Below, piece by piece: positions 1 to 64,000 of a stretch of DNA of 64,000 nt. The DNA comes from Bacteroidota bacterium (GTDB taxonomy: Bacteria > Bacteroidota > Bacteroidia > Chitinophagales > LD1): the NCBI GenBank assembly GCA_947475165.1, contig CANJLD010000021.1, positions 1-64,000 on the forward strand. The letters are read 5' to 3'. Position 1 is the first letter of the stretch. The number at the start of each line of letters is the position of its first letter. The notes under the pieces were generated by a model. It was given only the letters and a program-made list of their open reading frames with translations, was not told the origin of the DNA and did no database searches. The translations under genes were made by a program, and so were the position numbers.

Positions 1-11
1 AGCAGTTGGTA

Positions 12-596
12 TCACCCCCTCCTCATCACCCATCCCCTAACCCCACTACTCTTCACCACCGTTTCATATACCAGTTCAAAGCCGAGTTTTTGGTAGATGG
101 TTACATTTTTAGGGTCTTCGGTTTTTAGCCAGAACTCGTTCATGCCTTGGGTGCGCATATCGGCAATGGCCCGGTCAATCAGTTTTCGGCTGTAGCCTTT
201 GCCGCGCGCGGAAAAGGCTACACCTACACACCAGATATAGCCATACTTTTCACCTGCATTTTCTGCTATCCATTTATCCAGTTCGCCATCGTGGTTCATT
301 AAACGCAGGGTTGTCTTTATTCCCAGGTTGAAGGGGATGGCCCACATACCCGATTTTATTTCGTGCATCAGGCCGAGCGGAAAATGTTTTCCGGGCAGCC
401 AGATTAAAGCGCCCTGCTGGTCGGGGGTGACCATTACGCCTCCATATATAGATGCCGCTTTGGAGCAATGCTTATATAAATGATGCAAACCTCTGGCGCG
501 CGCCTCTTCGGTTTTCCCCTCAAACGCATACTTCATTAACGGATAGTGCAAAAAGGCATCGCCAAGTATTTTTCCTGCCTGTTGGTGTAGGTGCAT
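12..596 (-). CDS. GNAT family N-acetyltransferase
   Basis: This 194-residue protein is a predicted cytoplasmic acyl-CoA-dependent N-acetyltransferase; the substrate is unknown. The acetyl-CoA binding motif A is visible at residues 123-140 (CVGVAFSARGKGYSRKLI), where R/Q-x-x-G-x-G/A of the family appears as ARGKGY. It is followed by the typical C-terminal strand with YQKLGFELVYE at 168-178. The first 110 residues are less conserved and probably give substrate specificity. The start at 596 is the only Met that keeps the whole fold. A possible TAtcTTTA box lies about 17 bases upstream. The stop codon falls only 12 bases from the left edge, so downstream context is not visible. Confidence 0.85.
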   Translation of the reverse strand: MHLHQQAGKILGDAFLHYPLMKYAFEGKTEEARARGLHHLYKHCSKAASIYGGVMVTPDQQGALIWLPGKHFPLGLMHEIKSGMWAIPFNLGIKTTLRLMNHDGELDKWIAENAGEKYGYIWCVGVAFSARGKGYSRKLIDRAIADMRTQGMNEFWLKTEDPKNVTIYQKLGFELVYETVVKSSGVRGWVMRRG

Positions 597-649
597 GAGG
601 TTTAAATTGGGCTAAAGATAGTTTTTTGATGTTTAGTGGCGTATAGATG

Positions 650-733
650 GATGCAGGAAAAATTTCCGATAGTATTCGAGATGTTTGCGAGGATGCAGGA
701 AAAGTTTTCGATGGATTCAGAGAGGTCTTTAAA
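650..733 (+). repeat. Four 21-bp heptad-coding repeat units (short minisatellite)
   Basis: The spacer between the GNAT and DUF218 genes holds two related 42-base blocks (650-691 and 692-733), each starting GATGCAGGAAAA. Read from an ATG at 647 they encode four heptads, DAGKISD, SIRDVCE, DAGKVFD and GFREVFK, inside a 42-codon open frame that ends at 775, overlapping the 3' end of the opposite gene. Most differences between the blocks are synonymous or conservative (I/V, D/E, two silent changes). Whether a peptide is made is unknown; I record it as a repeat rather than a gene. Confidence 0.5.
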
Positions 734-740
734 GCAGATA

Positions 741-1382
741 CTATTTCGGCAACTCAGGCAGATTATTGTGGTTAGTATGTTTTACGCGTGTCCAGAAAGT
801 TTCGCGTTTGTTGAGCGGAATAAAATTCTTTACAAAAGCAGGCGAAGCATCAATAGCGGATACCGGTAAGTAAAGTTTTTTTAGTGAGTCAACAGCAATG
901 GGTAAAATACCCATATCAGGCAAATTGGTTTGTATAAACCCTTCCAGAAAGAAAGCCTGATAGGGGTCTGCCGCCAGAGCTACTTTTTTAAAGCCGAGTT
1001 TTTGCGCCATTAAATAACTGTAGTACACATTCTCTTTACCATGCTCGGCTTGGGTTTCGGCAAAAACATGTTCGGCCGGCACACCCATAGCTTCGGCAAT
1101 CAGTTTCATGGTCTGTCCTTCTACATAAGGCGAATAGCAGGCGGCTCCAGAAAAAATAATGTTTTTGGTAATGCCCCGGTCGTATAATGTTTTTGCCCAA
1201 ATTATGCGCGCATTAAAACCATTAGTTTGCTGCTTAGTTGTATCATAAGCAATACCTGGCACAATCACTACATCGTAAGGTGCTTTGGTAAGATACTCGG
1301 CTGTCATGCGCATAGCAATCTTTTTTACGTTGCAGCTGCAGATAAAAACAATCAGGAGTAGTACTGGTAGCTTTTTTTGCAT
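741..1382 (-). CDS. DUF218 (YdcF/ElyC-like) family protein
   Basis: The 213-residue protein has a short hydrophobic N-terminus ending in a Cys (LIVFICSC), which looks like a lipoprotein signal. The body matches the DUF218 family: DVVIVPGIAY near residue 38, IIFSGAA near 75, the ETQAEHGKEN segment near 109, and AADPYQAFF near 137. Family members such as SanA, ElyC and YdcF are envelope-associated; their chemistry is not firmly established. It starts five bases after the stop of the upstream lipoprotein gene on the same strand, so the two are probably cotranscribed. Confidence 0.75.
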   Translation of the reverse strand: MQKKLPVLLLIVFICSCNVKKIAMRMTAEYLTKAPYDVVIVPGIAYDTTKQQTNGFNARIIWAKTLYDRGITKNIIFSGAACYSPYVEGQTMKLIAEAMGVPAEHVFAETQAEHGKENVYYSYLMAQKLGFKKVALAADPYQAFFLEGFIQTNLPDMGILPIAVDSLKKLYLPVSAIDASPAFVKNFIPLNKRETFWTRVKHTNHNNLPELPK

Positions 1383-1387
1383 GGCTT

Positions 1388-2134
1388 TCAGTAAATTTTT
1401 ACCTCGCTTTTCATATTTGCCTTTATAATCTCCTTGCTCTTGTCCATTACCTGGTAGTCTATCACTACCTTATTTCCAGTTTTTTTGATGGTAGCACCAG
1501 GAGCGGTGGCGGTTTTTACATCCTTATCAGATTCCACAACAATTATATACTTGAAATCTTTCATCAGGGCTTTGGTCATTTTATCGTCTTTATCGCTGCC
1601 TATCAAGCCCTCCACTGCTTTCTTGTTTAGCTCTCTTGTTAGCACTCCGTCTTTAAACTCGTAAGTGGCAGGTGGAATTGCATCCGATTTTTTCTCTTTC
1701 TCTTTTTTCATCAGCATGGTTTTCAACGCTTCGTTAAGCGATGCCACTTTATCAAAGTTGAACCTTACACCCATGATGAATTTGCCACCGGTGGTATCTA
1801 TAAATTCGCTGTAACCGCTTATGCCTTTCACGTTATTTATTCGGCCGTCTTTATTGCCTATAAAATCTTCTTTCATCTTTTCTATAGTTCCGTTTCGCAG
1901 GTCTTCTTTCTTATCGTTTTTATTTGGTTTGGTGTCAGTACTGTCGCTGGCAAATGCCTTATCCAGTTTTTCAATCATATCAATCATTTCGGTCATCATT
2001 TTGGTGGCGTCAATACTGTAGGTAAACGTGCCGGTGCCGTCTTTATGTATCAAAATTTTTTCTTCAATTCCGAAGCAACTTGATAAGGTGAGACAAACAA
2101 CTAAGAGTGGAATAAGATTTAATTTCTGTTTCAT
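1388..2134 (-). CDS. Predicted lipoprotein of unknown function
   Basis: A 248-residue protein with a clear lipoprotein signal peptide (LTLSSC, Cys at residue 20). The mature part begins with EEKILIHKDGTGTFTYSID, a beta-rich opening seen in several secreted lipoproteins of Bacteroidota, followed by a Lys/Asp-rich helical stretch around residues 48-95 and a Lys-rich patch near 145 (MKKEKEKK). I do not recognise a named domain. It is the first gene of a two-gene unit with the DUF218 gene and is divergent from the methyltransferase gene. Confidence 0.7.
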   Translation of the reverse strand: MKQKLNLIPLLVVCLTLSSCFGIEEKILIHKDGTGTFTYSIDATKMMTEMIDMIEKLDKAFASDSTDTKPNKNDKKEDLRNGTIEKMKEDFIGNKDGRINNVKGISGYSEFIDTTGGKFIMGVRFNFDKVASLNEALKTMLMKKEKEKKSDAIPPATYEFKDGVLTRELNKKAVEGLIGSDKDDKMTKALMKDFKYIIVVESDKDVKTATAPGATIKKTGNKVVIDYQVMDKSKEIIKANMKSEVKIY

Positions 2135-2228
2135 GATGTTTGAATTTATGATGCCAAATAAAATAAAAAGACTTAGCGCAGCTGAACATTATTTTGCGTG
2201 TCTTATGTTATTTTGTTTAAAATCGCCT

Positions 2229-2882
2229 ATGAGTTTTAAAAGATGGCTAACGCTGCCGCCCAAGTTCCGGCACATCCAAAAATTTATCGGTAATCAGCCT
2301 TTCCGCCTGCTCGATATTGGCGCGGGTAATCATTCGGCTTCTAAAACCAAACAGTGGTTTGCCAACTGCGAATATCACGGGGTAGATTTAGATAAGAACT
2401 ACAACAACGATGAGCAGGATTTTAAAGCCATGCATGCTTTCTATGAAATGAATTTAGAAGCATTGAACTTTGATGCCATACCGGATAACTATTTCGATTT
2501 TATAATGATGGCGCATGTGGTAGAGCATTTAAAGAATGGCGATTTGGTGATAGAAAAATTATTCAAAAAACTGCGAACCGGTGGAATGATATATATGGAG
2601 TTTCCGGGTTACCGTTCCACACAATTTCCTCGCATGGAAGGCACTTTAAATTTTTATGACGACCCAACGCATGTGCGCATTTATTCGGTAGCAGAACTTA
2701 TGAACCTTTGTTTACGAAACGGTATGGAAGTGGTAGAAGGCGGCACCCGGAGACATTTTCAAAACCTGTTGCTTATGCCATTTAAAATTCCTCACAATCT
2801 GCTTGTTTATCGCAAAATTGTGCCCAGCATTTTTTGGGATTTTTTCGGTTTTGCCGAATTTGTATTAGCCCGCAGGATGTAA
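2229..2882 (+). CDS. Class I SAM-dependent methyltransferase
   Basis: From the chosen start this is 217 residues. The SAM-binding motif I is RLLDIGAGNHSASKTKQW and the acidic end of strand two is YHGVDLDKNY, so a type 11/25 small-molecule methyltransferase fold is well supported; the substrate is unknown. Motif IV-V region reads FDFIMMAHVVEHLKNGD. The frame is open upstream to 2028 and ATGs at 2133 and 2151 are alternatives, but those overlap or abut the start of the opposite gene and add a poorly conserved N-terminus. The ATG at 2229 gives the compact family start MSFKRWLTLPPKF. The stop lies eight bases before the convergent helicase gene. Confidence 0.75.
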   Translation: MSFKRWLTLPPKFRHIQKFIGNQPFRLLDIGAGNHSASKTKQWFANCEYHGVDLDKNYNNDEQDFKAMHAFYEMNLEALNFDAIPDNYFDFIMMAHVVEHLKNGDLVIEKLFKKLRTGGMIYMEFPGYRSTQFPRMEGTLNFYDDPTHVRIYSVAELMNLCLRNGMEVVEGGTRRHFQNLLLMPFKIPHNLLVYRKIVPSIFWDFFGFAEFVLARRM

Positions 2883-2890
2883 ACGGGGTA

Positions 2891-4231
2891 TTATCTTTTT
2901 CGTTTCGGTTTCTGTCCTCGTGTTTTAGGCTTGCCGTATTTTTCACGCATCTTATCTGCCCGGGTTATTTTGGGTCCGTTTACTTTTTTGTTCTTGTCTA
3001 TTTTTTCATGAAAAGCAGCACCGGTCGGTACTTTGCGCGGAGCTTTCAATTCTAAATTAGGTTGATACACTTTCGGCATTTCATCGCGCGTAAGTTCCGT
3101 AGATATTTCAAGTTCCTCGGGCAATTCAATTACCGGAATTTGATAATTCATCAGGGTTTCAATCCGGTCACGTCCCTCCGCATCTTTAGGAGTAATAAAG
3201 GCAATGGCAATTCCTTTTTTATCGGCACGTCCTGTTCTTCCTATTCTGTGAATATAGTTTTCAGGCACTTCGGGTAAATCGAAATTGATAACGTGTGTTA
3301 CTTCCGAAATATCGATACCGCGCGCAACAATATCGGTGGCAATTAAAACTTTGTAAGCACCGGCATGAAACTGCCGAACGGTTTCAAACCGGTGATTCTG
3401 CGATTTGTTGGAGTGAATAATTCCTGTTTGTCCGGCAAAATTTCCTTCCAGTTGCTCGAACACATCATCGGCTAATTTTTTAGTGGCGGTAAACACAAGC
3501 ACCTTGCTCATGGCTTCATCGCGAAGTAAAAAGCGCAGCAAATTTACCTTGGTATAAAAATTTGGAACCTCATAAGCGGTTTGTAAAATATTAGCGAGCG
3601 GAGTACCGGTGGGCGCAGCTTCTATCTTTGCCGGTTGATTAAAGAAATCGTGAATCAACGCTTCTACATCTTCTGTCATGGTAGCCGAAAACATAATGTT
3701 CTGCCGCTTGAGCGGAAGCAAATCAAGAATCAATTTCAGTTGCGCACGAAAACCAAGGTCGAGCATTTCATCAACTTCATCTATCACTAATTTCTTAATG
3801 GCTTTTAATTTCAACACACCTTTCAGCGACATGTCAATCAACCTGCCTGGTGTGGCTACAATGGCATCGGCACCCTGCATTACCTCAGCTTTTTGGGTGT
3901 TGATGTTGGTTCCGCCATAAACACCAACTGCTGTAAACGAATTGTATTTGCACAGTTTCTTAATTTCTTCCAATACCTGCACTACTAATTCGCGCGTTGG
4001 CACAAGAATTAAAATCTGCGGCACTTTATCTTTCGAGTATTTCCATTGACGAATGCAAGGGAGAAGGTAAGCAAATGTTTTACCGGTACCGGTTTGTGCT
4101 ATGCCCACCACATCGCATCCGCTCATTACTACAGAAAATGCCTTCTCCTGAATATTAGTAGCACGTGTATAGCCTAAATCGTTCAGCGCATTTAAAAGCG
4201 GAGTGTTCAGGTTCAATTCATCAAAATTCAT
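2891..4231 (-). CDS. DEAD-box-family ATP-dependent RNA helicase with DEVD motif
   Basis: The 446-residue protein has the helicase core in order: Q-motif region (ATNIQEK, 24-30), Walker A AQTGTGKT (45-52), PTREL (78-82), TPGRLID (127-133), motif II DEVD (151-154), SAT (182-184), a restriction of the form RGIDI (304-308) and motif VI HRIGRTGR (328-335). A basic tail (KPKRKR) ends the protein, as in RhlE-type helicases of Bacteroidota that act in ribosome assembly or RNA decay. Motif II is DEVD, not DEAD, and the proline common in the Q motif is Asn. It is divergent from the hydroxylase gene. A TAcaTTCG box about 24 bases upstream may be its promoter. Confidence 0.9.
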   Translation of the reverse strand: MNFDELNLNTPLLNALNDLGYTRATNIQEKAFSVVMSGCDVVGIAQTGTGKTFAYLLPCIRQWKYSKDKVPQILILVPTRELVVQVLEEIKKLCKYNSFTAVGVYGGTNINTQKAEVMQGADAIVATPGRLIDMSLKGVLKLKAIKKLVIDEVDEMLDLGFRAQLKLILDLLPLKRQNIMFSATMTEDVEALIHDFFNQPAKIEAAPTGTPLANILQTAYEVPNFYTKVNLLRFLLRDEAMSKVLVFTATKKLADDVFEQLEGNFAGQTGIIHSNKSQNHRFETVRQFHAGAYKVLIATDIVARGIDISEVTHVINFDLPEVPENYIHRIGRTGRADKKGIAIAFITPKDAEGRDRIETLMNYQIPVIELPEELEISTELTRDEMPKVYQPNLELKAPRKVPTGAAFHEKIDKNKKVNGPKITRADKMREKYGKPKTRGQKPKRKR

Positions 4232-4334
4232 CAGCCGTTATTTTGTGCGAATGTAGCCTAACGCGCAGACTTGCGAAGTTTTCAGAAGCTCATAATGGCT
4301 GAATTCCAATTACTTTTTATTTTGTGTTACGGTT

Positions 4335-5174
4335 ATGACAAACGAAGTTTTCGGTATTAATAGATTTGACGAAAAGGCAGTAGTTATTACGCTGTTGGCG
4401 TTTGGTATTGCTGAGGCATTGTTGGGTTCTTACAAAAATTCCAAACGCACTTGGCACGATTACCTAGCAGAGTTGGTTAGTTTTCCGCAACTCACCATTC
4501 TTATTCAGCCCGGTGTTATTTTGCTCGTAGGTTTTTGGGGGCGGCATTTTTTCCCTGAATTGGAGAATAAATTTATAGTTGTGGCTTATGGTTTTCAGTT
4601 TCTAATTCTAATTATTATAGAAGATTTACCGCAATACTGGTGGCACCGGTTGGCGCATCATTCGCCTTTGCTCTGGAAATTTCATGTAGCGCATCATGCT
4701 GCACCAGCTATGGGTGTAGGGGTGGTGTTCCGCAATGCTGCTTTATACTATTTGCTCATGCCAAATATATGGCTGGCATCTGTGGCAGTGTTTCTTGGGT
4801 TCGGCAAAGTGTATATAGTTTATACGGCAATCAAACTGCTCATTATTATTGGTGCACATAGCGAGGTGCGGTGGGATAGTTTTTTCTATCGCCATAAAAT
4901 TCTTCACCCACTCGCGTGGCTACTGGAACATACTATATCTACTCCTGCTACACACTTTGCACATCATGGGCTTACCAACGATGATGGCATAAGTAACAAC
5001 AACGGCAACTTCGGCAATATGCTTTTTATATGGGACCAGCTTTTCGGCACTGCTAAGTTTACCAGAAAGTATCCTTCTGTATTCGGCATAGAAAACGACC
5101 CGAAAGATTCATGGTATGTGATGTTGTATTATCCGTTTGTAAAATCGAAGAAGAAAGACAGTGCATTGAAGTAA
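4335..5174 (+). CDS. Sterol desaturase / fatty acid hydroxylase family membrane protein
   Basis: A 279-residue integral membrane protein with hydrophobic segments near residues 15-31, 55-70, 82-98 and 135-172. The di-iron histidine clusters of the superfamily are present: HRLAHH (104-109), HVAHH (117-121) and THFAHHG (206-212), with HSEVRW (175-180) as an additional His site. Such enzymes hydroxylate or desaturate lipids or carotenoids using O2; the substrate here cannot be told. It stands alone, 53 bases before the next gene, with no pathway neighbours. Confidence 0.85.
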   Translation: MTNEVFGINRFDEKAVVITLLAFGIAEALLGSYKNSKRTWHDYLAELVSFPQLTILIQPGVILLVGFWGRHFFPELENKFIVVAYGFQFLILIIIEDLPQYWWHRLAHHSPLLWKFHVAHHAAPAMGVGVVFRNAALYYLLMPNIWLASVAVFLGFGKVYIVYTAIKLLIIIGAHSEVRWDSFFYRHKILHPLAWLLEHTISTPATHFAHHGLTNDDGISNNNGNFGNMLFIWDQLFGTAKFTRKYPSVFGIENDPKDSWYVMLYYPFVKSKKKDSALK

Positions 5175-5226
5175 TCTTGGGTTGTTGCTGGTTACAATAA
5201 CAGGTGTAAAATTTTACTTTAGAATT

Positions 5227-5724
5227 ATGAAACTACAAAAGTACATCCTCCTCTTTTTATTGCTTACAGGCATAACCGGTTTAGAGGCACAAAATGTTTT
5301 GCAGAAACAATTAGTAGGTAAATGGAAATTATCCGCCATGAAATTTAAGGGCTTATACATTGATTTTAGTAGCGAGGAGAAGCTGAGAAAAACTGCCTAC
5401 GAATCCTTCACCAGTCTAAAGGGAAGCCTTACCGCAGAAAATTCTGCTAAAGTAGAAGAGGTAGCTGTTGTGTTCAAAGAACAATTTTCGAAACTATTTC
5501 TTGATTTTAATGCAGACAATACTTATTCAGGTGTTATTGAATTAGAAGGGAAGAACGATGATGCCACCGGTAAGTATTCTATAAAAAACAAGCAGCTTAT
5601 TTTAACCGAAGACGGAATAAAGACGATAGAAAAAATTGATTTTGAAATGCCGGACAGCAACACCTTTTTTTGGAAAAAGATAGATGATGGTGAGAAAATG
5701 GAGATAATTTTTACCAGACGCTAG
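5227..5724 (+). CDS. Secreted lipocalin-like protein of unknown function
   Basis: The protein of 165 residues starts at the ATG giving a signal peptide (KYILLFLLLTGITGLEAQ); an upstream in-frame ATG at 5182 would add an unlikely 15-residue extension. The mature protein contains LVGKWKLSAMKF, a long helix, and a beta-rich half with DNTYSGVIEL, ATGKYSIKNKQLILTEDG. This G-x-W plus DNTYSG pattern is what Bacteroidota lipocalin-like domain proteins show. Function is unknown. A TActTTAG box lies about ten bases upstream of the start. Confidence 0.65.
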   Translation: MKLQKYILLFLLLTGITGLEAQNVLQKQLVGKWKLSAMKFKGLYIDFSSEEKLRKTAYESFTSLKGSLTAENSAKVEEVAVVFKEQFSKLFLDFNADNTYSGVIELEGKNDDATGKYSIKNKQLILTEDGIKTIEKIDFEMPDSNTFFWKKIDDGEKMEIIFTRR

Positions 5725-5741
5725 TTGAAAGAATTCACTCT

Positions 5742-6167
5742 TTATTTTACTTCAGCATAATCATCCAGAAGTTCCGAGAGCATATTCGCAAACTTGTAAA
5801 TGGCTCTTTCGTTTAATTCAATCGCTTTCAGTTCTTGCTCTTCATAAAGTGTAAGTGTTGCGGCTTGCTGTTTTATGTGAACCACAAATACAAACTTGGT
5901 GTTTGCTTTTGTTTCGTTAGTGCTTTCAAAGGTTTTGCTGAAATGATAATCTACAACATCAATATTCAGTTCCTCTTTTAGCTCACGAATAAGTGCTTGC
6001 TCAGGCGTTTCATTTTCTTCCACTTGCCCGCCAAATAAATCCCAATGGTTGGGGAAAGAAATCTCCGGTTTATCATCGCGCAAGTAAATCAGCAGATTGT
6101 TATTGCATTCGAATAAAATGCGGTGGCCACCTGTTGCATTATCGGAACTTCGGTTTACTTTACGCAA
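5742..6167 (-). CDS. Nudix hydrolase
   Basis: The 141-residue protein carries a Nudix box at residues 47-69: G at 47, E at 53, then RELKEEL at 61-67, matching GX5EX7REUXEE. The final hydrophobic position is kept but the usual Gly is replaced (LNID). Nudix enzymes hydrolyse nucleoside diphosphates linked to another moiety; the substrate is not predictable. FPNHWDLFGG just before the box is typical of the fold. The gene is divergent from the mannosidase with a 16-base gap, so the promoters must lie inside the neighbouring genes or overlap. Confidence 0.85.
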   Translation of the reverse strand: MRKVNRSSDNATGGHRILFECNNNLLIYLRDDKPEISFPNHWDLFGGQVEENETPEQALIRELKEELNIDVVDYHFSKTFESTNETKANTKFVFVVHIKQQAATLTLYEEQELKAIELNERAIYKFANMLSELLDDYAEVK

Positions 6168-6183
6168 AGAAAATTAAATCACC

Positions 6184-8382
6184 ATGCGTAAACTTCTTCT
6201 CGCAGTCCTTCTTCCGCTTCAACTGTTTGCCAACAAAGATTTTCTGTATATAAAATATGTTGACCCGTTTATAGGCACCGGCGGGCACGGTCACACTTTC
6301 CCTGGACCAACCATGCCTTTTGGTATGGTGCAGTTAAGTCCTGATACGCGCCTGCACGGTTGGGATGGTTGCTCAGGTTATCATTATAGCGATAAAAAGA
6401 TTTATGGTTTTTCACACACGCATTTGAGCGGCACCGGTTGCAGCGATTATGGCGATGTTCTTTTAATGCCCACCGTTGGCAAAGTTCATTTCAGCAATAA
6501 AAAATATTCTTCGTCTTTTAAAAAGGAAAGCGAGAAAGCCACTGCGGGTTGCTACACCGTGTTTTTAGATAAGCCAAAAGTAAAAGTAGAACTCGCGGCT
6601 ACTACACGCACCGGTCTGCACAAATACACGTTTCCGAAATCTTCTTCATCCAATATTATTCTCGACCTCACGCATCGTGATTTTGTGAAGCAAGGCGAAA
6701 TAAATATCACTGGTAGCTACGAAATAAGCGGCAAGCGCGTGAGCAAGGAGTGGGCAGATAATCAGATTGTGTATTTCGTTATTCAGTTTTCGAAACCGTT
6801 TACTAAATCAGGAATAGCAAAAGCAGATGCCGTGAACACAGACTCTAAACATGACACCGGTTCGCTGCTGAAAGCATTTGTAAGTTTTGAAACCGAAGAA
6901 GGCGAAGTGATTTATGCAAAGGTGGGCATCAGCGCAGTGAGTATAGAAGGCGCGCGCAAAAATTTACTGGCTGAGCAACCTAGGTTTGATTTTGATAAAA
7001 CAGTTATAGATGCAAAAACAGCATGGAATAATGAGTTTGGAAGAATTGCTGTGGAGAGTAAAGATGAAAACGTGTTGCGTACGTTTTACACCGCCATGTA
7101 TCACGCCATGACACCTCCGAATATTTACAACGATGTGGATGGTAAATATCGCGGCAGAGATTTTGAAGTGTATGAAGCAATCAACTTTAATTACTACACC
7201 GTATTTTCGCTTTGGGATACTTACCGCGCTCTGCATCCGCTGCTTACTATCATTGATAAAAAGCGCAGTTCAGATTTTATGAACACTTTCATTCATCAGT
7301 TTCAGGAAGGCGGACGGTTACCGGTGTGGGAACTTTCGAGTTGCGAAACATGGTGCATGATTGGTTACCACGCTATACCGGTAATTGCCGAAGCGGTGAT
7401 GAAAGACGTGACCGGTTTTGATGCGAACAAAGTTTATGAAGCAATGAAGTTCAGCGCGATGGAAGACAAGAACGCGCTGAAGAGTTACAAAGAGAACGGC
7501 TACATTAAATATATGGGCGATGGACAAAGTGTTTCGCGCACATTGGAATATGCTTATGATGATTGGTGTATTGCGCAAGTGGCGAAGAAACTCGGTAAGA
7601 CCGAAGACTACGCTTACTTTACTAAACGCGCACAGAGTTATAAAAATCTCTTTGATGCGTCTACCGGTTTTATGTGTCCGCGTCAGGATGGTTTTATGTC
7701 GCCTTTTGACCCGTATAAGGTTGACCACAATTACACCGAGGGCAACGCATGGCAGTATTCGTTTTATGTGCCGCAAGATTTAAGTGGACAAATGAAACTA
7801 CTTGGCGGTAAAGAAAAACTCGCAGCTTTTCTCGATACTTTATTTACTACTTCCAGCAAACTAACCGGTCACAAGCAACCCGATATTTCGGGAATGATTG
7901 GGCAGTATGTACACGGCAACGAACCGAGCCATCAGATTGCTTACGAATATGATTATGCAGGGCAGGCATGGAAAACACAAAGGATGGTGCGCAGAATTAT
8001 GACCGAAATGTATCGCGCACAACCGGACGGACTCTCCGGCAACGAAGACTGCGGACAGATGAGCGCCTGGTATGTTTTCAGTGCGCTGGGTTTTTATCCT
8101 GTATGTCCGGGTAGCGATCATTATGCTATAGGCTCACCAGTGCTTGATAAGGCAAATATTCGTTTAGAGAACGGCAAAACATTTACCATTACTGCCAACA
8201 ACAATTTGAACGGAAATGTTTACATAGCTTCCGCTAAACTGAATGGAGCCAACTACACCAGGAGCTATTTAAACTACACCGACATTGCCAATGGTGGAAC
8301 CCTCGAACTAAACATGAGTGCCGAGCCCAACAAAAACTGGGGAAGCGCGGAAGGAGATTTGCCTGTGACGAAGATTGAATAA
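6184..8382 (+). CDS. GH92 family alpha-mannosidase, secreted
   Basis: A 732-residue protein with a signal peptide (LLLAVLLPLQLFA) followed at once by the GH92 hallmark VDPFIGTGGHGHTFPGP, then PFGMVQLSPDT and YGFSHTHLSGTGC. The catalytic barrel carries NEPSHQ (579-584) and GNEDCGQMSAWY (from 619), which in characterised members supply the general acid and the calcium/base site. GH92 enzymes are calcium-dependent exo-alpha-mannosidases that trim N-glycans or yeast mannan. Length matches the family. No SusC/SusD pair or other glycosidase is adjacent, so this is not part of a visible polysaccharide utilisation locus. Confidence 0.93.
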   Translation: MRKLLLAVLLPLQLFANKDFLYIKYVDPFIGTGGHGHTFPGPTMPFGMVQLSPDTRLHGWDGCSGYHYSDKKIYGFSHTHLSGTGCSDYGDVLLMPTVGKVHFSNKKYSSSFKKESEKATAGCYTVFLDKPKVKVELAATTRTGLHKYTFPKSSSSNIILDLTHRDFVKQGEINITGSYEISGKRVSKEWADNQIVYFVIQFSKPFTKSGIAKADAVNTDSKHDTGSLLKAFVSFETEEGEVIYAKVGISAVSIEGARKNLLAEQPRFDFDKTVIDAKTAWNNEFGRIAVESKDENVLRTFYTAMYHAMTPPNIYNDVDGKYRGRDFEVYEAINFNYYTVFSLWDTYRALHPLLTIIDKKRSSDFMNTFIHQFQEGGRLPVWELSSCETWCMIGYHAIPVIAEAVMKDVTGFDANKVYEAMKFSAMEDKNALKSYKENGYIKYMGDGQSVSRTLEYAYDDWCIAQVAKKLGKTEDYAYFTKRAQSYKNLFDASTGFMCPRQDGFMSPFDPYKVDHNYTEGNAWQYSFYVPQDLSGQMKLLGGKEKLAAFLDTLFTTSSKLTGHKQPDISGMIGQYVHGNEPSHQIAYEYDYAGQAWKTQRMVRRIMTEMYRAQPDGLSGNEDCGQMSAWYVFSALGFYPVCPGSDHYAIGSPVLDKANIRLENGKTFTITANNNLNGNVYIASAKLNGANYTRSYLNYTDIANGGTLELNMSAEPNKNWGSAEGDLPVTKIE

Positions 8383-8419
8383 AAATTTATAATGTGGGAA
8401 CTGGCAAAAAAGGATAGAA

Positions 8420-9076
8420 CTATCCCACCAAAATATTCTGTGCCGCCAGTTTAGAGAGAGTTATCTTTTTGCTTTTGCCCAGCTTAATTACAAATGAATT
8501 ATCAAACTCAATAACCTCTGAAATTTCTACAGCGGTGCCAAGATGAATTTCGAGCGAATCGAGATACTGCAATAGTTTAGCTGAACTATCCTTAACGCCA
8601 ATTACTTTCCCTTTGTCGCCCGCCTTCATTTTTGAGAGTAGGATTTGCTTTACAATTTTAATGTTACCTGAGGCATCGGGGATTGGGTCGCCATGCGGGT
8701 CGAACTGCGGATGACCGAGAAATTTATCGAGCTTATCAATCATTTCTTCTGATTGAATATGTTCGAGTTGTTCAGCAATGTCATGAATTTTATCCCAACT
8801 GTAACCGAGTTTTTCTACTAAGAAAACTTCCCACAGGCGGTGCTTGCGGACAATTGATTTTGCAATTTTCTCTCCCTCTTTAGTTAAGCGAACTCCTTGA
8901 TATTTTTCGTAGGTGATAATTTTTTTCTGCTTCAGTTTCTTCATCATATCAGTTACTGAAGCTGCGGTAGCACTTACTTGCTTGGCAATATCGTTGGTGG
9001 AAATGTTTTCATCGCCATCTTCGCTGAGGTGGAAAATTGCTTTGATGTAATTTTCTTCGGTGCTGGAGTAAATCAT
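8420..9076 (-). CDS. DtxR/MntR-type metal-dependent transcriptional regulator
   Basis: The 218-residue protein has an N-terminal winged helix (residues 1-60; TEENYIKAIFHL, then NDIAKQVSATAASVTDMMKKL), a dimerisation and metal-binding helical domain with HRLWEVFLVEKLGYSWDKIHD and HIQSEEM, and a C-terminal SH3/FeoA-like domain from about residue 145. These proteins repress metal uptake genes when iron or manganese is bound. No transporter gene is adjacent. A TATTTTTG box (9081-9088 on the complement) ends only four bases before the ATG, so the transcript may be leaderless or nearly so. Confidence 0.88.
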   Translation of the reverse strand: MIYSSTEENYIKAIFHLSEDGDENISTNDIAKQVSATAASVTDMMKKLKQKKIITYEKYQGVRLTKEGEKIAKSIVRKHRLWEVFLVEKLGYSWDKIHDIAEQLEHIQSEEMIDKLDKFLGHPQFDPHGDPIPDASGNIKIVKQILLSKMKAGDKGKVIGVKDSSAKLLQYLDSLEIHLGTAVEISEVIEFDNSFVIKLGKSKKITLSKLAAQNILVG

Positions 9077-9088
9077 GTTTCAAAAATA
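9074..9088 (-). promoter_or_regulatory. -7 box abutting the dtxR-type start codon
   Basis: On the complement, TATTTTTG (exact TAnnTTTG) is followed by AAAC and then ATG. In the Bacteroidota promoter model transcription begins a few bases after this box, which would put the transcript start at or beside the start codon. The -33 element is not clear because the upstream DNA is a low-complexity run of ATACGAA-like octamers. Confidence 0.45.
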
Positions 9089-9217
9089 CGAAATACGAAA
9101 TGCGAAATACTAAGCAAATTCAAAATACAGGCAACAAGTCAAAAATATTAAAGACTAAAAAAATAAGTAAGCACTTACATATCTGATTTGAAGTGTTTTT
9201 ATACATTTACGTCCTCT

Positions 9218-11050
9218 ATGGCAGAATACATTGTAAGTGCGCGCAAATACCGTCCCGTTCGTTTCAGCGAAATGGTGGGGCAAGAGCAGGTGGCAGTTAC
9301 TTTGAAAAACGCTATACGCACAGGTCATCTGGCGCATTCGTTTTTGTTTTGCGGTCCGCGCGGGGTTGGTAAAACTACTGCTGCACGTATTCTTGCAAAG
9401 ACGATTAATTGCGAAAATATCAGTCAAGATTTTGAGGCATGCGGCAAATGCAATTCGTGTGTTTCGTTTCAGCAGAATGCTTCGTTTAATATTCATGAAC
9501 TGGATGCTGCTTCGAATAATTCGGTAGAAGATATTCGTTCGCTTGTTGAGCAGGTTCGTTTTCCGCCACAAAGCGGTAAGTATAAAATCTATATTATAGA
9601 TGAGGTTCACATGCTTTCTCAGGGAGCTTTTAATGCATTCTTGAAAACGCTGGAAGAGCCTCCTTCATATTGCAAGTTTATTTTGGCTACTACCGAGAAG
9701 CACAAAATTCTTCCTACTATTCTTTCGCGCTGTCAAATTTTTGATTTCCGCAGAATAGGCATTGACACGATTGTAAAACACCTGCAGCACATTTGCGAAA
9801 TTGAAAAGATAAGTGCAGAAGAAGATGCACTGCACATTATTGCGCAGAAAGCAGATGGTGGAATGCGTGATGCGCTTTCGATGTTCGACCGGTTGTCGGG
9901 TTTTAGTGAAGGCAAACTGACTTACGCTTCTGTTCTCGAGAATCTGAATGTGCTTGATTATGATTATTTTTTCAAAGCAACAGATTCGTTGCTGACAGAA
10001 AATCTTTCGAACGCCCTTCAGCTATTCGACCAGATTTTAAAGAAAGGTTTTGAAGGCGATGATTTTATACTTGGCTTGTGTGAGCATTTCCGCAATCTTC
10101 TTTTTTGTAAAGATGCGAATACGCTTGCGCTGATGGAGTTGAGCGATAATCTTAAACAGAAATACAACGAGCAGTCTTCGCTTGCCTCGGCAGATTTTTT
10201 GGTGAACTGTTTGAACCTTGGCAACCAATGCGATTTGCAATACAAGCAATCGAAAAACAAACGGTTGACGGTTGAGCTGGCACTGATAAAAATGTGTTAT
10301 GTAAACGCAGTGGTAACAGTTGACGCTGATACAATTAAAAAAAAACTCTCTGAAGTAGCGGAGAAGACACAAGACGTTAGACAGAAGACAACGGACAACG
10401 GAAACCTGCCTACCAGTCAGACAGGTCAAAAATTAGAAATCAGAGAACAGAAGCAGGAAGTTGTTGTGGTAAAAGAACCTGCACCAGTTAGCAACGAAAA
10501 GCAGCAGACAACAAACCAGAAACAAGAAACTGTTTCTCAGCCATCCAAAATTATTCCCTCAACTTTATCGAAAAGCAAAAAGGTTCTAACGCTTGACTCG
10601 CTGGATGATGTGGAAGATACATCTACACAAAGAATATTACTACAAACTGAAGAAGAAAAATTTGAATGCGAAGTGTTGCTTTTAAACCAGGAAAGCATTT
10701 TACAGTTGTGGGGAGAATACGCTGCAAACATACCGGAAGCGAAAAAAGGTTTGCGTATAAGTTTTGCCAACTATAAACCGGAGTTAGATGAAACATCGCT
10801 GAACAAGATTTCGCTTAAAGTGCAAAGCGATATTCAGAAAAATCAGTTTGATGAAGTGCGGTTGGGTGTTCAGAATTTTATTTCAAAACGTGTGGGTGCT
10901 GAAATTACAATTGAAGTTATTGCCGATAAAAAAATAGAAACCGGAACCAAGCCTTATACACCAAAAGAAAAATTAGAGCGGCTAATGGAAAAGAACCCAG
11001 CCATTAAAACCATGCAGCAAAAACTTGGCTTGGAATTAGATTACGATTAA
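9218..11050 (+). CDS. dnaX: DNA polymerase III subunit gamma/tau
   Basis: The protein of 610 residues loads the sliding clamp during replication. It begins MAEYIVSARKYRPVRFSEM, the standard family start; an ATG ten codons upstream is less likely. Walker A GPRGVGKT is near residues 46-53, the zinc site is C-x8-C-x2-C-x2-C type (CGKCNSC), Walker B is DEVHM near 128, and the sensor-1 region ends in SRCQIF. After the AAA+ core and collar domain (to about 380) comes a low-complexity K/Q/T/E-rich linker (about 390-460), then a tau-like C-terminal domain. A TAcaTTTA box lies eight bases before the ATG. Confidence 0.95.
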   Translation: MAEYIVSARKYRPVRFSEMVGQEQVAVTLKNAIRTGHLAHSFLFCGPRGVGKTTAARILAKTINCENISQDFEACGKCNSCVSFQQNASFNIHELDAASNNSVEDIRSLVEQVRFPPQSGKYKIYIIDEVHMLSQGAFNAFLKTLEEPPSYCKFILATTEKHKILPTILSRCQIFDFRRIGIDTIVKHLQHICEIEKISAEEDALHIIAQKADGGMRDALSMFDRLSGFSEGKLTYASVLENLNVLDYDYFFKATDSLLTENLSNALQLFDQILKKGFEGDDFILGLCEHFRNLLFCKDANTLALMELSDNLKQKYNEQSSLASADFLVNCLNLGNQCDLQYKQSKNKRLTVELALIKMCYVNAVVTVDADTIKKKLSEVAEKTQDVRQKTTDNGNLPTSQTGQKLEIREQKQEVVVVKEPAPVSNEKQQTTNQKQETVSQPSKIIPSTLSKSKKVLTLDSLDDVEDTSTQRILLQTEEEKFECEVLLLNQESILQLWGEYAANIPEAKKGLRISFANYKPELDETSLNKISLKVQSDIQKNQFDEVRLGVQNFISKRVGAEITIEVIADKKIETGTKPYTPKEKLERLMEKNPAIKTMQQKLGLELDYD

Positions 11051-11105
11051 TGAAGGGGGACGAGAGAAAACAAACGATAAATTTTTATAAAAACAAAAAC
11101 CATTT

Positions 11106-14100
11106 ATGAATTCAAAATCAATTTTAGTTATTGCACTTTCTTTTTTATGCCTTGCAGTTAATGCTCAAAAAGAACCTAAAGCGGGAGCAACACCTCAAAG
11201 AGCAGGAACTACTACACAGCAAAATACAGGAACCAAAGAGGCAGCAGGAACACCTAAAAGATTAGCACCAGCAGCGCAATCTGCATCCAGAGTAAATGCA
11301 CCGGTTGCACCGCAAAGAATACAAGGAGGTGTACAGGCTGCACCGGTTGCAAAAAAAGCTGAACAATTGAAGTTAGCACAAAACATGAAGCAAGGTGAAC
11401 GGGTCTATGAATCAGTTCCGAACGACCCTTTCAATACCAGAATTTACACGCTTAAGAATGGCATGAAAGTTTACATCAGTGTAAACAAAGATGCTCCGCG
11501 TATTCAAACTTTGTTTGCTGTTAAAGCAGGTTCAAAATTCGACCCGCCACAAACTACCGGTTTGGCGCACTACCTTGAACACATGATGTTTAAAGGTTCA
11601 CACGATTTTGGAACAAAAGACTGGGCAAAAGAAAGTGTGTTGCTCGATTCGGTTTCTGCCTATTTTGAGTATCACAAGAATGAGAAAGATGAATCGAAGA
11701 AAACTTTGCTGTATGCAAAAATTGATTCGCTTAGTTATGAAGCTTCGAAATTTGTCATTGCCAACGAGTATGATAAAATGACAACCTCTATCGGTGCGCA
11801 GGGAACAAATGCTTTTACTTCTACCGATATGACTGTTTATATCAACGACATTCCATCGAATGCGCTGGATAAATTTATGAAGCTTGAAGCAAATAAATTC
11901 AGAACGCTGGTGCTTCGTTTATTTCATACCGAGTTAGAAACCGTTTACGAAGAGTTTAACCGCAACGCGGATAACGACCGCGTTTGGAGCGACCATTCAA
12001 TTGAAAATGCCTTGTTGCCGAATCATCCTTACGGTACACAAACCACTATTGGCGAAGGCGAGCATTTGAAAAATCCTTCGATGGTGAATATTTACAACTA
12101 TCAGAAAACATATTACCGTCCGAATAATGTTGCCTTGATTTTGGTTGGCGATTTGAACCCGGAAGCAACAATGGAGATGGTAGAAAAGTATTATGGCGAA
12201 TGGGAAGAAACGAGAATTCCTGAATTTTTAAAACAATCAGAGCCGGAAATTACTTCGCCAATTATTCGTGAATACAAGGGACCGCAACCGGAGCATGTAA
12301 TTATGGGCTACCGTTTTGACGGAGCAAATTCGAAGGATGCGCTGATGATTAATTTGCTCGACCGCGTTTTAGCTAACGGGCAAGCCGGTTTGATTGATTT
12401 GGATTTAGTGCAGCAACAAAAAGTGTTGCAGGCTTACTCGTTTATTGATGAAAATACGGACTACAGTTTTCATAAAATTTATGGAGAGCCTAAGCAAGGA
12501 CAAAAACTAGAGGAAGTAAAAGACATGCTTATTGCAGAAATTGAAAAAGTAAAGAAGGGCGAGTTTGGTGATTGGCTTTTACCTGCCATTATTCAAAACA
12601 TAAAATTAGAACGCTTGCAGTCTGCTGAAAAAAATGACGGCAGAGCCTTTAACATGATGGGAACTTTCGTTCACAATATTGAATGGAAAGATTGGGTGAA
12701 TCAGGTTGCTGAAATGGAGAAAATTACAAAAGCAGACCTTGTGAAATTTGCGAACGAACACTACAAAAATAATTATGCGGTTTGCTACAAACGTCAGGGC
12801 GAAGCAGTTGTACACAAGGTAGAGAAGCCGAGAATTACTTCGGTAGAAATGAATAAAGAATCTATTTCGGATTACAAAAAAACATGGGATGAGATGCCGC
12901 AGCCATCGCTTACTCCTAAGTTTTTAGATTTTGATAAAGACATTGCGCATTTGAAACTTGCCAAAGGCGATGTTGTTTTCGATTACATTAAGAATGATAT
13001 AAACAAAACTTTCAGCCTGAACTATATCTATGATATGGGCACTGACAATATTCGCGACCTTGGTTTAGCTATTAGCTATCTCGAATATTTGGGCACCGAC
13101 AAATACTCGGCTGAAGATTTGAAGAAAGAATTTTACAAACTCGGTTTGACTTTCGCAGTTAATCCGGGAAGGGACCGCGTTTATGTTTCGCTAAGCGGTT
13201 TGGAAGAAAATTTAGAGAAAGGTGTTACGCTGTTCGAACATATTTTATCGAGTGTAAAACCGGATAAGGAAGTGTATGAAGCTATGATAGGCGATATTAT
13301 GCAAGGACGTATGAATGCGAAGAAAAACAAGAACACTATTCTTTACAGCGGCTTGGTGAATTACGCAAAATACGGAGCATTAAATCCTTTTACTAATGTG
13401 TTAAGCGAACAGGATTTGCAAAAAGCAGATGTAAATCATTTAGTTGATTTGATTAAATCGCTGGGCAGTTATAAGCACAAAATTTTCTATTACGGAAATA
13501 TAGAATCAACTGCTGCGCTTAATGCTTTCAATAAACTACATCCGGTAAATGCAACGCTTAAAGATTATCCGGTTGCAAAAAAATATCCTGAGTTGCCGTT
13601 GAACGATACGAAAGTTTTTGTGTGCTACTATCCGATGAAACAGGCTGAGATAGTTTTCTTAGGCAAAGATGTTCCGTTCAACAAAGATTTGTATCCGAAT
13701 ATTTATTTGTATAACGATTACTATGGCTCTGGTTTAAGTTCTATCATGTTTCAGGAAATTCGCGAGAAGATGGCTCTTGCCTATTCTGTTTACAGCAGCT
13801 TTGGTGTGCCGGCTCGTGCTAACGAATCGCACTACGTAACTTCTTATGTTGGAACGCAGGCTGACAAACTAAAAACTGCTTTAGCAGAAATGGATAAGCT
13901 ACTAAACAATATGCCAGAAGTTCCGCAGCAATTTGAAGGTGCGCGCGCCAGTGTTATTAAAACTTTAGAAAGTGACTGGATTACCCGCAGCGATATTTAC
14001 TGGGCATATGACCGTGCACAAAAACGTGGCATGAACTACGATGTGCGCAAAGTGATTTACGAAAAAGCAAAAACAAGTTCTATTGCTGACGTTCACAAAT

Positions 14101-14234
14101 TCTTTGACGAACACATTAAAGGAAAGAAATACAACTACGTAGTAATTGGTAAGAAAGAAGATTTGAATTTAGACGCACTTAAAGAAATAGGACCGGTGCA
14201 GGTGCTTGAACTGAAAGATGTGTTTGGGTACTAG
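11106..14234 (+). CDS. M16 family metallopeptidase, two fused domains
   Basis: A 1042-residue exported zinc peptidase of the pitrilysin/insulinase family. A signal peptide (SFLCLAVNAQ) precedes a low-complexity Ala/Pro/Gln/Thr-rich stretch up to about residue 95. The inverted zinc motif HYLEH is at 155-159 and the third ligand lies in ELETVYEEFN near 275. The spacing is larger than the usual 75 residues because of a charged helical insertion (HKNEKDESKK). The second half is a catalytically dead M16 domain with DYYGSGLSSIMFQEIREKM, which helps close the chamber. It is 55 bases after dnaX and is followed by a strong terminator hairpin. Confidence 0.92.
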   Translation: MNSKSILVIALSFLCLAVNAQKEPKAGATPQRAGTTTQQNTGTKEAAGTPKRLAPAAQSASRVNAPVAPQRIQGGVQAAPVAKKAEQLKLAQNMKQGERVYESVPNDPFNTRIYTLKNGMKVYISVNKDAPRIQTLFAVKAGSKFDPPQTTGLAHYLEHMMFKGSHDFGTKDWAKESVLLDSVSAYFEYHKNEKDESKKTLLYAKIDSLSYEASKFVIANEYDKMTTSIGAQGTNAFTSTDMTVYINDIPSNALDKFMKLEANKFRTLVLRLFHTELETVYEEFNRNADNDRVWSDHSIENALLPNHPYGTQTTIGEGEHLKNPSMVNIYNYQKTYYRPNNVALILVGDLNPEATMEMVEKYYGEWEETRIPEFLKQSEPEITSPIIREYKGPQPEHVIMGYRFDGANSKDALMINLLDRVLANGQAGLIDLDLVQQQKVLQAYSFIDENTDYSFHKIYGEPKQGQKLEEVKDMLIAEIEKVKKGEFGDWLLPAIIQNIKLERLQSAEKNDGRAFNMMGTFVHNIEWKDWVNQVAEMEKITKADLVKFANEHYKNNYAVCYKRQGEAVVHKVEKPRITSVEMNKESISDYKKTWDEMPQPSLTPKFLDFDKDIAHLKLAKGDVVFDYIKNDINKTFSLNYIYDMGTDNIRDLGLAISYLEYLGTDKYSAEDLKKEFYKLGLTFAVNPGRDRVYVSLSGLEENLEKGVTLFEHILSSVKPDKEVYEAMIGDIMQGRMNAKKNKNTILYSGLVNYAKYGALNPFTNVLSEQDLQKADVNHLVDLIKSLGSYKHKIFYYGNIESTAALNAFNKLHPVNATLKDYPVAKKYPELPLNDTKVFVCYYPMKQAEIVFLGKDVPFNKDLYPNIYLYNDYYGSGLSSIMFQEIREKMALAYSVYSSFGVPARANESHYVTSYVGTQADKLKTALAEMDKLLNNMPEVPQQFEGARASVIKTLESDWITRSDIYWAYDRAQKRGMNYDVRKVIYEKAKTSSIADVHKFFDEHIKGKKYNYVVIGKKEDLNLDALKEIGPVQVLELKDVFGY

Positions 14235-14246
14235 AATTTGAACTAC

Positions 14247-14296
14247 TTAAATAGAAAGAGCGTTCTGATAGTTGTCGGGACGCTCTTTCTATTTAA
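14247..14296 (+). terminator. Intrinsic terminator after the M16 peptidase gene
   Basis: A perfect 17-bp stem (14247-14263 with 14280-14296) encloses a 16-base loop. The right arm reads ACGCTCTTTCTATTTAA. It sits 12 bases after the peptidase stop and ends 34 bases before the sigma factor ATG, so it separates the two transcription units. Confidence 0.8.
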
Positions 14297-14330
14297 TGGC
14301 AGGAATAGTTTTATTAGCTATTGCATTTTT

Positions 14331-14930
14331 ATGAACGAGAAAAATTATGAACCAAAATTAGAACCTGAAAAATGGATTGAGCGCTACAGCGATGTATTGT
14401 TCAATTACACCATTTCGCGCATCAACAAACGCGAGGTTGCTGAAGATTTGGTGCAGGAAACTTTCTTTAGTGCATTGAAGGGAAAAGATTCTTATCTCGG
14501 TAATGCCTCCGAAAAAACCTGGCTCATTTCCATTCTTAAAAGAAAAATAATTGACCACTATCGAAAAAAATCAACGCAAAACGAGTTGAGTGTTTTTGAT
14601 AAAGATTCGAAGGATGATTTCATGAGTCACTTCTTCGATAAAGAAGGAGGCTATCAAGGGCATTGGACAGAAGGCACTTCGCCTCAGGAATGGAGAAAGG
14701 ATTTTCAAACGAGCGTGGAAAGCGATGACTTCAATTCTATTTTACAAAATTGTCTTGGTAAATTGCCGGAAAAATCAAGCACAGTTTTTACTTTAAAGAA
14801 TATGGAAGATTTAGATAGCGAAGAAATTTGTAAAGAATTGCAGATTACTCCGTCTAATTATTGGGTGCTGATGCACCGCGCTAAGTTGCAGTTGAGAGAA
14901 TGCATGGAGAAGAATTGGTTTAAGAAATAG
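14331..14930 (+). CDS. ECF-type RNA polymerase sigma factor
   Basis: The 199-residue protein has sigma region 2 (YSDVLFNYTISRINKREVAE, then DLVQETFFSALK and KTWLISILKRKIIDHYRKK) and region 4 (LPEKSSTVFTLKNMEDLDSE, then EICKELQITPSNYWVLMHRA). The linker between them is longer than in small ECFs. I start it at 14331 because the open frame further upstream is the terminator hairpin of the preceding gene. The partner gene 20 bases downstream encodes a zinc-finger anti-sigma-like protein, so the pair probably forms one regulatory unit. The signal and regulon are unknown. Confidence 0.88.
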   Translation: MNEKNYEPKLEPEKWIERYSDVLFNYTISRINKREVAEDLVQETFFSALKGKDSYLGNASEKTWLISILKRKIIDHYRKKSTQNELSVFDKDSKDDFMSHFFDKEGGYQGHWTEGTSPQEWRKDFQTSVESDDFNSILQNCLGKLPEKSSTVFTLKNMEDLDSEEICKELQITPSNYWVLMHRAKLQLRECMEKNWFKK

Positions 14931-14950
14931 ATTAATAAAGACAACATGCA

Positions 14951-15220
14951 ATGAATTTGTTTCAGGCATTTAAAATGAGTTGCAGAGATGCTACTTATCT
15001 TCATGGAAAAGAGAAGGAAGTGAAACTTTCATTTTCAGAAAGCCTTGGCTTAAAAATTCATTTGTTGTATTGCAATTTATGCCGGTTGTTCTTTACGCAA
15101 TTAGACGAACTTGAAAAACACGCTCACCATTATTCGCATTCCGACAAGACAAGTTCTACACTTGATGCTACTGCAAAAGAAAAAATGCAACATGCTTTAG
15201 ATGAAGAAATGAAGAAGTAA
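14951..15220 (+). CDS. Small zinc-finger anti-sigma-factor-like protein
   Basis: An 89-residue protein with SCRDATYLHGKEKE near residue 10 and KIHLLYCNLCRLF near 37-49. The H-x3-C-x2-C arrangement, together with the upstream Ser-Cys, matches the zinc-binding anti-sigma (ZAS) fold that holds an ECF sigma factor inactive. It lacks a transmembrane segment, so it would be a soluble anti-sigma. It directly follows the ECF gene by 20 bases on the same strand, which supports the assignment. Confidence 0.7.
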   Translation: MNLFQAFKMSCRDATYLHGKEKEVKLSFSESLGLKIHLLYCNLCRLFFTQLDELEKHAHHYSHSDKTSSTLDATAKEKMQHALDEEMKK

Positions 15221-15266
15221 AACTTCTAAACGCATTTGATAAATTCGCTTCAACAAAATTTCGATT

Positions 15267-16496
15267 ATGGCAGAAGCGATACGTTTGGGACGAATGACCG
15301 ATACCATGGAAGAAGGTTTTTTAGCAGACCTAACCATTAAAGTTGGCGATAAAATAAAAGCAGGCGATACACTTGCCGAAGTAGAAACCGATAAAGCAAC
15401 TCTTCCCCTCGAATCGTATTTCGCAGGAACTATCCTTCATATAGCTGCGAAGAAAGGTGACACATTAAAAATTGGCGACCTCATTGCAGTAGTTGGAAAA
15501 GAAGGCGAGGATTTTTCTGCGTTGCTAAAGCAGACAACATACAACGAACAGCAGACAATCGTAACCAAAGCGGCAGTAGACAGTGGAAGTAAGCACGAAG
15601 AAAATTCCAAATTTCAAATTCCAAATTCTAAATCGGAATCAATACCAAGCACAGACAGCAGGATTAAGGCATCTCCTCTTGCCCGCACCATAGCCAAAGA
15701 AAAGGGAATTGATTTATCTAAAGTTCATGGCACCGGTGAAGAAGGCAGGATTACCAAGCGCGATTTAGAGAATGTTTCTGCTTCAAAAATTTCTACTCCC
15801 GTGTTTGTTGGAAAAGAAAACAGTCGCGATGTGCGCGTGAGCCAAATGCGCAAAACAATTGCTAAGCGATTAGCAGAAAGCAAAAATGGGGCTCCGCATT
15901 TTTATCTGACGATGGATATAAACATGGATAATGCTGTTTCCATTCGTACACAACTCAACAACATTCTTCTGTCAAAGGTTTCGTTTAACGATTTGGTAAT
16001 TAAAGCTGTTGCCCTTGCCCTGCGCCAAAACCCGAATGTAAATTCTTCCTGGCTTGGCGATACCATTCGCTACTACGACCATATTCATATTGGTGTGGCT
16101 GTTGCTGTTGAAGATGGCTTACTGGTTCCGGTAGTAAAATTTGCCGATGGCAAAACGGTAAGCCAAATTTCTACTGAAGTAAAAACCTTAATCGAAAAAG
16201 CAATCACTAAAAAATTATTGCCACAAGAAATGGAGGGCAACACCTTCACCATCTCCAACCTCGGGATGTTTGGTATCGAAGAATTCACTGCCATTATCAA
16301 TTCACCTGATGCTTGTATTTTGGCAGTAGGTGCTATTCGTCAGGAGCCAGCGCTGGTTAATGGCGAAATAAGAGTTGCTAATAAAATGAAGGTGACTTTA
16401 AGCAGCGACCACCGTGTAGTAGATGGTGCTACCGGTGCTAAATTTCTGCAATCGCTAAAATCGGTTTTAGAAAATCCGGTGAGCGTTTTACTATAA
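15267..16496 (+). CDS. pdhC: Pyruvate dehydrogenase E2, dihydrolipoamide acetyltransferase
   Basis: The 409-residue protein transfers acetyl groups from E1 to CoA in the pyruvate dehydrogenase complex. It has one lipoyl domain (residues 1-80, lipoyl-lysine K43 in ETDKAT), a flexible linker, a peripheral subunit-binding domain (about 134-169, KVHGTGEEGRITKRDL), and the catalytic domain ending with SSDHRVVDG, whose His is at about residue 382. The early MAEAIRLGRMTDT start is typical of Bacteroidota PDH E2. E1 genes are not adjacent. A TAaaTTCG box about 30 bases upstream may be the promoter. A duplicated hairpin element follows the stop. Confidence 0.92.
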   Translation: MAEAIRLGRMTDTMEEGFLADLTIKVGDKIKAGDTLAEVETDKATLPLESYFAGTILHIAAKKGDTLKIGDLIAVVGKEGEDFSALLKQTTYNEQQTIVTKAAVDSGSKHEENSKFQIPNSKSESIPSTDSRIKASPLARTIAKEKGIDLSKVHGTGEEGRITKRDLENVSASKISTPVFVGKENSRDVRVSQMRKTIAKRLAESKNGAPHFYLTMDINMDNAVSIRTQLNNILLSKVSFNDLVIKAVALALRQNPNVNSSWLGDTIRYYDHIHIGVAVAVEDGLLVPVVKFADGKTVSQISTEVKTLIEKAITKKLLPQEMEGNTFTISNLGMFGIEEFTAIINSPDACILAVGAIRQEPALVNGEIRVANKMKVTLSSDHRVVDGATGAKFLQSLKSVLENPVSVLL

Positions 16497-16530
16497 ACCG
16501 CCATTCTTAAATTTTACCGAAACAAAATCA

Positions 16531-16598
16531 CAACAGAGGAACGGATTCGTTTTCACGAACCCGTCCTTGTTGCTTTTCTCAACCCATGAGAAAGTTTA
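16531..16598. repeat. Two-hairpin repeat element, copy 1
   Basis: This 68-base unit begins CAACAGAGGAACGG and ends AAAGTTTA. Its first half folds into a long hairpin: CAACA pairs with TGTTG, CGG with CCG, and TTCGT (16546-16550) with ACGAA (16555-16559) around a TTTC tetraloop. The second half holds a small hairpin, TTCTCA with TGAGAA around ACCCA. It starts 35 bases after the pdhC stop and could serve as its terminator, but the second copy 101 bases on argues for a mobile or functional repeat. Confidence 0.65.
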
Positions 16599-16631
16599 AT
16601 TTCTTCAACAAATATTTAGGGTAATAAATAA

Positions 16632-16698
16632 CAACAGAGGAGCGGATTCGCTTTCGCGAACCCGTCCCTGTTGCTTTCTCAACCCATGAGATAGTTTA
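16632..16698. repeat. Two-hairpin repeat element, copy 2
   Basis: This 67-base unit matches copy 1 except for five substitutions and one deleted T. The four substitutions inside the large hairpin all keep pairing: TTCGT/ACGAA becomes TTCGC/GCGAA (T-A to C-G), one A-T becomes G-T, and one G-T becomes G-C. It is followed by a separate perfect 9-bp inverted repeat (16699-16707 with 16715-16723) around a 7-base loop. The remaining spacer to 16863 shows no gene I can support. Confidence 0.65.
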
Positions 16699-16723
16699 AG
16701 TAGAACACATTACATGTTCTACT
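16699..16723. repeat. Perfect 9-bp inverted repeat
   Basis: AGTAGAACA pairs perfectly with TGTTCTACT around CATTACA, directly after the second hairpin repeat. It may be a regulatory or terminator-like hairpin, but there is no T-run, so its role is open. Confidence 0.45.
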
Positions 16724-16863
16724 GTTGGTTAATATTTTAAAGAACGATTTGAAATAGCAGAACCCGAAGGCACTAATTATTTTAAACGATAAATAAACGA
16801 AGTAGCTGTTGCCATGCAATCAGCAGAAAGCGGAACATTATGTGCCGCAGAGAAAAGAAAAGT

Positions 16864-17217
16864 TTAAATCAGAAAAACCCGGATGCGTTGATATATTTTA
16901 AAAGCATCATCAGGGAGATGAGCATAAAATAACCAAATAGATACAGGAGGCTGAACAACCTGTTGCAAAGGAATAACCAGTGGATTGTCGAGAACAACAT
17001 CATTGTAAACAAATGTCAACCGCTCAGAATTGTTTGCGTGTTTATGCAAGTGGTAGTAGTGAACTGCCGAAGAGGAAGAAGAATTCTCTTTTTTATCAGA
17101 ATCGCTATTAAAGAAACTCTTAAAACATTCGGTTGATTCTGCATCCGGCTTTGCCATTACCGCTTCAAAAAAAATAAGATGTAAGCTATAAACGCAGATA
17201 AGCGCAACAGGTTTCAT
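16864..17217 (-). CDS. Small secreted His/Ser-rich protein of unknown function
   Basis: From the ATG at 17217 the protein has 117 residues with a plausible signal peptide (KPVALICVYSLHLIFFEAVMA). Behind it lie a charged segment, a run of five serines (NSSSSSAVHYY) and the His-rich patch HYYHLHKH, which could bind a metal. The C-terminal half is hydrophobic (VIPLQQVVQPPVSIWLFYAH). I do not recognise the family. It lies between the duplicated hairpin elements and the giant amidase gene, on the same strand as the latter and 111 bases beyond its stop. Confidence 0.5.
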   Translation of the reverse strand: MKPVALICVYSLHLIFFEAVMAKPDAESTECFKSFFNSDSDKKENSSSSSAVHYYHLHKHANNSERLTFVYNDVVLDNPLVIPLQQVVQPPVSIWLFYAHLPDDAFKIYQRIRVFLI

Positions 17218-17328
17218 TATCTTATTTTGGTGATATGAAGTTTTCAGAAACACAAAAACGTATTTGAATTTATATAGCTAAGAAAACATAAGAAAATCAT
17301 AAATGCAAATCTACTCAGGAATATCCTG

Positions 17329-20300
17329 CTAAACTTTTAAACACTTTTTCAAAACAGGCTTTCCTTTACTATTGCAACTCTTTACAAAGTATACTCCGCT
17401 TGCAAACCCTTGTGAACTGATTTCTGATTCTGTGCTTTTAATTACTGATTTCAAAACCAACTTTCCAATAGCATCAAATATTTCTACTTCTCCGCCAATA
17501 AAATCATCACCAACAACCAATTGCCAATTGCCATTCGGCATAGAGAAAATTTCAAAACTCAAATCGTTATTTATTTCCTGAACGGTTGTAGGCAAACAAG
17601 CCGGATAATTTACAAAAACATCCTGCGATTGAACCGTGCAGAAATTTGAATCTGCCACGACAACATAATAATAGCCGGTCTGGTCAACTGTGTAAAAACG
17701 AGTTATAGCTCCTGAAACAAAATTACTGTTCACATACCACTGATAGGAAACGTCAGGAATAAAAGTGGCGGCAAGGTCACAGTTATTTAGTTGAACCACA
17801 GGTGTTACACTTCCGCTGACCGTCATCTGCAAAACGTTTGAAACAGTATTCCCATTATTAGCAACGCAAGCCAGCGAGCTTGTCATTTCGCAGGTAACTA
17901 CATCTCCATTACTAAGCGATGAAGTAGTATAAGTAACAGCTGAACCAGTATTATTTCCATTAACTTTCCATTGGTAAACCGGAGTTACACCTCCGTTAAC
18001 CGATGCAGCATCAAACTGAACGCTTGTCCCGGAACAAATAACTAATCCCTGATTTGAAGTAATACTTAGAACAGGCATAACGGGTACCAAAATGTTCATC
18101 GTAATACTGTTTGACATAACTGTTGCAGGTAATACACAATATAAACTGCTGCTCATTTCACAAGCAATTACATCTGCGTTGCTAAGTGATGTTGTAGTGT
18201 AAGTATTGCCTGTGCTCACATTCGCTCCGTTTACTTTCCAATGATATACTGGAGAATTTCCACCATTAGCAGAAGTGGCGGTATACGCAACATTTATTCC
18301 CGAACAAACAGAATCTGGTTGATTTGAGGCAATACTTACACTTGGTGTAACCGGTGGAGTAATGTTCGCAGTTACACCGTTAGAAGTAACCGTTGCTGGA
18401 GAAACACACCCTTCATTCGAAGTAAGTTCGCAGGTAATTATTTCTCCGTCATTTAAAGTTGAAGAATTATAAGCAGAAAAATTCGCTCCATTAATATTTA
18501 CTCCGTTGTTCTTCCACTGGTAGACTGGTAAAGAACCTCCGTTTATAATTGTTGTTGAAAATGAAATTGCGGAGCCCGCACAAACCGCATTGTTAGGTGT
18601 TGCACTAATATTGATAATTGGTGTAACCGGTTGAGTAACCATAACAATAACAGGTGTTGAAAGAGCCGTAACCGGATTCGCACATGCCGCGCTCGAAGTA
18701 AGTTCACATCTAAACGTATCTGCATTTGAAATATTAGAAGTGGTATAGGTAGAAAAATTTGCGCCTATAATATTTACTCCGTTTTTCTTCCATTGAAAAC
18801 CTGGCGAAGAGCCACCACCCAAATAGTTGGGCGTTAATGTTATTGTAGTGCCAGCACATATTATCATAGTAGTAGGCACAAACCAAATGGAGGGAGTCAC
18901 GCTTCCACTTACGTTCATAGTAAGTAGGTTTGAAATGGCAGTAGTTTGAGTGATACAGCTACTCAAACTTGTGGTGAGTATACAACTAATTACATCATTA
19001 TTATTCAGCGAGGAGTTTGAATAAGTAGAACCGGTAGCCACATCATTGCTATTAAGTTTCCATTGATAAGTTGGTGTAACTCCTCCATTTGTCGGGCTAG
19101 CTGTAAACAACACATTTTGACCGGTGCAAATAGAAGTTCCGGTATTAGCAGAAACAGAAACAGCAGTTGTGAGCGGAGCGGTTACACTCATCGTAATACT
19201 GTTAGAACTAAGCGGATTGACGGTTGGGCAACTTACATTCGATTGCAGACTGCAATAAATTACATCGCCATTTGCAAGTGATGAAGAGGAATAAGTATTA
19301 GCATTTCCGCCTACCGTTAATCCATTCTTTTTCCATGTGCAAACCGGATTGTTTCCGCCATTTGTGATAGCGGTAATGAACACAACATTCGTTCCTCCGC
19401 AAATTGCTCCGCTGGGATTTGAAGTTATACTTATAGTTGGAGTGACTGACGGGTTAACCGTAAGAACAATTGCATTCGAAGTAACGGTTGCAGTTGAAGG
19501 GCAACTTGCATTTGATGTCATCCTCACTCGTATGGTATCGTTATTTGCCAATGCAGAAGAAGTATAAGTAGCTGAAATTGCTCCGCTGATGTTCACACTA
19601 TTTTTTGCCCATTGATAAGTCGGAGTTGTTCCTCCGTTAGTTGGTGTAGCAGTAAACGTTGCGCTTGCACCCGAACAAACCGTTGAGTTTGGTGTAGTGA
19701 TAGAAACAGAAGGGGTTACAACAGCATTCACCGTAACAGTAAACGGGTCAGAAGCAGTTATCGAGCAACTGTTGGTAGCCGTAACTGTGTATGTGGCAGA
19801 AGAAGAAACTGTGATTTGCGTTCCGCTTCCTCCGTTGCTCCATGAATAAGTGCAACCAATGCAGGTATTAGAAACCGTAAGCGTTGTTGATTGACCGGAA
19901 CACACGTTATGACTTCCAGTAATAACAGGCTTTGTTGGTGTAGTGCAAGGTGTGGTTACGCAAATTGTAAAAGTAGAAGTGGTGGCAGGATTACTTGCAC
20001 CGGTGTAATCATAAACCCGCACATTGTAAGTAGCACCAACGGTCAGACCGGTGGCATGTAAAATTTCAGTTGCCCCTTCACCACCTCCCGAATCTTCGCA
20101 ATCAATATTTGTTCCGGGGCAGCCGCTTCGTAAATCAACTACCGCATCTAAACCACTGCTTGGCACCACAGTAATGTCATGTGCTATTGATGTAGCCACA
20201 AATTTAAACCAAACATCATACGCGTTGGTTGATGTATATCCACCGCAGGAAATTGGCAGGGTTGATTGAGTTGCTCCATTTAAGTCACCGGTGGTTGTTG

Positions 20301-21615
20301 CTCCGCAGGTTTGCCCGTAAACGGTTAGCGTTACTTCATTTCCGCAATAATCGTTTTGCGGAGTAACTACTATTGCACTGCAAGTTCCATTGTTGAAGTA
20401 GCCGAACCAGGTAGTCCATGGAATTGTCCCGGGACAATCTGTATTTGTGCCGGGCATATTTTGATGTCCGCATATTCCCGGTGATACATGATTCTGGTTA
20501 GTTGCAATTCCATATTGATTGCAGAAATAACAAGCCATGTTTGCCGATGCCTGTAACATGGCAGTGCTATTCCAAAGACCGGGATTCGCATTTGTTGCCT
20601 CATGTTCTTCGCCTATGCTGCGGCTGTTGTTGTAAGGATAACCGGACGCTCCGCAATGCCATGCTGTACTGGCTACCGGTACTACCTGATAAATAGTTCC
20701 GTTATTGGCAGTTACAAAATGTGCGCTTGCGTTTGCCGAGCAATTCTGAAACCACGAAACTGCACCGGCTGCCGTACCGGTTCCAATCCAATGATTCACC
20801 CAGGTATCAATAGAATGATTTCTCCCGCTCGTGTAATTGCAGGTTGTAAAACTTGAAACGGCAGGGGCATAATCAGAACTACGCGGATTTCCATGCGGGT
20901 TAGGCGTTGCAGGGAAATGAAGTTTGATATAAGAAAAATCAATCTGCCTGTTGCGTGGCAAAACAATTTCTTCATTCCAAAGTGTAGTGCTCCGCGCACC
21001 ATCTTTTATAACTCCATAATATCTATCCGCTTGAATAGTTTGCAATTCATCCGAAATCAACCCTGAAAACTTCTTTACTGCTTTGTACCAATCCTCTGTT
21101 CTCATTTTTTTTGCAACTATTTTTTTTACGCCTAAATATTTTAGAAGTAAAGCTGCCGCACCGCGAATGTTCTGACGTGCATCTTCTTTTAAAACACCAT
21201 CATTTAGATGAAGCAATTGAGCAGCTTCATATAAATTGTTGCAATAATTGTTCTGAACCAAATGCATAATACCCCAGCCTTGGTCAATAGAAGGACCCAA
21301 TTGAGTCCAGTTATTTTCTATTTGCCCGATAGCTTTTAGTATTTCAACTGGAACACCAAATTCATTCGATGCATCCTTAAAATATTTTTCTACAGTGGCA
21401 ACTGATGGATGTGGTTTGCTTAAATAATAAGCCCATTGCTCATGGTTATGCGGCTGAACAGCTTTATCAATATGCGATGCAACAATATTCAACTCCTTAC
21501 TTACATCGCGATACAAATACAAATTGCCTTTTACAAAAAACGAATCGCATTTATTTTGAGCAAATGAAAAAGCGCAGAATGAAAACGATAAAAGAAGAGC
21601 GCATATTTTTTTCAT
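17329..21615 (-). CDS. T9SS-secreted peptidoglycan hydrolase: lytic transglycosylase-like plus amidase_2 with Ig-like repeats
   Basis: A 1428-residue secreted protein. A signal peptide (residues 1-19) is followed by a lysozyme/SLT-like domain (about 75-170) with the candidate catalytic Glu at 100 (IGQIENNW) and QGWGIMHL. An N-acetylmuramoyl-L-alanine amidase_2/PGRP-like domain (about 250-405) has zinc-ligand candidates H275 (NHWIG), H384 (CGHQNMPG) and C394. A PPC-like domain (about 415-555) precedes eight or nine Ig-like repeats with the pattern C-(S/A/T)-G...NGG...P-x-Y-x-W-K-x-N-G, then a T9SS type A sorting domain (ASGVYFVKS, KKCLKV). The repeats suggest attachment or spacing on a surface. 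It may remodel the host wall or attack other bacteria; the sequence cannot decide between these. Confidence 0.88.
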   Translation of the reverse strand: MKKICALLLSFSFCAFSFAQNKCDSFFVKGNLYLYRDVSKELNIVASHIDKAVQPHNHEQWAYYLSKPHPSVATVEKYFKDASNEFGVPVEILKAIGQIENNWTQLGPSIDQGWGIMHLVQNNYCNNLYEAAQLLHLNDGVLKEDARQNIRGAAALLLKYLGVKKIVAKKMRTEDWYKAVKKFSGLISDELQTIQADRYYGVIKDGARSTTLWNEEIVLPRNRQIDFSYIKLHFPATPNPHGNPRSSDYAPAVSSFTTCNYTSGRNHSIDTWVNHWIGTGTAAGAVSWFQNCSANASAHFVTANNGTIYQVVPVASTAWHCGASGYPYNNSRSIGEEHEATNANPGLWNSTAMLQASANMACYFCNQYGIATNQNHVSPGICGHQNMPGTNTDCPGTIPWTTWFGYFNNGTCSAIVVTPQNDYCGNEVTLTVYGQTCGATTTGDLNGATQSTLPISCGGYTSTNAYDVWFKFVATSIAHDITVVPSSGLDAVVDLRSGCPGTNIDCEDSGGGEGATEILHATGLTVGATYNVRVYDYTGASNPATTSTFTICVTTPCTTPTKPVITGSHNVCSGQSTTLTVSNTCIGCTYSWSNGGSGTQITVSSSATYTVTATNSCSITASDPFTVTVNAVVTPSVSITTPNSTVCSGASATFTATPTNGGTTPTYQWAKNSVNISGAISATYTSSALANNDTIRVRMTSNASCPSTATVTSNAIVLTVNPSVTPTISITSNPSGAICGGTNVVFITAITNGGNNPVCTWKKNGLTVGGNANTYSSSSLANGDVIYCSLQSNVSCPTVNPLSSNSITMSVTAPLTTAVSVSANTGTSICTGQNVLFTASPTNGGVTPTYQWKLNSNDVATGSTYSNSSLNNNDVISCILTTSLSSCITQTTAISNLLTMNVSGSVTPSIWFVPTTMIICAGTTITLTPNYLGGGSSPGFQWKKNGVNIIGANFSTYTTSNISNADTFRCELTSSAACANPVTALSTPVIVMVTQPVTPIINISATPNNAVCAGSAISFSTTIINGGSLPVYQWKNNGVNINGANFSAYNSSTLNDGEIITCELTSNEGCVSPATVTSNGVTANITPPVTPSVSIASNQPDSVCSGINVAYTATSANGGNSPVYHWKVNGANVSTGNTYTTTSLSNADVIACEMSSSLYCVLPATVMSNSITMNILVPVMPVLSITSNQGLVICSGTSVQFDAASVNGGVTPVYQWKVNGNNTGSAVTYTTSSLSNGDVVTCEMTSSLACVANNGNTVSNVLQMTVSGSVTPVVQLNNCDLAATFIPDVSYQWYVNSNFVSGAITRFYTVDQTGYYYVVVADSNFCTVQSQDVFVNYPACLPTTVQEINNDLSFEIFSMPNGNWQLVVGDDFIGGEVEIFDAIGKLVLKSVIKSTESEISSQGFASGVYFVKSCNSKGKPVLKKCLKV

Positions 21616-21681
21616 CCTAATGTGTTTTAATTAAAGCGTAGGGGAAATTACAAAAACATTTCACTCAACAGTTTTCTAAAA

Positions 21682-21720
21682 ATAAAAGCCCGTCTCGATT
21701 AAACCAAGACGGGCTTTTAT
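21682..21720 (-). terminator. Intrinsic terminator between the Cys-rich peptide and amidase genes
   Basis: A perfect 14-bp stem, 21682-21695 with 21707-21720, is built from GCCCGTCT/AGACGGGC flanked by A and T runs, so it can work in both directions. It lies 20 bases after the stop of the Cys-rich gene on the minus strand and upstream of the amidase gene, which must therefore have its own promoter. Confidence 0.8.
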
Positions 21721-21739
21721 AGAATGTTTGACTTCACTT

Positions 21740-22057
21740 TTATTCTGCTTTTTTCTCTTCCTTCTTCTTAGCGGCAGTACCGGTACAAGTGCTGCCGCTT
21801 TTCTGGCAACATACTGGTTTGCTTTCTTCCGGCTTTGTACAGCCTTTCGAATCGTGGCTGCATTGTGCTTGTGTTTTTCCCGCACAACATGCTTTAGGTG
21901 CAGTATTGTTGGCTGCAGGAATAGTTATCACAGATGGTTTTGAATCCACCTTCATAACAGGTGTAGCTTTCTTGGCTGTTGCCACCGGTGCGGTTTGCTG
22001 TGCACTCGCAAAAAAACTTAATGTGAGAAATGTTATAAGGATTGCTACTTGTTTCAT
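21740..22057 (-). CDS. Small secreted cysteine-rich protein
   Basis: The 105-residue protein starts with a signal peptide (MKQVAILITFLTLSFFASAQ). An Ala/Thr/Lys-rich segment follows, then a cluster of seven cysteines in about 35 residues: KACCAGKTQAQC, KGCTK, PVCCQKSGSTC. The tail is Lys/Glu-rich (KKKEEKKAE). The paired cysteines suggest metal binding or a disulfide knot in the periplasm. No domain is recognised. The ATG at 22087 in the same frame would place ten polar residues before the signal peptide and is less likely. Confidence 0.6.
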   Translation of the reverse strand: MKQVAILITFLTLSFFASAQQTAPVATAKKATPVMKVDSKPSVITIPAANNTAPKACCAGKTQAQCSHDSKGCTKPEESKPVCCQKSGSTCTGTAAKKKEEKKAE

Positions 22058-22138
22058 GTTTATTGGTTTTACTTTTTGGTTTTTCAAAGTCCCCTTTTGT
22101 TTTCATGCCGATTTTTTCGGGAAAGAGATTTAGGGGTT

Positions 22139-22816
22139 TTATTCTTCGGGCAATGTTCCTATTACTGTAATTCCTCCTTTCACCTTCTGTTTCAAATTTA
22201 CATCAATCTTGGTTCCGATAGGTAAAAACAAATCTACCCGAGAACCGAATTTTATAAAACCAAGTTCTCCGTTCTGCTCTACTTCATCACCTTCGTTTAA
22301 ATACCAACGGATTTTGCGCGCCAGTTTTCCGGCAATTTGACGAATAAGAATTTCTACATCTAACTCATCGTGTTCAATTACTACGGTATTACGCTCGTTT
22401 TTCTCTGATGATTTCGGATGCCATGCCACTAAATATTTTCCGGGATGATACTTCTGATATTTCACCACTCCACTTATCGGATTACGGTTTATATGCACAT
22501 TAGCCGGACTCATAAAAATGGAAACCTGAATCCGGTTGTCTTTAAAATATTCTCCTTCGTGTACTTCTTCAATGACCACAACGCGTCCATCAGCCGGAGC
22601 AATAATTTGATTATCGCTGGTAAAAAAATTGCGGGTAGGAATACGAAAGAAAGAAGCAAATGCCAAAATGATAACGAGCGAAACACCACCAGTGATGTAG
22701 TAAACCGGAACGCTGCGGAAAACAAAGGCAACCGAAATATTAATTAGCAGCAGAACGATAACGGATACCAAAAGGATTTTGTATCCTTCTTTATGAATCT
22801 TAATCTTCTTCTTCAT
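22139..22816 (-). CDS. psd: Phosphatidylserine decarboxylase proenzyme
   Basis: The 225-residue protein converts phosphatidylserine to phosphatidylethanolamine at the inner membrane. Two hydrophobic segments lie at residues 13-32 and 38-56. The short Psd-A type core has IAPADGRVV (72-80), VHINRNPISG (107-116) and the self-cleavage site G191-S192 in KFGSRVDLFLP, where the Ser becomes the pyruvoyl group. It follows cdsA on the same strand, 88 bases downstream, so phospholipid synthesis genes are clustered. A TAcaTTTG box lies at 22840-22847 on the complement, about 23 bases before the start. Confidence 0.93.
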   Translation of the reverse strand: MKKKIKIHKEGYKILLVSVIVLLLINISVAFVFRSVPVYYITGGVSLVIILAFASFFRIPTRNFFTSDNQIIAPADGRVVVIEEVHEGEYFKDNRIQVSIFMSPANVHINRNPISGVVKYQKYHPGKYLVAWHPKSSEKNERNTVVIEHDELDVEILIRQIAGKLARKIRWYLNEGDEVEQNGELGFIKFGSRVDLFLPIGTKIDVNLKQKVKGGITVIGTLPEE

Positions 22817-22904
22817 TAACGATTTTTTGATTGCGGGTGCAAATGTAAACGAAAATCGACCAAACGACTATACCCGAATACTTCATGAAGGTTTTGAAAT
22901 CAGA

Positions 22905-23951
22905 TTATTGACTGAGGTATTCGAAAACCAAAATCAGGTTTTTAACCTGCGTAAACATCCAGAGTGTCATGGCAACAAAAGGCATTACCAGATAAAAAGA
23001 ATCTAAGCGGTCAAGAAAACCACCGTGACCCGGCATGATGTTCCCTGAATCTTTTATTCCCAAACTTCTTTTTAAAAGGGATTCTATTAAATCTCCGAAA
23101 GTAGCGGCAATCATAATTACAAAAGCAAGTATCATCCACTCTAATTTTGAAAGTTGGCTCCATCTCGAAACAGTCTCATCCCAAAATGTGAAATTCAAAT
23201 GAATTACAGGTAAGAAATTGCTAACCTTTTGCAAAAAGATGGAAGTAATAAGCGTTGTTGATACCCAATTAAATAATGGTGGAATTTTATCTACAAAAAA
23301 AACAAATGCAAGAGTAACTACTATTCCACCAAGCATTCCTTCCCACGTTTTCTTGGGAGAAATTCTTTCAAACAATTTCCGTTTACCAATAAAGGAGCCG
23401 GTGATATAGCAGAACGAATCGTAAACCCAGATGATGAAAAACATGGCAAGAATAAACGCACCACCTTTTTCGAAATAAATATTTACGGCAAGAATAACCG
23501 GAACAAGTATCCATAAAAGAGCTATTGCCTTTGAACCGAGATTTTCAAATGGTTTTTCAGATTTAGAAAAAAGCTCGACAATGAAAAGAATGAAAAATAA
23601 ACTTGGAACAGTAGCCGTAAGCGTGAGTGCTGGGTCGCGCAAGCCGAGAAGAACATCTTTAAAAAGCAGAAAATAATTATTGAAATCGGGAACGCCTTGT
23701 GCCGGAGGAGAGGCAAGAACAAATGCTTCAGCAAAAGCAATAAACGAAAGCAGCATAACAAACCACTTTCCTTGAAAAAACGATTTTGCGTTGTCGCGCT
23801 TTGCATCTGTCAGGTTGAAGTATTCATTTAAACTGCCGAGGAGAATAATGCTCATCAATACAAAAAATGTATACTGATTGTAGAGCATAGCTGTAATGGC
23901 TAAAGCAGCAACTACAAGACCCGATGAAAGGCGAATCAAAAATGTTTTCAT
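22905..23951 (-). CDS. cdsA: Phosphatidate cytidylyltransferase (CDP-diglyceride synthase)
   Basis: A 348-residue polytopic membrane protein that makes CDP-diacylglycerol from phosphatidate and CTP. The family signature is near the C-terminus: KRSLGIKDSGNIMPGHGGFL then DRLDSFYLVMPF. The catalytic core also shows WVYDSFCYITGSFIGKR and SPKKTWEG. The protein is longer than the enterobacterial one because of an N-terminal insertion between the first helices (residues 80-100), as is common in Bacteroidota. It lies between the CPBP protease and psd genes on the same strand. Confidence 0.93.
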   Translation of the reverse strand: MKTFLIRLSSGLVVAALAITAMLYNQYTFFVLMSIILLGSLNEYFNLTDAKRDNAKSFFQGKWFVMLLSFIAFAEAFVLASPPAQGVPDFNNYFLLFKDVLLGLRDPALTLTATVPSLFFILFIVELFSKSEKPFENLGSKAIALLWILVPVILAVNIYFEKGGAFILAMFFIIWVYDSFCYITGSFIGKRKLFERISPKKTWEGMLGGIVVTLAFVFFVDKIPPLFNWVSTTLITSIFLQKVSNFLPVIHLNFTFWDETVSRWSQLSKLEWMILAFVIMIAATFGDLIESLLKRSLGIKDSGNIMPGHGGFLDRLDSFYLVMPFVAMTLWMFTQVKNLILVFEYLSQ

Positions 23952-23996
23952 AAGAAAAATTTCAACCCCAAACCCCTAGAGGGGCTTAGGGGCAGG

Positions 23997-24935
23997 TTAA
24001 AGAATTTGGTTTGTTCCTTCTACGCTTTCTTCTGTTTCAACAAATCTCGCAGGATTCTTCCATTTATTAAACAAGAATATGAACATGGCAAATACTGCAA
24101 TTGAAATGACGGTTGCATATAAAGGTGTTTTTGCATTCGCCACATCTTCACTTATCATTCCAAGATTGAAAAAATATTTCATGAACACCGCCAGAAAATT
24201 ATTGGTAAAGTGGGCAGCAATAGGCAACCATAAACTTCCGCTTACGTAATACAGGTAGCCGAGAAAACTTCCGAGTGCCCAAATTGCAATGGTGTTATCA
24301 AACTCTAAATGCGAAATAGCAAAAATGAAACCGGTTGCCGGAATAGCAATTGCGGGATGAATTTTTCCTTTCAACAAATCGCCCAGCAATAAGCCGCGAA
24401 AGAAAAATTCTTCGCCAATTGAAGGAATGAGAGCTACTACAATAGAAACAAGAATTAAGTGGCCGACATCCTTAAAACTCATTATCGTATTGGTGAGTTC
24501 TACTGCGCGTTTTTGAAAATCGTCCAAAAAATGAAGTTTGGCGGGAAGGGGAATTTGTTTATTCACATCCACCAAAAATTCGATGAAGAACTGAGCTACA
24601 ACAATAGAAACTACTACCAGCACAATAAATTTTAGAGAAGGAAATGCTTTGAGCCGCAGATGTTGCTTAAACTCTCCTGATTCAAGAACAGCAAACATCA
24701 TAGCAGTAAGCACAAATCCGCCCAGCGAACTTATTCCCTGAATAAAAAGAAACGCGTTGATATCGTTCGCCCCGTTGAGTGTTCCTCCTGAAACTTCAGA
24801 AGCATTCTCGATATTAAAAATGCTTTTCGCGGCAAGCAATGCGATACCTGAAACAATGCTTATATTAAATACAAACATGCTGAACATCAGAAAAATTCGA
24901 AGTACAAGCGGGTAACGCTGAAAGGGTGGGGTCAT
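23997..24935 (-). CDS. CPBP family intramembrane glutamic endopeptidase
   Basis: A 312-residue membrane protein with about eight hydrophobic segments. The CAAX-protease and bacteriocin-processing (CPBP) motifs are intact: EEFFFR at 175-180, FIFAISH with H209, and AHFTNN with H242. Members cleave prenylated proteins or peptides in or near the membrane; the bacterial substrates are mostly unknown. It is 18 bases after the small gene upstream and 45 bases before cdsA. A TAtgTTTG box (24943-24950, complement) ends seven bases before its ATG, so it may also have its own promoter. Confidence 0.88.
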   Translation of the reverse strand: MTPPFQRYPLVLRIFLMFSMFVFNISIVSGIALLAAKSIFNIENASEVSGGTLNGANDINAFLFIQGISSLGGFVLTAMMFAVLESGEFKQHLRLKAFPSLKFIVLVVVSIVVAQFFIEFLVDVNKQIPLPAKLHFLDDFQKRAVELTNTIMSFKDVGHLILVSIVVALIPSIGEEFFFRGLLLGDLLKGKIHPAIAIPATGFIFAISHLEFDNTIAIWALGSFLGYLYYVSGSLWLPIAAHFTNNFLAVFMKYFFNLGMISEDVANAKTPLYATVISIAVFAMFIFLFNKWKNPARFVETEESVEGTNQIL

Positions 24936-24942
24936 CAGTAAC

Positions 24943-24950
24943 CAAACATA
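24943..24950 (-). promoter_or_regulatory. -7 box just upstream of the CPBP protease start
   Basis: TATGTTTG on the complement is an exact TAnnTTTG match, seven bases before the ATG at 24935 and inside the tight gap to the upstream gene. A transcript from here would have almost no leader. Confidence 0.35.
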
Positions 24951-24953
24951 GAA

Positions 24954-25256
24954 TTATTTATGAAAATGGAGTTTGTCAATAATTGCATCAAAAGGAGTGT
25001 CTGCATAGGCACCATGCGCATTCACTAAAATTCCTTTCAAACCGTTCGTAGATTCAATAGCATAGAGAGCCAATTCATCATCCACATCGGTGCTGACATC
25101 AAAGTGATGGGTTTCTGTAATTTCAAATTCAGTAGCAGAAAGTTGAGTTTCTGATTGCGAACATTCAACACAGGTTTCGCGTAAGTTAAGGTCGCGCTCG
25201 TAGCCACGCGCCTTTAAATCGTTGATGGCTTCGGTTAATGTTTCAAAAGTTTTCAA
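24954..25256 (-). CDS. Small conserved protein with a TTG start
   Basis: A 100-residue acidic cytoplasmic protein beginning KTFETLTEAINDLKARGYE. Proteins like this are widespread in Bacteroidota and often carry the name phosphoribosylpyrophosphate synthetase in databases, but it is far too short and has no PRPP motif, so I do not use that name. The only possible start is TTG at 25254-25256: no ATG exists in frame before the upstream stop at 25278, nor inside the protein. It is followed after 18 bases by the CPBP gene. Confidence 0.65.
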   Translation of the reverse strand: MKTFETLTEAINDLKARGYERDLNLRETCVECSQSETQLSATEFEITETHHFDVSTDVDDELALYAIESTNGLKGILVNAHGAYADTPFDAIIDKLHFHK

Positions 25257-25277
25257 GGCATTTCTTTCGCTAATGTA

Positions 25278-25367
25278 TTAAACTAATATAGTAACAATAA
25301 GCGATACCACCGCTATCAGCCCAAGGGCAATTATGAAATTTCTCATGGCGTTTCGTTTTAAGTTCAT
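25278..25367 (-). CDS. Candidate 29-residue membrane peptide
   Basis: An ATG-to-TAA frame of 30 codons encodes a basic N-terminus (MNLKRNAMRNF) and one hydrophobic helix (IIALGLIAVVSLIVTILV). The charge pattern fits a single-pass membrane peptide. It lies between the tolC-type gene and the TTG-start gene, with 21 bases to the latter. No homology can be checked here, so it may be chance, but the composition is right for a real small protein. Confidence 0.35.
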   Translation of the reverse strand: MNLKRNAMRNFIIALGLIAVVSLIVTILV

Positions 25368-25401
25368 ATAGATAACGAAAAGAGATTTTTAAAATTATGC
25401 T

Positions 25402-26691
25402 CTACCAAAACTTAGTTCCGCCAATAAGGTTCAAATCAAGTTTTGATAAAAGCAGATTGTATTCCAATTGAATTTTGCCAAGTTGCGCATCTTGTAAATT
25501 TGTCTGTGAAGTGAGCAATTCAAGATTAGTAATTACACCGCCTTTATAGCGCGTATTTGCCAACGAAACAGCTTCATTCGCCTGGTCAATTTGCAACTCA
25601 TAATTCTTCAGTTTACGCGAAGTTGCATCCACATCATTCTTTGCTTGCGCAATATCTTTGTTCAACGAAAGCTTTTGCGCCTCAAGCGCATAAGTGCTTG
25701 CCTGCAAGTTTATCTTGGCAATCTTGGTTTGGTAGTTAGGGCGAGCCGAGGAAAAAATTGGAATGTTCAATCCAACACCAACGTTATAATTGAACAACAA
25801 CTTATTGATGTCCGGCACAAAACCGTTTTTATAACCGGCACTTACATTAGCCACTAATTGCGGCAACCATCCGCGCTTTGCAATTTTCACATCCCAGTTA
25901 GAGGTTGCGAGTTTATCGTTAAGTACTTTTATGTCTAAGTTGTTATCGGCATTCACAACATCTGCATTAAACAGACTTCCATTAGAATCCTTTGCTGTGA
26001 TGTAATCGTAACCGGTGTTAGCGGTTACCATGTTAAGCATATCGTATTGCTTGCGCAGTTGCGTTTGTAAATCAATCAACCGGTTCTGTGCGCTGTTCTT
26101 TTTTACTTGTGTAGAAAGCAAATCGAATTTCAGCGCATCGCCATTCTTAATTTTATCGCTGATTAACTTCTCGTTAGCTTCCAACAATTTAATTTGCTCG
26201 TTCTGCACATCTACACTCTTATTCAAAAACACAATTCCGAAATAAACCTGCGCTACTTGGTAGGCGAGTGTGTTCTTCGCACTTTCCAAATTATCTTTTG
26301 AAGTAGCAATATCGCTTTTCGATTTCTGGACATTCGCACCGGTTCTTCCAAAATCCCAAATAGGTTGTTGAACCTTCAACCCCACATCAAAATTATTAGC
26401 AGGCAGAAAACTCACTTCCTGAAAAACTCCATTGCCTATTGGAAATCTGATACTTGGAGTTGGCTTACCATAACGATAATTTGCATCGCCACTTATCACC
26501 GGCATGTATGCGCCATACGCTAAATCTTTTTTTGCTTCACTCAAATTTACATACTCGCTGGCCTCTTTCAACTTCGGATAATTATCCATTGCCTTATTAA
26601 TAAGTTCGGTGAGTTGCGCAGGCGCAGGGGTTGTTTGAGCACTCACTACTTGTGTTGCTATTAATAGGAGTAAGAAAAATTTTGTCTTCAT
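25402..26691 (-). CDS. TolC family outer membrane efflux protein
   Basis: A 429-residue protein with a signal peptide (FFLLLLIATQVVSAQ) and two repeats of the outer-membrane efflux (OEP) helical/beta domain. Visible features include the YPKLKEAS helix start, QQPIWDFGRTGANVQKSKSD, the repeated counterpart NIPIFSSARPNYQTKIAKIN, and NTRYKGGVITNLELLTSQT at the C-terminal hairpin. It would form the outer-membrane channel of the tripartite pump encoded by the two genes upstream on the same strand (45-base and 38-base gaps). Confidence 0.92.
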   Translation of the reverse strand: MKTKFFLLLLIATQVVSAQTTPAPAQLTELINKAMDNYPKLKEASEYVNLSEAKKDLAYGAYMPVISGDANYRYGKPTPSIRFPIGNGVFQEVSFLPANNFDVGLKVQQPIWDFGRTGANVQKSKSDIATSKDNLESAKNTLAYQVAQVYFGIVFLNKSVDVQNEQIKLLEANEKLISDKIKNGDALKFDLLSTQVKKNSAQNRLIDLQTQLRKQYDMLNMVTANTGYDYITAKDSNGSLFNADVVNADNNLDIKVLNDKLATSNWDVKIAKRGWLPQLVANVSAGYKNGFVPDINKLLFNYNVGVGLNIPIFSSARPNYQTKIAKINLQASTYALEAQKLSLNKDIAQAKNDVDATSRKLKNYELQIDQANEAVSLANTRYKGGVITNLELLTSQTNLQDAQLGKIQLEYNLLLSKLDLNLIGGTKFW

Positions 26692-26736
26692 ATTCTATAC
26701 TTTATGTTCTTGTATTCTGTATAAAGCCTGGGGGTT

Positions 26737-28296
26737 TTAGTGACTCGCTTCACTCGCCATCTTCATCTCTTCGGCTGAAAGTTTTTTATTTCTCAAGGCA
26801 AAAATTATCGGAAACACCGCTAGCACCGCTACCGTAGAAAACAGAAACGCATCGGCATAAGAAAGCAAATACGCTTGCTTGCTTACCGTCATATCTAATA
26901 TTTGATAAGCCTGTTGTTGTGCGTTAGCAATAACCGCGAGTTTAGAACCAACGCCTTGAATCAGTGCCGTATTTCTTTCAATAAAATTGGCAGAGTCAGC
27001 AGTTATGTTGGTAATTAAATCGTTGCGATGAATGGCAAAACGTTGGGCGATGTAAGTATTCATAATAGCAATACCGAACGCGCCACCTAATTGGCGCATC
27101 ATATTGTTTAAGGCAACACCTTGCGGAATGTTTTTTGGAGAAAGACCAACCACAGCTTGATTGGTAAGCGTAACCGCCATCATCGAAATTCCTATAGTGC
27201 GAACCATCAGCGGAAAAAAGAAATCGCTCATGCCTACATTTATATTGGTGCGACTATAAAGCAACCAACCGTAAATCATAATAATGATAAAGCCTAGCGT
27301 TACGAAAATTTTTGGTGAATCTCCGGCCTGCAATCGCTTACCCACAATAGGCATTACTACAATAGAAGCCAACGCACTTGGCATTAGTGATTCACCAACC
27401 ATGGTTGGTGTAAAGCCCAACACACGTTGCAACAAAAGCGGATACACAAATACCGAAGTAAAAAGTGCAAAGCCCGAAACAAAAGTGAGTAGCGTAGTTA
27501 GCGTGAGGTTCGGGTCTTTGAACAAACGAATGTTTACTACCGGTTCATCTACCCGTAATTCCCAAATGATAAAGCCGATAACCGAAATAACGGTAAGCAC
27601 TGCGAAAATCTGAATACTTCTGTCGGCAAACCAATCGTTGGCTTCGCCTCTTTCTAAAACATATTGCAGCGAGCCGATACCGGTTGCCAGCAACATAATT
27701 CCAAGCCAATCAATACTCGGCTTGGTGGTATGATGTGCAGAATCTTCAATAAAGAAGTAAGTAAGTATACCGGCAAGAATACCGAACGGAATGTTGATGT
27801 TAAAGATAAGCGGCCATGCAAAGTGGTCAATAATCAATCCGCCTAAAGCAGGACCCATAGTTGGCCCCATTACAATCCCCACACCAAACATGGCCGAAGC
27901 AATACCGCGTTGAGAAGGCTCAAACGTATCGAACAAAATACTTTGCGAAGTAGAAAGCAATGCACCACCGCCAATACCTTGAATGAATCTCCAAAACACT
28001 AACTCCCACAGCGAAGAAGAGTTACCACACATGATAGATGCCAGCGTGAAAAGAATAATAGAGTAGAGGTAATAATTTTTGCGACCGAAGTATTGCGCCA
28101 GAAAGCCGGTCATGGGAATGATAATCACATTCGCAATGGCGTAAGCTGTAATTACCCAGCTTACATCTTCAATAGTTGCCCCCAGATTTCCTGCCACATT
28201 CGTCAACGCCACATTCACAATGGAAGTATCTATCAACTCCATAATGGCAGCCGAGATAGTGGTGAAAACAATTATTATTTTTGCGAAACTTTTCAT
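26737..28296 (-). CDS. EmrB/QacA-type drug efflux MFS transporter (DHA2 family)
   Basis: The 519-residue protein has about fourteen membrane segments, typical of the DHA2 drug:H+ antiporters. Helix 1 carries the acidic MELIDTSIVNVAL motif. Motif A appears as GFLAQYFGRKN, and motif C as GVGIVMGPTMGPALGG. It is the inner-membrane engine of the pump and lies between the periplasmic adaptor and the outer-membrane protein genes. Substrates are unknown; homologues export hydrophobic uncouplers or antibiotics. Confidence 0.92.
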   Translation of the reverse strand: MKSFAKIIIVFTTISAAIMELIDTSIVNVALTNVAGNLGATIEDVSWVITAYAIANVIIIPMTGFLAQYFGRKNYYLYSIILFTLASIMCGNSSSLWELVFWRFIQGIGGGALLSTSQSILFDTFEPSQRGIASAMFGVGIVMGPTMGPALGGLIIDHFAWPLIFNINIPFGILAGILTYFFIEDSAHHTTKPSIDWLGIMLLATGIGSLQYVLERGEANDWFADRSIQIFAVLTVISVIGFIIWELRVDEPVVNIRLFKDPNLTLTTLLTFVSGFALFTSVFVYPLLLQRVLGFTPTMVGESLMPSALASIVVMPIVGKRLQAGDSPKIFVTLGFIIIMIYGWLLYSRTNINVGMSDFFFPLMVRTIGISMMAVTLTNQAVVGLSPKNIPQGVALNNMMRQLGGAFGIAIMNTYIAQRFAIHRNDLITNITADSANFIERNTALIQGVGSKLAVIANAQQQAYQILDMTVSKQAYLLSYADAFLFSTVAVLAVFPIIFALRNKKLSAEEMKMASEASH

Positions 28297-28334
28297 CAGT
28301 CCTTCTTTGAACTTTGAATTTTGATTTTTTGAAC

Positions 28335-29378
28335 TTAATAAGCTACCGAAACTTCTACACTCATACCCGCACGTAACAAACCCTTATACTTCTCTGCATT
28401 TTCAATTTCAATTTTTACCGGAACGCGCTGTGTTACTTTCACAAAGTTACCAGTAGCATTATCTGGTGGAAGAAGAGAAAACTTTGCACCGGTAGCATCG
28501 CTGATAGAAACAATCTTCCCTTTAATAGGCTCATCTTTATAAGCATCCATTTTAATTTCTACTTCACCACCAAGTTTTACTCGACTCAATTGTGTTTCTT
28601 TAAAGTTGGCTACTATCCAAAACTCTTTATCGTTTATGATAGTAAAGAGCGGAGTTCCTGCCTGAACAAACTGCCCTGCATCAATATTGCGCTTACCTAT
28701 TTTACCATCGCTGGTTGAATAGATTTTCGTGTAACTCAACTTCAATTTTTGCTGTTCAATACGCGCTTTCTTCACTGCAATCTGCGCTTCAGCCTTTCTA
28801 AGCGTTGCATCACTCACACCAATTCTCGATTGCGCAACTGCTACATCATTCTTAGTCACTTCATATTGCTTGTTGGCTATATCCAAATTCGCTTTGCTGT
28901 CATCAAATTGCTTTTGAGTAATGGCACCGTCTTTAAATAAGTTTTGGTCGCGCTCAAAATCGTGCTGGGCTTTTTCCTTTCTACTTAATACAACATCAAG
29001 ATTTGATTTGGCAGAAGTTACCGAAGCACTTGTGTTAGTAATTGAAGCGTGTGCGTTTTCAATATCTGTTTGCGCCTGCACCAGGTCAGCTTCCATTTCT
29101 TCTAATTGCAAAGCCAATTCGCTGTCATCAATTTCTGCCAACAATGAATCCTTCTTTACTAAAGAGTAATCTTCCACATGCAATGTTTTAATATAACCAG
29201 CTACGCGCGGAAGAATTGGAACAAAGCGCGCTTCTACCTGTGCATTGTCGGTGGTTTCGTGGTGCATTTCATAGTTTATCTTTTTATAGCCGAAGAAAGC
29301 GGCTACAAGAAGTAGGGTGATTAAAATCACTCTCACAATAATTGTTTTAGGAGTTGTTTTGCTAGCTGTTTCTGACAT
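28335..29378 (-). CDS. EmrA-type HlyD family membrane fusion protein
   Basis: The 347-residue adaptor has one N-terminal membrane helix (residues 13-28), a split lipoyl/biotinyl-like domain (VAGYIKTLHVEDYSLVKKDS then LLAEIDDSEL), a long coiled-coil hairpin (about 90-205) and a beta-barrel domain with DGKIGKRNIDAGQFVQAGTP. ETTDNAQVEA before the lipoyl half is the EmrA hallmark. It is the first gene of the efflux operon and starts 122 bases from the divergent MarR gene, across the palindromic operator. Confidence 0.92.
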   Translation of the reverse strand: MSETASKTTPKTIIVRVILITLLLVAAFFGYKKINYEMHHETTDNAQVEARFVPILPRVAGYIKTLHVEDYSLVKKDSLLAEIDDSELALQLEEMEADLVQAQTDIENAHASITNTSASVTSAKSNLDVVLSRKEKAQHDFERDQNLFKDGAITQKQFDDSKANLDIANKQYEVTKNDVAVAQSRIGVSDATLRKAEAQIAVKKARIEQQKLKLSYTKIYSTSDGKIGKRNIDAGQFVQAGTPLFTIINDKEFWIVANFKETQLSRVKLGGEVEIKMDAYKDEPIKGKIVSISDATGAKFSLLPPDNATGNFVKVTQRVPVKIEIENAEKYKGLLRAGMSVEVSVAY

Positions 29379-29397
29379 GGCTTTTTATTTTACGGTG

Positions 29398-29428
29398 CAA
29401 TAGTAAACCAAGTTGACCAAATAGACAA
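29398..29428 (-). promoter_or_regulatory. Candidate promoter of the efflux operon
   Basis: On the complement, TTG (29426-29428) is followed by 20 bases and TACTATTG (29398-29405), one mismatch from TAnnTTTG. The predicted transcript starts near 29393, about 15 bases before the adaptor ATG. Its -33 element is inside the left arm of the palindromic operator. Confidence 0.45.
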
Positions 29429-29443
29429 TAGGGTTGTCTATTT
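29419..29443. promoter_or_regulatory. Palindromic operator of the MarR regulator
   Basis: AAATAGACAA (29419-29428) and TTGTCTATTT (29434-29443) form a perfect 10-bp inverted repeat with a five-base spacer, the size and symmetry expected for a MarR dimer. It lies between the divergent regulator and efflux genes. Both arms begin TTG on the strand facing away from the centre, so each can supply a -33 element, and binding would block outward transcription. Confidence 0.65.
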
Positions 29444-29460
29444 ATTTTTTAATAGTTATG

Positions 29461-29492
29461 TTTGCCGCTCGAAACGGAGAAAACTATATTTG
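29461..29492 (+). promoter_or_regulatory. Candidate promoter of the MarR gene
   Basis: TTTG (29461-29464), 20 bases, TATATTTG (29485-29492) matches the Bacteroidota consensus exactly and ends seven bases before the ATG at 29500. A second, overlapping candidate uses TTG at 29434 in the operator and TATGTTTG at 29457-29464, also with 20-base spacing; that one would be directly covered by bound repressor. Confidence 0.5.
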
Positions 29493-29499
29493 AACCGAC

Positions 29500-29997
29500 A
29501 TGTTAGATAAGCGAACTAAAGCCAAGTTAGATAGCCACATAGCTACACGTAAACGCAACATTACGCGCGGCTTTTATATTGTACAACGATATATTAACGA
29601 ATGGGCGCTTAACAGATGGAAAGAAGACGGCTGGGACAATATCCGCCCCGACCATTTGCGTTTGATTAGTATTATCAGCACAGAGCAATTAAACATTAAC
29701 GAACTTTCGAAGCGAGCACGGGTAAGCAAACAAGCCATGAGCAAAATGGTGAACGATTTAATTTCAAAAAAATTTATTGCTTTTGAAACCGACCCAAGCG
29801 ATTCGCGCTCTAAAATTATTTCTATTACAAAAGATGGTGTAGAGTTTATGGAATACTTTAAAGGATGCTCTAAAGTGGTGGAGAAGAAATTTGAAGATAT
29901 TATAGGCACCAAGAAGACACAGCAACTGATTGATATTCTCGCTGAACTTACCGAAGGAATTTTGGAAGAAGAGAAGAAAGAATTGGAGAAGAGATAA
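29500..29997 (+). CDS. MarR family transcriptional regulator of the efflux operon
   Basis: A 165-residue winged-helix protein. The recognition region is LNINELSKRARVSKQAMSKM (residues 66-85) and the wing contains FETDPSDSRSKIISITKDG, the DxRxxxxxLT motif of the MarR family in the form DSRSKIISIT. Helices at both ends form the dimer. It is divergent from the EmrA/EmrB/TolC operon and a perfect 25-bp palindrome separates them, so it very likely represses the pump and is released by a pump substrate. Confidence 0.88.
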   Translation: MLDKRTKAKLDSHIATRKRNITRGFYIVQRYINEWALNRWKEDGWDNIRPDHLRLISIISTEQLNINELSKRARVSKQAMSKMVNDLISKKFIAFETDPSDSRSKIISITKDGVEFMEYFKGCSKVVEKKFEDIIGTKKTQQLIDILAELTEGILEEEKKELEKR

Positions 29998-30528
29998 CTA
30001 CTTCACCGCAATAAGAGTTCTGTCAATTTGTTTTTTGTGACGTTTGTAATGTACGCCAAAGAACTGTACCATGTGATGCAAATTCATTTTGCCAGCAATG
30101 GCGTGTTTCCATAACGTTTTGTTTACTTCTTCATCGCTTAGCTTTTGCAATACCTGCAAAGTTTGATTTCGAACATCGCTCCATTTAGTTTCTAAAGCAG
30201 CTAATGATTGATAACCCATTTTTGGTTCAACAATTTCCGGTGCTTTAAATTTTATATTGAAGGTGAAAACAATTTGCACCAACAACCAACGGTATTTACT
30301 CTTGAGCGTTTCCGTATTTTCTTTAGATGTATCTTGAATTTTCTTCGAAAGATATTTCAGCGACATTTCTTCGGCTGTAATTAAATGGGCGATGACTTCC
30401 GCCACACTCCACTTTTCTGGCGAAGGTTTTTTGTTGATGATATCATCGCTGTAGTTCTTCAATTCATTGAAAAGATTTTTGCGCTCTTCTTCTAATTGAA
30501 GGAATTGTTTTTCGAGTTGGGTGTTCAT
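29998..30528 (-). CDS. DinB-like four-helix protein
   Basis: The 176-residue protein begins MNTQLEKQFLQLEEERKNLF and shows the DinB/YfiT pattern: PSPEKWSVAEVIAHLITAEE in the first half and LHHMVQFFGVHYKRHKKQI near the C-terminus, with candidate metal-binding histidines in HLITAEE and the terminal HYKRH. Such proteins often act as metal-dependent thiol transferases (bacillithiol or similar) or remain uncharacterised. The frame is open to 30621, but those residues do not look like the family. Its stop codon abuts that of the MarR gene, convergently. Confidence 0.78.
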   Translation of the reverse strand: MNTQLEKQFLQLEEERKNLFNELKNYSDDIINKKPSPEKWSVAEVIAHLITAEEMSLKYLSKKIQDTSKENTETLKSKYRWLLVQIVFTFNIKFKAPEIVEPKMGYQSLAALETKWSDVRNQTLQVLQKLSDEEVNKTLWKHAIAGKMNLHHMVQFFGVHYKRHKKQIDRTLIAVK

Positions 30529-30750
30529 GTGGTGGTGTTTAGAACAAATGAAAGTGTTCTTTATCGAACAAGGTTTGATATGCGCGGTAGGAACAATCGA
30601 CAAATGAATATTGTCAATCAATAGAGATTGTAATTACATTTATACTATGGCAAATTTTTATTTTCATTAATAACATTGATTTAAACCAGTGTAATTTCCG
30701 CAAACAAAACTCTTTAGTTTTATTTGACTTACACTAACAAAACTACCGCT

Positions 30751-32232
30751 ATGAAAAAAAGCTTTACCCTTTCTCCTCTGTTATTCTTCGCTCTTCTTTT
30801 CGTAACTCTAAGCAGCTATGCACAAACACAAAAAGGTACCGATATAAACGGCACGAGTGTAAATGACGGCTTAGGCAATTCGGTAAGTATGCCCAATGCC
30901 AATACTATTGCCATTGGTGCTCCTACCGAACTTGGAACACAAGCTACAGGTTCGGTAAAAATTTATACCTGGAACGGAAGCGCATGGGTGCAGAAAGGTT
31001 CTACCCTTACCGGTGAGGCAATAGGCGACCGCTTTGGCTGGAAGGTAAGTATGCCCGATGTAAATACCATAGCTGTTGGCGGAATTACTAATTCGGGAGC
31101 AGCTCAGTATGCAGGCCACGCAAGAATTTTTAGTTGGAACGGTAGTGCATGGGTGCAGAAAGGTGCCGATATTGATGGAGAAGCTTTATATGATTTTTTT
31201 GGTGCTTCTATCAGTATGCCTGATGCCAATACTGTAGCCATTGGTTCGCAAAACCACAGCACGGCAAATGTAGATGCTGCAGGGCATGTAAAAATCTATA
31301 CATGGAACGGAAGCGCGTGGGTGCAAAAAGGCACTGCTATTGAAGGCAGTAACGATTACGACCTGCTGGGCTCTGCCGTAATTATGCCTGATGCTAATAC
31401 GGTAGGCGTAGGCGCACCCGGAGATTATACTCAGGGAGCTCAAAACGGTTTTGCGGCTGTTTATACCTGGAGCGGTACCGCATGGGTACAGAAAGGAACA
31501 AATATTGAAGGCGTTGTAGCGGAAGATAATTGCGGATACGCGATAAGTATGCCCGATGCCAATACTATAGCCGTAGGTGCTATTGGTGAGGATGCTAACG
31601 GTCCGGAGTCCGGTCAGGTGAGGGTTTTTGGCTGGAATGGCACTGCTTGGGTGCAAAGAGGTTCCGATATTTTTGGTGATGGAGCAGATGACCGCATGGG
31701 CTATTCGGTAAGTATGCCCGATGCCAACACACTGGCAGTTGGGGCACCGCAGAATGATAATAACGGAGCAGATGCAGGGCAGGTAAGCGTATATACCTGG
31801 ACCGGCACCGGCTGGTTGCTGAAAGGAACTAGCATTGGTGGCGAAGCAGGCGGTGATAACATGGGCGGTGCAGTAAGCATGCCCGATGCCAATACTATTG
31901 GTATAGGAGCGCCCAAGAATGATGGTGGCGCCACCGATGGCGGGCAGACAAGGGTTTATGCTTTTGGTTCGGTAAGTATTCAGAAAACTCTGTTGGATAA
32001 TATATCGGTTTATCCGAACCCTGCTGTTAAACAGGTTACTATTGATTTGGGGCAAACCTTTAATGATGTAACTGTTACATTAGCCAATACATTAGGGCAA
32101 GAGGTAAGCAAGCATGAGTTAAACACCACTACAAAATTCACCATTTCTATAAATGACGAACCGGGTATTTACTTTGTAATCGTTACATCGGGTAGTATGG
32201 CTCTGGTAAGAACCAAGGTGTTGAAGCAATAG
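30751..32232 (+). CDS. T9SS-secreted FG-GAP-like repeat protein
   Basis: The 493-residue protein has a signal peptide (LFVTLSSYAQ), about seven repeats of some 57 residues and a T9SS sorting domain (YPNPAVKQVTIDLG, LGQEVSKHEL, GIYFVIVTSG). Each repeat reads roughly G-x-x-x-G-x-x-V-S-M-P-D-A-N-T-I-A-V-G-A followed by V-x-V-Y-T-W-N-G-x-x-W-V-Q-K-G, as in FG-GAP/integrin-alpha beta-propeller blades. SMPDANT is encoded by almost identical DNA in each repeat. It is probably a surface or secreted adhesin-like propeller; the ligand is unknown. Confidence 0.82.
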   Translation: MKKSFTLSPLLFFALLFVTLSSYAQTQKGTDINGTSVNDGLGNSVSMPNANTIAIGAPTELGTQATGSVKIYTWNGSAWVQKGSTLTGEAIGDRFGWKVSMPDVNTIAVGGITNSGAAQYAGHARIFSWNGSAWVQKGADIDGEALYDFFGASISMPDANTVAIGSQNHSTANVDAAGHVKIYTWNGSAWVQKGTAIEGSNDYDLLGSAVIMPDANTVGVGAPGDYTQGAQNGFAAVYTWSGTAWVQKGTNIEGVVAEDNCGYAISMPDANTIAVGAIGEDANGPESGQVRVFGWNGTAWVQRGSDIFGDGADDRMGYSVSMPDANTLAVGAPQNDNNGADAGQVSVYTWTGTGWLLKGTSIGGEAGGDNMGGAVSMPDANTIGIGAPKNDGGATDGGQTRVYAFGSVSIQKTLLDNISVYPNPAVKQVTIDLGQTFNDVTVTLANTLGQEVSKHELNTTTKFTISINDEPGIYFVIVTSGSMALVRTKVLKQ

Positions 32233-32266
32233 AATTCTCGAATTCGGAAATTTAAAAATGAGACAG

Positions 32267-32300
32267 AAAGAAAAACCCGCTTTAAAGCGGGTTTTTCTTT
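32267..32300. terminator. Bidirectional terminator between the FG-GAP and guaB genes
   Basis: A perfect 34-base palindrome with core CCCGCTTTAAAGCGGG flanked by A and T runs lies between two convergent genes. It can stop transcription from both sides. Confidence 0.88.
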
Positions 32301-33824
<1,524 letters not shown>

Positions 33825-33933
33825 CTAAATCCCTCTCCGAGGCAGAGGGACTTGAACAGCCGGTGCATACAACAGAATGTTTTATGTTCGCGGCACTCCC
33901 GAAATAAATTCGGGATGAAACAAAATTCCACAA

Positions 33934-34869
33934 ATGAAAAAACTGGGTCTTGCGCTATTGATAATTGTTACGCTGGCTATTCTTATTCCGTTCAGTATTT
34001 TTTATCTGCAACCGGATATGCTTATTTCGAAAGAACAGGCTAAAAGCGAATTGAGTTCTCCATCTTCTCATTTCTTAACCTGGCGCGGTGCCGAAATTCA
34101 TTATACCGATGAAGGAACCGGTTTCCCTTTGTTGATGATTCACGGGTTTGGTGGCGCATACACCAACTTCAGCAAGTTATCAGCTATTATGAAAAGCGAT
34201 TACCGCGTTATCCGTGTCGATTTGCCGGGCTTTGGTCTTTCCGATTTTCCTGAAGTTTCACCAAACGAAAATTATCTGGAAGATTACCGCGAGTATCTTT
34301 CATTTATTCTTGACACGCTTCATCTCGATTCAGTTTATGTTATTGGAAACAGTATGGGTGGAGCAGTAACATGGATGGCAGCCGTTGACCATCCAGATAA
34401 AGTTAAAAAGATTGTATTGCTTGACCCTGCCGGTTACGATTCAGAAAAAGTAGCAGGCAAATTGGCCATGTTTAAATTTAAATCGGTGCGCGGAATTTTT
34501 GAAAAAGGCATGCCACTGTTTATGAGCTGGCAGGGAATACGCAAAGCATATTTTAAAGATGAGCAGATTGAGGACTCAATGGTTATCCGCAATAATAAGT
34601 TTACGAACCGGCAAGGGAATATACGCCATATGCTTAACCTGGCACTCAGCAACCAGTTTCCCGATACTGCACTCATACAAAAAGTGCAATGCCCTACTTT
34701 AATTGTGTGGGGAACGGAAGATGAAATTATTCCGCTGGCACATGCCGAGCGTTTTCACCGCGATATTAAAGGTAGTCAACTTGCCATTATTGAACAATGC
34801 GGACATTGCCCCATGATGGAAGAACCGGTGAAGACAAAAGAGCTATCTGAGAAATTTTTTAGAGAATGA
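33934..34869 (+). CDS. Alpha/beta hydrolase
   Basis: A 311-residue protein with an N-terminal hydrophobic anchor (residues 4-24), then an alpha/beta hydrolase fold: oxyanion HGFGG at 70-74, nucleophile S140 in GNSMGG, acid D263 in WGTEDEIIP and base H291 in EQCGHCPMMEEP. The fold resembles epoxide-hydrolase or haloperoxidase-like esterases; substrate unknown. Its TGA overlaps the ATG of the cellulase gene (ATGA), so the two are translationally coupled. An inverted repeat TCCCGAA/TTCGGGA (33897-33915) lies just before the start. Confidence 0.85.
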   Translation: MKKLGLALLIIVTLAILIPFSIFYLQPDMLISKEQAKSELSSPSSHFLTWRGAEIHYTDEGTGFPLLMIHGFGGAYTNFSKLSAIMKSDYRVIRVDLPGFGLSDFPEVSPNENYLEDYREYLSFILDTLHLDSVYVIGNSMGGAVTWMAAVDHPDKVKKIVLLDPAGYDSEKVAGKLAMFKFKSVRGIFEKGMPLFMSWQGIRKAYFKDEQIEDSMVIRNNKFTNRQGNIRHMLNLALSNQFPDTALIQKVQCPTLIVWGTEDEIIPLAHAERFHRDIKGSQLAIIEQCGHCPMMEEPVKTKELSEKFFRE

Positions 34870-36170
34870 TGAAAAACATCTTACTTCTTTTCTGTTTTCT
34901 CTTTACCGCTCAGATAATTTCGGCACAATCTGTTGCACAACAGCGTTGCGATAGGTTTGAAAAAGGAATGAACCTTTCTAATTGGCTGGAAGCCTATTGG
35001 CAACCCGGTTACCCTACTGCTAATGGTTATACGCGCGATGATTTGGTAAAGATGAAAGATGCAGGATTAAAATCCATTCGCTTGCCCATTGGTTTTGCTT
35101 CTGTAACTGATACGCTTGCTCCTTACAATGTTGATACTGCTCATGCTTTGTTTGCGCGAATTGATTCGGTGATTAGTTGGTGCGATGAACTGAATTTGAA
35201 TTTGATTATTGACAACCACCACAACTGGGATATTTTTAATCAGAACTGGCGAAATAAAATTGACCGGTTCTCACACATGTGGAGTGTGGTATCTGCGCAT
35301 TATAAATATTTAGACCCGGAGCGCTACACTTTTGAGTTGTTGAATGAACCGGCATTTGGCATTGCACTCGATTCGCTGAACATTGTTTTTAATCACGCTA
35401 TTGATTCTATCCGTCAGCATACTGCGGCACACTCTCTTATTGTAAGCCCGAACTTTTCGAGCAACGGTGCTGCGTTTGCTCCGCTTACTCCGCTTGCTGA
35501 TACTAATTTAATTTACACCTGGCACAGTTACGACCCGTATCAATTCACGCATCAGGGGTTTAGTTGGGCGCAGCCGCCTATGCCCAATCCGGAAAGCTTC
35601 CCCGGTTCTTATGATGCCGGTTTATATAATGCCTGGAACACGGTTGTTAGCTGGAAGAATACTTACAACAAACCTGTTTTTTTGGGCGAGTTTGGCACCG
35701 GTAAATTTGGTGATGATGTGAGCCGGTGTAACTGGCTAAATGTTTTCGGCAGTAAGATTGATTCGTTCGGCATGTCGTGGTTTTATTGGGATTGGCGGTG
35801 GGATTTTTCGCTCTTCAACTCCAACGTAATTTCGGAAGACAGTGTAATACCCTGCTTTAAACACACGCTGCATTTGTATGGCGATACTTTAGTTTCTGCT
35901 GTAAATAATTTGAATGCCGGAGAATTACAATTGCAGTTGTTCCCTAATCCTGCATCGGCTACCACCGGTTGCAATTTAGTGGTGAGCAGTTCCGAAGGAA
36001 CTACTGTTACCGTTTATGATGTTACCGGCCGCAAAATATTTCACGAAATGTTTTACCGGCAAACAACCTTACCGGTGCAGTTATTTAACAGCGGTATTTA
36101 TTTGGTGAATATCAGCTATTGGCAGGGCAACCAGCAACGGCAGGAGAGGAGGAAACTGGTGATAGAATAG
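34866..36170 (+). CDS. GH5 family endoglucanase-like protein with T9SS sorting domain
   Basis: The 434-residue secreted enzyme has a signal peptide (LLLFCFLFTAQIISAQ), a GH5 (cellulase) barrel and a C-terminal T9SS domain. The acid/base is E161 in LLNEPAFG, the nucleophile E275 in KPVFLGEFGTG, and DNHHNWD (116-122) is the usual substrate-site motif. The sorting domain has LFPNPAS, VYDVTGRKIFHE and SGIYLVNI. It likely cleaves beta-1,4-glucans or mannans outside the cell. The gene overlaps the hydrolase gene by four bases. Confidence 0.9.
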   Translation: MMKNILLLFCFLFTAQIISAQSVAQQRCDRFEKGMNLSNWLEAYWQPGYPTANGYTRDDLVKMKDAGLKSIRLPIGFASVTDTLAPYNVDTAHALFARIDSVISWCDELNLNLIIDNHHNWDIFNQNWRNKIDRFSHMWSVVSAHYKYLDPERYTFELLNEPAFGIALDSLNIVFNHAIDSIRQHTAAHSLIVSPNFSSNGAAFAPLTPLADTNLIYTWHSYDPYQFTHQGFSWAQPPMPNPESFPGSYDAGLYNAWNTVVSWKNTYNKPVFLGEFGTGKFGDDVSRCNWLNVFGSKIDSFGMSWFYWDWRWDFSLFNSNVISEDSVIPCFKHTLHLYGDTLVSAVNNLNAGELQLQLFPNPASATTGCNLVVSSSEGTTVTVYDVTGRKIFHEMFYRQTTLPVQLFNSGIYLVNISYWQGNQQRQERRKLVIE

Positions 36171-36196
36171 CCCTTCAATTGCTGCTTGTTTCAGTT

Positions 36197-36295
36197 TTAC
36201 ATCTTCACAAACATCTTCCGCGCTATGGCATCATTGGTCTTCAATTCTATAAAGTAAATGCCGGAGGTAAGTGTGCTTACGTCAACCTGTAACCC
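36197..36295 (-). pseudogene. Orphan remnant of a T9SS C-terminal sorting domain
   Basis: On the complement, the sequence from about 36295 down to a TAA at 36197-36199 encodes LQVDVSTLTSGIYFIELKTN followed by DAIARKMFVKM, a textbook T9SS type A domain end. Upstream the frame runs into a perfect 13-bp inverted repeat (36291-36323) and reaches a stop at 36341-36343, with no start codon or secreted protein attached. It is therefore the 3' stub of a lost cargo gene, convergent to the cellulase gene. Confidence 0.7.
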
Positions 36296-36323
36296 CGAAA
36301 GGGCTTCGAACCCTTTCGGGGTT
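36291..36323. repeat. Perfect 13-bp inverted repeat
   Basis: AACCCCGAAAGGG pairs with CCCTTTCGGGGTT around CTTCGAA. It is terminator-like (GC-rich core) and marks the break point of the T9SS-domain remnant. Confidence 0.7.
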
Positions 36324-36355
36324 GGTTTAGTTTTGCCAAATCATTGTTATGTCAC

Positions 36356-36379
36356 GAAAAATAATTGCAATTATTTTTC
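36356..36379. repeat. Perfect 24-bp AT-rich palindrome
   Basis: GAAAAATAATTG is followed directly by its own reverse complement. It ends four bases before the first unit of the 21-bp repeat array. Confidence 0.75.
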
Positions 36380-36383
36380 AAAT

Positions 36384-36698
36384 CATAACGATTATACAAC
36401 GCATCATAACCATAACACGATAAATCATAACCATGATTTATCGCAACATAACGATTATACAACTTATCATAACCATGATAGGATAAATCATAGCCATGAT
36501 TTACCGCAACATAACCATTATGCAACGCATCATAACTATGATACAACAAAACATAGTGATGATTTGGCGTATCGTAACCATGATACGATAAATCATAACC
36601 ATGATTTACCGCAACATAACCATTATATAACGTATCATAACTATGATACAACTAAACATAGCTATGATTTGGCGCATCATAACCATAGTTCGATAAAT
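36384..36698. repeat. Satellite of 15 tandem 21-bp units with higher-order structure
   Basis: Fifteen units of exactly 21 bases, most starting CATAACCATGAT or a close variant, fill 315 bases without a gap. Five unit types occur in the order ABC ABC ADEBC ADEB. The last two 105-bp blocks (36489-36593 and 36594-36698) are about 89% identical, and the first two 63-bp blocks (36384-36446, 36447-36509) are also about 89% identical. Neighbouring units form hairpins: B plus C gives CGATAAATCAT/ATGATTTATCG around AACC. The + strand has an open frame of HNHDxxx heptads and the - strand one of HGYDxxx heptads. I do not call a gene. The spacer from 36699 to 36871 holds the upstream region of the next gene and nothing else I recognise. 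Confidence 0.85.
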
Positions 36699-36871
36699 CA
36701 TTGAGATAATTTTTTAAAGAGAGGTTATAGTAATGGGCGGAGTCTGCCCTCGATAATCGATTTAATCTTTCTATGGTGTGATGAAAATCATTTCATGTTC
36801 TGTTATTTGTCAATAGCATTTTTATAGAAAAAAGCCACGTTTGCGCTTTAATTAAACCAAAAACAAGTATT

Positions 36872-38338
36872 ATGAAAACAAAATTTTTACCTCTCGTTTT
36901 AATCTTTTCCTTCTTTACAGTTATCCTTCAAGCCCAGTCGTTGGTGTGGCATAAAAGCATTCAATCTACCGGTGTGAACTTGCGTGGGGCTGCAGTAGTC
37001 TTATCGCAACAGATTGTTGATTTTCCGTCTGCCGGAAAGGTGGTGGTACACTTTGATGGTGTTTTTACGGCCGATGACGGAGATAGAATTGTACTTGCAG
37101 CCAGTAACCAACCCAATTGGGGCACCAACAACGATAACATTGGGTTATTAGTGCCAGATGCTGCGGCTAACAGACGGTCATTTTCGCATACACGTTCTTA
37201 TGACGTAGTAGCAGGTGCCGATACCTTTTATGCTGTAGGTCAAAATTATGTAGATGAAGCCGGTTCCGGCATAGCCAATATTTATGCTAGCCTTTCGGTA
37301 GAATTTTTCCCTACCTCAGGTACGGCTGCTACAGTTAATCAGGATATTTACTACAACGGAAATTTAAGAGGTAGCACGGTTAATCTCGGCTCGCTTAACA
37401 TCAACCCAACAGTTGCCGGAAAAATGGTAGTTCGCTTTGATGGCTACGTTCATTCAGATGTAGGTGATTTAATTGTGGTAGCTGCAAACAATGCGGTTTC
37501 ATGGGGGTCAAACGATGGTAATGTATCGGTAGAAGCTGCTAATGCTACTTCTCGGTTTTTGCCTTTCTCACACACGAGGGTATATGATGTAACGGCCGGT
37601 GCATATACTTACTATGCTGTAGGTGAAAACTATGTAAATACATCAGGTAGTGGCAATGCTTATATTTATGGAAACCTATCTGCTGAATTTTTGCCTACAA
37701 CTGGCCCTACCGCAACATTTACAGGTCTTTCAAAAACCGGTGTAGCTATAAGAACCAATGCTGTGGCGTTAGATTCGGTAACCCTAACTGCTCCTACTGA
37801 CGGAAAAGTATTGGTTACATTCGATGGAAATTGCAATTCAGACCTTGGCGACCGTATTGTTCTTGCCGCTAGTGATACCAGAGACTGGGGTACCAACGCT
37901 GATAACGTAAATGTTGAAGCACCCAGCGCAGTTGTAGATGTCAATTCTTTCTCGCACACTCGCTCTTATGATGTAACTGCGGGCACGCACACTTATTATG
38001 CAGTAGCTCAGAATTATGTAGAAACAGGAGGCTCGGGTAGTGCATCGATTTATGGCTCTTTAACTGCGAAGTTTTATGCCAACGCAAGCACTGGGGTAAA
38101 AGAAATTACAACTACCGAATTTAATATGTTCCCAAATCCAACTTCAGGCAAAATCAATATCTCATTAGCCGGACCTGCCGGTAGTCTTGAAATTAAGCTG
38201 GCAGATATGAATGGTCGTATTATTAAAAATGAAAAAATGGATAATGCCAATTCGTATCAGCTTAATGTTGCAGACTTAGCAGCAGGCATGTATTTTGTAA
38301 CGGTGAATGGAACTGTAAAACGAATTGTAAAAGAATAA
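36872..38338 (+). CDS. T9SS-secreted protein with three copies of an unnamed beta-rich domain
   Basis: A 488-residue protein with a signal peptide (FFTVILQAQS), three tandem domains of about 130 residues and a T9SS sorting domain (MFPNPTSGKINISL, MNGRIIKNEK, AGMYFVTVNG). Each domain repeats GKVVVHFDG, DGDRIVLAAS, WGTNNDN, FSHTRSYDV and YYAVGQNYV. The pattern looks like a jelly-roll or lectin-type domain, but I do not recognise a family. A terminator follows 44 bases after the stop. It lies directly after the satellite island. Confidence 0.75.
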   Translation: MKTKFLPLVLIFSFFTVILQAQSLVWHKSIQSTGVNLRGAAVVLSQQIVDFPSAGKVVVHFDGVFTADDGDRIVLAASNQPNWGTNNDNIGLLVPDAAANRRSFSHTRSYDVVAGADTFYAVGQNYVDEAGSGIANIYASLSVEFFPTSGTAATVNQDIYYNGNLRGSTVNLGSLNINPTVAGKMVVRFDGYVHSDVGDLIVVAANNAVSWGSNDGNVSVEAANATSRFLPFSHTRVYDVTAGAYTYYAVGENYVNTSGSGNAYIYGNLSAEFLPTTGPTATFTGLSKTGVAIRTNAVALDSVTLTAPTDGKVLVTFDGNCNSDLGDRIVLAASDTRDWGTNADNVNVEAPSAVVDVNSFSHTRSYDVTAGTHTYYAVAQNYVETGGSGSASIYGSLTAKFYANASTGVKEITTTEFNMFPNPTSGKINISLAGPAGSLEIKLADMNGRIIKNEKMDNANSYQLNVADLAAGMYFVTVNGTVKRIVKE

Positions 38339-38381
38339 TACTTACCAGGGTCAGCGGTGGCTGACCTAAACTAATATCAAT

Positions 38382-38414
38382 AAAAAGCGCAAAGGTTTTC
38401 CCTTTGCGCTTTTT
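38382..38414. terminator. Intrinsic terminator
   Basis: A perfect 14-bp stem (38382-38395 with 38401-38414) with core GCGCAAAGG/CCTTTGCGC and flanking A/T runs separates two convergent genes. Confidence 0.85.
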
Positions 38415-38448
38415 TAGTTCCAGCATTTCAGTTTGTGGCTTATAAAGA

Positions 38449-38955
38449 TTATTGAAAGGTATCTTTAATCTCTTTTGCCATTTCGAAGGTATTGTCTCCA
38501 ATAAATTTTAGTTTACCTGATAGGGCTTTCTTTAGCTCCCGGTAATTGTGGTGATAGAATGCGGACATGGCAAATACTTGTTTGCCATCTTTAATTACGT
38601 ATAAAAATTCGTAAGTGGTTCCATACAGCACGGGAAGAAGTGTGGTTGTGTAGCCATCTAATTGGCGGCCATCAAATTTTTGTTCAGCGCCCAGCCCATA
38701 AAATGACCTGATGGATATTGAGTAGCTATCAACTTGCACTACTATTAGCTTTTTCCTGAATTCAACGGTTATCCAAAAAGCTACCAGGGCAAAGAAAAAC
38801 GTAACGAAAGTTAGCATAGCGTATATGCCTATGGTAATGGTTCCGTCATTTGGCATAAAAAACAGCAGATAACCCAAAACTGTGAAGGAGGCAGTAAGTA
38901 TTACCAATAGTAAAAGCGGTAGTGCAGCCCAGTATGTAAATTTCGACTTAATCAT
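38449..38955 (-). CDS. Membrane protein of unknown function, two helices plus PH-like domain
   Basis: The 168-residue protein has two hydrophobic segments (about residues 8-33 and 43-62) followed by a beta-rich cytoplasmic part (KLIVVQVDSYSISIRSFYGL ... YEFLYVIKDGKQVFAMS) and a C-terminal helix. The layout resembles small bacterial PH-domain membrane proteins, but no signature is certain. It has no obvious functional neighbour. Confidence 0.55.
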   Translation of the reverse strand: MIKSKFTYWAALPLLLLVILTASFTVLGYLLFFMPNDGTITIGIYAMLTFVTFFFALVAFWITVEFRKKLIVVQVDSYSISIRSFYGLGAEQKFDGRQLDGYTTTLLPVLYGTTYEFLYVIKDGKQVFAMSAFYHHNYRELKKALSGKLKFIGDNTFEMAKEIKDTFQ

Positions 38956-39153
38956 AGTATATATTTAGTGTGCGGGAAATGAAAGTAACGTTCTCCATTT
39001 AAGTTTCCGTAATTTATTGGCAACACATAGTAATGTGTTTTACTTAAAGATAACCGGCTAGTTACTATCAGTAACAGTTGGCGCAAAAAAATTATTTTCA
39101 CTAAGCACCGGTTTTCTTTCCGGCTTAAAGAAACATAAAGTAAAACCGGTAAC

Positions 39154-40119
39154 ATGAAAACATTCCATACTGTTTCTCTATTGTCAACTCTTTTAATTGG
39201 CTTAATGTGCCAAACCAATGGCTTGGCGCAAACACCTACACTTTGCGATATCTATAGCAGCTTAATTAAAGAATCGCAAAACGGGTTTCTTGATTTAAGA
39301 GGAGAAGTAATAAGTAATGTAAACGGACATAAAAAAATTGCATCTAGCAACTGTATACCCGGTGCGGTTTCCTGTTATATCGATTCTGATAAATATCAAC
39401 CCGCCTGGATAGCCGAATTCGGAGCCTTTGAAACGCTGGAGAAGGCGCAGGTTAAAATAAAAGAACTTCAGGATAAGATGGTGGCCTGTGGTTCAACATT
39501 AAAGTTCATTAGCTGCAAAGGCCCCGGTGATTTGCCTTATTACTACATGAAAGAAAATACCGATGGTGGCTTTTATGTTTATAACGGCCAGTTTGAAATT
39601 ACAAAGAACAACGATTCGAAATACGTTCCGGCAATCCGTATGCCCTATTATGCTTCTCCGCTGGATTTTATGTCGTTGACAAACGAGCCGGATAGCACAC
39701 TGTTTACCCGTGAACTAGGCCGGATGATAAAGGAGGCTAAAAGTAACTTTGACAATATTGAAGGCACTAAAATTAAAGTGGAGGATGATGTAACTTACTA
39801 CAACACTACTTTTTGTATAACCGGTACCCGATGCCGCATTGAAGATGATTTATTTAGAACCTGCCGCATTCTGGTGCTGGATGATGTACCCCAGGAAAAG
39901 GAAGAAAAAGCGATTAGGAAAACTGCCGAACTGGTTGCCTCAGCGCTAGGAAAGAATTATTTAGTAAGCACCGATGGGGCTTATCCCTCTATTTATTTCA
40001 CTCACATTTCCCAAATATCGCCTTCGAGGAACGAAACTATAGAAGTAACAAGCGAAATAGATGACGATGAAACATACTGTATCATAATTAGAGTTAGCCC
40101 GCCCCCAATGTTCAGGTAG
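39154..40119 (+). CDS. Secreted protein of unknown function
   Basis: A 321-residue protein with a signal peptide (LLSTLLIGLMCQTNGLAQ). The mature part is mixed alpha/beta with several Cys pairs (SNCIPGAVSC, FCITGTRC). The segment WIAEFGAFETLEKAQVKIKE resembles SPOR-type helices loosely. I do not recognise a domain. Two ACCGGT palindromes lie in its upstream region. Confidence 0.55.
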   Translation: MKTFHTVSLLSTLLIGLMCQTNGLAQTPTLCDIYSSLIKESQNGFLDLRGEVISNVNGHKKIASSNCIPGAVSCYIDSDKYQPAWIAEFGAFETLEKAQVKIKELQDKMVACGSTLKFISCKGPGDLPYYYMKENTDGGFYVYNGQFEITKNNDSKYVPAIRMPYYASPLDFMSLTNEPDSTLFTRELGRMIKEAKSNFDNIEGTKIKVEDDVTYYNTTFCITGTRCRIEDDLFRTCRILVLDDVPQEKEEKAIRKTAELVASALGKNYLVSTDGAYPSIYFTHISQISPSRNETIEVTSEIDDDETYCIIIRVSPPPMFR

Positions 40120-40226
40120 TGTATTTGGTTCTGGCTGGTTCTATCAACTAATAAGAACTATGCTGGTGCTATCCATGCGCCCAACAACAGCAAGAGAAGA
40201 GAAGCTAACACTTCATTTCTTAGCCT

Positions 40227-40925
40227 TCAACAAATCATCAACAAACGTGTTTCTCCGGTTTGTTCTTTTGGTGCCCGGTGCACACAAGGAAGTACTTTAC
40301 TTTCAGGATGATCAACTGCCAACCGCCATAAGTTGCCGAGGCCTAAGCTGACAGGGTGTGCATTATGTTTAGCTTGATAGTGCAGATCAAAGAAATATTC
40401 ACTTAAAAAGGCTTCAAATCCTTCATCGGTTCCACCATATAGTTTTTTGAGCTCATTGCGTATTTCGGGAACCAACACTTTTTGTTTGGCTTGTGAGTTT
40501 GGCAATATTTCACTCGGCTCGCCATAGTAAGTGCATAAAAAAGTATCGGTTGGAACGGGAGAGCGATCTACATGAAAAGAATAAACATCGGTTGGGAAAA
40601 ACGGGTAGGCATCATCTCTTTCATAACACTTGATTAGATTAAGGATGGGTGATGCGCCATGTGCTGTTAACAGCTTTAAGTCATTTAAAAGAATTTCTCG
40701 AGCAAGCTGCCCCTGTTCACTCAACAGCAGTTCAAGAAGCTCCTCTGGTTCAAGCACCGCTATATTTCCGTTTAGTTTTACCTTGTTAACTATCTCAGCA
40801 AAATCACCTGTTAGTTTACGCATCCAGCAAATGGCATTAATTTTTCCATTAAAAGGCGTGAAAACAAGGTCTTGAAAATTAGTTACACAGTAAATTTGAT
40901 TCCCCGCAGGAGATAAATCTATCAT
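40227..40925 (-). CDS. DUF1826-like protein
   Basis: From the ATG at 40925 the protein has 232 residues; an ATG at 40961 would add a hydrophobic 12-residue leader. ICWMRKLTGDF near residue 33, FHVDRSPVPTDTFLCTYYGE in the middle and PCVHRAPKEQTGETRLL at the end resemble the DUF1826 family. Its biochemical role is unknown. It is divergent from rpoC with a 419-base gap. The assignment is by memory of the family pattern, hence moderate confidence. Confidence 0.55.
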   Translation of the reverse strand: MIDLSPAGNQIYCVTNFQDLVFTPFNGKINAICWMRKLTGDFAEIVNKVKLNGNIAVLEPEELLELLLSEQGQLAREILLNDLKLLTAHGASPILNLIKCYERDDAYPFFPTDVYSFHVDRSPVPTDTFLCTYYGEPSEILPNSQAKQKVLVPEIRNELKKLYGGTDEGFEAFLSEYFFDLHYQAKHNAHPVSLGLGNLWRLAVDHPESKVLPCVHRAPKEQTGETRLLMIC

Positions 40926-41167
40926 TATGGGTAATAATAAGTATAACGCCAGTGCAAACAAGTTGTTCTGTGCGCTTTTTGTTTTACACCTGTTCGATAT
41001 ATCTCTGGCCGGGTAGTAGATTGCCTTAAAGTCCTTAGGTATTTTGGTGGTGCATAAAAGTAAATATTAGATAAGAGGAGATTTTATTTGCAGGGCAGGT
41101 AGTATTGTATATGTGCTAAAGTATGAAGCAAAGCAAAAACATATCCCAAACTTCCCCCACAAAAAGC
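40926..41167. other. Intergenic stretch upstream of the rpoC promoter
   Basis: About 240 bases between the DUF1826-like gene and the rpoC promoter hold no open frame, hairpin or RNA gene that I can support. No trace of rpoB or of ribosomal protein genes is seen. Confidence 0.4.
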
Positions 41168-41197
41168 TTTGTTTTTTCATTCAGAACAATACCTTTG
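41168..41197 (+). promoter_or_regulatory. rpoC promoter
   Basis: TTTG (41168-41171), 18 bases, TACCTTTG (41190-41197) is a full Bacteroidota promoter match. It predicts a transcript start near 41203 and a leader of about 140 bases before the rpoC ATG. GAAAGT/ACTTTC and GCC/GGC complementarity in this leader may give structure. Confidence 0.6.
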
Positions 41198-41344
41198 CGC
41201 CTCCTTTTTAGGAAAGTAACTGACCAATCTGTTCGAAAGTATGCAAGCCGGCAGGCGCGAAACCGAACTACAGTTCTCCACTTTCATAGGAAGATTTAAG
41301 GATTCTTGATTATTATTTAATCAAACACAAACTCTTTTTTATCT

Positions 41345-44300
41345 ATGTCATCTTTCAGAAAAGACACTAAGCAGCGGTTCGATTTTTCGAAAATCACCAT
41401 CATGCTGGCATCACCCGATGCAATTCTCGGGCGTTCGAACGGAGAAATTAAAAAACCGGAAACTATTAACTACCGTACTTACAAACCCGAAATGGAAGGT
41501 TTGTTCTGCGAACGTGTGTTCGGTCCTACTAAGGATTACGAATGCTATTGCGGCAAGTACAAGCGTATTCGCTACAAAGGTATTGTGTGCGACCGTTGCG
41601 GTGTTGAGGTAACCGAAAAGAAAGTGCGCAGAGAGCGTATGGGTCACATTAAATTGACCGTGCCTATCGTGCATATCTGGTATTTTAAATCGTTGCCGAA
41701 CAAGATTGGTTACCTTTTGGGAGTATCTTCTAAGAAATTAGAGAGCGTAATTTATTACGAGCGTTACGTAATTATTCAACCGGGTAGAGCTGCTGAAGGC
41801 GTAAATGTAATGACAGAAAAGGGCGAAGAGCATAAGAATCTGGCTTACCTTGATTTGTTGAGCGAAGAAGAATATATATCGGTATTGGAAAACGACAACA
41901 TGAAGAACAACTACATGTTGGAAGATACTGACCCTAATAAATTTATAGCTAAGATGGGTGCAGAAGCAATTAAGGAATTGCTTTCGCGCATTCAGTTAGA
42001 TGAACTTTCGTTCAAGTTGCGTCACGATGCAGCGAACGAAACTTCACGCCAACGTAAGGCTGAAGCCTTGAAGCGTTTGAGCGTAGTGGAAATGTTCCGC
42101 GCAGCTAACTCGCATATCGAGAACAAACCGGAGTGGATGGTAGTGCAGTTCCTGCCTGTTATTCCGCCTGAATTGCGTCCGTTAGTGCCGTTGGATGGTG
42201 GTCGTTTCGCTTCTTCCGATTTGAACGATTTATACCGCAGAGTAATTATCCGTAACAATCGTTTGAAGAGATTGCTGGAAATTAAAGCACCGGAAGTAAT
42301 TCTTCGCAACGAAAAACGTATGTTACAAGAGGCTATCGACTCGTTGTTCGATAACTCCCGTAAATCAAACGCGGTTAAAGCAGAAGGTGGTCGTCAATTG
42401 AAATCACTTTCCGATGTATTGAAAGGAAAGCAAGGACGTTTCCGTCAGAACTTATTAGGTAAGCGTGTTGACTACTCCGGTCGTTCGGTTATCGTTGTAG
42501 GTCCTGAATTGAAATTGCACGAGTGCGGATTGCCTAAGGATATGGCGGCTGAGTTATTCAAACCGTTTATTATCCGTAAGCTGATTGAGCGGGGAATTGT
42601 AAAGACGGTTAAGAGCGCTAAGAAATTAGTAGATAAGAAAGAGCCGGTTATTTGGGATATCCTCGAAAATATTTTGAAAGGACACCCTATTATGTTGAAC
42701 CGTGCTCCAACACTTCACCGTTTATCCATTCAGGCTTTCTTGCCTAAGTTGATTGAGGGTAAAGCGATTCAATTACACCCGTTGGTTTGTACCGCGTTCA
42801 ATGCCGATTTTGACGGTGACCAAATGGCAGTGCATGTTCCATTGAGCAATGCTTCAATTCTTGAAGCACAGTTGCTCATGTTAGGTTCGCACAACATCTT
42901 GAACCCGCAAAATGGAACACCTATTACGCTTCCTTCGCAGGACATGGTTCTTGGTCTATACTATATGACCAAAGAAAGAAGAACTACTAAAGAGGTGAAA
43001 GTAATTGGCGAAGGCTTGAAATTTTACGGAGCGGAAGAAGCAATTATTGCTTACAACGAAGGTAAAGTTGAATTACACGCAACAGTAAAATGTCGTGTTC
43101 GCACTAAGAATGCAAAAGGCAAATTTGAATTGAAACTGATGGATACTACCGTAGGTCGTATCATCCTGAATCAGGTAATGCCTGATGCAGTTGGTTTCGT
43201 AAACAAGCTATTGGGTAAGAAAGCATTGAAAGATGTAATCGGAAATATTCTTGCTGAATCTAACATTCCTACAACTGCTAAGTTCCTGGATGATATCAAG
43301 AAATTAGGATTCTTCTATTCGTTCCGTGGTGGTTTGAGCTTCAACTTAATTGATGTTGTGGTGCCAAGCGGCAAGGAGAAATTGTGTAAAGATGCTCAGA
43401 AGAAGGTTGACGAGATTTACGAAAGTTATCAGGAAGGTTTCATTACCGATAAAGAGCGTTTCAATCAGGTTGTCGATATCTGGACGCATACCGATAGCCA
43501 GTTGACTAACCAGTTGATGAAACAAATCAGCGAAGACAAGCAAGGTTTCAACTCTATTTTTATGATGTTGGATTCGGGAGCGAGAGGTTCTAAGCAGCAG
43601 ATTAAACAGCTTTCAGGAATGAGAGGTTTGATGGCTAAGCCGCGTAAATCGGGTTCAACCGGTAGCGAGGTTATCGAGAATCCAATCCTTGCGAATTTCA
43701 AGGAAGGTCTTTCGGTATTAGAATACTTTATCTCTACGCACGGTGCGCGTAAAGGTCTATCGGATACGGCTTTGAAAACTGCGGATGCGGGTTACTTAAC
43801 CAGAAGATTGGTTGACGTAGCACAAGACGTAGTTATTAATGATGTGGACTGCGGAACGCTTCGCGGTATCAATGTATCTGCATTGAAAGATAACGAAGAT
43901 GTAGTTGAACCATTGTTCGATAGAATTTTAGGTCGTACTTCGTTGCTTGATGTAACACACCCCGAAACGGATGATGTATTGGTTGAAGCAGGACAGGAAA
44001 TTAACGAAGCAACTGCTCGCTTGATTCAGGAAAGCGGAGTTGAAACAGTTGAAATACGTTCGGTATTAACTTGCGAAAGCACCAAGGGTGTTTGCGTAAA
44101 ATGCTACGGACGTAATCTTGCTACAAACAGAACAGCTGAAGAAGGTGATGCAGTAGGAATTATTGCAGCACAGTCAATCGGTGAGCCGGGAACTCAGTTA
44201 ACACTCCGTACCTTCCACGTAGGGGGAATTGCGAGCATGAGTGCTACCGAAAACCAGTTGAAGGCTAAGTTTGATGGTGTTATTCAATTTGACGGTGTTC

Positions 44301-45691
44301 GTATTACCAACGGTGTAGATGAAAGCGGAGAGAAGATAAATGTGGTAATCGGCAGAACCGGTGAAATGAGAATTGTGAAGGAAGATAATCCTGACAAAAC
44401 GCTTATTTCTCACCACGTTCCTTACGGCTCTACCATGTTTGTAAAAGATGGTAAGGCAGTGAAGAAGGGCGATGTTATCTGCCAGTGGGATCCATACAAC
44501 AATGTGGTTATTTCGGAACTTGCCGGTAAGGTGAAGTTTGAGCAGATTATCGAGAACATTACTTACCGCGATGAAATGGATGAGCAAACCGGTCACCGAG
44601 AAAAGGTAATCATCGAGTCGAAAGACAAGACTAAGATTCCGGCTATCATAGTTGAGCAAGGAAAAGAAGGAAAAGTTTACAACTTCCCGGTAGGCGCGCA
44701 CATTGTGGTGAAGAACGGAGAGTCGGTTAAACAAGGTCAGATTATTGCCAAGATACCGAGAGTAATGGGTAAGGTGAAGGATATCACCGGAGGTCTTCCG
44801 CGTGTAACCGAGTTGTTCGAAGCTCGTAATCCAAGTAACCCGGCAACTGTTGCTGAGATTGATGGTGTAGTTCGTTTTGGTGGTGTAAAAAGAGGTAATC
44901 GCGAAATAATTATTGAATCGCGCAACGGAGAAATTACAAAGTATCTCGTGCCGCTTTCTAAACACATCCTTGTTCAGGAACAGGATTTTGTTCGCGCAGG
45001 AACACCGCTTTCAGATGGTGCAACTACGCCAGCCGATATTCTTCACATTAAAGGACCATTTGCGGTTCAGGAATATCTGGTGAATGAAATTCAGGAAGTT
45101 TACCGCTTACAGGGTATCAAGATTAACGATAAACACGTAGAGGTAATTGTTCGCCAAATGATGGGCAAAATGATTATTGACGATCCGGGTGATACTCGTT
45201 TCTTGGAAGGAACTTCAGTTGAAAAATTCAGCTTGTTGCGCACTAACGATGAGTTGTTCGACAAGAAAGTTGTAACGGATGCAGAAGAATCTCAAAACCT
45301 GAAGGCAGGACAGATGGTTACTTTACGCGCTATCCGCGAAGAGAATTCTATTCTTCGCAGAGCCGATAAGAAACTGGTTGAATTCCGCGATGCAATTCCG
45401 GCAACTGCTTCATCGCAATTGCAAGGTATTACCCGCGCATCTCTCTCTACTTACTCATGGATTTCTGCGGCATCGTTCCAGGAAACTACTAAGGTATTGA
45501 GCACGGCTTCTATCCAAGCTAAGCAAGATTACTTAGAAGGCTTGAAAGAAAACGTAATTGTTGGTCACCGAATACCTGCAGGAACCGGCTTACGCAGATT
45601 CAAGAACATAATTGTAAGCAACACCGAAGATTTAAACCGTATGGAAGCCAGCCGCAAGGTAACTGAAAGCGGAGTTGAATTGTTGGGATAA
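41345..45691 (+). CDS. rpoC: DNA-directed RNA polymerase subunit beta'
   Basis: The 1448-residue subunit carries the N-terminal zinc ribbon ([20 protein letters not shown], four Cys), the catalytic [16 protein letters not shown] loop at about 486-501 with the three Mg-binding Asp, the bridge and trigger helices ([20 protein letters not shown]) and the second zinc site ([13 protein letters not shown]). It is complete and ordinary in itself. The gene is unusual in standing alone: rpoB, normally just upstream, is absent and replaced by a gene on the opposite strand, and rpoC has its own promoter. Confidence 0.98.
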
Positions 45692-45713
45692 AACAACAGG
45701 TAACTGTAAATAC

Positions 45714-45740
45714 AAAGCCCTCGCATTTTTGCGGGGCTTT
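45714..45740 (+). terminator. rpoC terminator
   Basis: AAAGCCCTCGC pairs with GCGGGGCTTT (one T-G wobble) around ATTTTT, followed by a T run, 23 bases after the stop. Confidence 0.8.
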
Positions 45741-45815
45741 TTTATTTTCGACAATTCATTAGAAAACGGAATTAGTAGTTGTAAAAAAATATTTCGCCAT
45801 TTTTTCAACTTTTTC

Positions 45816-45845
45816 TTTGCTGATTAAAAACCTTTCATAAATTTG
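45816..45845 (+). promoter_or_regulatory. Promoter of the PorP/SprF gene
   Basis: TTTG (45816-45819), 18 bases, TAAATTTG (45838-45845): same spacing as the rpoC promoter. The leader would be about 25 bases. Confidence 0.55.
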
Positions 45846-45875
45846 GAGCAGATTCACTAACTAATCTCTGACATT

Positions 45876-46955
45876 ATGCATCTTTCTACACCCTTCAAAA
45901 AGGCATTTTTATTTGCAGCAATTGCTATTGCAACGCTTCAGACTCAGGCACAAGACCTGCATTTTTCTCAATACTACACGCATGCTTCATGGCTCAATCC
46001 TTCATTGGTAGGTAACTACGATGGAAGCTACCGCTTAGCAGCTATTTACCGCGACCAATGGTCAAGTGCTGTAGGCAAATCGGGTTTCAAAACTATCGGA
46101 GCAGATATTGATTTCTGTTTGTTAGAAGGATATTTAAGAACCGATAAATTAGCTATTGGCGTTGGCTTTTTCAACGACCGTTCAGGCTCTGCTGGTCTTT
46201 CTATTTTAAATGCAAACATCAGCGTGGCTTACCACAAAGGTTTTGGCGCACTTGGTCAGCACCGTTTAAGTGTTGGTTTACAAGGAGCGTTTATTCAAAA
46301 AAGAGTTGAAGACCCATTGTTTGGCGACCAGTTCCTTGGTCATAACAAAACTCCTTTAAATGCATCTGCAGAAAATTTTAACCGTGGCTTTATGCAAGGC
46401 GATTTTAACGCAGGTCTTTACTGGCGTTCTAATTTCAAAGACAAAATAAAGTTAGGAATTGGTTTTGGTGCTTACCACTTAATTACTCCAAAACAATCAA
46501 GCGTGGTTAACCAAACTACCGGTGAAAAAGATAAGAACAGCGTTCTTCCACGCAAATTTAATGTAGACTTAAATGTAGAAGCATTTATCGGCAAGAAAAA
46601 GAAAGTATCTATCTCCCCTGAGTTTTTGCTTATCTATCAAGACCCTTTCATGGAAATTCTTCCGGGTCTTTCGGCTACTTATTATTTCAACACAGGGTTC
46701 AGAACTAACAACAGCATTAGTGCAGGTTTGCGTTTCCGGTACTCAGGTATTAAAGGAGGAAACCCAGATGCTGTTATTCCAATGATAAATGCTGAGTTCC
46801 GCAATGTTCGTTTGGGCTTTGCTTACGATGTAAACATTTCATCGCTTAAAACATCTACCACTAACCGTGGCGGTTTCGAAATTTCGTTGGCTTACGTTGG
46901 CGAAACAATCAAATCGTTCAAGGCTAACAAATCATTGCCAAGCCGCAGATTTTAA
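45876..46955 (+). CDS. PorP/SprF family type IX secretion outer membrane protein
   Basis: The 359-residue protein has a signal peptide and the PorP/SprF opening QDLHFSQYYTHASWLNPSLV, followed by YRDQW and a beta-barrel with repeated aromatic strand ends (ISVAYHKGFGALGQHRLSVG). Family members form outer-membrane barrels that work with the T9SS, often attaching one specific cargo. It is followed by the PorE-like gene after a terminator-like hairpin, and several T9SS cargo genes lie within 30 kb. Confidence 0.88.
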   Translation: MHLSTPFKKAFLFAAIAIATLQTQAQDLHFSQYYTHASWLNPSLVGNYDGSYRLAAIYRDQWSSAVGKSGFKTIGADIDFCLLEGYLRTDKLAIGVGFFNDRSGSAGLSILNANISVAYHKGFGALGQHRLSVGLQGAFIQKRVEDPLFGDQFLGHNKTPLNASAENFNRGFMQGDFNAGLYWRSNFKDKIKLGIGFGAYHLITPKQSSVVNQTTGEKDKNSVLPRKFNVDLNVEAFIGKKKKVSISPEFLLIYQDPFMEILPGLSATYYFNTGFRTNNSISAGLRFRYSGIKGGNPDAVIPMINAEFRNVRLGFAYDVNISSLKTSTTNRGGFEISLAYVGETIKSFKANKSLPSRRF

Positions 46956-46993
46956 TTGTTGAACAGTAAAAGAATTTTGTTTCAATAAAAATT

Positions 46994-47020
46994 AAAACCT
47001 GCATCACCGGTGCGGGTTTT
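46994..47020 (+). terminator. Terminator after the PorP/SprF gene
   Basis: AAAACCTGCA pairs with TGCGGGTTTT (one T-G wobble) around TCACCGG, followed by T8 in total. It lies 38 bases after the stop, so the PorE-like gene may need readthrough or its own promoter. Confidence 0.75.
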
Positions 47021-47054
47021 TTTTGAATAAAAAGGAAAACTAAAACGAACTCGC

Positions 47055-49397
47055 ATGAAGAAGATTTTAACCCTGACAGTTTTTGCTTTTATCTTAAGCA
47101 TCACTTTTGTTTTTGCGCAGGAGCACCAAGTGGCTTCAAAAAATCATAATACAGAATTAAAAATTGGCGATAAGTTTTACGCTGAGTCGTACTACTACAC
47201 AGCTGCCGAGTACTATAAAGATGTAGTGCGTCAGGATTCTGCTAACCGTTACGGAACTTACTGGTTGGCTATGTCGCTGATGAATGCTCGTGATTACGAA
47301 GGAGCAGAAGTTTTCTTCCGTAAGTTTTATTCTATTAAGCCGGGCGAAAAAAGCAATAAAAAGAAATGGGATGAAGAAGATACAAAACTTTTCAATCAAG
47401 GAGGTTACTGGTTTGGAACCGTATTGCACCGCAACGGAAAGTATGATGAAGCTATTGAATACCTAAACAAATTTTCAAGCAGCTACACTCCGAAAGACGA
47501 GAATGATAACATGAAGAAAGTGGCCGCTTTGGAAATTGCCGGTTGCGAATACTCTAAAACTGCACCTAAAGCAAAAGTGAAAATATTTAATGCCGGCACC
47601 GGTGTAAATAAATCGTATGCCGAAGGTTCTCCTTACGGTATTGGCGAAAATGACCTTTACTATTCTTCGTTAAAGGCTGCGGCTTTGGGTCGTTATGATA
47701 CGCTTGTATTTATCAACGGCAAAAAATCGAGAAACGTTTACCAGATAATGCACAGCAGCAAGACCGGTGAAACATGGGGTGCAGGAACACCGGTAACCGA
47801 TGAAGGTATTAATGAAGATGAGTTGAGCTCAGGAAACGGAACATTCAATAAAGCAGGAACCAGATTCTATTTTACCAAGTGCATGGAAATGGATGATGAC
47901 CGTTCACTCTGCAATTTATTTGTAGCCGATTACAGTAGCGGTAAATTCTCAAACGTTACCAGACTACCGGAGCCAATCAACGAAAAAGAAAAATCTACTT
48001 CTACTCAACCAACGGTTAAAACCGGTGATGACGGAATGGAGATTGTATACTTTGTAAGTGATAGAGAAGGCGGAACAGGTGGATTGGATATCTGGTATTT
48101 TATCCGCACACAGAATGGCGAATTTAAAGGGCCTAAATCTTTGAAAGGCGGTATCAATACCAGTGGCGATGAAGGAACTCCTTTTTATGATGACAGTTTA
48201 AAAACGCTTTATTTCAGTTCTAACGGTCATCCGGGTCTTGGTGGGTTAGATGTATTTAAGAGCACAGAAAACGCTGACCTTAGCTGGGGCGAAGTGAAGA
48301 ACATGGGTTACCCTATCAGCACTGGTGCTGATGATTTGTATTATTCAAGAAGCACCGACCAAACCAACGGATTCATAGCGTCTAACCGCGAAGGAAGTGT
48401 TCCGCTGAACGGAATTAAAACAGCATCGGATGATGTTTTCTACTGGACAAATTTCCGTTATGCTGTTCAGGGTGTAGCATTCAAAGAAGGCGATACGGAA
48501 GGCGGTGCTATGAAGGGAGCTACATTTAATCTTTACAGAAAATTAGAGGATGGAACAAGGGTTTTAGTAGCATCAGATTCATTGCATAAAGAAACCGGTA
48601 ACTATTTCTTTAAGTTAAATCCTGAAACAGATTACGAAGTAGAAGTGGTAAGAGAAGGTTTCCAACCAAAGGTTGAAGCTGTGACTACAAAAAATCTACC
48701 GGGCGAAGACACCATCAACAACAACATTATTGTTCGTAAAGCAATGTATACGGTTAAAGGTTTAATAACCGAAGAAGCTAACGGTTCTGCTTTAGCAGGA
48801 GTTAATGTGCAGTTGATTGAAGTGTTCCCGAACGGAATGGAAAAGACCGTTTACTACATGAAGAGCGACCCGCACTACTATTTTGATGTGGACATGAACA
48901 AGAACTATAAGCTCGTTTTACGTAAAGACGAATACTTTACAAAAACAGCGGAGTTAAGCACATCTAACTTAGGGCAAATTGATACTATCCGTAAAGATAT
49001 TTCGATTGCTAAATTGGAGTTGAACAAAACTTATACCCTGCAAAATGTATTGTATGAGTTTGGTAAATCTACTTTAACAGAGAACTCGAAATTGGTATTG
49101 GATAACCTGTATCAGATATTAGTTGAAAACCCAGCGTTTGTTATCGAGTTGAGTTCACACACCGATGCTATCGGTTCAGATGCTGCCAACCTAAAACTAT
49201 CTCAGGCACGTGCTGAAAGTTGCGTGAGTTACTTAATAGGTAAAGGAATTACCAAGGATAGATTAGTAGCCAAAGGCTATGGCGAAAGTTTGCCGAAGGT
49301 TCCTAATACTACAGAAGATGGCAAGGATGATCCGGCAGGAAGAGCTGTTAACCGTAGAACAGAGTTTAAGATTACCGGAATTAAGAAAGCGCAGTAA
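47055..49397 (+). CDS. PorE-like OmpA family protein with TPR and PD40 repeats
   Basis: A 780-residue exported protein with a signal peptide (LTVFAFILSITFVFAQ) but no lipobox Cys. In order: TPR-type helices (about 30-160; YTAAEYYKDVV), a PD40/WD40-like propeller (about 190-465; YFVSDREGGTGGLDIWY, LYFSSNGHPGLGGLDVFKS), a carboxypeptidase-regulatory-like domain (about 560-660) and an OmpA peptidoglycan-binding domain (about 665-775; VIELSSHTDAIGSDAANLKL, SQARAESC, NRRTEF). This domain order is that of PorE, a periplasmic T9SS component, and the PorP/SprF gene is directly upstream. Confidence 0.88.
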   Translation: MKKILTLTVFAFILSITFVFAQEHQVASKNHNTELKIGDKFYAESYYYTAAEYYKDVVRQDSANRYGTYWLAMSLMNARDYEGAEVFFRKFYSIKPGEKSNKKKWDEEDTKLFNQGGYWFGTVLHRNGKYDEAIEYLNKFSSSYTPKDENDNMKKVAALEIAGCEYSKTAPKAKVKIFNAGTGVNKSYAEGSPYGIGENDLYYSSLKAAALGRYDTLVFINGKKSRNVYQIMHSSKTGETWGAGTPVTDEGINEDELSSGNGTFNKAGTRFYFTKCMEMDDDRSLCNLFVADYSSGKFSNVTRLPEPINEKEKSTSTQPTVKTGDDGMEIVYFVSDREGGTGGLDIWYFIRTQNGEFKGPKSLKGGINTSGDEGTPFYDDSLKTLYFSSNGHPGLGGLDVFKSTENADLSWGEVKNMGYPISTGADDLYYSRSTDQTNGFIASNREGSVPLNGIKTASDDVFYWTNFRYAVQGVAFKEGDTEGGAMKGATFNLYRKLEDGTRVLVASDSLHKETGNYFFKLNPETDYEVEVVREGFQPKVEAVTTKNLPGEDTINNNIIVRKAMYTVKGLITEEANGSALAGVNVQLIEVFPNGMEKTVYYMKSDPHYYFDVDMNKNYKLVLRKDEYFTKTAELSTSNLGQIDTIRKDISIAKLELNKTYTLQNVLYEFGKSTLTENSKLVLDNLYQILVENPAFVIELSSHTDAIGSDAANLKLSQARAESCVSYLIGKGITKDRLVAKGYGESLPKVPNTTEDGKDDPAGRAVNRRTEFKITGIKKAQ

Positions 49398-49427
49398 ACC
49401 CCTAAATCCCCTAAAGGGAACTTTAAT

Positions 49428-49476
49428 ACAGAAACAAAAAAGGCTCGAATATTATTCGAGCCTTTTTTGTTTCTGT
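49428..49476. terminator. Long bidirectional terminator
   Basis: A perfect 23-bp stem (49428-49450 with 49454-49476) around a three-base loop has core AAAAAAGGCTCGAAT. It lies between the convergent PorE-like and DUF423 genes. Confidence 0.9.
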
Positions 49477-49508
49477 GAGTGGCTGTTTCTCCCTCTCCTT
49501 CGGAAGTA

Positions 49509-49895
49509 TTAATTCTTCTTCACCGCTTCCACCAATATCAATCCCCAACCAGCAATAAAAAAGAAACCGCCAATAGGAGTAACAGGTCCAAGTAAAATGG
49601 CAGGAATATGTGTGAGGTCGCGTGTTGCAAGAAGATAAAGTGAACCGGAGAAACAAAGTATGCCGAGGATAAAACAAATACCTGCATTGCGAACCAATAC
49701 AGAATACTCCCCTTTTAAATACATAGAGCAGGCGAAGATGGCAAGCGCGTGATAGATTTGATATTGCACGCCTTTATCCCAAATGTTTTGTTGGTAAGTC
49801 TCTAAGAGCGGACGCAAAGCATGAGCTCCGAATGCACCGAGTATTACCGCCACTAAACCCGCCAGCGAAGCTGCTATCAAAAATCCCTTTTGCAC
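49509..49895 (-). CDS. DUF423 family membrane protein
   Basis: A 128-residue protein with four membrane helices. It begins GFLIAASLAGLVAVILGAFG then AHAL, and has QYQIYHALAIF, the DUF423 (YgdD-like) signature. Function unknown. It is divergent from the DUF3352-like gene with a 64-base gap. Confidence 0.85.
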   Translation of the reverse strand: MQKGFLIAASLAGLVAVILGAFGAHALRPLLETYQQNIWDKGVQYQIYHALAIFACSMYLKGEYSVLVRNAGICFILGILCFSGSLYLLATRDLTHIPAILLGPVTPIGGFFFIAGWGLILVEAVKKN

Positions 49896-49959
49896 AGTTT
49901 ACAGTTTATAAGTGAGTGAATGGTGCGAAGTAAATGAAAATAGTTTTGCAGGAATTAAG

Positions 49960-52518
49960 ATGGCTATGCAAAAATTCAAACTCCTTTTAATATTTGGTGC
50001 TATGGCAATAACGGTAGCCGCAATTATTTTCTTTTTCTTTTTCAGATCATCGGGTGTATATAATGCTATTCCTAAATCGGCAGTGGCTGTAATTGAAGTA
50101 AACAATTGGACTCAGCTTGCCGATAAATTAAATACTACTGCCACCGGCAATGAACTTAAAAAAACTGTAGCCGCGCAAAAATTATTGAGTGAGATTGTGT
50201 TAATGCAGGAATTGCTGAATAGCGATAAATCGTTGAAAGAAGCGATTGGCTCGACAAAGACTGTGGCTTCTGTGCATTTAATTTCTGCTGTTGATTACGA
50301 TTTTCTTTTCACCGTTGAGTTAAGCGGAGTAAATGACAATACCATTTTAAATCGCATTCAATCTTCTCCTAAAATCCGTTCGGTAAAGGTTCGCATTTTT
50401 AAGAATCAGAAAATTGTGGATGTAATTTTGAAAGACGGCAAACAACTGAGCTTTGCTAAACTTAAAGATGTGCTGGCATTTAGCTTTACTTCTTTCCTTA
50501 CCGAAAACTCGATGACGGCAACGCTTACCGGTGAAAGCCTTGAGAACGATAAAAATTTTAAATCAGTAAGAGCTAAACTATCTCCGGAGGCAGATTTGAG
50601 TTTGTATTTCAATTTTCAAAAGGCAGATGTTATTTTTCCGGTAGCATTAAGGTTTGAAAAAATTCCTTTGCTGAACGATTTGAATACCTGTGGAACCTGG
50701 GGACAATACACCCTAAGTTTCAGCAACGATAAAATGGAACTGGATGGGAATATTGCTACCACTCAAAAAGCCTTACCATCAACTGAAAATATTTTTTCAA
50801 AGCAATTGCAGTCAATCATTCCGGCTCATGCGGCTTATGTTCAATTCAGCAGATTAGATACTGCTAACGTTAATTCAACGCTAATCAACTATTTCAGAAA
50901 CTGGATGGGTGGCACAAAGGCGTTTGCCATACTCGAGCCTTTTAAAGAAGATTTTATAGACCAAAATGTTTTTGTAATAAGTTCTAATAGCAAGGGTAAA
51001 GCTATAGAAGATTTGAAACGTTTGATTGCAGCAGATGGAACAACTGCAATTGCCGTTGATACTTTTCTTGATGCGGAAATTTATAATCTGAAAGATGGTT
51101 CTGCCATCAATCAGCTTTTCGGGAACAGTTTAGTAGAAATGAAAAATTGTTTTTTCTGCGTAAAAGAAAATGCTGTCATTTTCTGCAACAATCCGGATGT
51201 GCTTAAACTTCTGCTTGAAAAAATAAGCAAAGGCGAAACGCTTGACAAAGACAAGAACTTTGCAAACACATACTTTAGCCGCTTTGGAATGAACTCTTCT
51301 ATACAGTATCTAAACTTGCAGCGAAGCGATTTATTGCTGCGCGGAATGATTCAGCAAAATTCGTCACTCGGTTCTTTTCTGGCTTCGTTTAACAATGTGT
51401 TTGCAGTATCAAATGCCACCTGTGAAAAAATTTCTTCACACCTTACTTTCAGCAATAATGGCGAAGCCGCAACATCATCCGGTTTGCTATGGAAAACAAA
51501 ACTGCAAACGATATCGGCTTATACACCACAAATCGTATTAAATAGCAATACAAGCGAGCAGGAAATTTTCACGCAGGATACTGCGAACAATATTTATCTA
51601 ATCAGCAAGTCAGGCGAAATTTTGTTTAGTAAAAATATTGACGAACCAATTTTAGGCAAGGTGACTCAAATAGATTATTACAACAACGGGAAGCAACAGT
51701 ATATTTTCAATTCGGCTCGCCATGTGTTTATCGTTGACCGGTTAGGGAACGATGTGGCTTCCTATCCTTTACGCTTGAGTGCCGTGGCAACTTCGAGCTT
51801 GGCTTTATCAAAAACACGCTATTACATTCCTTGTAATAATGGCAGCATTTATGGTTACGAGTTAAATGGAAGACCGGTGACGGGCTGGAGTCCTAAGGGA
51901 GGAATAGGAATTATTAATAGGTCGCTTCAATGTTTTAGCACTAACAAAAATGATTTTGTGATAATGCTGAATGTTTCGGGCAAGTTGATGTTGTTTGACA
52001 CAAAAGGAAATTTGAAATGGAGCGTAGATAATCTTCCCGCAACGAATCAGAACTTTTCGGTTATTTCATTGAAAGATGAATTTAAATTATTGAAGGCTTC
52101 TTCGAACCAGCTCACCGAAATTTCGGCAGATGGTAATGATAACATCAAACCTCTAATTGATAGTGCGAATTGTTTCGCGGCTGTTTCAACTTCCGATTCA
52201 ACTTATACTTATTATTTCAGCACCGGTAATCAAATAAGGGCATACGGTAGTAACGATGAATTTCAAAGTGCTATAAGTGTAAATGTTGCCAGTATTTCTT
52301 CGCTGCAAATGTTGAATGTGGAAGGCAAGAAATATTTATTGGCGGTTGATGAATCTTCTAAGCAATTTTTTGTTTACGATACTTCGCTGAAAGCAATTGC
52401 CTCTTTCAATTACAGCCAGGCGAACTCATTTGCTGTTTCTGATTTGTTTAACCGTAATGAGTTAACTGCAATTACTACCGATGCTTTGGGGAACGTTTCC
52501 TGTTTCAGAATCAAGTAA
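49960..52518 (+). CDS. DUF3352-like membrane-anchored protein with a propeller-like C-terminus
   Basis: The 852-residue protein has one N-terminal hydrophobic anchor (LLLIFGAMAITVAAIIFFFF) and a long extracytoplasmic part. The first two thirds (AVIEVNNWTQLADKL, YFNFQKADVIF, VQFSRLDTANVNS) resemble DUF3352 proteins of Bacteroidota. The last third has PQQ/propeller-like strand repeats (YNNGKQQYIFNSARHVFIVD, VIMLNVSGKLMLFDTKGNLK). Function unknown. An ATG six bases further in is an equal alternative. TAgtTTTG at 49941-49948 ends 11 bases before the ATG. Confidence 0.65.
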   Translation: MAMQKFKLLLIFGAMAITVAAIIFFFFFRSSGVYNAIPKSAVAVIEVNNWTQLADKLNTTATGNELKKTVAAQKLLSEIVLMQELLNSDKSLKEAIGSTKTVASVHLISAVDYDFLFTVELSGVNDNTILNRIQSSPKIRSVKVRIFKNQKIVDVILKDGKQLSFAKLKDVLAFSFTSFLTENSMTATLTGESLENDKNFKSVRAKLSPEADLSLYFNFQKADVIFPVALRFEKIPLLNDLNTCGTWGQYTLSFSNDKMELDGNIATTQKALPSTENIFSKQLQSIIPAHAAYVQFSRLDTANVNSTLINYFRNWMGGTKAFAILEPFKEDFIDQNVFVISSNSKGKAIEDLKRLIAADGTTAIAVDTFLDAEIYNLKDGSAINQLFGNSLVEMKNCFFCVKENAVIFCNNPDVLKLLLEKISKGETLDKDKNFANTYFSRFGMNSSIQYLNLQRSDLLLRGMIQQNSSLGSFLASFNNVFAVSNATCEKISSHLTFSNNGEAATSSGLLWKTKLQTISAYTPQIVLNSNTSEQEIFTQDTANNIYLISKSGEILFSKNIDEPILGKVTQIDYYNNGKQQYIFNSARHVFIVDRLGNDVASYPLRLSAVATSSLALSKTRYYIPCNNGSIYGYELNGRPVTGWSPKGGIGIINRSLQCFSTNKNDFVIMLNVSGKLMLFDTKGNLKWSVDNLPATNQNFSVISLKDEFKLLKASSNQLTEISADGNDNIKPLIDSANCFAAVSTSDSTYTYYFSTGNQIRAYGSNDEFQSAISVNVASISSLQMLNVEGKKYLLAVDESSKQFFVYDTSLKAIASFNYSQANSFAVSDLFNRNELTAITTDALGNVSCFRIK

Positions 52519-52536
52519 GGAAGCAAGCATTTTTGG

Positions 52537-52576
52537 AAAATAGAAAAGCAGAATAATCATTCTGCTTTTCTATTTT
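52537..52576 (+). terminator. Terminator whose right arm overlaps the next promoter box
   Basis: A perfect 18-bp stem (52537-52554 with 52559-52576) around AATC ends the DUF3352-like gene. The end of its right arm, with the next two bases, is TATTTTTG (52571-52578), an exact -7 box for the MarR gene that starts at 52596. Confidence 0.8.
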
Positions 52577-52595
52577 TGTGGAAACCCCATTAACA

Positions 52596-53060
52596 ATGCC
52601 CTCTATAGAGCAGTTGATTAAGCAAAGTACGTTCAGCGATGAAAAGCATAAAGCTATAATCAGCGTGCTTTACACTGCCAACGCATTAAATGGGTTTCAC
52701 GAAAAATATTTTAGTCAATACAATCTTACCACACAACAGTACAATGCGTTGCGCATTTTGCGCGGGCAGCATCCAAAGCCTGCGACCGTAAATTTGATTC
52801 GCGAAAGAATGATGGACAAAATGAGTGATGCTTCGCGAATTGTAGAACGCTTGCGCAAAGCGGGTTTTGTAGAGCGCGTAGTAAACAAACTCGACCGAAG
52901 AGCAGTGGATGTTCAGATTACTCAAAAGGGATTAGATGTATTGGCAGAGATTGATGAGCACGATGAAAAGACAGATATACCTACAAAATATTTGAATCAG
53001 CAAGATGCAAAAGAATTGAGCAGGCTGATAGGTAAAATGATTGATGCTCTTGTAGAGTAA
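52596..53060 (+). CDS. MarR family transcriptional regulator
   Basis: The 154-residue protein begins MPSIEQLIKQSTFSDEKHKA; a GTG at 52578 in frame lies inside the terminator and is unlikely to be the start. The winged helix contains TQQYNALRILRGQHPKPATV, MDKMSDASRIVERLRKAGFV, and the wing ERVVNKLDRRAVDVQITQKG with the conserved D-R-R. It has no divergent partner operon, so its targets are unknown. It converges with the RlmI-like gene, one base apart. Confidence 0.85.
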   Translation: MPSIEQLIKQSTFSDEKHKAIISVLYTANALNGFHEKYFSQYNLTTQQYNALRILRGQHPKPATVNLIRERMMDKMSDASRIVERLRKAGFVERVVNKLDRRAVDVQITQKGLDVLAEIDEHDEKTDIPTKYLNQQDAKELSRLIGKMIDALVE

Positions 53061-53061
53061 A

Positions 53062-53961
53062 TTATTTTTTGACTTTCCGGAAGCGAGCAAATGTCCCAAG
53101 TGGAAGTTTCTTTTTGAAACTATCTTCCAAATATAACTCTCCTACTTCTAAATTTTCGGCTTTGAATTTTTGATGCACTAAGTTCTCTAATATTAAAGAT
53201 GAGAAACCGAGTGAGTAAGCATTGAGAATCAGAAAATGTTCTTCTTCGTTCAACAACTGCAAAACATTTTTCATCATCTCGTTGATGTTGTCTTCCAGTT
53301 TCCATTTTTCACCATCCGGGCCATGTCCGAAAGCTGGAGGGTCGAGAATAATTCCGTGATATTTATTACCGCGTTTTACTTCACGCTTTGCAAACTTCAA
53401 AGCATCTTCAACTAGCCAACGTATATTGCTCAGTTTGCTTAGCTCCATGTTTTCTTTTGCCCAAGTAACTACCTGTTTAATAGAATCGAGGTGAGTAGTA
53501 TCTGCACCGGCTGCTCTTGCTGCTAAAGATGCGCCACCTGTGTAGGCAAACAGGTTTAAAAATTTCGGCTCTTTTGTTTTTAGTTGTTTTATAGAATTGA
53601 AAATGTAATTCCAATTCACTGCTTGTTCAGGGAATACACCAACGTGTTTAAACGAAGTAAGTCCTAATCTGAATTGTATTTCGCTTCTGTCTTCAGCTTT
53701 TGGATTTCCAATTTTGCATTTTATTGTCCACTGGTCGTTGGCATTTTTAAGTTTCACCCATTCACCACTTGAAGAAGATTTAGGAACAAACTTTACGTGC
53801 GCGCGTTTTTCCCATTCAGCCACATTCATGCTGGCATCCCACACAGCCTGCGGCTCAGGACGAATAGTAATGAGCGTTCCAAAGCGTTCGAGTTTTAGAA
53901 AATTTCCGCAGTCAATTAATTCGTAATGGGGAAAGTCGGCAGGCGTGAGCGAAAGAATCAT
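53062..53961 (-). CDS. RlmI-like class I SAM-dependent methyltransferase
   Basis: The 299-residue protein has an N-terminal PUA-like beta region and a Rossmann methyltransferase domain: LNLFAYTGGASLAARAAGAD (motif I), LDSIKQVVTWAKENMELS and the catalytic-loop motif LDPPAFGHG. This matches RlmI/RlmK-type rRNA cytosine methyltransferases and related Bacteroidota enzymes; the exact target base is not predictable. It is the last gene of the carA-eno-divIC strand cluster. Confidence 0.82.
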   Translation of the reverse strand: MILSLTPADFPHYELIDCGNFLKLERFGTLITIRPEPQAVWDASMNVAEWEKRAHVKFVPKSSSSGEWVKLKNANDQWTIKCKIGNPKAEDRSEIQFRLGLTSFKHVGVFPEQAVNWNYIFNSIKQLKTKEPKFLNLFAYTGGASLAARAAGADTTHLDSIKQVVTWAKENMELSKLSNIRWLVEDALKFAKREVKRGNKYHGIILDPPAFGHGPDGEKWKLEDNINEMMKNVLQLLNEEEHFLILNAYSLGFSSLILENLVHQKFKAENLEVGELYLEDSFKKKLPLGTFARFRKVKK

Positions 53962-53983
53962 GGAGTGAATATAGCCGTTGCGC

Positions 53984-54298
53984 TTATTTTTCAGGAACGA
54001 TTACAAAAACATCTTCGTTGTCGCGTTTCATCCAGTAATGTTCGCGCGCAAATTTTTCCTGTGTGGCAGGATTGGTAGTGAGTTCTGCAAATGCTTTGTC
54101 AGTTTCTTTTATCTGGTCACGGTAATACTTCCGTTTCTCTAACAAATCTGACAACTCGCTATGCTTGCGGTATTGTGTAATGAGGTTGCTTTCATCAAAA
54201 AATGTCATCCATACAGAAAAAGCAATTGCCACAATAAAGAATGGATTGGTCATCCACCATGGCAATTTTGAAATTTTCTTTTGGAAGTTCTTCCACAT
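53984..54298 (-). CDS. Septum formation initiator family protein (DivIC/FtsB-like)
   Basis: A 104-residue protein with a cytoplasmic start, one membrane helix (PFFIVAIAFSVWMTFFDES, residues 19-37), a coiled coil (LSDLLEKRKYYRDQIKETD) and the ending REHYWMKRDNEDVFVIV, the usual DivIC/FtsB pattern. It would join the divisome with FtsL and FtsQ. It follows eno and a membrane protein gene on the same strand, a recurring neighbourhood in Bacteroidota. Confidence 0.87.
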   Translation of the reverse strand: MWKNFQKKISKLPWWMTNPFFIVAIAFSVWMTFFDESNLITQYRKHSELSDLLEKRKYYRDQIKETDKAFAELTTNPATQEKFAREHYWMKRDNEDVFVIVPEK

Positions 54299-54374
54299 AG
54301 CGAGAGCTAATTTGGAAAGAAAGAATTGCTTTGGCGAAAACGATTTGCACAGGGGTATTGTAAAGAAGACAAGG

Positions 54375-55685
54375 CTATTTTTCTCTCAACACAAAACTCA
54401 AACTATCAGACACATAATGCGGGCTTATTCTGATTAGGAAGGCAAACATGAACATCGGGAACAATGGAGTTTTATAACGAACTAAATTACCCAACACAGG
54501 GGTGCACATGCCCACCAAGGCAAAGTAGGCAAGCGAAAAAGTAAGAAGAAATAAAAACAGATTTAGGTTTTCCGTCTTCCTCCAATTGATGAAAGTAAGG
54601 CAGGTGATTAGGAAAGAAAGGATGAAGAAATTTTCTACTGCACTCATCAGCATCATAACGTTTTTTGCTTCAGATACGTAAGGACGAACGAGCGTATTCC
54701 AAATACCCACCGGTGCTGTTTTTAAAACAGATAAAACATCGGTTGTAAGCGAGGGAATTTCTATTCTGCTGCCGGCTTTAAAATATTCTGCCTCTTTTAC
54801 TGAATGTGTTTGCTTGTTCAACAGCATCTGTTGCAAATTGATTCGAGGAACGATGTAATGAATATTGAGCGCTGCTAACAACAGGACAACATTTACAGCA
54901 ATATATTTCAGCCAAATGAAAATTGATTTTTCGTTTTTCCGGAAAAGAAGAAAGGCAATAAGCGCAGGCACTAAACAAGCGAGAACAAAAAATTTGGTGA
55001 AGAGAATTATGATTAGTCCGCATACAAGCTTTGCAATGGAGAGTAGTGAATAGTGAGTAGCAAGTAGTGATGAAATAAAAAGTCCTAAACCTAAAACGAG
55101 CAAAGGTTCCTTCATTACTCCGCTCGTCCAAAATAAAACGGAGGGAAGAAGTAAAACAGGAAGCGCAAGAATGGAATTTCGCGCATCTGCAAAACCAAGA
55201 ATAGAATTGGTTAGCAAGACCCAACCGATTAAAGAGAAGAAACAGAAGAATAGAATATGAACAAAGTATGTTTTGAAAGAGACGAACATCAATAGCGCAT
55301 TTAACCGGATGATTGTTCTGTTCTCGTTGAAAGGAGCTTCATCGAAATTGCGATTCCAGTTTTTAAGTTTATGAGATATACCTCCTTCTTCACAACAAAA
55401 TCCATCTCCTAAAACCATTTTATACCAAAATGCATCTGCACTCTTCGCTTTCATCTCGTGCAACACTAAAGCATCTTTATAAAATTTATGCACGTCATTA
55501 TTCTGCATATCTTTATAATAGAAGGTATAGATGAACCAAATGAAAATGCCGACTACGAACTTTAGGTTAAACAGCAGATGAGTGATGAACGGCTTAAAAG
55601 CCTTAAACTGAAATTTCTTAAACCGGTAAATGAGGAAATTGAAAAAGAAAAGATAGAAAAGCGTGAGCAGTATTTCTTTTATCAT
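54375..55685 (-). CDS. Polytopic membrane protein of unknown function
   Basis: The 436-residue protein has about ten hydrophobic segments separated by short loops, with one longer extracytoplasmic loop near residues 60-125 (CCEEGGISHKLKNWN) and another near 285-330. The general layout resembles polysaccharide polymerases or GT-C glycosyltransferases, but I see no catalytic signature. It sits between eno and divIC on the same strand, 16 bases after eno. Confidence 0.6.
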   Translation of the reverse strand: MIKEILLTLFYLFFFNFLIYRFKKFQFKAFKPFITHLLFNLKFVVGIFIWFIYTFYYKDMQNNDVHKFYKDALVLHEMKAKSADAFWYKMVLGDGFCCEEGGISHKLKNWNRNFDEAPFNENRTIIRLNALLMFVSFKTYFVHILFFCFFSLIGWVLLTNSILGFADARNSILALPVLLLPSVLFWTSGVMKEPLLVLGLGLFISSLLATHYSLLSIAKLVCGLIIILFTKFFVLACLVPALIAFLLFRKNEKSIFIWLKYIAVNVVLLLAALNIHYIVPRINLQQMLLNKQTHSVKEAEYFKAGSRIEIPSLTTDVLSVLKTAPVGIWNTLVRPYVSEAKNVMMLMSAVENFFILSFLITCLTFINWRKTENLNLFLFLLTFSLAYFALVGMCTPVLGNLVRYKTPLFPMFMFAFLIRISPHYVSDSLSFVLREK

Positions 55686-55701
55686 TACAACTATAGTTTA
55701 C

Positions 55702-57000
<1,299 letters not shown>

Positions 57001-57027
57001 TTAGATTTTAGAAGTATGATTTTGGAT

Positions 57028-57666
57028 TTATTTAAGTTGTTCTATTTTCTCTAACAACAAATCTACATAAGCCAGAGAATATGTAATCTTCATTTTTCCT
57101 TCCTTGCCACCTTTATTATCATATAGCGGGAATTCACGGATTAGTTTTTCTTTTTCGAAGTAGTATTTATCATGCCCTTTATATTTTGAAAGGAATGCTG
57201 CGGCTTCAGGTAATTCAGCATTTAGTTTAACATCCTGTTTTTTTACATCCAAATAATATCCAAGTATATTTTGCAGCGAATCGATGCCTGCGCGTTGAGT
57301 TATCAGATAAATTCTTTTGCTAATTTTTTTTTCAGAATACGCTGCATCTGTAGCGATAGCATCAACAATAAATCCATCTCTTGTTCCTTTTACAACTGTA
57401 TCCGCTTTATTATCGGCACCTCTCTTTATAATCGAAAATTCACCTTGCGAAGAAGAACCGCCATAACCCACCACATCGTAAACCAATTTTTCGTGGACGG
57501 TCAGGGTTTTGTGAAACTCATAAGAACTCTCAAAACCTTTTTGCATTAAAGTATCAATGGCAATAGCCGCATAATCTATACTGCCGACAACAGGAATTTG
57601 ATTTGAATTGTTTTGACAGGAAACAAGAAGCGAAAAATAAGAAACAAGAAATAGAAAATCTCTCAT
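57028..57666 (-). CDS. Predicted lipoprotein of unknown function
   Basis: A 212-residue protein with a lipoprotein signal (LVSYFSLLVSC, Cys 17). The mature domain has two beta-rich halves and repeated Lys-rich helices (VKKQDVKLNAELPEAAAF). I do not recognise it. Its start lies three bases after the carA stop, so it is cotranscribed with carA, and it precedes eno by 36 bases. Confidence 0.65.
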   Translation of the reverse strand: MRDFLFLVSYFSLLVSCQNNSNQIPVVGSIDYAAIAIDTLMQKGFESSYEFHKTLTVHEKLVYDVVGYGGSSSQGEFSIIKRGADNKADTVVKGTRDGFIVDAIATDAAYSEKKISKRIYLITQRAGIDSLQNILGYYLDVKKQDVKLNAELPEAAAFLSKYKGHDKYYFEKEKLIREFPLYDNKGGKEGKMKITYSLAYVDLLLEKIEQLK

Positions 57667-57669
57667 CGC

Positions 57670-58779
57670 TTAGTTTGAGTTCATAGACGCTATAAAATCA
57701 TCGAATAAATATCTTGAATCATGTGGGCCTGGTGAAGATTCAGGGTGATACTGTACGCTAAAAGCTTTTTTACCTTTAATGCGTATGCCTTCAATGGTGT
57801 TATCGTTCAGGTTTACGTGTGTTACTTCAACCGTCTTCGATTTTTCAATTGCTTCGCGTGAAACTTCAAATCCGTGATTCTGGGAAGTAATTTCACTTAA
57901 ACCGGTAACGAGATTCTTCACCGGATGATTTGCTCCGCGATGACCGTGGTGCATTTTATGTGTAGGAATATCGTTTGCCAAAGCAAGCAATTGATGACCT
58001 AAACAAATTCCGAACAATGGTTTATTCGCATCCTGAATTTCTTTCACCGTTTTAATGGCATAATCCATTGGAGCAGGGTCACCGGGACCGTTAGAAACAA
58101 AATAACCGTTCGGTTTAAACGCTTCCATTTCTTTAAAAGAAGTTTTGGCATTAAACACCTTAGCATAAATGCCGCGGTCTGTCATGCACTTCAGAATATT
58201 TTCTTTTATGCCACAATCTAAAACCGATACTCGCAGCGCAGCTTTTTCATCACCATAATAATAAGCCTCACCGGTAGTTACTTTCAAAGCTAAGTCTAAC
58301 CCATCCATGCTTGGAACTTCGCTTAGTTTCTTTTTCAAAACTTCTACATCGGTAGTTTCAGAACTGATAATGCAGTTCATAGCTCCGTTCTTACGAACGT
58401 GAATGGTCAAAGCGCGCGTGTCAACATCCGAAATCCCAACGGTGTTATTTTTTTCAAACCAATCCTGTAAAGAACTTTCGCCACTAATGCGCGAATAGTT
58501 TTGTGCCGAATATTTTTTGAAAATTGCTCCTGCAATTTTCACCGTCTTGGATTCTACTTCATCGGCCTTCACACCATAGTTACCAATATGGTCGTTGGTC
58601 ATAATTATCATTTGACCGTAATAGCTGGGGTCAGTAAAAATTTCCTGATAGCCGGTCATAGAAGTATTGAAACAGATTTCACCGGAAGTTGTTCCGATTT
58701 TACCGAGCGATTTGCCGTGAAACACAGTTCCGTCAGCGAGCAATAGAACAGCGGGAACCGAAGAGAAAGATTTTGTCAT
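57670..58779 (-). CDS. carA: Carbamoyl-phosphate synthase small (glutaminase) subunit
   Basis: The 369-residue subunit releases ammonia from glutamine for carbamoyl phosphate synthesis, feeding pyrimidines and arginine. The N-terminal domain shows LLADGTVFHGKSLG and GEICFNTSMTGYQEIFTDPS. The class I amidotransferase domain has the nucleophile Cys near residue 260 in LFGICLGHQ and the HPESSPGPHD catalytic His region. I start it at 58779; the open frame further upstream is hydrophobic junk over the divergent gene. carB is not adjacent. Confidence 0.95.
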   Translation of the reverse strand: MTKSFSSVPAVLLLADGTVFHGKSLGKIGTTSGEICFNTSMTGYQEIFTDPSYYGQMIIMTNDHIGNYGVKADEVESKTVKIAGAIFKKYSAQNYSRISGESSLQDWFEKNNTVGISDVDTRALTIHVRKNGAMNCIISSETTDVEVLKKKLSEVPSMDGLDLALKVTTGEAYYYGDEKAALRVSVLDCGIKENILKCMTDRGIYAKVFNAKTSFKEMEAFKPNGYFVSNGPGDPAPMDYAIKTVKEIQDANKPLFGICLGHQLLALANDIPTHKMHHGHRGANHPVKNLVTGLSEITSQNHGFEVSREAIEKSKTVEVTHVNLNDNTIEGIRIKGKKAFSVQYHPESSPGPHDSRYLFDDFIASMNSN

Positions 58780-58788
58780 ATCGGAGCG

Positions 58789-58817
58789 CAAATATAGTTT
58801 TTGTGTCCGTTTGCAAA
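58789..58817 (-). promoter_or_regulatory. carA promoter
   Basis: On the complement, TTTG (58814-58817), 17 bases, TATATTTG (58789-58796), nine bases before the ATG. Both boxes match the consensus. Confidence 0.5.
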
Positions 58818-58854
58818 TTGCTTTCTGTTTATTTGTATTCACAGAATATCCACC

Positions 58855-59337
58855 ATGCAATTCAAAGAAGAAACCTGGCAGAAAGAAGCGGAGAAAAAGA
58901 AGAAAGAAAACAAACAGTTTCTTGACAAAGCCAAGCGTATGCGAGGTCTTGAAAAGCATCTGCCTGACCTGCATGACGAAGCCTTCTCAAAAATAGATTG
59001 CCTTAAATGTGGCAACTGCTGCAAAACAATTTCTCCACGGTTTAAGAAGCCCGATATAGAACGCATTTCAAAATACTTAGGGATGAAGCAGGGTGAAATG
59101 ATTGACACCTATCTGCGCTTAGATGAAGACGGAGATTATGTGGTAAAGAAATCGCCTTGTCCTTTCTTGGGCAGCGATAATTATTGCAGTATTTATGAAG
59201 CCCGTCCGCGCGATTGCGCTAATTACCCTTATACCGATAGCGGAGAATTCTTTGAACGTCCAAATGTTACTTTTCAAAACAGCACCACTTGCCCCGCAGT
59301 GTTTTATGTATTGGAACGGCTAAAGGAAATAGTATAA
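58855..59337 (+). CDS. YkgJ family cysteine cluster protein
   Basis: The 160-residue protein has a charged N-terminal helix (EKKKKENKQFLDKAKRMRG) and the YkgJ zinc- or iron-chelating pattern: CLKCGNCC near residue 50 and CPFLGSDNYCSIYEARPRDC near 101-120. Function in the family is not settled. I start it at the ATG at 58855; the in-frame ATG at 58801 would overlap the divergent carA promoter. The next gene follows after 33 bases. Confidence 0.85.
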   Translation: MQFKEETWQKEAEKKKKENKQFLDKAKRMRGLEKHLPDLHDEAFSKIDCLKCGNCCKTISPRFKKPDIERISKYLGMKQGEMIDTYLRLDEDGDYVVKKSPCPFLGSDNYCSIYEARPRDCANYPYTDSGEFFERPNVTFQNSTTCPAVFYVLERLKEIV

Positions 59338-59370
59338 GTATTTTACTAAACTTGATTTCAAATCTATTTT

Positions 59371-61482
59371 ATGAGAAAATTCCTCATCGTTTTTATGCTT
59401 GTCTTTCTATCAACTTATGTTTCTTATAGCCAAACAGCATCCGGAAAATTTATTTACCCGCAAACAAAAAAGGTAGATACAGTTGATGAATACTTCGGTA
59501 AAAAAATTGCCGACCCTTACCGGTGGTTGGAAGATGATAACTCAGCAGAAACTGCCGAATGGGTAAAGGAAGAAAACAAACTTACATACAGTTATCTTGA
59601 TAAAATTCCGTTTCGTGATAAAATAAAAACCAGACTCACCGAAATGTGGAATTACGCAAAAGTTTCAGCACCGTGGAAACGCGGCAACTATTATTTCTTT
59701 TTCAAAAACGATGGCATACAAAACCAAAGCGTAATGTATGTGCAGGAAGGTGTAAGCGGCTCGCCCCGTGTGTTGATTGACCCGAACGCATTGGATGAAA
59801 AGGGAACAACTTCTTTAGGTGGAACAGCTATTCGCAAAGACGGAAAGTATATGGCTTATAAACTTTCTAAAGCAGGAAGTGATTGGTCGCAGATTTTGGT
59901 GATGGAAATTGAAACCGGTAGAATTTTACCGGACACTATTAACTGGGTGAAATTTTCAGGGGCTGATTGGAAAGGCGATGGATTTTATTACTCTGCTTAC
60001 GATGCACCAGTTGATGGACATACTTACTCAAAGGAGAACGAGTTCAACAAAATATTTTATCACCGGTTACGAACAAAGCAAACTGACGATAAATTAATTT
60101 ATGAAGACAAGACGCATCCGAGTTGGAGTTTTGGGATGGAAGTTTCGGACGATGGGAAAACTGCCGCGTTATATACTACCGAAACAACAAGCGGGAACTC
60201 GCTTAAAATTAAAATTACCGCAGATAATTCTATATGGAAAGCGGTAGACAGCTCTTTTAATAACAGCTACGACATTGTTGAATATCTGTCCGATAATTCA
60301 GTTTTGATTCGTACTAATAACAATGCTCCTAATTACCGTTTAATTAAAGTGAACGTGGATAGGCCCTCCAGACAATACTGGAACACTGTTTTAGCCGAAA
60401 GCAATGATTTGTTGCAGAATGTTTCGGTATGCGGAGGGAAAATTGTTGCTACCTATCTGCATGATGTTACCAGCAGAATAAACGTATTCACATTAGACGG
60501 AAAACCGGAAGGCGAAGTCACTCTTCCGGCTTTAGGTATTGCCGGTTTTGGTGGCGATAAGGAAGACAGCATTGCTTTTTTTTCGTTTACCAATTATGTA
60601 ACTCCTGCCTGCATTTACAAATACAACATGAACACCGGTGAGAAGGAAATGTTCTTTCGCCCTAAAGTCAGATTTCAAGATGATGAGTATGAATCGAAGC
60701 AGGTTTTTTATTTGAGTAAAGATGGAACAAAAATTCCCATGTTTATTACTTACAAAAAAGGAACTGTGATGGATGGAACCGCTCCTTGTTTTTTATATGG
60801 CTATGGCGGATTTAATATCAGCATGACTCCCGCGTTTGGTGTTGAGCGCGCTTTGTTTTTAGAAGCCGGAGGAATTTATGCAGTAGCTAATTTGCGTGGT
60901 GGCGGAGAGTATGGAAGCGATTGGCATGCTTCGGGAATGCAATGCAAAAAGCAAAATGTGTTCGATGATTTTATTGCAGCGGCTGATTATCTGGTGAAGA
61001 ACAAATATACCTCGCACGAAAAATTGGCGATACACGGAAGAAGCAATGGCGGCTTGCTGATTGGCGCAGTAATGACCCAGCGACCGGACTTAGCAAAGGT
61101 GGCAATTACAACAGTTGGTGTTTTAGATATGCTGCGCTATCACAAATTTACTATTGGCCACCACTGGGCAAGCGATTACGGCACCAGCGAAAACAAAGAA
61201 GAGTTTGACTGCCTCATAAAATATTCTCCGTTGCATAATTTGAAAGAAGCGCAGTATCCTGCTACACTCGTTACCACCGGTGATCATGATGACCGTGTAG
61301 TGCCTGCTCATTCACTTAAGTTTGCTGCCACACTTCAGGAAAAACAAAAAGGCAATAATCCAACCTTTATTCGTATTGATGTAAATGCAGGACATGGTGG
61401 CGGAAAACCTACTTCAAAACTAATTGATGAATGGACTGATATCTGGAGTTTTGTGTTTCTGAATTTAGGAATGACCTATTAA
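59371..61482 (+). CDS. Prolyl oligopeptidase family serine peptidase (S9A)
   Basis: The 703-residue exported enzyme has a signal peptide (VFLSTYVSYSQ), a seven-bladed propeller and the alpha/beta hydrolase catalytic domain. The catalytic triad is S558 in GRSNGG, D641 in DHDDRV and H675 in NAGHGGG. DPYRWLEDDNS near the start is the S9A signature. It cleaves peptides after proline, here probably in the periplasm. Confidence 0.95.
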   Translation: MRKFLIVFMLVFLSTYVSYSQTASGKFIYPQTKKVDTVDEYFGKKIADPYRWLEDDNSAETAEWVKEENKLTYSYLDKIPFRDKIKTRLTEMWNYAKVSAPWKRGNYYFFFKNDGIQNQSVMYVQEGVSGSPRVLIDPNALDEKGTTSLGGTAIRKDGKYMAYKLSKAGSDWSQILVMEIETGRILPDTINWVKFSGADWKGDGFYYSAYDAPVDGHTYSKENEFNKIFYHRLRTKQTDDKLIYEDKTHPSWSFGMEVSDDGKTAALYTTETTSGNSLKIKITADNSIWKAVDSSFNNSYDIVEYLSDNSVLIRTNNNAPNYRLIKVNVDRPSRQYWNTVLAESNDLLQNVSVCGGKIVATYLHDVTSRINVFTLDGKPEGEVTLPALGIAGFGGDKEDSIAFFSFTNYVTPACIYKYNMNTGEKEMFFRPKVRFQDDEYESKQVFYLSKDGTKIPMFITYKKGTVMDGTAPCFLYGYGGFNISMTPAFGVERALFLEAGGIYAVANLRGGGEYGSDWHASGMQCKKQNVFDDFIAAADYLVKNKYTSHEKLAIHGRSNGGLLIGAVMTQRPDLAKVAITTVGVLDMLRYHKFTIGHHWASDYGTSENKEEFDCLIKYSPLHNLKEAQYPATLVTTGDHDDRVVPAHSLKFAATLQEKQKGNNPTFIRIDVNAGHGGGKPTSKLIDEWTDIWSFVFLNLGMTY

Positions 61483-61521
61483 CGGATAACAAAAATCATC
61501 TGCCGGTACCGTATTAGTCAG

Positions 61522-61551
61522 TTGTTTGTTATTGATGCGCAATTATATTCG
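61522..61551 (+). promoter_or_regulatory. Peroxiredoxin gene promoter
   Basis: TTG (61522-61524), 19 bases, TATATTCG (61544-61551), one mismatch from TAnnTTTG. The leader would be about 35 bases. Confidence 0.4.
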
Positions 61552-61592
61552 CGCCTTCAAAATTTATTCAATAACTAAAACAAATAGAAAAC

Positions 61593-62225
61593 ATGGCAGT
61601 ATTAATAGGTAAAAAAGCTCCTGTATTTAATGCACAGGCAGTAATAAATGGAGGCGAGTTTGTAGAAAATTTCTCGCTTGAACAGTATATTGGAAAAAAG
61701 TATGTAGTGCTTTTCTTCTATCCGAAAGATTTCACTTTTGTTTGTCCAACAGAGCTTCACGCTTTTCAGGAAAAATTAGCAGAATTTGAAAACAGGGACT
61801 GCGCAGTAGTTGCTTGTTCAACAGATACAGAGCAAAGTCATTGGGGATGGTTACAATTAGAAAAGAAACAAGGCGGTATTAAAGGAATTACTTACCCTAT
61901 GGTTGCTGATACAAGCAAAACTATCTCAGCTAACTTCGATGTTTTGAATGGCGAATACTTTTATGATGAGAATAACCAAATGCAGGCAACATCTGAGTTG
62001 ATTGCATATCGCGGAACTTTTATCATTGACAAGAATGGGATTGTTCAACATCAATTGGTAAACAACTTACCTTTAGGCAGAAACATTGACGAAACTCTCC
62101 GCACTCTTGATTCATTGATTTTCTTTGAGCAAAATGGTGAGGTTTGTCCGGCTAACTGGGCTACAGGAAAGTCAGCTATGAAAGATACTCACGAAGGTGT
62201 GGCTGATTATTTAGCTAAGCATTAG
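61593..62225 (+). CDS. 2-Cys peroxiredoxin (AhpC/TSA family)
   Basis: The 210-residue enzyme reduces hydrogen and organic peroxides. The peroxidatic Cys is C51 in DFTFVCPTE and the resolving Cys is C185 in GEVCPANW, which defines a typical 2-Cys Prx1/AhpC type. It has a fused-looking extended middle with DTEQSHWGWLQLEKK. No AhpF or OxyR gene is adjacent. A terminator follows. Confidence 0.93.
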   Translation: MAVLIGKKAPVFNAQAVINGGEFVENFSLEQYIGKKYVVLFFYPKDFTFVCPTELHAFQEKLAEFENRDCAVVACSTDTEQSHWGWLQLEKKQGGIKGITYPMVADTSKTISANFDVLNGEYFYDENNQMQATSELIAYRGTFIIDKNGIVQHQLVNNLPLGRNIDETLRTLDSLIFFEQNGEVCPANWATGKSAMKDTHEGVADYLAKH

Positions 62226-62242
62226 AAATAGAAACATCCTTT

Positions 62243-62282
62243 AAACAAAAAACACGAAGCAATTGCTTCGCGTTTTTTGTTT
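62243..62282. terminator. Terminator between peroxiredoxin and aconitase genes
   Basis: An 18-bp stem (62243-62260 with 62265-62282) with one A-C mismatch surrounds AATT; core CGAAGC/GCTTCG with A and T tracts serves both convergent genes. Confidence 0.85.
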
Positions 62283-62304
62283 TTTTATAAGAGGAGAGGA
62301 GATA

Positions 62305-64000
62305 TTATTTTCCTATAGCTGCTCTGATAATGTTCAACGCAGCACCGGCTTTAAACCATTCTACCTGTTGCTCATTGTAAGTATGTGCTACTTCAAACGA
62401 ATCTACTGAACCATCTTTGTGATTTAACTGAAGCGTAAGATTTTTGCCCAGGGCAAAAGTGGTAAGACCAAGAATATCTATCACATCATCTTCCTGAATT
62501 TTGTTGTAGTCGTCTTTGTTTACAAAAGTCAATCCCAACATTCCCTGCTTTTTCAAATTGGTTTCATGAATACGCGCAAAAGATTTCACCAACACTGCAC
62601 GCACACCTAAGAAACGAGGCTCCATAGCGGCATGTTCTCTTGAAGAACCTTCACCGTAGTTTTCATCACCAACAACAATAGTTCCAATGCCCGCTGCTTT
62701 GTAAGCGCGTTGCACCGCTGGCACTTCGCCATATTCTTCGGTTAACTGGTTCTTTACTGAGTTTGTTTTTTCGTTGTAGAAGTTAGTAGCACCAATCAAC
62801 ATGTTGTTGCTGATGTTATCTAAGTGTCCGCGGTATTTCAACCAAGGACCTGCCATAGAAATATGGTCGGTTGTGCACTTGCCTTTTGCTTTAATAAGCA
62901 ATTTCAAACCTTTCAAATCTGTTCCTTCCCATGCTGCAAACGGTGCAAGCAATTGCAAACGGTCAGATGTTGGAGAAACTTTGACTTCTACTTTGCTTCC
63001 ATCTTCAAACGGTGCAACAAAGCCTGCATCTTCTACCGCAAAACCTTTTGTTGGAAGTTCATCACCGGTTGGTGCATCTAATTTTACTTGTTGTCCTGCC
63101 TCGTTAGTTAATGTATCAGTAAGTGGATTGAAAGTTAAATCACCGGCAATGGCTAAAGCAGTTGTTAATTCAGGAGAAGCAACGAACGCTAAAGTGTTTG
63201 GGTTACCATCCTGACGTTTTGCAAAGTTACGATTGAATGAGTGAACGATAGTATTGCGCTCTTGCTTGTCAGCACCGTGGCGCGCCCACATACCAATGCA
63301 AGGGCCGCATGCATTGGCATAAACCGTTGCACCAATTTTGTTGAACGTTTCAATAAAACCATCGCGCTCAATGGTGAAACGAATTTGCTCAGAACCCGGA
63401 GTTATGCTGAACTCCGCTTTCGCTTTCAAATTCTTTTCTGCTACCTGTTTAGCTAGAGAAACTGCACGAGAAATATCTTCGTAAGAAGAGTTGGTGCATG
63501 AGCCAATTAAACCAACACTCACTTTTGTTGGCCAGTTGTTAGCTGCTGCGGCTTCTTTCATTTTAGAAATTGGCGTAGCCAAATCCGGAGTAAAAGGACC
63601 GTTTATGTATGGCTCCAACTCTGTCAAATTAATTTCAATTACCTGATCGAAATATTTTTCAGGAGAAGAATATACATCTGCATCACCGGTTAAGTGTTCT
63701 TTCACAGCATCGGCAGCAGCAGCTACATCAGCACGACCGGTTGCGCTTAAATAACGGCTCATGCTTTCATCGTAACCGAAAGTAGAAGTAGTAGCACCAA
63801 TCTCCGCACCCATGTTGCAGATAGTTCCTTTACCGGTACAGCTCATGTTAACCGCGCCTTCACCAAAATATTCTACAATAGCACCGGTTCCACCTTTTAC
63901 GGTAAGAATACCTGCTACTTTCAAAATCACATCTTTAGGAGAAGCCCAGCCATTCAGTTTTCCTGTCAACTTTACACCAATCAATTTTGGTTGTTTTAAT
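62305..64000 (-). CDS. Aconitate hydratase, N-terminus beyond the window
   Basis: The visible 564 codons are the C-terminal three quarters of an aconitase, which isomerises citrate and isocitrate in the TCA cycle. Iron-sulfur ligands lie in [10 protein letters not shown] and [10 protein letters not shown]. The swivel domain has [20 protein letters not shown]. The frame stays open to the right edge ([13 protein letters not shown]), so roughly the first 190 residues are missing; a TTG at 63984 is internal. The family is the mitochondrial-type aconitase common in Bacteroidota. Confidence 0.95.

Follow-up and report, generated by a model that had tools for sequence, protein, structure and literature searches.

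The closest known counterparts of the repeat array described here are the 23-nt BrickBuilt minisatellite of Porphyromonas and the arrays of plasmid centromeres. In replication iterons, direct repeats recur at roughly two helical turns along the same helix face; spacing and helix face are what they have in common with our arrays, whereas the arrays here are many and unrelated. The BrickBuilt report describes, for Porphyromonas gingivalis, a 23-nt minisatellite within a MITE that has a leader and a tail, is intergenic, is present in 19 copies and has promoter activity (PMC4596501). In plasmid centromeres such as parC and tubC, tandem repeats precede an operon, and a small binding protein also represses the promoter (PMC5016525). 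TAACTGA heptamer repeats are described as intergenic direct repeats that often precede start codons, with a few Bacteroidetes included (PMC4679880).

The array analysed here lies in a stretch of 64,000 nucleotides, which as a whole is called the window. BrickBuilt and the element analysed here both occur in Bacteroidetes, have spacerless tandem units with conserved and variable sites and a common leader, and are intergenic with several copies per genome (PMC4596501). BrickBuilt itself has a 23-nt unit, one sequence family, a tail, IS5-like terminal repeats and indels at 0-6% (PMC4596501), whereas the arrays here have 21-bp units of many unrelated sequences and are associated with gene families; those of the window type show no shared right end or tail and no indel. 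Tandem repeats in an upstream position are common to parC, tubC, the omega-parS iterons and our arrays, and side-by-side loading of an oligomer, a feature of parC and tubC, is proposed here (PMC5016525). In contrast to parC/tubC, our arrays lie on chromosomal contigs, differ from one another many times over within a genome, and in many cases are not beside a gene for a DNA-binding protein. A parC/tubC-like position upstream of the gene for a putative binder was seen at 9/15 loci of a helix-turn-helix (HTH) family; the window array has no such neighbour. Compared with the single 7-bp TAACTGA motif (PMC4679880), the 21-bp arrays consist of unrelated motifs.

The features of the window locus are listed in Table 1. 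Its 15 contiguous units keep exact register without an indel, TRF reports periods of 21, 63 and 105, and clustering of the units gives five types in the order ABCABCADEBCADEB. Unit number, type order, block identities of about 89% and a perfect 11-bp hairpin between neighbouring units had all been described in the initial annotation and were confirmed by register check, TRF and clustering, the hairpin now being located. That annotation had overlooked the leader, the degenerate end unit and two further copies in the genome. A two-unit pattern with at most 3 mismatches found 10 matches in the window and 0 in 100 shuffles. Some columns of the unit hardly vary whereas others are almost random, so that a conserved core alternates with freer linkers. 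An inverted E-like unit inside the leader is an internal repeat, not proven as a terminal repeat. A CRISPR array was rejected, since the units abut directly, have diverged and form duplicated blocks, without unique spacers.

Table 1. Features of the array locus and its flanking genes (positions in the window)
Feature	Position	Strand	Remarks
Gene 5' of array, T9SS-sorted 434-aa protein	34866..36170	+	
50-bp leader	36334..36383	+	starts TGCCAAAT; in register with units; common to two other loci of the genome
Perfect 24-bp palindrome	36356..36379		centre of leader
15-unit array of 21 bp	36384..36698	+	core CATAAC.ATgAT (dyad ATCAT-AACC-ATGAT)
First 63-bp block	36384..36446	+	88.9% identity to second block
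Perfect 11-bp inverted repeat	36418..36443		4-base centre
Second 63-bp block	36447..36509	+	
First 105-bp block	36489..36593	+	88.6% identity to second block
Second 105-bp block	36594..36698	+	
Degenerate in-phase last unit	36699..36719	+	stop in HN frame
Gene 3' of array, T9SS-sorted repeat protein, 488 aa	36872..38338	+	starts 173 bp after array

The product of the upstream gene is presumably a glycoside hydrolase of family 5. The T9SS sorting domains of the two flanking genes assign the organism to Bacteroidota. Between this gene and the array, a remnant of a T9SS sorting tail was recognised by eye on the minus strand (36183-36290), and similar stretches occur elsewhere in the genome. Just 5' of the leader lies a REP-like inverted repeat, CCCCGAAAGGG...CCCTTTCGGGG (36293-36321), with similar copies at many places in the genome itself and in congeners. 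In the two nearest congeners the two genes that flank the window array sit on different contigs, and the homologs of the downstream gene are also near 21-bp arrays, of different sequence.

A search of the genome (3.88 Mb, 45 contigs) and its relatives, as the initial annotation had proposed, was successful only within the genome, where leader and array are found twice more (C13:28269-28641 and C20:65212-65605; pieces 75-92% identical). The two-unit pattern detected no window-type array in another 17 genomes of the genus, several of them incomplete, and blastn detected none in 118 relatives that include these 17. The sharing of leader and array by three loci implies that dispersal has happened; since the type order of both sister copies is ADEBC repeated, the 105-bp super-unit is probably older than this dispersal. 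With no homolog found outside its own genome, conservation of the window array's core is visible only between paralogous copies. All 48 units of the three window-type arrays are 21 bp long, with no indel as against 69 substitutions. The arrays overlap no ORF except those that they create themselves. The three loci follow one plan, with the leader first, then the units and then a codirectional gene, and this fits a role close to the promoter; the gene starts 173, about 473 and about 249 bp from the array (the last two distances calculated by hand), and the right ends differ by eye. A three-unit pattern gave 16 matches, 12 on genome contigs and 4 on viral ones. By eye, 13 of them resemble low-complexity runs of His/Asp codons, two (L017, L021) 21-bp arrays of Bacteroidota and one (L018) an array of another unit. 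The L017 array (640-1036 of a Bacteroidales MAG contig) is situated between two stretches that by eye resemble integron attC sites.

The initial annotation had called both strands open and had listed a repetitive peptide among its options. The strands are open in that there are ORFs of 148 aa (plus) and 99 aa (minus); stops are, however, no fewer than in column-shuffled arrays. A peptide expressed from the array, whether the His- and Asn-rich heptads of the HN frame (ORF 36258-36704) or the product of another frame, would agree with the HN frame being open at all three window-type loci, but these have no common start codon or N-terminus in it. The 69 substitutions between unit copies include 17 that are synonymous in the HN frame, with 13.3 expected (p 0.16). 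Counting all 69, the HN frame gained 0 new stops (2.7 expected, p 0.049) and frame +1, which itself contains stops, showed 26 synonymous changes (18.3 expected, p 0.017), both p-values being nominal over six frames; they rose to 0.197 and 0.124 when each distinct substitution was counted once, and no frame then reached 5%. Avoidance of stops relative to column-shuffled copies was found in 0/21 arrays of the class described below at p < 0.05, and six of seven congener arrays, L163 being the exception, have a stop in every frame. These tests give no clear sign that the window array is a gene; coding is not supported, and we regard a peptide as extremely improbable.

In the nearest congener, a different sequence of the same 21-bp period lies beside the homolog of the downstream gene, and this triggered a survey by period. 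Identity at lags 10 to 60 was scored in 105-bp windows with a threshold of 0.52, and ORF-poor stretches (ORFs of at least 120 aa over less than half of the length) were kept; genomes were sampled rather than scanned whole, and gene calls were mechanical. In 464 kb of the genome itself (the window and 400 kb from three contigs), 22 periodic ORF-poor stretches were obtained, eight at lag 21, eight at lag 42 and at most two at every other lag. After merging of overlaps the rows at 21/42 amount to 11 arrays (one weak, L089), to which the window array, hidden by the ORF mask, is added. A single shuffle of the same sequence in 50-bp blocks gave no periodic rows. At L089 (1788-2192) we noted a 41-bp tandem repeat that is outside the 21-bp class.

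Among congeners, all four rows from 400 kb of G009 were at lags 21/42, as were all four from another 400 kb over seven congeners; these came from G007, G010 and G015, with no rows in the parts sampled from G005, G013, G014 and G016. Twenty relatives outside the genus (at most 20 kb each; 295 kb, of which 36 kb ORF-poor) gave nine rows, none at 21/42, and two genomes of the same order (80 kb, just 3.4 kb ORF-poor) gave none. In other families, G268 (140 kb, on contigs picked for carrying an fn3-like gene) had five rows at lag 21, six at 42 and one each at 27 and 40; from G361 (120 kb), which also has a 21-bp array, came single rows at 21, 42 and 16, and six ORF-poor stretches (L226-L231) with a 14-bp period. 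Most arrays have unit sequences of their own; besides the window family, only the L086/L103 family was seen at two places (by eye). The window array is thus a member of a class defined by its 21-bp period and not by sequence; the initial annotation, with one array before it, had not recognised this class or its frequent link to genes. The literature searched, in which subscription papers were mostly outside reach, contained no description of such a class.

The first survey showed two kinds of gene next to arrays, and each was then searched for as a family. The first encodes a Cro/CI-like HTH with a leucine zipper; Pfam HTH_3/HTH_26 score below the cut-off, and profile matches are DBP48 and the P22 C2 repressor. 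Fifteen of its loci occur in 7 of the 18 genus genomes searched, nine with a 21-bp array just upstream. One of them, L168, carries two different 21-bp arrays in tandem 5' of the HTH gene (971-1452). The second family, of about 220 aa, has 23 loci in 6/18 genus genomes, 14 of them with an array upstream, L175 being counted only at a looser threshold of 0.50. We loosely name it fn3-like (Pfam fn3 is sub-threshold in one member and absent in the query; NCBIfam gave nothing). Two of the 23 (L180, L184) are copies of each other (88% over 1.7 kb), and two (L188, L189) have less than 70 bp of sequence 5' of the gene, too little to reveal an array. A protein 3' of the L021 array matched this family at a non-significant E of 0.096 and was not counted, and the fn3-like protein of L170 had no match in plasmid and phage records.

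Neither family had a lag-21/42 array called 3' of its genes. In the background, arrays lie within 600 bp upstream of 14 and downstream of 19 among 970 called genes, which leaves a clear upstream excess for both families (Fisher p 3e-18 for fn3-like, 2e-12 for HTH). Because arrays L095, L096 and L100 had suggested the families, their loci (L170, L166, L165) can be left out, and 13/22 and 7/13 remain. A more independent test is the phylum-wide count: among 395 sampled genomes, with the seven best candidates per genome scored, an fn3-like gene reached E 1e-5 in the genome itself and in G268 and G361, and in these two a 21-bp array is upstream of 6/10 copies (p 6e-9), including two 80% identical paralogs (L207, L212) with similar arrays. 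One further fn3-like copy of G361 with an array is outside this count. As for all 24 sampled arrays, five are upstream of HTH or fn3-like genes, 12 of other genes and seven of no called gene, which speaks against a purely regulatory role; four (L087, L107, L116, L158) lie between convergent genes.

To relate array sequence to protein relatedness, 26 array profiles with bounds set by eye were compared in 325 pairs. The three best-ranked pairs all belong to nearest cross-species homologs (fn3-like, 54% identity; HTH, 73%; fn3-like, 34%), orthology being presumed from best matches. The remaining pairs of two trios rank 6, 9 and 12 and the genome's own paralogs L165/L166 rank 13, with more distant homologs or unrelated loci between them. 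By eye, three fn3-like loci share the core GAATA-nn-TATTC and two HTH loci the core (A/G)CGTYAA. Protein identity and array similarity are correlated at HTH loci (r 0.75, Mantel p 0.0006; 8/9 loci, L168 left out) and weakly at fn3-like loci (Pearson p 0.009, Spearman 0.07; 18 loci, with five further array-bearing loci omitted). L207 and L216, fn3-like paralogs of one genome with 74% identity, have unrelated arrays; the fn3-like protein is therefore probably not the binder. Taken with the similar cores of presumed orthologs, this suggests that a core is held per locus and often replaced between paralogs. The window array has no resemblance to any of the 26 gene-linked arrays compared.

These results bear on the possibility that the arrays are non-functional minisatellites or a MITE-borne satellite of the BrickBuilt kind that spread and turn over, with the 21-bp unit arising by mutational chance or as the length that slippage favours. 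The hierarchical 63/105-bp duplications, the three dispersed copies that share a leader and were not found in 17 congeners, the precedent of a 23-nt minisatellite with leader and tail in Porphyromonas and the unrelated arrays of some paralogs would all suit such an origin. It does not lead one to expect a single period across arrays of unrelated sequence, window-type arrays free of indels, similar cores at presumed fn3-like orthologs with 34-54% protein identity or a strong, one-sided upstream association, and we consider it unlikely, while giving it appreciable weight.

Dyad symmetry exceeded that of column-permuted profiles (p <= 0.05) in 9/15 survey arrays and in 12/17 fn3-linked arrays, the array-bearing loci L171, L175, L182, L184, L192, L210 and L168 having been set aside in this test; dyad z is 4.3 for the window array and 3.6 and 4.7 for its two sisters. 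HTH-linked arrays showed dyads in 0/8 cases against the same kind of control. Permutation within units, with correction for all axes, supported covarying arms at 5% in 8/21 arrays for period 21 (window, C13, L086, L094, L095, L107, L158, L163) and in 3/21 for period 42 (C20, L086, L095); as units are paralogs, the covariation events are not independent. Intrinsic curvature arising from the 21-bp phase was rejected: in a rough wedge model 19/21 arrays were not above column-permuted ones, 97% of permutations equalled or exceeded the window array, and only L158 and L081 were curved at 5% or less. Two arrays were also inspected individually. L158 (8479-8961) lies between two paralogous convergent genes, and its dyad arms change along the array (TTCTAA/TTAGAA, TCCATT/AATGGA, TCACA/TGTGA). 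The end of the L087 array (17088-17130) is by eye a nearly perfect palindrome of about 41 bp.

Symmetry of this kind could also act in RNA, as a transcribed hairpin-rich leader or trailer that controls the stability or translation of the next gene's RNA. The window array folds with z = -6.85 relative to shuffled sequence, fn3-linked arrays end a few tens of bases 5' of start codons, the L158 dyads change on both arms, and pairing is permutation-supported in 8/21 arrays. However, such a fold is expected of any palindrome array, and palindromes are equally a DNA signal; hairpins need neither exact 21-bp spacing nor helical phase, HTH-linked arrays are not palindromic, four arrays lie between convergent genes, and Rfam returned only sub-threshold scores over 34500-38500, none reaching gathering. 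An RNA-level element appears distinctly unlikely. Template-switch correction of quasi-palindromes is a mutational mechanism that perfects palindrome arms, and dyads could arise in this way without selection. It would account for the joint change of the L158 arms, but leaves the fixed 21-bp spacing, the non-palindromic HTH arrays and the upstream association unexplained, and we judge it very improbable.

The best explanation, to which we give about an even chance, is that the window array consists of tandem dyad-symmetric DNA-binding sites every two helical turns and belongs to a 21-bp-spacing class mostly without common sequence. The initial annotation had offered a protein-binding array, a recombination hotspot or a repetitive peptide, and from the sequence the first appears favoured by exact phase without indels, a conserved core, dyads and recurrence of the period in other sequences. 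Two-turn spacing, absence of indels in the window-type arrays, conserved cores and dyads fit sites in double-stranded DNA to which a protein binds as a dimer or oligomer. Such a protein would occupy adjacent sites next to one another along a single face of the DNA and, once bound, would control the neighbouring promoter; on this best reading the arrays may be likened to iterons or to parC/tubC. At HTH genes the gene's own product would be the likely binder of its array (autoregulation), and the window-type arrays would be three targets of one putative binder, each 5' of a codirectional gene. Against binding sites of this kind stand the 0/8 HTH-linked arrays with dyads and covariation in only 8/21 (period 21) and 3/21 (period 42) arrays, and a single sequence-specific binder does not explain the changing dyad arms of L158.

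A wider reading, which we put forward tentatively and at clearly less than an even chance, is a chromosomal class in Bacteroidota defined by spacing only. Its members would have mostly locus-private sequences, serving as 'address' arrays that may differ even between closely related genes of one genome, and would be read by oligomerising proteins as operators or as centromere-like filament nuclei. Repeat families are usually found by sequence; a class defined only by period escapes such searches, and its members would end up catalogued as minisatellites with no relation to one another. Roughly twelve arrays in one eighth of a single genome, together with two favoured gene families, one of them array-linked in distant relatives, indicate a common regulatory or chromosome-organising architecture.
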